A stretch of 24,684 nucleotides of DNA. Origin: a virus. The position numbers were made by a program, and so were the translations under genes. Below the pieces are notes generated by a model that worked only from the letters and a program-made list of their open reading frames with translations, ran no database searches and was not told where the DNA came from. How positions within the stretch are numbered: position 1 is the first letter of the stretch; each line of letters opens with the position of its first letter. The stretch spans positions 1-24,684 of the IMG/VR virus record IMGVR_UViG_3300006805_000152; one strand, given 5' to 3'. This document shows, one piece after another, positions 1 to 24,684 of the stretch.

Positions 1-1
1 A

Positions 2-2938
2 CAAATAGGGCAAGAGACTGTTGCAAGGGTTGTAAATAAAACCTCTGGTAATATAACATTGCTAGAAGCAAATTACCAAGCGGTAAGAGTTACTGGAGCG
101 CAAGGGCAAAGACCTAAAGTTGATTTAGCTCAAGCAGATAATGACTTAGATAGCGCAGCTACATTAGGTTTGGTAACTGAAACAATATTAATAAATCAAG
201 AAGGATTTATAACTACAAGTGGGCAGGTCAGAGAAATAAATACAACTGGTTCTTTACAGGGAGAGACATGGCTAGATGGTGATATACTTTATCTTAGCGG
301 AACTGTTGCTGGTAGAATAACTAACATAAAACCAATTGCTCCTATACATACTGTAATAATTGGATTTGTGGAGTATGCGCATGCAATACACGGAAAAATA
401 TTTGTTAAGGTAAACAACGGGTATGAACTAGAGGAGCTGCATAATGTATCAGCAGTTTCGCCAAATAATAATGAGGTATTAGTTTATGATACGTCAGCGC
501 TATTATGGACGCCAAAGACCGTGCCTACTATATTAGGATATACACCAGCTGACGACGCTAACGTTGTGCATAAAACTGGTAACGAAAATATAACTGGTAC
601 TAAAACTTTTAATCAAGTAGGTTCTGGAATAAATATAAAATCTTACATTGTTTCTGGAGGTGTAGGTATGTATTTACAAAATGATTCTTCTGGTATAAAT
701 ATCTCTTCAAATAACGAAAGCAATGGGTATGGTATACGCTCTGGAAATTATGGAAATTATTCTGAAGCTATTGGTATTTATTCTACTAACTATTCTATAG
801 GAACTGGAAATTATTTTTATAATTTTGGAACAGGAAGGAATTTAGTTTTAGAAAACCACTTTGAGTCAACAGGTTTACCTTTTACAGTTTCAAAAAATGG
901 ATTTGATAAACTAACAATTAGTGATACTGGATATATAACAAGCGCAGATGGAGCTATATTCGCCTCTAGTATAAGCGCATCTAATTTAAGCGGCACTAAT
1001 ACGGGGGATCAGACATTAACTGGGCTAGGCGGTGTACCAACTTCAAGAACATTAACAATAAACGGTGTTACGCAAGATCTAAGTGCTAACAGAACATTTA
1101 CTGTAGCTGGATCAATGTCAATAGGAGGACTTATAACAAGCGCAACTTCTGGATCTGTATTATTTGCTGGAATTGGAGGAGTGCTACAACAAGATAACTC
1201 ACAATTCTTTTGGGATGATACAAATAATAGATTAGGATTAGGTACAACAATACCAGCAGAAAAGTTGGATGTTAGTGGGAATATTAAAATGTCAGGTGGA
1301 GGAGGAAGAACGTTAACAATAGAAGCTACTGGAGCTGGAGGTACTGAAATAAAATTACTACCAAATACAACAGCTGGATTTGCTAGAATAAACGTAGGTA
1401 ACACAAACCAGCCATTAGATTTCCAAATGAACAGCGCTAATGTAATGAGAATTACACAGGCTGGATTTATTGGAATTGGAACAACTGCTCCAGTAAACAA
1501 ACTACATATAAGTTCAGATGTTAATGGAATTACAGGAGCAAATGCGCAATTTGCAGTAGGAGGATCAGCAAACATAAATAAAAAAATAACTATAGGTTAT
1601 GATACAACATCAGACTATGGTTTTATACAGCCTCTAATAGCTGGAACAAGTTATTCTAATTTAGTAATTAACCCATCAGGTGGTAACGTAGGAATAGGAA
1701 CAACGACTCCTTTTGGTATACTCACAATGAAAAGTTTTTTTGCTAATACTTTCTATGAAGATACTTCTATAAACTTTGGTAGTGGATTAGCTTTATCAGG
1801 AGATGCTGGAAGTGATCAAAAGTCTTGGAAGGTAGGTGTTAAAAACGCATCTGGAGGAGTAGCCTTAACTTTTGATGCAACATTAACTGGAGTTCCTTAT
1901 GGTAATAATCCAATTGGACCTTCTGCTGAGTTAATGAGAATAATGCCTTCTGGTAATGTAGGAATAGGAATTACTGGTCCAAGTTCCTCACTTCATATAA
2001 AACAAAATTCTTTTAATTTATTTAGATTAACAAGAAGTACCCTTTCAGATTATTCTTTTGAATTAGGAGGTAGTGGAGAATTTTATATTAAGAATAACTT
2101 AAATAGTATTTTTCCGATTTCTATTTTATCAAATGGCAACGTAGGAATTGGAAATACTACTCCAAGTTTCAAACAACATACCCTTGCGGCTGGTTCAACT
2201 GGGGATTTAGCTGGTTTTGGTTTAAGTGGTAATACAAATAATCCTTTATTGTTAATAAAAGCAGATGCTACTAATCAGGTAATAACTTTTAGAGGTGGTT
2301 CAAGTAGTGCTGTATATCCAGCAATAGCATTCGATACAGGAACTGGCACAGAACGTATGCGCATCACTTCTACGGGGAATATAGGAATAGGAACAACAAC
2401 ACCTCCTAATAAACTTACTATTTCAAACGGTGGAGCAGCTGGCTTTGAGTTTAATCCAATAACGGGAGATTTTTTTACTTTTAATCGACAAACAAGTGTA
2501 TATACACCAATGGTTTTTTCTGCCATATCATATCTTTTTACTCAAGGAGCAGCAAAATTTTCAACGTTAGGGACTGGAATAGTCTACTCAAACGCTGGAA
2601 CATTAACAAGTACTAACCCATCAGATGAAAGATTAAAAGACGAAATCACAGATTTAAGTTATGGTTTAAGTGAGATATTACAACTAAGACCTGTTACTTA
2701 TAATTGGAAAAACGATACAATTGAACAAGGAAAACAATTTGGATTCATAGCTCAAGAAGTTCAAAAAGTAATGCCTGATTTAATCAAAGAATTTGAAACA
2801 AAAGACGGTGAAGAAGATGTAATCAGATTAGGACTTGACAAAGAAGCTATATTCGTAACTTTAATTAACGCAATTAAAGAACAGCAAAACTTAATACAAT
2901 CATTAAACGAAAGGTTAACTATATTAGAAAATAAATAA
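2..2938 (+). CDS. Tail fibre protein with C-terminal S74 chaperone domain (5' end outside window)
   Basis: This is the receptor-binding fibre, or a large part of it. The reading frame is open to the left edge, so the true start lies outside the window. A TTG at 59 is only an internal codon. The N-terminal part, with motifs such as NQEGFITTSGQVREINT, matches a phage fibre module that I recognise. The middle holds NLSGTNTGDQTLTGLGG and then six copies of a GIGTTxPxxxLxI motif, at about 1238, 1471, 1689, 1959, 2142 and 2380, typical of elongated beta-structured fibres in Bacteroidota phages. The last 106 residues, from Ser at 2621, form an S74 intramolecular chaperone. SDERLK carries the Ser and Lys expected for self-cleavage, and FGFIAQEVQKVMPDL is the family signature. 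The released chaperone normally helps the fibre trimerise. A small fibre-associated gene follows 4 bp downstream. Confidence 0.9.
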   Translation, partial: QIGQETVARVVNKTSGNITLLEANYQAVRVTGAQGQRPKVDLAQADNDLDSAATLGLVTETILINQEGFITTSGQVREINTTGSLQGETWLDGDILYLSGTVAGRITNIKPIAPIHTVIIGFVEYAHAIHGKIFVKVNNGYELEELHNVSAVSPNNNEVLVYDTSALLWTPKTVPTILGYTPADDANVVHKTGNENITGTKTFNQVGSGINIKSYIVSGGVGMYLQNDSSGINISSNNESNGYGIRSGNYGNYSEAIGIYSTNYSIGTGNYFYNFGTGRNLVLENHFESTGLPFTVSKNGFDKLTISDTGYITSADGAIFASSISASNLSGTNTGDQTLTGLGGVPTSRTLTINGVTQDLSANRTFTVAGSMSIGGLITSATSGSVLFAGIGGVLQQDNSQFFWDDTNNRLGLGTTIPAEKLDVSGNIKMSGGGGRTLTIEATGAGGTEIKLLPNTTAGFARINVGNTNQPLDFQMNSANVMRITQAGFIGIGTTAPVNKLHISSDVNGITGANAQFAVGGSANINKKITIGYDTTSDYGFIQPLIAGTSYSNLVINPSGGNVGIGTTTPFGILTMKSFFANTFYEDTSINFGSGLALSGDAGSDQKSWKVGVKNASGGVALTFDATLTGVPYGNNPIGPSAELMRIMPSGNVGIGITGPSSSLHIKQNSFNLFRLTRSTLSDYSFELGGSGEFYIKNNLNSIFPISILSNGNVGIGNTTPSFKQHTLAAGSTGDLAGFGLSGNTNNPLLLIKADATNQVITFRGGSSSAVYPAIAFDTGTGTERMRITSTGNIGIGTTTPPNKLTISNGGAAGFEFNPITGDFFTFNRQTSVYTPMVFSAISYLFTQGAAKFSTLGTGIVYSNAGTLTSTNPSDERLKDEITDLSYGLSEILQLRPVTYNWKNDTIEQGKQFGFIAQEVQKVMPDLIKEFETKDGEEDVIRLGLDKEAIFVTLINAIKEQQNLIQSLNERLTILENK

Positions 2939-2942
2939 AAAT

Positions 2943-3323
2943 ATGACAACATTTAATTGGACAATTTCATCAGTAGAAAGAGCTGTTAGCTTGAACGGAT
3001 TACAAGATGTAATTAAAGTAGTTCACTGGAGATACAGAGGAACAAACGAAAGTGGAGTAACGGCAGAAACTTACGGTATGACCAATGTAGGAGATCCAAA
3101 CCCTGAAGACTTCACTCCTTATGATGGCATTACTGAATCAGACGTGATAGGGTGGTTAGAAACGATATTAGGACATGTCCCTGTATTAGAAGAAGGTGAA
3201 GAAGTTAAACTTTCTCAGCTAGACCAAATGAAAAAAAATATAGAGAGTCAGATTGAGTTATTGGTAAACCCAGTAATGATAACTGGTCCGTTATTTACAG
3301 GAAACATTGTAATTACACCTTAA
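2943..3323 (+). CDS. Small fibre-associated phage protein (DUF7936-like)
   Basis: A 126-residue protein starting 4 bp after the fibre stop, in the leader AAAATATG. The N-terminal half reads as a small beta-rich domain (TFNWTISSVERAV, VIKVVHWRYRG, AETYGMTNVG). PEDFTPYDGITESDVIGWLE is a motif I recall from short proteins next to phage tail fibres, annotated in some databases as DUF7936. The C-terminal half is acidic, then helical (LSQLDQMKKNIESQIELL). The tight spacing suggests translation with the fibre and a structural or fibre-assembly role. The exact function is unknown. The family assignment is from memory. Confidence 0.7.
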   Translation: MTTFNWTISSVERAVSLNGLQDVIKVVHWRYRGTNESGVTAETYGMTNVGDPNPEDFTPYDGITESDVIGWLETILGHVPVLEEGEEVKLSQLDQMKKNIESQIELLVNPVMITGPLFTGNIVITP

Positions 3324-3333
3324 AAAAAATGAT

Positions 3334-3341
3334 TATTTTTG
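3334..3341 (+). promoter_or_regulatory. Possible Bacteroidota -7 promoter element before the holin
   Basis: TATTTTTG matches TAnnTTTG and lies 29 bp before the preferred holin start at 3371. The best upstream TTG (3307-3309) is 24 bp away, which is long. It also lacks the C after TTTG that the stronger promoters here share. It could supply a separate lysis transcript. Confidence 0.35.
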
Positions 3342-3370
3342 TAAATAAAAAAATACTAATAAATAAAAAA

Positions 3371-3805
3371 ATGAAGTATATAAATTACTTATTCGCATCC
3401 GTGTTATTAATGTTTGTTCCAATATATGGGTTGTTAATATCTGTAGGAGCTGCAATAGCTTTAGACACATTTACTGGAATATTTAAAAGCATTAAATTAG
3501 AAGGGTGGAAAAGTATAAGAAGTAGAAAGTTTTCAAATGTAATAAGTAAAATGACATTGTATGAAATATGTATAATATTATTATTTGTTATGGACCACTT
3601 TGTATTTAATGAATTTATCAAAAAGACTTTTGGATTTGAATATATGTTTACAAAAATATGTTCGATTCTTTTAATGTTTGTAGAACTAGTGTCTGTTAAA
3701 GAAAATATAGAGGAATCTTTTAAAATAGATATATGGGTACTTTTAAAAAAAGCATTTAATAGGGCAAAAGAAATCAAGTCAAGTGTTAACGAAATAACTA
3801 ACTAA
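3371..3805 (+). CDS. Holin
   Basis: A 144-residue membrane protein that would permeabilise the inner membrane to release the endolysin. The start at 3371 (MKYINYLFASV) is preferred over an in-frame ATG at 3329, because the 14 extra residues are Lys/Asn/Ile-rich and overlap a promoter-like element. Hydrophobic stretches are visible at LFASVLLMFVPIYGLLISVG and AAIALDTFTGIF, then ICIILLFVMDHFVF and ICSILLMFVELVSV, which suggests three or four membrane segments. DTFTGIFKSIKLEGWKSIRS resembles the core of the phage holin family common in Bacteroidota phages. The C-terminus is basic. The endolysin ATG follows the stop codon directly, so the genes are translationally linked. Confidence 0.8.
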   Translation: MKYINYLFASVLLMFVPIYGLLISVGAAIALDTFTGIFKSIKLEGWKSIRSRKFSNVISKMTLYEICIILLFVMDHFVFNEFIKKTFGFEYMFTKICSILLMFVELVSVKENIEESFKIDIWVLLKKAFNRAKEIKSSVNEITN

Positions 3806-4267
3806 ATGCAATTATCTAAAAACCTATCCCTATCAGAAATGATAAGAAGTGAATCTGCAAAAAGAAATGGTATAAATAATATGCCTACAGATGAACATAC
3901 TGCTAACATGAAAAAATTAGCTATGAATATCTTTCAACCAATTAGAGAGCATTTTAACACGCCAATACGTATAAGTTCTGGATACAGAAGTTCTGCTTTA
4001 AACGCTTCTATCAAAGGAGCTAGTAAGACATCTCAACATTCAACTGGAGAGGCTATTGATATTGATATGGATGGAACTTCCATTACTAATTTAGAAGTTT
4101 TTAATTGGATAAAAAATAACCTTATATTTGATCAATTAATCTATGAGTTTGGCAATGATAAAAATCCAGATTGGGTTCATGTATCATACGAGTCAAATGG
4201 TAAACAACGTAAGCAAGTACTTAAAGCAACAAAAAAAAATGGCAAAACATCTTATATTAATTATTAG
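3806..4267 (+). CDS. Endolysin, M15-family zinc peptidase
   Basis: A 153-residue peptidoglycan peptidase of the M15 (D-Ala-D-Ala carboxypeptidase or endopeptidase-like) family. The zinc-site motifs are intact: SQHSTGEAIDID gives His78 and Asp85, and PDWVHVSY gives His125. RISSGYRSSALNASIKGA is the usual family motif upstream. The N-terminus (LSKNLSLSEMIRSESAKRNG) is the short helical region commonly seen in phage M15 endolysins. There is no signal peptide, so export should depend on the holin just upstream. The stop is TAG. The last 29 bp overlap the spanin gene in another frame. Confidence 0.9.
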   Translation: MQLSKNLSLSEMIRSESAKRNGINNMPTDEHTANMKKLAMNIFQPIREHFNTPIRISSGYRSSALNASIKGASKTSQHSTGEAIDIDMDGTSITNLEVFNWIKNNLIFDQLIYEFGNDKNPDWVHVSYESNGKQRKQVLKATKKNGKTSYINY

Positions 4268-4721
4268 TGTATTTTTATTAGTTTCTTGCGGATCAAGAAA
4301 AGTAAGTATATCAAAAACAAACAATGAAATTAAAGTTGATAGCTCAGTTGTTGTGAAAACTGATGAAGTATATATTAAAGAAAATAATGTAGTTACAAGT
4401 TTTAACATTGAAGATATTGAATATAAACAAGCTGACACATCAAAAGCAATGGTCATAAATGGTGTTTCGTTTAAAAATGTAATAATAAAAAATAAAAAAA
4501 GCAACTTATATAAGGCAGACAAAACTAAAGAAACACACAAAATATCTTCTGTAAAAAAGTTAAACGTAAAAAGATTAGATGTTAAAAAGTCGTTAGTTAA
4601 GGTTACAGAGAAAAAAAATAACTACTTAATATTTCTTTGGTTATTACTGCCTGTAATTTTAATTTATTTATTATATAGATATAAATCAAAAATAAATGAT
4701 TATATAAGTTTTTTTAAATAA
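4239..4721 (+). CDS. u-spanin-like lipoprotein with C-terminal membrane anchor
   Basis: A 160-residue protein that fits a unimolecular spanin, the factor that disrupts the outer membrane in the last lysis step. The start at 4239 puts a lipoprotein signal at the very N-terminus (MAKHLILIISVFLLVSC), with lipobox LVSC and Cys17 as the lipidation site. Starts further upstream would bury this signal. The periplasmic part (about residues 18-128) is Lys/Val/Ser-rich with no recognisable enzyme motif. Residues 129-146 (YLIFLWLLLPVILIYLLY) form a single membrane segment, followed by a basic tail. One lipid anchor plus one inner-membrane anchor is the u-spanin topology, known from T1 gp11. The position directly after holin and endolysin supports the call. 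The assignment is from topology and context, not sequence similarity. Confidence 0.75.
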   Translation: MAKHLILIISVFLLVSCGSRKVSISKTNNEIKVDSSVVVKTDEVYIKENNVVTSFNIEDIEYKQADTSKAMVINGVSFKNVIIKNKKSNLYKADKTKETHKISSVKKLNVKRLDVKKSLVKVTEKKNNYLIFLWLLLPVILIYLLYRYKSKINDYISFFK

Positions 4722-4727
4722 AAAGAT

Positions 4728-4737
4728 TATATTTGCA
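4728..4737 (+). promoter_or_regulatory. Promoter (-7 TATATTTGCA)
   Basis: TATATTTGCA is an exact TAnnTTTG element with the extended GCA seen at most promoters in this window. It starts 7 bp after the spanin stop and lies 23 bp before the ATG at 4761. No clear -33 TTG is present at the usual distance. Transcription should start near 4742. Confidence 0.7.
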
Positions 4738-4760
4738 TATTAATCTAATATAATTTTAAT

Positions 4761-5036
4761 ATGAAAAAAGAAAAAATCTCTGAGATGATCGAAAACAAAG
4801 TGACAGATCATCAGTTAAGTAAATTAAAAGCATTTGAAGAACAGTTTAAAAAAGGAACTGAAATCATTGGATCTTTAACAATTCAATACGAATTACAAAA
4901 AGAAAATGTAATGTCTCAAATTAAACAAGTTGAAACTGATTTTAACCTATTTAAATCAGATTTAAAAGAACAATATGGAGATATTAATATCGATACTTCA
5001 ACTGGAGAATTTACCGTTTTAGAAAAGAAAGAATAA
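4761..5036 (+). CDS. Small coiled-coil protein, function unknown
   Basis: A 91-residue, charged protein with no membrane segment. Residues 1-75 are almost entirely helix-forming with coiled-coil character (HQLSKLKAFEEQFKKG, NVMSQIKQVETDFNLFKS). The C-terminus, INIDTSTGEFTVLEKKE, resembles the short GxI-ID-xTGEF endings I recall in small phage structural-module proteins. It forms a complete transcription unit, with a promoter at 4728 and a hairpin terminator at 5044. That implies it is needed at a level different from its neighbours. I do not recognise its function. Confidence 0.75.
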   Translation: MKKEKISEMIENKVTDHQLSKLKAFEEQFKKGTEIIGSLTIQYELQKENVMSQIKQVETDFNLFKSDLKEQYGDINIDTSTGEFTVLEKKE

Positions 5037-5043
5037 TAAAAAC

Positions 5044-5068
5044 AAGCCATCTCTTACAGGTGGCTTTT
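5044..5068 (+). terminator. Rho-independent terminator
   Basis: A 9-bp stem pairs 5044-5051 and the next bases with 5059-5066 (AAGCCATC against GGTGGCTT, one T-G wobble). The loop is 7 nt (TCTTACA), followed by a short T run. It lies 8 bp after the stop of the 91-residue gene. Its stem sequence is nearly the same as that of the terminator at 13570. Confidence 0.75.
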
Positions 5069-5081
5069 AAAATTTAATTAA

Positions 5082-5297
5082 ATGCAAGAAATAAGAAAAG
5101 TCAGCATAGGAAATGACTATAAAAATTCTATGCACTATGTTCTTGGTCAATCTGTATTAGGTAATTATGTTATACATACTATGCAAAGAACTGAGACTGG
5201 TATTTTAATTTGGATTGAACTAGACAAAGTAGTTCTATGTTGGAAAGAAATAAACTATAATGTTCCAATGGTATTGGAGTTTAACATTAATTTTTAA
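5082..5297 (+). CDS. Conserved small phage protein, function unknown
   Basis: A 71-residue protein with motifs IGNDYKNSMHYVLGQSVLGN, VIHTMQRTETGILIWIE and MVLEFNINF. I recall a similar short protein placed directly before a GroES-like gene in other phages. That arrangement is repeated here. Its TAA stop shares an A with the next ATG (TAATG), which indicates translational coupling to the co-chaperonin. It is predicted beta-rich and soluble. No promoter is visible between the terminator at 5044 and this start, so expression may rely on read-through. Confidence 0.65.
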   Translation: MQEIRKVSIGNDYKNSMHYVLGQSVLGNYVIHTMQRTETGILIWIELDKVVLCWKEINYNVPMVLEFNINF

Positions 5298-5872
5298 TGA
5301 AGTCTCCATTTAGCTTTATACTGTCTCCTATTGGAGAGCAATATAAAAACACGACTAAAGTATCTGGAGTTGATTTAGTAGTAAACACATCTTTAGATTT
5401 AGCTAAATACGTAAATAGAATAGCTCTTGTTATTGAATTGCCTATATATTATAACGGAAGTATTTCTGTTGGTGATGTAGTTGTTGTACATCATAATATA
5501 TTTAGAACGTATCACGACATGAAGGGAAGGCAAACTAAATCACCAGAGTTTTTTAGAGGTGACTTATACATAGTTAATCCAGATAGAATTTATTTATATA
5601 AATCAAAAGGTATATGGAAATCTCATTTGAATTATTGTTTTGTAAAACCAATAGCTAAAATACAAAGTAGTGCAATATACTCTGTTGATAAAGAAGAAAA
5701 GCACATAGGTGTTATTGTATATCCAAGTAAAAAACAAGAAGACAATTTAAACTTAAAAAGTGGCTCCTTTGTTGCGTTCACTAAAAATAGCGAATACGAA
5801 TTTGAAGTAGATGGAGAAAAGATATATAGGATGTATGATAGAGATGTCGTAATAGAATTAAATGAAATATGA
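5297..5872 (+). CDS. Tandem GroES-like co-chaperonin
   Basis: A 191-residue protein that reads as two GroES-type barrels in series. The second (about residues 112-190) aligns well by eye. CFVKPI matches the first strand and HIGVIVYPSKK the GEVLAVG strand. LKSGSFVAFTKNSEYEFEV plus DGEKIYRMYDRDVVIEL match the KVGDxVxF...DGxEYLILRExDILAVI ending. The first half (residues 1-101) repeats the plan: FILSPI, a loop with SGVDLVVNT that resembles the GroES mobile loop, then NRIALVIELP, VGDVVVVHHNIFR and LYIVNPDRIYLY. Phage co-chaperonins such as T4 gp31 adapt host GroEL to fold the major capsid protein, which fits this place in the head operon. It overlaps its upstream gene by 1 bp (TAATG) and its downstream gene by 4 bp (ATGA). 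The stop is the only TGA among the genes here. Confidence 0.7.
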   Translation: MKSPFSFILSPIGEQYKNTTKVSGVDLVVNTSLDLAKYVNRIALVIELPIYYNGSISVGDVVVVHHNIFRTYHDMKGRQTKSPEFFRGDLYIVNPDRIYLYKSKGIWKSHLNYCFVKPIAKIQSSAIYSVDKEEKHIGVIVYPSKKQEDNLNLKSGSFVAFTKNSEYEFEVDGEKIYRMYDRDVVIELNEI

Positions 5873-6165
5873 AATACGATCACAACGAATTAAAAGAAAA
5901 AATTATAGACGCTGCTTACAAGTCTGTAATAGAATTGATTAAGGTTCTAGCTGACGAAATAATATCTGATGATTCTTTAGATGACATATCAGCTGATAAA
6001 ATGAGGAATGCTGTTTTAGCAAAGAAGACAGCTTTAGATGATGCTTTTTATATTTTAACTAAAATAGAGAGCGAGAGAAATATGTTAGAAGGAAATCAAA
6101 AAGAAGAAGTAGATGAAGTCAAATTCCAGTCATTCGCAGAAAAAAGAAGTAAAGGAAGATCTTAG
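5869..6165 (+). CDS. Candidate small terminase subunit
   Basis: A 98-residue acidic, helical protein immediately before the large terminase. Residues 8-68 look like two or three long helices (LKEKIIDAAYKSVIELIKVL, NAVLAKKTALDDAFYILTKI). The C-terminus is basic (KFQSFAEKRSKGRS). Size and position fit a small terminase subunit, and I recall similar short proteins upstream of large terminases in related phages. No DNA-binding motif is clear enough to prove it. It starts inside the ATGA overlap with the co-chaperonin and overlaps the large terminase by 53 bp. Confidence 0.5.
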   Translation: MKYDHNELKEKIIDAAYKSVIELIKVLADEIISDDSLDDISADKMRNAVLAKKTALDDAFYILTKIESERNMLEGNQKEEVDEVKFQSFAEKRSKGRS

Positions 6166-8380
6166 TATTTTTAAGGTAGTAAATAAAATAGATCTAAAAG
6201 ATATAGATAGATTAAACAAGAAAAAAGAATGGAAGTATGGATATAATCCAGAATTCGATGTTGTTGTAATATCTAAAGATGGTACAATAGGAGAGATATA
6301 TGACATTCAAGGATTTCATATAGCTCTTCCTTCATCTCCTAAAAATATATACAAAAGAGACAAAAAGAAAGAGGATCAGTATTGGTCTTGTTTTGAATAC
6401 CCTAAAGAACTTCAAAAAATAACATCTGTGTTTCAGTGGAATGAACATAGTAATGAATTCAAAAACAAATATGTAGATTATATAGAAAGCGAATTCGATA
6501 GAAGAGATGAAGGGTTTTGGTTCTATAATAATGGAGTCCCTACATACTTAACTGGTACTCATTATATGTATTTACAGTGGACTAAGATAGATGTCGGCCA
6601 TGCTGAGTTTAGAGAGGCTAATAGAATATTTTATATTTTTTGGGAGGGATGTGTTGCTGATGAAAGGAGTTATGGCATGTGCTATTTAAAAAATAGACGT
6701 TCTGGATTTTCCTTTATGTCTGCTGCTGAGTTAGTTAACACTGCTACACTTGCAAGAGATAGTAGACTTGGTATTTTATCAAAGACTGGTACAGATGCTA
6801 AGAAAATGTTCACTGATAAAGTAGTTCCTATATCTGGTAACTATCCATTTTTCTTTAAGCCAATTATGGACGGTATGGACAAGCCAAAGACAGAGTTAGC
6901 TTATAGAGTACCAGCTTCAAAAATAACAAAGAATAATATGTCTTCTTTAAAAGATGATATAGACGGATTAGACACTACTATCGACTGGAAGAATACATCT
7001 GACAATAGTTATGATGGGGAAAAATTAATGCGTCTTGTACACGATGAAAGTGGTAAGTGGGATGTTCCTAATAACATATTAAATAACTGGAGGGTTACTA
7101 AAACTTGTTTGCGTTTAGGTAGAAGGATAATTGGTAAATGTATGATGGGATCTACTTCAAACTCAATTGCTAAAGGAGGAGGTAATTACAAATCATTATA
7201 CTATGATTCAGATGTTAATAAAAGAAACGCAAATGGTCAGACACTAACTGGACTGTATTCATTATTTATACCTATGGAATGGAATTTTGAGGGTTATATA
7301 GATATATATGGACATCCAGTATTTAGAAATCCAGAGAAACCGATTAGAGACGTTCAGGGAGGTTTTATTTACACAGGTGTTATAGATTACTGGGAAAACG
7401 AAGTTAACGCCTTAAAAAGCAATTCTGATGCCTTAAACGAGTTCTATAGACAATTTCCAAGAACAGAGAGTCACGCATTCAGAGACGAGGCTAAGAACTC
7501 TTTATTTGATTTATCTAAAATATACGAGCAAATAGATTATAATGATGGATTAGAAATAAACCAAATAGTAAACACTGGTAAGTTTATTTGGAAGAATGGT
7601 GTTAGGGATACAGAAGTAATATGGATACCAAGTAAAGATGGTAACTTTAAAATCACCTGGTTCCCAAATAAAGATATGACTAATAATATTGAGATTAAGA
7701 ATGGAAGAAAATACCCAGCTAATACTCACATAGGAGCTTTTGGTTGCGACACATACGACATATCTGGAGTAGTTGGTGGTGGAGGATCTAAAGGTTCTTT
7801 ACACGGATTGACAAAGTTTAATATGGAGGATGCCCCAAGTAATTTCTTTTTTCTTGAGTACATAGCTAGACCAAGAACGGCTGAAGAGTTTTATGAAGAC
7901 TGTTTAATGGCTTGTGTATTTTATGGCATGCCTATATTAATTGAGAATAATAAAGTTGGTCAATTAAAGTATTTTTATAATAGAGGTTATGATAAGTACT
8001 GCATGAGAAGACCAGATAAACATAAAAATGATTTAAGTAGTTCTGAAAAAGAACTAGGAGGTATACCTTCTTCTATGCAAGTAATTGAGTTACACGCTAA
8101 TGCGCTTGAGGCCTACATAAATCAATATGTTGGTGTAGACTATAGCGGTCAATTTAGAGAGGCTGGTAATGTTGGTAATATGTATTTTAATAGAACGCTA
8201 TTAGACTGGGCAAATTACGATATATCAAACAGAACTAAATTTGATGCATCTATCAGTAGTGGTTTTGCAGTAATGGCGAATCAATCTTTTATTACTAAGC
8301 CCATTAGAAATAATAAAGAAATAATGTTTAATTTTGCAAGATATTCCAATAAAGGATTACAAAGCGAATTATTAAAATAA
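6113..8380 (+). CDS. terL: Terminase large subunit
   Basis: A 755-residue packaging motor that uses ATP to translocate DNA into the procapsid and cuts the concatemer. The ATPase domain has a non-classical Walker A at residues 193-201 (KNRRSGFSF), as I recall from crAss-like terminases. It also has a Walker B (MRLVHDES, Asp311 and Glu312) and a likely coupling motif (CMMGSTSN, about 343-350). The nuclease domain has candidate metal ligands Asp546 (GAFGCDTYD), Glu611 (PILIENNKVG) and Asp711 (TKFDASISSG). The length fits crAss-like large terminases, which are longer than many others. ATG 6113 is the only start before the conserved region, so the 53-bp overlap with the previous gene appears real. 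The portal gene starts 1 bp after the stop. Confidence 0.92.
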   Translation: MKSNSSHSQKKEVKEDLSIFKVVNKIDLKDIDRLNKKKEWKYGYNPEFDVVVISKDGTIGEIYDIQGFHIALPSSPKNIYKRDKKKEDQYWSCFEYPKELQKITSVFQWNEHSNEFKNKYVDYIESEFDRRDEGFWFYNNGVPTYLTGTHYMYLQWTKIDVGHAEFREANRIFYIFWEGCVADERSYGMCYLKNRRSGFSFMSAAELVNTATLARDSRLGILSKTGTDAKKMFTDKVVPISGNYPFFFKPIMDGMDKPKTELAYRVPASKITKNNMSSLKDDIDGLDTTIDWKNTSDNSYDGEKLMRLVHDESGKWDVPNNILNNWRVTKTCLRLGRRIIGKCMMGSTSNSIAKGGGNYKSLYYDSDVNKRNANGQTLTGLYSLFIPMEWNFEGYIDIYGHPVFRNPEKPIRDVQGGFIYTGVIDYWENEVNALKSNSDALNEFYRQFPRTESHAFRDEAKNSLFDLSKIYEQIDYNDGLEINQIVNTGKFIWKNGVRDTEVIWIPSKDGNFKITWFPNKDMTNNIEIKNGRKYPANTHIGAFGCDTYDISGVVGGGGSKGSLHGLTKFNMEDAPSNFFFLEYIARPRTAEEFYEDCLMACVFYGMPILIENNKVGQLKYFYNRGYDKYCMRRPDKHKNDLSSSEKELGGIPSSMQVIELHANALEAYINQYVGVDYSGQFREAGNVGNMYFNRTLLDWANYDISNRTKFDASISSGFAVMANQSFITKPIRNNKEIMFNFARYSNKGLQSELLK

Positions 8381-8381
8381 T

Positions 8382-10808
8382 ATGACTAAAGACTTTTCAT
8401 TACCTAATGTTTATTTTCCAGATCAGTTGGCGGATGACACAACTAAATTAAGTGAAGAATATGGTAGAAATGTAGCTCATGCTATTCAATCAGAATGGTT
8501 TAGAAAAACAGCATCTAATGGATCTAGGTTTTACACTAATAGAGATCATTATCATAAGTTAAGATTATACGCAAAAGGAGAGCAGTCTGTTCAGAAATAC
8601 AAGAAAGAAATGAGTGTCAATGGAGACATATCTTATCTTAATGTAGATTGGACTCCAGTGCCTATTATACCTAAGTTTGTAGATATAGTTGTAAACGGAA
8701 TGTCTAGTAGACAATATGAAGTTAAAGCAGAAGCTATAGATAGTATGTCTTCAATTAAAAAAGGAGAGTACAAATTTCAATTAGAAAAAGCCGTATATGG
8801 GAAGAAGATTTTAAAAGATGCTAAAGAACTTTTAAAGTTAGATATGTATCCAATACCAGAAGAAGAAATGCCTGGAAATAAACAGGAATTAGATCTTCAT
8901 ATGGAATTCTATAAAGATGAGATAGAAGTTGTTGAGGAAAAAGCTATAGACAATGTTTTTAAACTAAACAATTACGACTTAATTAAAAGAAGGATTGATG
9001 AAGACGCAACAGTTCTTGGTGTTTCAGCAGCTAAACATTCTTTTGATACTCATAATGGAATATCTATAGAGTACTGTGATCCAGCAAATATGATTTGGTC
9101 TCCAACGGAAGACCCTACTTTTCAAGATTGCTATTACTTTGGAGAAGTAAAAAACGTTAACATTACAGAATTAAAAAAAATAAATCCTAGTTTAACTCAA
9201 GAAGATATAAAAGAAATATCAAAATTATCTTCTCAGTTTGACAACTATCAAAATGTCCAAGGGGGAAATAACGCAAACATATCTACCGAAGGTGTTTCAT
9301 TATTATTCTTTGCATTTAAAACAGATACCAGTATTGTATACAAGAAAAAGAAAAACAATAATGGTGGTGAAAAAGTAATAAAAAGAGACGATTCTTTTCA
9401 AGGGCCAAAAGCAAATGACGCTCAATTTGAGAAATTATCAAAAAGAATAGACGTTTGGTTTGAAGGAGTTCTTGTTTTGGGAACTAACTACATATTGAAG
9501 TGGGATATAATGAAAAATATGGTTAGACCAAAGTCTTCTATATCTAAAGTTTATGCTCCCTATGTTGTTTCAGCTCCTAGAATGTATAGAGGATCTATTG
9601 ACTCTTTAGTTAAAAGAATGATTCCTTTTGCAGATCAAATACAATTAACACATTTAAAGTTACAGCAAGTAATATCTAGTATGAAACCAGATGGTGTATA
9701 CATAGATGTTGATGGATTAAACTCTATTAATCTTGGTAATGGAATGACATATACTCCAGAAGAGGCTTTAAATTTATATTTCCAAACTGGTAGTGTAATA
9801 GGTAGAAGCTCTACTGAAGACGGAGAGTTTAATAATGGTAAAATACCAGTTCAAGAATTAACTGCGTCTGGAGCAAATGGAAAGATACAATCTCTTATAG
9901 GAATGTATAATCAATACGTTGGTATGATTAGGGCAGTAACTGGATTGAACGAAGCTAGAGATGGTAGTATGCCAGATGAGAATAGTTTAGTTGGAACTCA
10001 AAAATTAGCTGCTTTAAATTCAAATACAGCTACAAGACACATTTTGCAAAGTGGTATTTTTACAACTAGAAGATTAGCTGAGTGTATTTGCTATAGAATG
10101 TCTGACGTGTTAGAGTATTCTGATATGAAAGAAGACTTTGCAAATATGATTGGAGGTAGTTCTATGGAGACTATAGAAAAAATAAAAGATCTTCACTTAT
10201 ACAATTTTGGTATTTACATAGAGTTAATGCCAGATGAAGAAGAGACAATGATGCTTAATCAGAATATACAAGCCGCACTTTCTGCTGGTAAGATAGATAT
10301 TGATGATGCAATAGACATTAGAAACGTTAAGAATGTTAAAATAGCTTCTCAATTACTTAAGGTTAAGAAATTAAAGAAAGAGGAGAAAGACCAAGAAAAT
10401 CAAAAGAAGAACTATGAGGCACAAGCACAAGCTCAAGCTCAGTTAGCTCAATCAACTTCTCAGTCTAAATTACAATTGATTCAAGCAGAATCTCAATCTG
10501 AAAGCCAGTTAGAACAATTGAAGCATCAGAACGAAATGGAAAAGATGCAAATCGAATTTCAATTGAAGTCTGAATTAATAAAACTAGAACAAGGTATTAA
10601 AGCCGATGTAAAAAAAGGTGAGTTAGTTTCTCTAGAAAGAAAGGAAAAAGACAGAGAAGACAGAAAAGATAAAAGGACTAAGTTACAAGCTACTCAGCAA
10701 TCAAAAATGATTAATCAAAGAGCTAAAGACGAAGATGCAATAGACTTTGAAGATGATGAAGATGATGAAGATTTAATGGATATGGAAAGCTTGCTTGGTG
10801 ATATTTAA
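8382..10808 (+). CDS. Portal protein
   Basis: An 808-residue portal that would form the ring at the packaging vertex. It follows the large terminase directly, the usual order. Recognisable portal features are the N-terminal WFRKTASNGSRFYTNRDHYH region, IPKFVDIVVNGMSSRQYEV, EYCDPANMIWSPTEDPTFQD followed by YYFGEVKNV, and AVTGLNEARDGSMPDENS in the stem or crown region. The C-terminal part (about residues 660-770) is a Gln/Glu/Lys-rich coiled coil (YEAQAQAQAQLAQSTSQSK). It ends in a very acidic tail (DFEDDEDDEDLMDMESLLGD). Length and motifs fit crAss-like portals from memory. Confidence 0.88.
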   Translation: MTKDFSLPNVYFPDQLADDTTKLSEEYGRNVAHAIQSEWFRKTASNGSRFYTNRDHYHKLRLYAKGEQSVQKYKKEMSVNGDISYLNVDWTPVPIIPKFVDIVVNGMSSRQYEVKAEAIDSMSSIKKGEYKFQLEKAVYGKKILKDAKELLKLDMYPIPEEEMPGNKQELDLHMEFYKDEIEVVEEKAIDNVFKLNNYDLIKRRIDEDATVLGVSAAKHSFDTHNGISIEYCDPANMIWSPTEDPTFQDCYYFGEVKNVNITELKKINPSLTQEDIKEISKLSSQFDNYQNVQGGNNANISTEGVSLLFFAFKTDTSIVYKKKKNNNGGEKVIKRDDSFQGPKANDAQFEKLSKRIDVWFEGVLVLGTNYILKWDIMKNMVRPKSSISKVYAPYVVSAPRMYRGSIDSLVKRMIPFADQIQLTHLKLQQVISSMKPDGVYIDVDGLNSINLGNGMTYTPEEALNLYFQTGSVIGRSSTEDGEFNNGKIPVQELTASGANGKIQSLIGMYNQYVGMIRAVTGLNEARDGSMPDENSLVGTQKLAALNSNTATRHILQSGIFTTRRLAECICYRMSDVLEYSDMKEDFANMIGGSSMETIEKIKDLHLYNFGIYIELMPDEEETMMLNQNIQAALSAGKIDIDDAIDIRNVKNVKIASQLLKVKKLKKEEKDQENQKKNYEAQAQAQAQLAQSTSQSKLQLIQAESQSESQLEQLKHQNEMEKMQIEFQLKSELIKLEQGIKADVKKGELVSLERKEKDREDRKDKRTKLQATQQSKMINQRAKDEDAIDFEDDEDDEDLMDMESLLGDI

Positions 10809-10826
10809 AATATTCATAACTTTGCA
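10795..10826 (+). promoter_or_regulatory. Strong promoter for scaffold and capsid (TTG-19-TAACTTTGCA)
   Basis: The -33 TTG at 10795-10797 is separated by 19 bp from TAACTTTGCA at 10817-10826, matching the Flavobacterium/Bacteroides consensus in sequence and spacing. The -33 box lies inside the end of the portal gene. The leader that follows contains TTTAATTTAATAT, also found before the gene at 14053. Transcription should start near 10831 and cover scaffold and capsid to the terminator at 13328. Confidence 0.75.
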
Positions 10827-10852
10827 AAAAATTTAATTTAATATTTAATATA

Positions 10853-11917
10853 ATGGAAGGATTTACTTTTAAAGTATTAGGTGACGAACAAGAGTCACAA
10901 AAATCAACTGAAGAAATTGTTTTAGAAGAAACTGTTGATGAAGTTGTAAACGAAGAAGTGGTTAACGAAGAAGTTATCGAAGAAGTAATTGAAGAAGTTC
11001 CTTTAGATATTGATGATGCCAGAGTGTTAAGTTACTTAAAAGAAAGGTATCAAAAAGAATATACGTCACTAGACGAAGCTCTTACTCAAAAAGAAAAGGC
11101 TGAGTTACCAGAGGACATTAAAAAACTAATGGAGTTTGGTGTTGACAACTATTTAAAGATAAATAGGGATTGGAGTTCTGAAAATGACTCTACGATTCTT
11201 AAAGAATATTACAAACAAACAAAACCTCATCTTGATGATGAAGACATTGCATATCTATTAGAAGAAGAGTATTCTTATGATGAAGATATTGATGACGATA
11301 AAGAAATTAAGAAGAAAAAGGTTGCGTTAAAAGAAGAATTGTTTAGAGCTAAAGGTTATTTAAATGATTTGAAGGAACAATACAAGGTAGATCTAGGGTC
11401 TGGGTATACTGAAGTTTCTGAAGATTATAAAAAAGCTTTTAATTTCTATCAAGAATACACTGAGAGTTCAAAGAAAGATAATGAATCTGCTCAAAGAAAG
11501 ACGGAAGTGTTTTTAGATAAAACCAATAGATTGTTTAATAGTGAATTCAAAGGTTTTGAGTTTAATCTAGGAGATAAGAAACAGGTTTTTAAACCTAGTG
11601 ATGTGCTAGAAACTAAAAATGCCCAGTCAGATATTAGTAAAGTTATTGCGAAACACCTAGACGAAAACGGGTTTTTAAAAGACGAACACCAATATCATAA
11701 ATCTTTAGCTATGTTTAGGGATCCAGATGGATTTGCTAAGTTCTTTTACGAGCAAGGCAAGTCAGACGCTACCGATAATGTTATAAAAGACGCTAAGAAT
11801 ATAAGCATGTCTGTAAGAGATAACAAGGATGTAAGTCAAAAAGGTGATGGACCTAAAATGAGATTGATTTCAAACGATGATTTTGAAAGTGGAATAAAAA
11901 TAAGAAAAAGGAAATAA
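10853..11917 (+). CDS. Head scaffolding protein
   Basis: A 354-residue, highly acidic, helical protein between portal and major capsid, the standard place for a scaffold. The N-terminal 50 residues contain repeated short acidic units (VNEEVVNEEVIEEVIEEV). The middle is charged and helix-rich (YLKERYQKEYTSLDEALTQ, KALKE-type stretches, and EEEYSYDEDIDDDKEIKKKK). The C-terminus is short and basic (ISNDDFESGIKIRKRK), like scaffolds that bind capsid protein through a basic tail. I see no protease motif. Its own promoter lies just upstream, and the capsid gene follows after 22 bp. The role is inferred from composition and position. Confidence 0.75.
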   Translation: MEGFTFKVLGDEQESQKSTEEIVLEETVDEVVNEEVVNEEVIEEVIEEVPLDIDDARVLSYLKERYQKEYTSLDEALTQKEKAELPEDIKKLMEFGVDNYLKINRDWSSENDSTILKEYYKQTKPHLDDEDIAYLLEEEYSYDEDIDDDKEIKKKKVALKEELFRAKGYLNDLKEQYKVDLGSGYTEVSEDYKKAFNFYQEYTESSKKDNESAQRKTEVFLDKTNRLFNSEFKGFEFNLGDKKQVFKPSDVLETKNAQSDISKVIAKHLDENGFLKDEHQYHKSLAMFRDPDGFAKFFYEQGKSDATDNVIKDAKNISMSVRDNKDVSQKGDGPKMRLISNDDFESGIKIRKRK

Positions 11918-11939
11918 TAATTAAAATAAAACAACAAAC

Positions 11940-13301
11940 ATGGCTCAAGCTGTAAATTTTTCAACTAATGCTATTACTGGTGCTGCTAACTTAACTCCAG
12001 CTCCAGTTAAAGCTACATTATCTACTAACTACGTAGGTACATTTGACTTTTTGTCACATGAATTACCAGATCTTTACGAAAAAGAATTCGAGAGATTTGG
12101 AAATCGTTCTATCGCTTCTTTCTTACGTCTAGTAGGTGCTGAAATGCCTTCTACATCTGACTTAATTAAATGGACAGAACAAGGTCGTCTTCACGTATTT
12201 GGAACTGCAACTAAAGCTAGTGCTTCTACTATTACTTTTACAGCTGCTCACTCTGTACGTTTAAACCAAACTATCGTAATTAATGATGGTGCTATTACTG
12301 TTAAAGCTTTAGTAACTGGTATTGATGTTGATGGTGTTACAATTACAGTTGCTCCTTATAGCGCTGCTGATTTAGCTGCTGTAAGTTCAGTTGCAAGTGC
12401 ATTAAAAGTATTCGTTTATGGTTCTGAATTCAAAAAAGGAACTAACGGAATGTCTGGATCTTTAGAGGCTCAGTCTGACATCTTAGAAACTAACCCAATT
12501 ATCATCAAAGATAAATACGAGGTTAATGGTTCTGATATGGCTCAAGTTGGTTGGATTGAAGTTTCAACTGAAAATGGTGCTTCTGGATACCTTTGGTATT
12601 TGAAATCTGAGCATGAAACTCGTTTACGTTTTGAAGATTACTTAGAAATGTCTATGGTAGAAGGAGAACCTGCTGTTGCTGGATCTGCTGTTGCTTCTGC
12701 TGGATACAAAGGAACTAAAGGTCTTTTCTATGAAATTGCAAATAGAGGAAATGTAGGATCTGGTGCTATTACTGAAAGAGTTGACTTAGAAAATATCATC
12801 AAGGTATTAGATAAAGAAGGAGCTATTCAAGAAAACGTATTGTTTGTAAACAGAAAAACATCTTTCGAGATTGACACTGTATTAGCTGCTCAAAATAACT
12901 TCGGTTCAAGCGGAGCTTCTTACGGATTGTTTGACAACGAACAAGACATGGCTTTAAATCTTGGATTCAAAGGATTTAACTTAGGTTACGATTTTTACAA
13001 AACAGATTGGAAATACCTTAACGATGCAACAACTAGAGGTTCTATCTCTGACATCGATGGTGTATTAGTTCCAGCTGGAACAATGACAATTTACGATCAA
13101 GTTCTTGGTAAAAACGCTAAACGTCCTTTCTTACATACTCGTTACAGAAAATCTGAAACAGAAGATAGAAAATACAAATCTTGGATCGTAGGATCTGCTG
13201 GTGGTGCTTCTAATTCTGAATTGGATGCTATGCAAGTTAACTTCTTATCTGAAAGAGCTTTGGTTGTTTTAGGTGCAAATAACTTCATGTTATTGAAATA
13301 G
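11940..13301 (+). CDS. Major capsid protein
   Basis: A 453-residue protein that forms the head shell. FLSHELPDLYEKEFERFGNR followed by SIASFLRLVGAEMPSTSDLI near residues 38-80 is a conserved capsid N-terminal region I recognise from podovirus and crAss-like capsids. The remainder is HK97-fold-like in length and composition, with a Gly/Ala-rich C-terminal part ending LSERALVVLGANNFMLLK. Codon use differs from neighbours: 8 of 16 Arg codons are CGT, whereas AGA dominates elsewhere, and Tyr, Asn and Phe often use C-ending codons. This fits selection for high expression. A tRNA-Arg(ACG), which reads CGT, lies 0.5 kb downstream. The gene ends with TAG and is followed by a stable terminator. Confidence 0.88.
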   Translation: MAQAVNFSTNAITGAANLTPAPVKATLSTNYVGTFDFLSHELPDLYEKEFERFGNRSIASFLRLVGAEMPSTSDLIKWTEQGRLHVFGTATKASASTITFTAAHSVRLNQTIVINDGAITVKALVTGIDVDGVTITVAPYSAADLAAVSSVASALKVFVYGSEFKKGTNGMSGSLEAQSDILETNPIIIKDKYEVNGSDMAQVGWIEVSTENGASGYLWYLKSEHETRLRFEDYLEMSMVEGEPAVAGSAVASAGYKGTKGLFYEIANRGNVGSGAITERVDLENIIKVLDKEGAIQENVLFVNRKTSFEIDTVLAAQNNFGSSGASYGLFDNEQDMALNLGFKGFNLGYDFYKTDWKYLNDATTRGSISDIDGVLVPAGTMTIYDQVLGKNAKRPFLHTRYRKSETEDRKYKSWIVGSAGGASNSELDAMQVNFLSERALVVLGANNFMLLK

Positions 13302-13327
13302 TTAATAACTTGTTTATTAATATCATT

Positions 13328-13354
13328 AAAGGTAGACTTCGGTTTACCTTTTTT
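13328..13354 (+). terminator. Terminator with UUCG tetraloop after the capsid gene
   Basis: A 10-bp stem (AAAGGTAGAC against GTTTACCTTT, one G-T wobble) is closed by a C(TTCG)G tetraloop, which is unusually stable in RNA. A run of T follows. It ends the scaffold and capsid unit. Confidence 0.85.
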
Positions 13355-13359
13355 GTTTG

Positions 13360-13367
13360 TATATTTG
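13360..13367 (+). promoter_or_regulatory. Possible promoter between two terminators
   Basis: TATATTTG matches the -7 consensus, but it lacks the following GCA and has no good -33 box, because that position is taken up by the capsid terminator. Transcription from it would begin near 13373 and meet the terminator at 13404, giving a transcript of about 60 nt. Confidence 0.35.
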
Positions 13368-13403
13368 TAGTGTACTGTTGGTGCTTTACACTCTCTTTTT
13401 TTT

Positions 13404-13435
13404 AACCACTGAGGCTTTGGCTTTGGTGGTTTTTT
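13404..13435 (+). terminator. Second hairpin terminator behind the capsid gene
   Basis: A 12-bp stem (13404-13415 with 13420-13431, three G-T wobbles) with a TTTG loop is followed by five T. A weaker 6-bp hairpin (AGTGTA against TACACT, 13369-13392) followed by a long T run lies just upstream. The T run of this terminator also supplies the -33 TTTG of the next promoter. Confidence 0.6.
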
Positions 13436-13465
13436 GTTTATTAAAAATAAAGTTGTATATTTGCA
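13433..13465 (+). promoter_or_regulatory. Strong promoter (TTTG-19-TATATTTGCA)
   Basis: The -33 TTTG at 13433-13436 and TATATTTGCA at 13456-13465 are separated by 19 bp, the best consensus match in the window. Transcription should begin at about 13469-13470. It would produce either the short RNA ending at 13595 or, by read-through, the tRNA cluster. Confidence 0.75.
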
Positions 13466-13468
13466 CTA

Positions 13469-13596
13469 TGAAAAATACAAACATCAATATTCTACGTCAC
13501 CCGCAACAAGATATTATCTTGGGTGGAACTAGTGTGTAGTATTGTAAAATAAAACATATTTAAAATTAGAGCCATCCATTTAGGGTGGCTTTTTTA
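13469..13596 (+). ncRNA. Candidate short structured transcript (or leaderless 23-codon peptide)
   Basis: A promoter directly upstream and a terminator at 13570 delimit a transcript of about 125 nt. Inside it, CAAGAT (13507-13512) pairs with ATCTTG (13516-13521). The helix continues outward with CACC (13498-13501) against GGTG (13522-13525) across a 5-nt bulge. The same stretch contains a 23-codon frame from ATG 13468 to TAG 13539 (MKNTNINILRHPQQDIILGG plus three more residues). Its ATG falls at the predicted transcription start, so it would be leaderless. I cannot decide between a small RNA and a peptide, and both are inferences. It matches no RNA family I recognise. Confidence 0.35.
13570..13595 (+). 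terminator. Terminator immediately before the tRNA cluster
   Basis: An 8-bp stem (AGCCATCC against GGGTGGCT, one T-G wobble) with loop ATTTA is followed by TTTTT. It ends 5 bp before the first base of tRNA-Pro. The stem is nearly identical to the terminator at 5044. Confidence 0.8.
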
Positions 13597-13599
13597 TTT

Positions 13600-13672
13600 C
13601 GCGTAGTGACAAAATTGGTTACGTGCCCGCCTTGGAAGCGGGAGATTGCAGGTTCGAGTCCTGCCTATGCGA
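13600..13672 (+). tRNA. tRNA-Pro (TGG)
   Basis: The acceptor stem is CGCGTAG with CTATGCG (one G-T pair). The anticodon stem is CCCGC/GCGGG with loop CTTGGAA, giving anticodon TGG. The T arm is GCAGG, TTCGAGT, CCTGC. C1-G72 and A73 are the tRNA-Pro identity bases. Oddities: position 37 is A where bacterial tRNA-Pro normally has G, and the D stem has only two good pairs. CCA is not encoded. Confidence 0.75.
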
Positions 13673-13677
13673 CAAAA

Positions 13678-13748
13678 TACAATATGATGTAATGGTAGCA
13701 TAACAGTTTTTGACACTGTCTGTCCAAGTTCGAGTCTTGGTATTGTAA
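13678..13748 (+). tRNA. tRNA-Gln (TTG)
   Basis: A perfect 7-bp acceptor (TACAATA with TATTGTA) encloses anticodon stem ACAGT/ACTGT with loop TTTTGAC, anticodon TTG. The T arm is CCAAG, TTCGAGT, CTTGG. The U1-A72 end is typical for tRNA-Gln. CCA is not encoded. Confidence 0.88.
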
Positions 13749-13753
13749 CAAAT

Positions 13754-13826
13754 GGTGGTATTCGACTAACGGTTAAGTCGTCAGATTGTGTCTCTGAAAA
13801 TGCGAGTTCGACTCTCGTGTATCACC
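13754..13826 (+). tRNA. tRNA-His (GTG)
   Basis: Anticodon stem TCAGA/TCTGA has loop TTGTGTC, anticodon GTG. The D stem GACT/AGTC is perfect. A G at position -1 (13754) faces C73 (13826), the hallmark of tRNA-His. The acceptor pairs GTGGTAT with GTATCAC (two G-T pairs). Confidence 0.88.
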
Positions 13827-13831
13827 CAAAT

Positions 13832-13904
13832 TTCAATATAGTTTAATTGGATAAAACAATAGGCTACGAACCTATAGATAGGAGTTCAAGTCTTCTTATT
13901 GAAA
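13832..13904 (+). tRNA. tRNA-Arg (ACG)
   Basis: A perfect acceptor (TTCAATA with TATTGAA), D stem GTTT/AAAC and anticodon stem ATAGG/CCTAT with loop CTACGAA give anticodon ACG, which becomes ICG after deamination and reads CGT. The T arm is AGGAG/CTTCT, with one G-T pair. The discriminator is A. It matches the CGT-rich capsid gene upstream. Confidence 0.88.
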
Positions 13905-13909
13905 CAAAA

Positions 13910-13991
13910 ACCAAAGTGACGTAAAAACGAATTGGAAGAGTGCCTAGTCTTAGAAACTAGAGTTTTATGGGTTCGAGTCCCATCTTTGGTA
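13910..13991 (+). tRNA. tRNA-Leu (TAG), unusual architecture
   Basis: The acceptor (ACCAAAG with CTTTGGT), anticodon stem (CTAGT/ACTAG, loop CTTAGAA, anticodon TAG) and T arm (ATGGG, TTCGAGT, CCCAT) are all perfect, with A73. It lacks the long variable arm of a normal tRNA-Leu: only AGTTTT lies between the anticodon and T stems. Instead the segment between acceptor and anticodon stem is 27 nt rather than about 19. The extra bases come before the usual GAATTGG D loop and leave a weak D stem. The insertion can pair AAAAC (13924-13928) with GTTTT (13962-13966). Confidence 0.75.
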
Positions 13992-14010
13992 CTTAAATAT
14001 CTTGTTAAAT

Positions 14011-14028
14011 TAATTTTGTAATTTTGCT
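14011..14028 (+). promoter_or_regulatory. Tandem -7 promoter elements
   Basis: TAATTTTG occurs twice back to back (14011-14018 and 14019-14026), the second followed by C. A TTTG inside the tRNA-Leu acceptor stem (13985-13988) is 22 bp from the first copy and could be its -33 box. Transcription would start near 14025-14033, just before the gene at 14053. Confidence 0.65.
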
Positions 14029-14052
14029 TTTTTAATTTAATATAATATAATC

Positions 14053-14826
14053 ATGGCAAGACCAGTAGCAAAGAAGGAAGTCCCTTCTAAAGAATTTGAA
14101 TTTAAAGATAGAATTTATCTTTTAAAAGGTAACGCAACACCAATTACTTATATGTTGCGTTCTAAACACTCACAAAGCAAACCACTTCTTTATTTTGATT
14201 TAGAGACAAGAAGCAATAAAGCTTTAAGATGGAGCGATAACCAGTCATCTCCATTTGTTGATGAACAAGATGGTTATGCTATCTCAACTCCTATTATTTT
14301 TGAGAATGGTGTTTTACAAGTAAAAAAAGAACAAGTAGAGTTACAAAGATTTTTATCTGTTTATCATCCAGACAACCAGTCTATATACGTTGAGTTTGAT
14401 GCAGAAGAAAAAGCAGCTGAAGAGTATGATGAATTAACATTTAAACTAGAGGCTCAGATAGCTGTTAAAGAAATGCCAATTGAAGACTTAGAGGCAATAG
14501 CAAGAGTTTTACTTAAAAGTAAAGTTGAGACGATGACATCTTCTGAATTAAGAAGAGACATGCTGATTTATGCTGGTAGAAATCCAAAGGAGTTTAATTC
14601 TTTAATGAATGATGATTCTGTTAAATTTAGAAACATAGCTATTAGAGCAGTACAGCTAGATATTATTAGATTAAGTACAGATGGACGTACTGTAAATTGG
14701 GGAGGAAAAGATGGTGGAAGAATTATTACTATCCCATTTGGTGAGAATGCTTATTCTGCATTAGCGTCATTTTTCTTAACTGATGAAGGAATGGATGTAT
14801 TGTCTGATATTTCAAACAAGTTGTAG
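14053..14826 (+). CDS. Conserved phage structural-module protein, function unknown
   Basis: A 257-residue soluble protein. The N-terminal half looks beta-rich (KEFEFKDRIYLLKGNATPIT, KPLLYFDLETRSNKALRWSD, PIIFENGVLQVKKEQVELQR). It contains FLSVYHP, a motif I recall in a family common near head genes in Bacteroidota and marine phages. The C-terminal half is helical (MPIEDLEAIARVLLKSKVET, SELRRDMLIYAGRNPKEFN). It is transcribed as its own unit, with tandem -7 elements before and a GAAA-loop terminator after. That implies a dose of its own, as for a decoration, head-completion or assembly protein. No enzyme motif is visible. Confidence 0.75.
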   Translation: MARPVAKKEVPSKEFEFKDRIYLLKGNATPITYMLRSKHSQSKPLLYFDLETRSNKALRWSDNQSSPFVDEQDGYAISTPIIFENGVLQVKKEQVELQRFLSVYHPDNQSIYVEFDAEEKAAEEYDELTFKLEAQIAVKEMPIEDLEAIARVLLKSKVETMTSSELRRDMLIYAGRNPKEFNSLMNDDSVKFRNIAIRAVQLDIIRLSTDGRTVNWGGKDGGRIITIPFGENAYSALASFFLTDEGMDVLSDISNKL

Positions 14827-14852
14827 TGTTTTGTACATAATAACAATCAATT

Positions 14853-14881
14853 GCACTCTCGAAAGGGGGTGCTTTTTTTTT
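14853..14881 (+). terminator. Terminator with GAAA tetraloop
   Basis: An 8-bp stem (GCACTCTC with GGGGGTGC, two T-G wobbles) with a GAAA tetraloop is followed by nine T. It ends the single-gene unit that starts at 14053. The next promoter begins 3 bp later. Confidence 0.85.
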
Positions 14882-14883
14882 AT

Positions 14884-14893
14884 TAACTTTGCA
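14884..14893 (+). promoter_or_regulatory. Promoter (-7 TAACTTTGCA)
   Basis: TAACTTTGCA lies 16 bp before the ATG at 14910 and repeats exactly the -7 element of the scaffold promoter. No TTG is found at the -33 position, which falls in the preceding terminator. It probably drives the ring, muzzle and accessory genes, since I see no other promoter or terminator up to 23286. Confidence 0.7.
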
Positions 14894-14909
14894 CAAAATA
14901 GATATTATT

Positions 14910-15590
14910 ATGATTAATGACGTAAGAAACATGGTTGACTTTGTGTTGAATAAAGAAAGCCGTGGATACATAACTCCATTACAGTTTAACACTTTTGCTA
15001 AACAAGCTCAACAGGAGGTAGTAGATGATTATTTTTATGATTACAACAAGAGTCTAGTTGGTAAGAACTCAAGAACAAATTACAAAGAGATAATCAAAAA
15101 AGCAAAGGAAGGAATGGATGTATTTGCAGTTCCTCCAACATCTCTTGTTTTTGATACAGTAACTGATTTATTTAAAGCTCCATCTGATTTATATACAGCT
15201 ATAACATTGATGTATAATGATAAAGAAATTGAGGAGATACCAAGGGATAAATTAAGTTATTTTTTAACAAACACTTTAGTTGGTCCTAGTGTTTTTTATC
15301 CAGGATATATAAAATACAATAATAATTATAAAGTATACCCAGAAACAATAGAAACAAATGTTAAGTTAATGTACTTTAGAAATCCTAAAGACCCTAACTG
15401 GACATATGAAATGGTAGGAGGTAATCCATTATTCAATCAATCTAAACAAGGATTCCAAGATTTTGAAGTTGGTTTTGAAGATAAACTTAAACTAATTGTA
15501 AAAATACTAAAGTACTCTGGATTAAATATAAGAGAGGCTGATATTGTTGGAGCAGCTATAGCACTTGAAGACAAAGAAAACTTAAAATAA
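14910..15590 (+). CDS. Head-tail ring/connector-type structural protein
   Basis: A 226-residue protein starting at ATG 14910. A frame opening at TTG 14889 would run across the promoter. MINDVRNMVDFVLNKESRGY followed by ITPLQFNTFAKQAQQEVVDD is a conserved opening I recognise from structural proteins encoded just before the tail-adaptor gene in crAss-like and related podoviruses. There they form one of the rings between portal and muzzle. The middle is beta-rich (APSDLYTAITLMYNDKEIEE, NVKLMYFRNPKDPNWTYEM). The C-terminus is helical and ends before the next gene after 13 bp. Ring assignment is by family resemblance and order. Confidence 0.65.
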   Translation: MINDVRNMVDFVLNKESRGYITPLQFNTFAKQAQQEVVDDYFYDYNKSLVGKNSRTNYKEIIKKAKEGMDVFAVPPTSLVFDTVTDLFKAPSDLYTAITLMYNDKEIEEIPRDKLSYFLTNTLVGPSVFYPGYIKYNNNYKVYPETIETNVKLMYFRNPKDPNWTYEMVGGNPLFNQSKQGFQDFEVGFEDKLKLIVKILKYSGLNIREADIVGAAIALEDKENLK

Positions 15591-15603
15591 AAGTTAATAA
15601 GAT

Positions 15604-16470
15604 ATGGCTCAGATAACAGACTTTGAATATTATGAGAATAGTAATGTAAATCCATCTGATGAAAATTGGGGTGGTTATCAATATACACAATTAAAAGATA
15701 TTATAAATAACTTTTATATGATGTATGTTGGAGATGATAAAATAATAAACGATTGTAAAAGATACGAAGTTGTTTTTCACGCAAAAAGAGGATTGCAAGA
15801 GTTAAATTATGATGTGGCAAAAGAAGTAAAGGCTTTAGAATTAGAGTTACCTACTAATTTACAATTACCAGTTCCAAAAGATTTTATAAATTATGTTAGA
15901 GTTAGTTGGGTTGATGACAATGGTAATTTTAGACCGATAATAAAGAATAATCAATCTGGAATAGTAAGCGCTTATCTTCAAGATAACGACTACAATATAT
16001 TATTTGATAATAATGGAGATGCTTTACAAGGTACTTCTACTACAGAAATAAATAGCGCTAGTCCAAAAACCACTAAAGAAGATAGCAATGATCTTTTATA
16101 TGGTGCTAGATTTGGCATGGATGGAAAAACAGCTAATCAAAACGGAACTTTTGTTTTAAATAAGAACTTAGGAGTTATGAGATTTAGCTCTGATCTTATG
16201 GGTAAAACAATTGTTGTTGAGTATTTATCAGATGGTCTTTCTGATTTATCCGAAGATGAGATAAAAGTAAATAAATTAGCAGAGAAGTTTTTATACCAAT
16301 TTATAAAATACGAGATACTTACAAATAAGTTCGGAGTTCAAGAATATATAGTTCAAAGAGCTAGGAATGAATACAGAGCTATTAGAAACAATACCAAGAT
16401 AAGAATGTCAAATATTCGTTACGATGAAATTTTACAATCTATGAGAGGTGCAAGCAATTGGATAAAATAA
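15604..16470 (+). CDS. Head-tail adaptor / ring protein (tail tubular A-like)
   Basis: A 288-residue structural protein. The N-terminal region (ENWGGYQYTQLKDIINNFYM, then VVFHAKRGLQELNYDVAKEV) and LQLPVPKDFINYVRVSWVDD are motifs I recall from adaptor or ring proteins that sit under the portal in podoviruses. After a variable middle, the C-terminal helices (KLAEKFLYQFIKYEILTNKF, then RARNEYRAIRNNTKIRMSNI) match the helical face that adaptor proteins use to contact the portal. The muzzle-like gene starts 1 bp after the stop, so the two are translated together. Confidence 0.72.
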   Translation: MAQITDFEYYENSNVNPSDENWGGYQYTQLKDIINNFYMMYVGDDKIINDCKRYEVVFHAKRGLQELNYDVAKEVKALELELPTNLQLPVPKDFINYVRVSWVDDNGNFRPIIKNNQSGIVSAYLQDNDYNILFDNNGDALQGTSTTEINSASPKTTKEDSNDLLYGARFGMDGKTANQNGTFVLNKNLGVMRFSSDLMGKTIVVEYLSDGLSDLSEDEIKVNKLAEKFLYQFIKYEILTNKFGVQEYIVQRARNEYRAIRNNTKIRMSNIRYDEILQSMRGASNWIK

Positions 16471-16471
16471 T

Positions 16472-19400
16472 ATGGAGTTAAAAAAAACTTTTGTAAATGG
16501 ATTAATGAACAAAGATTTCGATGTTCGATTGATACCAGAAGGAGAATATATAGATGCTCAAAATATACTAGTTACAAACTCAAATGATTCTAGTGTTGGT
16601 CTTATTCAAAAAGCAAATGGATTTGATAAGTTAACGAATTTATCAATACCAACTGATGCAATAACTATTGGAAGCGTAACTGATGAAGGTAATGAATGTA
16701 TATATTGGTTTGTAACTTCAAGTATTGGTAATTTCATATATGAATACGATATTTTAAATAACGAATCTACATCTGTTATATTAGCAGATAATAGATCTCC
16801 AGAAAATAATATTTTGAATTTCAATTCTGAATATAAAATCACTGGTGTTAATGTGATATATAATTCTTTTAACAAAGAAAAGTTATTGATATGGACAGAC
16901 GACTTGAATCCTATAAGATGTATAAACATAAATAGATGCAAATCACTAGCTGTAAATGATTTTAATACGCAAGATATAAGTTTACATAAGAGAGCTCCTT
17001 TTGAAGCTCCTACGTGTACTCCTACGCAATTTGGAGACGGAACAGAAAGTAATATAAAAGAGAGGTTTCTTTCTTTTGGATATAGATATAAATATTTAGA
17101 TGGAGAGTATAGCGCTTCGTCTTCATTTAGTAACCCTCAATTTTACCCATCTGATTTTTCATTTAATTTTTCTACACAAGAAAACAATGGAATGGTAAAT
17201 TCGTTTAACGCTATAAACATAAAATTTAACACTGGAGATAAAAACGTTACCGATATACAGTTATTATTCAAAGAAAGTAATAGCAATAATATATACGTAA
17301 TAGATAATTTTAATAAATCAAAAGAAGGTTACGGAAATAATTCTAATAAAACATTTTTGTTTTCAAATAACAAAATATACTCTATACTTCCAGAAGACGA
17401 AGTTAATAGACTATATGACAACGTACCTACATTAGCGAAATCACAAGAGTTTATTGGTAATAGATTAATATTTGGTAATTATACTGAAGGAAGGGATTTA
17501 ATTGATTTAGATGGAAAGAAAATAGATGTTGATTTTGAATTAGGTTTTACTTCTCAACAATTTTCAGACATAGACTTGTCTTTTTCATTGTCAAATACTT
17601 TAACAGAAAACGATACGTTGAGTATAACTCTTGATGATTCACAATTAAAAAGTGGTAAAATAATAAATATATCATTTAGATCTAGTAGTTTAACTCCATT
17701 TTTTGGTAATTATTTATCTGATTTGTCTTTTTATTTAGATAAAGACTATGAAACAGCTTATGATTTATCTATATCAGAAGAGTTTATAAACTTCATAAAT
17801 GTAGTTGCTACAAATCAATTTTCTAATTACGACTTTACTAATACCGTTCCGGTTGGTGATGTAGCTGTTTATTATCCATATGAAATAATAACTTCTGGTT
17901 ATCCAAATATTTTAAAGATAAAGATACCATATATATCACATACTTCTGGAAATGAATATTATATAATAAAAGAAGATACTGTTAGTATTTATCTTTCAAC
18001 TGGTAATGCTTTTTCTAGTTGTAAATCCAATAGGAGTTATGAAGCTGGTATTGTTTATCTAGATGATGATGGAAGATATTCTACTGTATTAACTAGTAAA
18101 AACAACACTTCTTTTATACCTATTGATAGTAGCTATACAAAGAATCAATTACAAATGCAAATAAATAGTAACCCACCTAAATGGGCTAATAGATATAAGG
18201 TATTTATAAAAGATAGTAAGTTAAATTACCAAACAATATATGGTGTATTTGCGTATAAAGAAGATTCATTTTTATGGATAAGACTTGAGGGTCAAGATAA
18301 ACAAAAAGTAAGGGAAGGTGATTATATAATAGTTAAAAAAAATGTAAGTGGAATATCTGAATCTATAGAAAAAATACAGATATTAGAATACGCAACAAAA
18401 ATAAAAGATTTTATAGAGGGAAACAAAAATCCTTCTGATGTAGATATAATAGAAAAAGAAGGAGTATATATAAAAGTAAAGGCAAATGGATCTTTAAACA
18501 TAGATGGGGTAGAAAAAAACTTTTATGACTTAGTGAATCATGCTGAAAGTCATGGTGATTACTTTTTTTTAAATATAGGTCCATTTTCTAATAAAAACGC
18601 AGCTGGCGTTATAGAAGACATAAAGATAACTCCTGGTACGTTTATAGATATGTCTATAACTAGTATAAAATACGGTAAAGCTCCAGCAAATGAAGAGTTT
18701 AAAAAACAATTTGTTTCAAGTGATAGTTATGATACTTTTGAAGATTGGTTTGAAACAGAAGCAAATGGACTTGGTGTTTTTGAAGACTCATTACCTCATG
18801 AATTTGTAAGAGATAACGGTTTGCTATATTTAAAAGTAAAAAATATAGTTAATGGTAGTGGTCAAAGAAGTTCATTTATGGATTCAAAGGTTACTATAAC
18901 TTCTGGAATAAGTCTTTTAATATTCGAGACAGATCCAGATGAAAATAATTCAGAGATATTTTTTGAGACTCAAGATACTTATTTAATACAAGATGGAAAA
19001 CATTTATCTAGAGTTCAAAGTAATTCTTTAGATTCTAACCAAACTGCAATTTCTCCAGCTGTAATAAATATAGATTGGTTTAATTGTTTTTCTCAAGGAA
19101 ATGGAGCTGAAAGTTACATAATTAAAGATTCTTTCAACAAGAATTTCTTATCGATGAATTCAAGACCAAATGCCGTACAATTAGATGGTTATAAAGAAGT
19201 AAGAAATATAGCTTCATTAACTTATAGTGGTGCATTTGACAAAACAACTAGCTACAACTCACTTAATGAATTTAATCTATCTAGAGGAAACTATAAAGAT
19301 TTAGATGATAAATACGGTAGTATTCAAAAAATACACTCTAGGGATAATGATTTAATAATATTTCAAGAGGATAAGGTACATAGAGTTTTATATAATAAAA

Positions 19401-20584
19401 ATGTTCTTTACGATGCAGTTGGTGGTGGTCAAATATCTTCTATTGAAGAAGTTCTTGGTCAAGAAGTTCCTTTTGCTGGTGAGTGGGGTATAAGTAAGAA
19501 CCCAGAGAGCTTTGCTTATTATGCTAATTCATTGTATTTTACAGATACTAATAAAGGAGCTGTATTAAGATTAGGAGGAGATGGATTAGAGCCAATATCT
19601 AAATACAAAATGAAAGATTGGTTTAGAGATAACTTAAGAGATTATAAACTTAATTTTAAACCTGCTGGCTTTGATCCAGTTCGTGATGAGTATATATTAT
19701 CTTTATCTAATGAAGAAAAAGAATATAAAAGTATGTTGCTATGTGGTCAACATATAGATTGGATAAACATAAAACCTAATTCATCTTATACATACGAAGT
19801 TGACTTAGGAGTTAATATAGGAACACATATATTTAATTATGTAATAGAAAGTGGAAGTGTATTTGATTTTGAGTTTACTACTAATGGAGTTACATCTATA
19901 TTTAATGATAGAACTGGTACTGGTGGAATATCAATATCTAAAACATCTAGCCAAAATAAAGGAACGCTTATTATATATAATAGAGAGGTAAGTATAGGTG
20001 CTTTATCATTAACTAATAACTGTATTATAAATCCAGAATTAGAGGTCATAACATTGGTTGTAGGAGACGATACAGATACAGGATTGTCAATGACTAATAA
20101 ATATTCTTGGACAAATTCAGCTACTGGAACTAGTGGGTTTTCATCAGCTTTAGATATATTCCCTTCTAATGGAATTGCTAGATTTGATTCAGACACTGGC
20201 TTTGAAGGAGAAAATGAAATACCATACAATAATTCAACTATAAGAGTTAGTTCGATTAAAGGTACTGGAACTTTTACTGGATGTAATAGAATAGGTTATG
20301 TCGTTTCCGATATGGCTTTAGATGCACAACAGATATTAGAATTTGCTACTTATCCTATAGTAACAGATAATGGTTCTGAAAATTATATTGATTTTGCATT
20401 TACTAGATCAAGTAATCAAATCTTACATTTAGTTTGGGATTATATAGATGTAAAAAATTGTGGAATAATTGCATATGAAATAGATTTATGTTATAGCGAA
20501 ACTAGTATAGACCAAGCTTGTAAATGTTTATCTTTGCAAGATTACACAGAAACAGATTATTCAACAGATTATTTTATAAATTAA
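16472..20584 (+). CDS. Muzzle-like tail stabilisation protein
   Basis: A 1370-residue protein, the largest complete one here. NGLMNKDFDVRLIPEGEYID followed by AQNILV near residues 10-35 is a signature I recognise in crAss-like and other podovirus tail proteins called stabilisation protein or, in the crAss001 structure, muzzle. A second conserved block near residues 520-625 includes RSYEAGIVYLDDDGRYSTVL, NPPKWANRYKVFIKDSKLNY and FLWIRLEGQDKQKVREGDYI. The rest is beta-rich with many Asn/Ser-rich loops. The C-terminus has a CKC motif (DQACKCLSL). It would form the distal tail knob that guides DNA out. No glycan-cleaving motif is evident. It follows the adaptor gene after 1 bp. Confidence 0.75.
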   Translation: MELKKTFVNGLMNKDFDVRLIPEGEYIDAQNILVTNSNDSSVGLIQKANGFDKLTNLSIPTDAITIGSVTDEGNECIYWFVTSSIGNFIYEYDILNNESTSVILADNRSPENNILNFNSEYKITGVNVIYNSFNKEKLLIWTDDLNPIRCININRCKSLAVNDFNTQDISLHKRAPFEAPTCTPTQFGDGTESNIKERFLSFGYRYKYLDGEYSASSSFSNPQFYPSDFSFNFSTQENNGMVNSFNAINIKFNTGDKNVTDIQLLFKESNSNNIYVIDNFNKSKEGYGNNSNKTFLFSNNKIYSILPEDEVNRLYDNVPTLAKSQEFIGNRLIFGNYTEGRDLIDLDGKKIDVDFELGFTSQQFSDIDLSFSLSNTLTENDTLSITLDDSQLKSGKIINISFRSSSLTPFFGNYLSDLSFYLDKDYETAYDLSISEEFINFINVVATNQFSNYDFTNTVPVGDVAVYYPYEIITSGYPNILKIKIPYISHTSGNEYYIIKEDTVSIYLSTGNAFSSCKSNRSYEAGIVYLDDDGRYSTVLTSKNNTSFIPIDSSYTKNQLQMQINSNPPKWANRYKVFIKDSKLNYQTIYGVFAYKEDSFLWIRLEGQDKQKVREGDYIIVKKNVSGISESIEKIQILEYATKIKDFIEGNKNPSDVDIIEKEGVYIKVKANGSLNIDGVEKNFYDLVNHAESHGDYFFLNIGPFSNKNAAGVIEDIKITPGTFIDMSITSIKYGKAPANEEFKKQFVSSDSYDTFEDWFETEANGLGVFEDSLPHEFVRDNGLLYLKVKNIVNGSGQRSSFMDSKVTITSGISLLIFETDPDENNSEIFFETQDTYLIQDGKHLSRVQSNSLDSNQTAISPAVINIDWFNCFSQGNGAESYIIKDSFNKNFLSMNSRPNAVQLDGYKEVRNIASLTYSGAFDKTTSYNSLNEFNLSRGNYKDLDDKYGSIQKIHSRDNDLIIFQEDKVHRVLYNKNVLYDAVGGGQISSIEEVLGQEVPFAGEWGISKNPESFAYYANSLYFTDTNKGAVLRLGGDGLEPISKYKMKDWFRDNLRDYKLNFKPAGFDPVRDEYILSLSNEEKEYKSMLLCGQHIDWINIKPNSSYTYEVDLGVNIGTHIFNYVIESGSVFDFEFTTNGVTSIFNDRTGTGGISISKTSSQNKGTLIIYNREVSIGALSLTNNCIINPELEVITLVVGDDTDTGLSMTNKYSWTNSATGTSGFSSALDIFPSNGIARFDSDTGFEGENEIPYNNSTIRVSSIKGTGTFTGCNRIGYVVSDMALDAQQILEFATYPIVTDNGSENYIDFAFTRSSNQILHLVWDYIDVKNCGIIAYEIDLCYSETSIDQACKCLSLQDYTETDYSTDYFIN

Positions 20585-20591
20585 AAAAAAT

Positions 20592-20969
20592 ATGACAAAA
20601 GCAGAAGTACAAAGCTTAATAGATACTAATCTAGAAAGCGCAACAAATATAACGGCTCTTAAACATAGAGCTGTAGAGACAGCTATATTGAACTTTATAT
20701 CTGATTCATCTCCATTGCTAAAGGGAACTTATTTTATAGGTAATTTGACTTCAACTGATATGTTAAAAACTATAACTTTTAGTAGTGTAGGTACATCTGA
20801 CTATATAGTTACTGGATCACTAGTTGGAGCGTCTGCTGATTACAATGCAGATAATGATGTAATGTGGTCTATTAGGGAAAAAACGGCAACAGGTTTTAAA
20901 TTAGCTCTTAGAGAAGTTGCTGGTATAGATCAAAATTTAAGTTTTGATTATGTGTTATTTAAAAAATAA
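20592..20969 (+). CDS. Small tail/fibre-associated protein, function unknown
   Basis: A 125-residue protein. The first 40 residues are helical (TKAEVQSLIDTNLESATNIT, then ALKHRAVETAILNFISD), a motif I recall at the start of many short fibre or neck-associated proteins in Bacteroidota phages. The remaining 80 residues are beta-rich (GTYFIGNLTSTDMLKTITFS, DYIVTGSLVGASADY, LSFDYVLFKK) and could be a small sandwich domain. A helical anchor with a beta head suggests a short trimeric appendage, but this is inference. The start is in the leader AAAAAATATG, 7 bp after the muzzle-like gene. Confidence 0.65.
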   Translation: MTKAEVQSLIDTNLESATNITALKHRAVETAILNFISDSSPLLKGTYFIGNLTSTDMLKTITFSSVGTSDYIVTGSLVGASADYNADNDVMWSIREKTATGFKLALREVAGIDQNLSFDYVLFKK

Positions 20970-20973
20970 ATAA

Positions 20974-22509
20974 ATGATATTTTATATAGATTCAATAGAT
21001 TTTAATACAGCTACTTCTGTATACGAAGACGCAGGATTTTTAAGAAAGGCTCCAGATGGATACTATTCTATTTCTGGAATATACAGAAGACAAGTTTTTG
21101 GTAAATTAACAAATATTGAGACTTGTCCAATAACAGTTACTTCAAGTCCAGTTACTTTTTTAACAAATGAAGATGTAAATGTAAATGTAAGTTTAATTGG
21201 TGCTAGCGACTTAGCTAATCCTAATTACGTAATAACTTCACTTCCGAACACATTGCAAGGAGATATATATGACTTAGGAACTTCTTTAAAGATAAGTTCT
21301 GTTCCATATACTCTTTCGTCATTTGGAAATGTAATTACATTTAAACCTTTTTTAAATTACTATGGATCTGTTAGTCCGTTTAATTTTAAATTAATTTCAA
21401 ATGGAAACGAAAGTAATATTTCAACTGTATCTGGTACTGTAATAGCTATATCAGACGCTCCTATATTTAATCAAATAGCTCCTCCATTTACTGGATCTCC
21501 AGGAGATATATATACTTACACAGGAACCGTATCTGATCCAGATGCACCTTCTGATATATTGATTGTTTCTATAGCTTCTAATTCATCATTACCACCTAGT
21601 TGGACTCTTGTTCAAACTCCTGGAACTAATACGTTTACAATATCTGGTCCAGTACCAGCTGGAGCTAACTATTCGGTTATATTACAGGTTAATGATTTAG
21701 ATACTCCTTCAAACGCTACTCAACAAGTATTATTTGTAAACTCTATATTTGCCACTTTGGTTAGTATGGAATTTAAACTTAATTACTTTGGAACAGCTAT
21801 GACTAGTGGAGGGACTGGAAGCTCTCCAAAAACAACTTCTCCTATAGTATTAAGCAATTGGCCAACTGGATATCAAACTGGTCATATTTGCAATAGAGCT
21901 CAGTTTAATTTAGTTGCTGGTGTTTTTGCTAATTTAAATGGTGGAAAATGGATATGGAGAGATTTAGGTAAGGGAAGTTTAAATAATAATGGATCAGGTT
22001 TTGATACATATAATGTTTTTGATAGTAACATAGATGAATTAGCGTTAATACCATTTATTTCAAATGGATATACAATACCAATCTCTTATGTGAATATAGC
22101 TGCTGGTTATCAAACTGATTTATTAAATTATCCAAATAAAATATTTGTAGATGGAGATCCTCAAACTTATTATAATTCAAGTAATTTTGTTGCGACTCCA
22201 TATAACAGAGTAAGTTATTTTGACATATCTCAATTAGAAGCTACTGAGCTATCTAACAGTTCTAACTGGATCGGTTCTCAAAATAGGGGTGTTATTAAAT
22301 TCAAATTAGTACCTAATTCATATAATCTTGATGGTTCTGCAAATTATCACTCTGATTCTAGTTGGATGCAAGTTTTTAAACGAAATTCTACAGGAACTAA
22401 TCAAGAGGAAGTTTTAAATCCATCAACTAATCAGAGTTTCTTATTGACTTCAAGCGTAGTTATAACTGTGGATATAATAAATAATACTGTAACTGTAGGA
22501 ACATCTTAA
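20974..22509 (+). CDS. Tail surface protein with Ig/cadherin-like domains
   Basis: A 511-residue, Ser/Thr/Asn-rich, beta-structured protein. Residues 1-50 (IDFNTATSVYEDAGFLRKAP, DGYYSISGIYRRQ) look like an attachment domain. Residues about 50-155 and 155-258 read as two Ig- or cadherin-like domains. The second contains YTYTGTVSDPDAPSDILIVS and a closing YSVILQVNDLDTP, with the DxD pattern of calcium-binding cadherin-type folds. Residues 260-511 form a separate domain (GGKWIWRDLGKGSLNNNGSG, then FDTYNVFDSNIDELALIPF) that could bind the host surface. No signal peptide is present, as expected for a virion protein. An adhesin role is inferred. Confidence 0.6.
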   Translation: MIFYIDSIDFNTATSVYEDAGFLRKAPDGYYSISGIYRRQVFGKLTNIETCPITVTSSPVTFLTNEDVNVNVSLIGASDLANPNYVITSLPNTLQGDIYDLGTSLKISSVPYTLSSFGNVITFKPFLNYYGSVSPFNFKLISNGNESNISTVSGTVIAISDAPIFNQIAPPFTGSPGDIYTYTGTVSDPDAPSDILIVSIASNSSLPPSWTLVQTPGTNTFTISGPVPAGANYSVILQVNDLDTPSNATQQVLFVNSIFATLVSMEFKLNYFGTAMTSGGTGSSPKTTSPIVLSNWPTGYQTGHICNRAQFNLVAGVFANLNGGKWIWRDLGKGSLNNNGSGFDTYNVFDSNIDELALIPFISNGYTIPISYVNIAAGYQTDLLNYPNKIFVDGDPQTYYNSSNFVATPYNRVSYFDISQLEATELSNSSNWIGSQNRGVIKFKLVPNSYNLDGSANYHSDSSWMQVFKRNSTGTNQEEVLNPSTNQSFLLTSSVVITVDIINNTVTVGTS

Positions 22510-22527
22510 TAATTAAAAAAAAAACAA

Positions 22528-23286
22528 ATGTCAAGTACTATATCTTTTGATGAAAAAAATAATGGATGGACAACATTCTGGTCTTATAGTCCAGAATGGA
22601 TGTCTAGACTTGGTAATAGTTTCTATTCTTTTAAGTGTGGTCAACTTTTTAAACACCACTCAGAAACATCTCCTAAGAATTACTTTTACAATAGCACTGG
22701 CTCTTTAGTAAATCACGATTCATATATTGAGTTTGCATTTAATCAAGATCCTAGTGATGTAAAACATTTTAAAACCATATCATTAGAATCTAGTGATAAA
22801 AACTGGAATTTAGAAGTAGTAAGTAATTTAGACTCTGGATATATAAACAGTTCTCAATTTGAGATTAGAGAAGGAGAAAGCTATGGATACATAAGAAGAA
22901 ATGGAGATGATTTATTAGACTTCTCTCACTTGTCTATTCAAGGTTTAGGAACACCAACATCAAGGAGTGGTAATACATATACATTTACTTCATTACCATC
23001 TTTCTTATCTGAGGAAGATTGTTTATATTTTGTAAAACCTAGTGATGGTACAAACGTAAAAGTTGGTAGATTAGTTTCCTTTGATGGATACCAATTAACA
23101 ACAGTAACTCCATCTCCTCCAGTAACCATAGAGAATAATGCATTTTATTTTATAGCTAAAAATTCAGAGGCCGAAAGTTTTGGTGTCAAAGGTTATTTTG
23201 CAAAAGTGAAATTGACTTCTACTGGTATTGGAACAAAACAAGATATATTCTCTGTAAACGCAGAAGTGTTTAAATCCTACAAATAG
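22528..23286 (+). CDS. Conserved tail structural protein, function unknown
   Basis: A 252-residue beta-rich protein. FDEKNNGWTTFWSYSPEWMS followed by RLGNSFYSFKCGQLFKHHSE is a block I recognise from proteins encoded after the muzzle or stabilisation gene in crAss-like and marine podoviruses. The middle (FEIREGESYGYIRRNGDDLL) and end (VKGYFAKVKLTSTGIGTKQD, then IFSVNAEVFKSYK) are beta strands. I assign it to the virion by family and position only. It is the last gene of the long unit that begins at 14910. Its TAG stop overlaps the first of three 23-bp repeats. Confidence 0.65.
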   Translation: MSSTISFDEKNNGWTTFWSYSPEWMSRLGNSFYSFKCGQLFKHHSETSPKNYFYNSTGSLVNHDSYIEFAFNQDPSDVKHFKTISLESSDKNWNLEVVSNLDSGYINSSQFEIREGESYGYIRRNGDDLLDFSHLSIQGLGTPTSRSGNTYTFTSLPSFLSEEDCLYFVKPSDGTNVKVGRLVSFDGYQLTTVTPSPPVTIENNAFYFIAKNSEAESFGVKGYFAKVKLTSTGIGTKQDIFSVNAEVFKSYK

Positions 23287-23354
23287 GTATTAAAGAAAAG
23301 TTATATAGGGTATTAAACAAATCTTTGATAGGGTATTAAAGAAAAGTTTAAAGA
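23286..23354 (+). repeat. Three tandem 23-bp direct repeats
   Basis: GGTATTAAA recurs at 23286, 23309 and 23332, exactly 23 bp apart. Units 1 and 3 are identical over their first 17 bases (GGTATTAAAGAAAAGTT). Unit 2 keeps GGTATTAAA and the unit-end ATAG. The array fills the start of the only sizeable gap in the right half of the window, ahead of an AT-only tract and a promoter. An operator array or iteron-like protein-binding site is possible. No spacers are present, so it is not a CRISPR array. Confidence 0.8.
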
Positions 23355-23390
23355 TAATACTAATATATATATATAAATATATATAATTAA
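23355..23390 (+). other. AT-only tract next to the repeat array
   Basis: This stretch has one C and no G, and is mostly alternating TA (ATATATATATATAAATATAT). It would melt or bend easily. It lies between the 23-bp repeats and the promoter at 23392. I see no -33 box inside it. Confidence 0.6.
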
Positions 23391-23391
23391 G

Positions 23392-23401
23392 TATCTTTGC
23401 A
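23392..23401 (+). promoter_or_regulatory. Promoter (-7 TATCTTTGCA)
   Basis: TATCTTTGCA matches the extended -7 element of this phage. The expected start near 23405 leaves a leader of only about 10 nt before ATG 23415. The repeats lie 38-106 bp upstream of the -7 box, a place from which a bound protein could activate or repress. Confidence 0.65.
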
Positions 23402-23414
23402 TAAATCAAATACA

Positions 23415-23807
23415 ATGGAATTTAGATACATAGAAAAATTAGACTACGAAACGCTAGTTGAATGGTGGAGTTTTTGGAAATTCCCAGCTCCTCCTTTAGA
23501 AATGTTACCTGACTCTGGTGTGATTGTGAACAAAGATGGTGTTGATATATGTGCTGGTTTTATATATTTTACAAATAGTGAGACTTGTTGGATTGAGTTT
23601 ATCGTTTCAAATCCAAATGTAAGGCATAAAGAAGACCGTAGAGACGCGATAACTAATGTAATAGACATTTTATGCTCTATAGGTAAAAACAACGGTTATA
23701 CGATAGCTTATGCGTCTTTAAAAAACGAGGGGCTACAAAACAAGTATTTGGAGTGTGGTTTTTCAGAGGGAAGTAAAAATTGTAACGAATATATAAAAAG
23801 ATTATAA
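23415..23807 (+). CDS. GNAT-family N-acetyltransferase-like protein
   Basis: A 130-residue protein. The start at ATG 23415 is chosen because a TTG at 23397 lies inside the promoter. FRYIEKLDYETLVEWWSFWK followed by FPAPPLEMLPDSGVIVN is a typical opening of the small GNAT-like proteins I recall in phage genomes. WIEFIVSNPNVRHKEDRRDA forms the strand, loop and helix where GNAT enzymes bind acetyl-CoA, though the usual Q/RxxGxG/A loop is not clear. NKYLECGF matches the common YxxxGF close of the fold. It would transfer an acyl group to an unknown substrate. It has its own promoter and is followed by a virion gene after 1 bp. Confidence 0.7.
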   Translation: MEFRYIEKLDYETLVEWWSFWKFPAPPLEMLPDSGVIVNKDGVDICAGFIYFTNSETCWIEFIVSNPNVRHKEDRRDAITNVIDILCSIGKNNGYTIAYASLKNEGLQNKYLECGFSEGSKNCNEYIKRL

Positions 23808-23808
23808 T

Positions 23809-24363
23809 ATGGCAGCAATTACGAGTGCAGCTATAGCTGTAGCTGGAGGAGCTTATCAAGCTATCAGTTCTGCTAAACAAGCTAGTGAAGCTAAAAGTGC
23901 TTTAGAGAATTTAAAGATACCAGAGCCTACTAACATAGCTGAAGGGTTACAGGTTAGTACTATGGGTGCTGATTTACAAAGAGAAGAACTTGGTAGACAA
24001 TTTTCTACTGGTGTAGATGCTTTGAGAAGTGGAGGTATAAGAGGTATAGTAGGTGGTCTTAGTGGTTTAAATGCACAACAAAACGTTGCTAATAGACAAA
24101 TAGGAGCTGACTTAGATATGCAACAAAAACAAATAGACCAGATAAGAGCTCAAGATGAAGCTAGAATTCAAGGTGTAAAAGAACAAAGATACCAAGCCGA
24201 TGTTGCCGCTTTATCTTCGCAGTATAATGCTGGAAAAGAAGGTGTAATGCAAGGTGTTTCTGGTATGGCTCAAGGTGTTGCTAGTGGTGCTCAAATGATG
24301 CAAAGTCAAGCTAACTTTGATAAATCCCTAGATAAGGGTTTGTTATTAAACAATAAAGGATAA
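23809..24363 (+). CDS. Internal virion (ejection/cargo) type protein
   Basis: A 184-residue protein, Ala/Gly/Gln-rich and helical. The N-terminus is a weakly hydrophobic small-residue stretch (ITSAAIAVAGGAYQAISSAK). This is common in internal core proteins that are ejected with DNA and pass membranes. The middle (RQFSTGVDALRSGGIRGIVG, then GLSGLNAQQNV) and the long Gln-rich helix (DMQQKQIDQIRAQDEARIQG) resemble internal virion proteins of podoviruses. The C-terminal GMAQGVASGAQMMQSQ is again small-residue rich. Position after the tail genes and before another such protein supports the call. Confidence 0.65.
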   Translation: MAAITSAAIAVAGGAYQAISSAKQASEAKSALENLKIPEPTNIAEGLQVSTMGADLQREELGRQFSTGVDALRSGGIRGIVGGLSGLNAQQNVANRQIGADLDMQQKQIDQIRAQDEARIQGVKEQRYQADVAALSSQYNAGKEGVMQGVSGMAQGVASGAQMMQSQANFDKSLDKGLLLNNKG

Positions 24364-24366
24364 TAT

Positions 24367-24684
24367 ATGGCAATAGGTAAAGCGGGTGCTTTTGCTACAG
24401 TTACTGCACCAAATGTAGATTTTGGTAAGATAGCTTTAAACGCTCAACAAGCTCAACAAGCAGACTTTGAGATGATTAAAAGCATGATTCCAAAACCAGA
24501 AAAAAAAGAGGAATTAAAGTTAGAAAAGTTTGACGCTGATGTTCAAAAAACTGGTAACGGTGGATATGACGAATCTATAACTAAATATGTTGACGATGCT
24601 TTAACTGAAAATCTTGAGATAGATAAAGAAGCTGAAAGATTGGGTAGATATACACCAGAGTTATTAAATAGAAAACAAAAGTTA
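24367..24684 (+). CDS. Internal virion type protein, 3' end outside window
   Basis: A frame open from ATG 24367 to the right edge gives the first 106 residues. It starts 3 bp after the previous stop in the leader TAATATATG. The beginning (MAIGKAGAFATVTAPNVDFG, then KIALNAQQAQQADFEMI) resembles N-termini of internal or cargo virion proteins that I recall after the short Ala/Gly-rich gene in related phages. The rest is charged and probably helical (KPEKKEELKLEKFDADVQKT). In related phages such genes can be very long. The true length cannot be seen here. Confidence 0.6.
   Translation, partial: MAIGKAGAFATVTAPNVDFGKIALNAQQAQQADFEMIKSMIPKPEKKEELKLEKFDADVQKTGNGGYDESITKYVDDALTENLEIDKEAERLGRYTPELLNRKQKL

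Follow-up and report, generated by a model that had tools for sequence, protein, structure and literature searches.

A probable ribosome-mediated transcription attenuator in front of a phage tRNA operon

Behind the major capsid gene of a virus whose host group is the Bacteroidota bacteria, the sequence very probably encodes a trp-type ribosome-mediated transcription attenuator of a phage tRNA operon, which would sense the operon's own tRNA supply. The virus probably makes the five tRNAs of this operon only when ribosomes run short of them. The window, i.e. the whole stretch of DNA analyzed, comprises the 24,684 bases of the virus record. Support comes from the match of leader codons to the tRNA genes and its co-variation over operon compositions, the frame specificity of this match, the conserved promoter-ORF-terminator-tRNA layout and exclusive pairings in the RNA. 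The five tRNA genes from 13600 onwards are the key to the region and were absent from the initial annotation, which had described an array of promoters and terminators bracketing one or two possible short RNAs or a leaderless peptide. The 125-nt unit is probably no independent small RNA but the leader of the tRNA operon, and the 125-nt RNA would arise when transcription of the operon stops at the terminator of the leader.

Organization of the region behind the capsid gene

The capsid gene, the junction behind it and the tRNA operon contain the following features:

11940..13301, + strand: major capsid protein gene; tblastn relatives annotated as virion structural protein or structural protein, 50-57% identical
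13328..13356, + strand: predicted terminator of the capsid transcript, UUCG loop and T run; kept in L098, L099 and L104
13360..13436, + strand: -7 box TATATTTG (13360-13367), then the terminator 13404-13431
13369-13392, + strand: hairpin (folding)
13404-13431, + strand: predicted terminator (folding, conservation)
13433..13463, + strand: predicted operon promoter, TTTG (13433-13436), 19-nt spacer, TATATTTG (13456-13463), a Bacteroidota -7 box
13468..13539, + strand: leaderless leader-peptide ORF MKNTNINILRHPQQDIILGGTSV, 23 codons (reading frame, codon tests)
13492..13509, + strand: putative regulatory core CTA CGT CAC CCG CAA CAA = Leu Arg His Pro Gln Gln, cognate to the five operon tRNAs
13568..13597, + strand: predicted attenuator terminator (3:4) with T run, directly before tRNA-Pro (folding, terminator search)
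13600..13673, + strand: tRNA-Pro (TGG) (tRNA search)
13678..13749, + strand: tRNA-Gln (TTG) (tRNA search)
13755..13827, + strand: tRNA-His (GTG) (tRNA search)
13832..13905, + strand: tRNA-Arg (ACG) (tRNA search)
13919..13992, + strand: tRNA-Leu (TAG) (aragorn at 95% threshold; missed by default settings)
14011..14026, + strand: -7 boxes of the predicted promoter for ORF 14053-14826, the structural gene that follows; L002 shows this arrangement in front of its next gene, too

All promoter, hairpin and terminator elements which the initial annotation placed at 13302-13600 were located there and were more stable than shuffled sequences; the UUCG-loop terminator was placed at 13328-13351 and the last terminator at 13568-13592. 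The folding z-scores were -3.9 (13304-13356), -5.1 (13369-13436) and -4.2 (13469-13597), with no shuffle equally stable, and four terminator-like sites were found within 12000-15000, where shuffles gave 1.4 ± 1.1. By itself, the -7 octamer shows no enrichment in the window (41 occurrences vs 38.6 expected). The -7 box of the promoter 13433-13463 and its surroundings are invariant among relatives. The consensus TAnnTTTG is the -7 box of the primary sigma factor of Flavobacterium psychrophilum, an organism in which 5.5% of the mRNAs are leaderless and which offers clues to leader-peptide attenuation upstream of amino-acid operons (PMC9723704). The terminator stem of the attenuator ends 8 nt before tRNA-Pro and its T run 3 nt before. 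The tRNA-Leu gene coincides with a sub-threshold Rfam tRNA match (13925-13983, 23.4 bits), and the same gene is present in L098-L105.

A second, approximately 60-nt unit (13360-13436) had been proposed as a further possible short RNA. Its -7 box and terminator are kept in relatives and its hairpin is not: in the junction alignment, conservation of the 13369 hairpin was absent in L098, L099 and L104. The terminator at 13404 is kept in these three records, with base changes that preserve the pairing (CCACT/AGTGG vs CCGCT/AGCGG). Most simply, the unit may be read as an insulating promoter/terminator pair. The close pairing of a terminator T run with a -7 box occurs in the window at 13352-13367 and 14872-14891; behind the capsid genes of L003, L067, L075, L083 and L084, the -7 box likewise lies within a few nt of the terminator T run, as if terminator and next promoter formed one composite element.

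The relatives of the capsid protein found by tblastn belong to flavobacterial phages. In 80 relatives on viral contigs, the junction behind the capsid gene contains one terminator and no tRNA genes; nearly all capsid relatives have a terminator at the place that 13328-13356 takes in the window. The leader/tRNA block is also found in L098-L101 and L103-L105, whose capsid genes are 94-100% identical. Two of the 80 relatives carry an endonuclease-like insert at the junction, an ORF resembling an HNH endonuclease in L002 (6474-7289) and one resembling a GIY-YIG endonuclease in L066. The capsid-downstream junction is, to judge from these sequences, an insertion hot spot where extra genes land; given the inserts found there (tRNA block, HNH, GIY-YIG), the leader and the tRNA block would be cargo. 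A function of the leader unit as a late-gene control element was ruled out, since the 80 capsid relatives have a single terminator and neither leader nor tRNAs.

The leader ORF and its codon core in the window and in other phages

The ATG of the leader ORF lies at 13468-13470, a corrected position, 4 nt behind the -7 box, and the predicted transcript start is at the ATG or within 1-3 nt of it. The ORF reads MKNTNINI-LRHPQQ-DIILGGTSV and is located between the promoter 13433-13463 and the terminator 13568-13597, a layout shared by about 20 leaders. Its core offers one or two codons per downstream tRNA, with all five covered and none for other tRNAs, a match with p about 3e-5 against phage codon usage; the core score is 6 in the ATG frame and 1-2 in the other frames. 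The proposal of a leaderless 23-codon ORF on a short transcript that has a promoter and a terminator to itself was borne out, the ORF being conserved and under selection. A functional 23-residue peptide was dropped as a candidate because the amino-acid sequence is free to vary in relatives, only the composition being kept and tracking the tRNA genes.

A DNA similarity search with 13352-13600 in phages matched mainly the promoter and led to the phages Panino and Calle. Maribacter phage Panino and the Cellulophaga phages contain promoter, short ORF, terminator and tRNA-Pro in the same layout. The leader of Panino, MKT-QRLHQELEQP-..., precedes an operon for Pro Glu Gln His Leu Leu Arg. Calle_1 has three leaders: MNAR-LLHQEPLEQLRLP-... 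before the same tRNAs as in Panino, MKTNMT-YNNFSWYSNCSFSSYN-... upstream of Tyr Ser Ser Asn Trp Phe Cys, and MKTIMN-IATDIRTKGVK-... upstream of Ala Lys Ile Gly Met Asp Thr Val Arg Ile. The Ala gene of this last block was identified by eye, and Panino has a counterpart of it. Jointly, these three leaders cover all 20 amino acids.

Further leaders were retrieved with promoter+ATG scans, which are blind to peptide and tRNA, and with an added tRNA-Pro scan. The blind scans yielded L116 (core YSSLSLLYS; operon Leu Leu Ser Ser Tyr, with a Ser-TGA gene at about 2417-2505 that the programs miss and that was read by eye) and L207 (core MLLCHISMSLSHSMS; operon Cys Met His Ser Leu Leu Ser). In L269, all 14 codons of the core TFTQRPEQHTPCFT are cognate to a new composition, Glu Pro Cys Phe Thr Arg Gln His. 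The records L116, L207 and L269 (49-107 kb) contain no detectable relative of the capsid protein of the window, and therefore the arrangement extends beyond one phage family. Overall, seven operon compositions and about 20 distinct leaders were found in phages both related and unrelated, and where the tRNA block differs, so does the leader.

This co-variation extends to the presence of single tRNAs and to isoacceptors. Where the Glu tRNA is missing from the operon, the Glu codon is missing from the core (window, L099, L102). Operons with only Leu-TAG have only CTN Leu codons in the core, those with Leu-TAG and Leu-TAA have both CTN and TTA, and the Leu-CAA/TAA operon of L207 is preceded by TTG/TTA as the only Leu codons. 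Arg-TCT goes with AGA and Arg-ACG with CGN, and the operon with Ile-GAT and Ile-TAT has ATT and ATA in its core.

Among 16 leaders, nearly every operon tRNA has a codon in the core. The best cognate run had p<=5e-5 against phage codon usage in 14 of these leaders and 2e-4 and 2.4e-3 in the other two, several leaders being of common descent, so that these are not 16 independent tests. In the assignment of leader types to operon types, the correct pairing ranked first of 720 permutations. Over all pattern scans except the last two, core scores of 6-16 were obtained for all 19 distinct short ORFs that have a tRNA less than 700 nt downstream, whereas 17 short ORFs without a tRNA did not exceed 4, or 6 with the largest codon set. 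By frame, core scores were 6-16 in the ATG frame, 1-4 in the other frames and 2-6 in antisense. A later, looser scan served as an out-of-sample set: of its 35 short ORFs, those of L265, L269 and L293 lay within 400 nt of tRNAs, and all three leaders, found after the hypothesis had been formed, fit. Scans with the promoter variants TCGTATATTTG and TTGTATCTTTG returned 18 short ORFs, none near tRNAs. The ORF MNFWHSNCRNCCPYSCY of L526 was ruled out as a leader candidate, there being no tRNA downstream.

Several records deviate from the common pattern. The near-identical records L098, L101 and L103, of the same phage group, kept promoter, terminator and five tRNAs and lost the ORF, which is replaced by an unrelated sequence of approximately 75 nt with the palindrome TTTCCCTAGGGAAA (7180-7282 in L098); this sequence may be the remnant of a leader or another kind of control element. 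L112 and L230 have a type-B leader followed by only one or two recognizable tRNAs and then by reverse-strand genes. An ORF resembling an HNH endonuclease lies between terminator and first tRNA in L118, and in L102 the leader lacks an Arg codon although the operon has a tRNA-Arg. Many phage tRNA arrays, several of them from gut phages, had no such leader (crAss001, LoVEphage, bajarodcaudo virus and cr131_1).

In two database entries, a hypothetical protein is annotated over the leader ORF: gp070 of phi38:1 (NC_021796.1, 37894-38076), with a start codon probably too far upstream, and CDS0063 of PP540027.1 (25306-25401), whose frame covers the leader ORF. In three phages (L106, reverse complement, 5164-5310; L093, 1687-1836; L232, reverse complement, 5754-5888), a conserved small ORF of 44-49 aa resembling a membrane protein (MITFLVGVLAGAAGFAL...) lies in front of the third tRNA block, the one that begins with Ala. 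Between two operon tRNAs of L116, the segment 2220-2400 gave a weak match to archaeal RNase P RNA (19.9 bits vs cut-off 84) and is possibly a phage-encoded RNase P-like RNA.

Alternative pairings and proposed control of the operon

The following segments of the leader RNA were predicted to pair:

13485..13544, + strand: hairpin 1:2, core region paired with the stretch that precedes the stop codon; predicted in the absence of a ribosome (folding)
13520..13533, + strand: region 2, antiterminator 5' strand (TTGGGTG..CTAGT) (duplex energy, stalled-state fold)
13565..13578, + strand: region 3, antiterminator 3' strand (ATTAG..CCATCCA); overlaps the 5' arm of the terminator

A bulged hairpin claimed at 13498-13525 is present (13498-13526) but only as part of the longer structure 13485-13544. 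Behind every leader lies a strong terminator, and region 2, defined as the segment between core and stop codon or just past the stop, is an alternative pairing partner for the 5' arm of this terminator. In the window, the 2:3 duplex has -17.3 kcal/mol compared to -9.2 with shuffled region 2 (p=0.006). The leaders' own 2:3 duplexes averaged -15.9 kcal/mol versus -10.9 ± 0.7 for permuted partners (P=5e-5). The 2:3 sequences differ among leaders (UUGGGUG:CAUCCA and CUAGU:AUUAG in the window, GCUUGAGC:GCUCAAGC in L207) and yet still pair, which is compensatory evidence for the pairing.

Ensemble tests of the antiterminator took in 18-20 leaders. The 5' arm of the terminator was sequestered to 0.77 with the ribosome in the core versus 0.11 with the ribosome at the stop codon (P=4e-6, 20 leaders), and the stalled state exceeded that with shuffled spacers (0.77 vs 0.49, Wilcoxon P=1e-6). 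For the window alone this test gave p=0.13, and the 2:3 pairing is weak in L108, L112 and L230. According to the model, the pairings of terminator and antiterminator are mutually exclusive. Region 2 of the window (13520-13533) corresponds to codons 18-22 of 23 and therefore would be covered once a ribosome has reached the stop codon. A stalled ribosome would instead cover region 1 (13498-13512), which extends from inside the core codons to just beyond them.

From this architecture we infer transcription start, translation, stalling, read-through and the physiological trigger as follows. RNA polymerase would start at approximately 13467-13470, placing the 5' end of the mRNA at or a few nt from the leader ATG, and a ribosome would trail the polymerase through Leu CUA, Arg CGU, His CAC, Pro CCG, Gln CAA and CAA. 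With all five tRNAs plentiful, it would reach the stop codon and cover region 2, the terminator 13568-13597 would form, and an RNA of about 125 nt would be released. With any one of the sensed tRNAs scarce, the ribosome would stall in the core and cover region 1; region 2 would then pair with region 3 as antiterminator, and the polymerase would continue into tRNA-Pro-Gln-His-Arg-Leu. Scarcity might be caused by cleavage by host anticodon nucleases, by loss upon host shut-off or by the codon demand of the phage. The new tRNAs would restore decoding of the leader and switch the operon off, the product being the sensed ligand. Phage tRNAs are described to counter tRNA-targeting defences (PMC10264068, PMC11555353).

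An independent small RNA, as suggested in the initial annotation, would require that the 125-nt transcript acts in trans and that ORF and tRNAs are chance neighbours. The transcript has its own promoter and terminator and a stable fold (z=-4.2), but its sequence and internal stem vary between operon types, and the conserved feature is the in-frame codon composition that tracks the downstream tRNAs. The terminator lies directly before the first tRNA in complete cases, the RNA is absent in L098 at the same promoter, and other operon types share the layout and not the sequence. We regard this reading as very improbable; the 125-nt unit is better described as the attenuator leader of the adjoining downstream tRNA operon. 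A search for a small-RNA family in Rfam, at gathering and relaxed thresholds, returned only tRNAs and sub-threshold chance matches.

An untranslated leader of the T-box or multi-specifier type, in which uncharged tRNAs pair with codon-like triplets and stabilize an antiterminator, would equally place such triplets in a 5' leader upstream of a terminator, and tRNA-binding leaders with antitermination are an established principle in other bacteria. Against it, Rfam contained no T-box or other riboswitch for this region, the T-box covariance model having no match at gathering or relaxed thresholds. Moreover, the triplets form an unbroken series in the frame of the ATG that lies 4 nt behind the -7 box, this frame has a stop codon before region 3, and a single RNA would need to hold five to ten different tRNAs; we give this explanation hardly any weight. 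It is unlikely, too, that the control is ribosome-mediated with a leaky terminator and that the leader, instead of switching the operon, chiefly adjusts the basal level of tRNA synthesis or acts on processing. Folded without ribosome, the terminator arm is partly sequestered (61% on average), so that the default state of the model is not clear-cut. On the other hand, tRNA genes need no translation, and a strong terminator right before them is an obvious control point. A trp-type switch governed by the operon's own tRNAs is the preferred interpretation.

Significance and comparison with known attenuators

No precedent for tRNA genes under leader-peptide attenuation was found in the open-licence PMC literature, which is not proof of novelty. 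The known principle of trp-type attenuation would here be applied to a gene class for which no precedent was found, and tRNA genes would be an added class of targets for it. The reason why phages carry tRNA genes has been under debate for decades. With tRNA expression tied to the decoding of the same codons, the phage would monitor the supply of those tRNAs, which favours the replacement of lost or limiting tRNAs over a fixed supplement for codon usage. It seems somewhat likely that phages split their tRNA genes into operons, each with a leader listing its own codons, and that every operon senses and replaces one part of the tRNA pool and limits its own expression; the three leaders of Callevirus (Cellulophaga phages) cover all 20 amino acids. 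If so, these three leaders would enable the phage to register the tRNAs lost to a host defence and to replace those alone. Cultured phages allow a direct test of the question (phi38:1 and Calle of Cellulophaga, Panino of Maribacter), and the leaders may be usable in reporters as natural multi-codon tRNA sensors.

The putative attenuator shares with the trp/his type the short ORF with a run of regulatory codons, the hairpins 1:2, 2:3 and 3:4, the terminator before the structural genes and stalling as input; the geometry of the ribosome-covered regions in the window is that of the trp attenuator. In contrast to the trp/his type, the controlled genes are tRNA genes and not enzymes, so that the operon product is the decoding tRNA itself, and each leader is phage-borne, starts leaderless and addresses five to ten tRNA species. 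The theory of trp/his-type attenuation is treated in PMC1183508.

Codons for several amino acids in one leader are also a property of the multivalent attenuators of ilvGMEDA, thrABC and C. glutamicum ilvBNC. These address two to three amino acids of one pathway, whereas the set in the phage leaders equals that of the anticodons encoded in the tRNA genes behind them and varies along with these genes.

The pheST leader (Rfam RF01859) likewise attenuates a translation-supply operon through cognate amino-acid codons. It controls a synthetase, concerns one amino acid and senses charging, whereas the phage leader would control tRNA genes and sense tRNA supply. The similarity of the two is weak and limited to the terminator: the Rfam amino-acid leaders Phe_leader (23.5 bits vs cut-off 55) and Trp_leader (15.9 vs 41) matched sub-threshold, essentially over the terminator, with tRNAs as the genes downstream.

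T-box riboswitches have in common with the phage leaders a tRNA-responsive antitermination before translation genes; they bind tRNA directly and have no leader peptide, and the phage leader has no T-box match. Finally, the phage tRNA arrays that counter host defences (PMC10264068, PMC11555353) carry the same cargo and offer a plausible physiological reason for the proposed control. Both studies concern the sequence and supply of the tRNAs, and PMC10264068 makes no mention of leader, promoter, terminator or attenuation.
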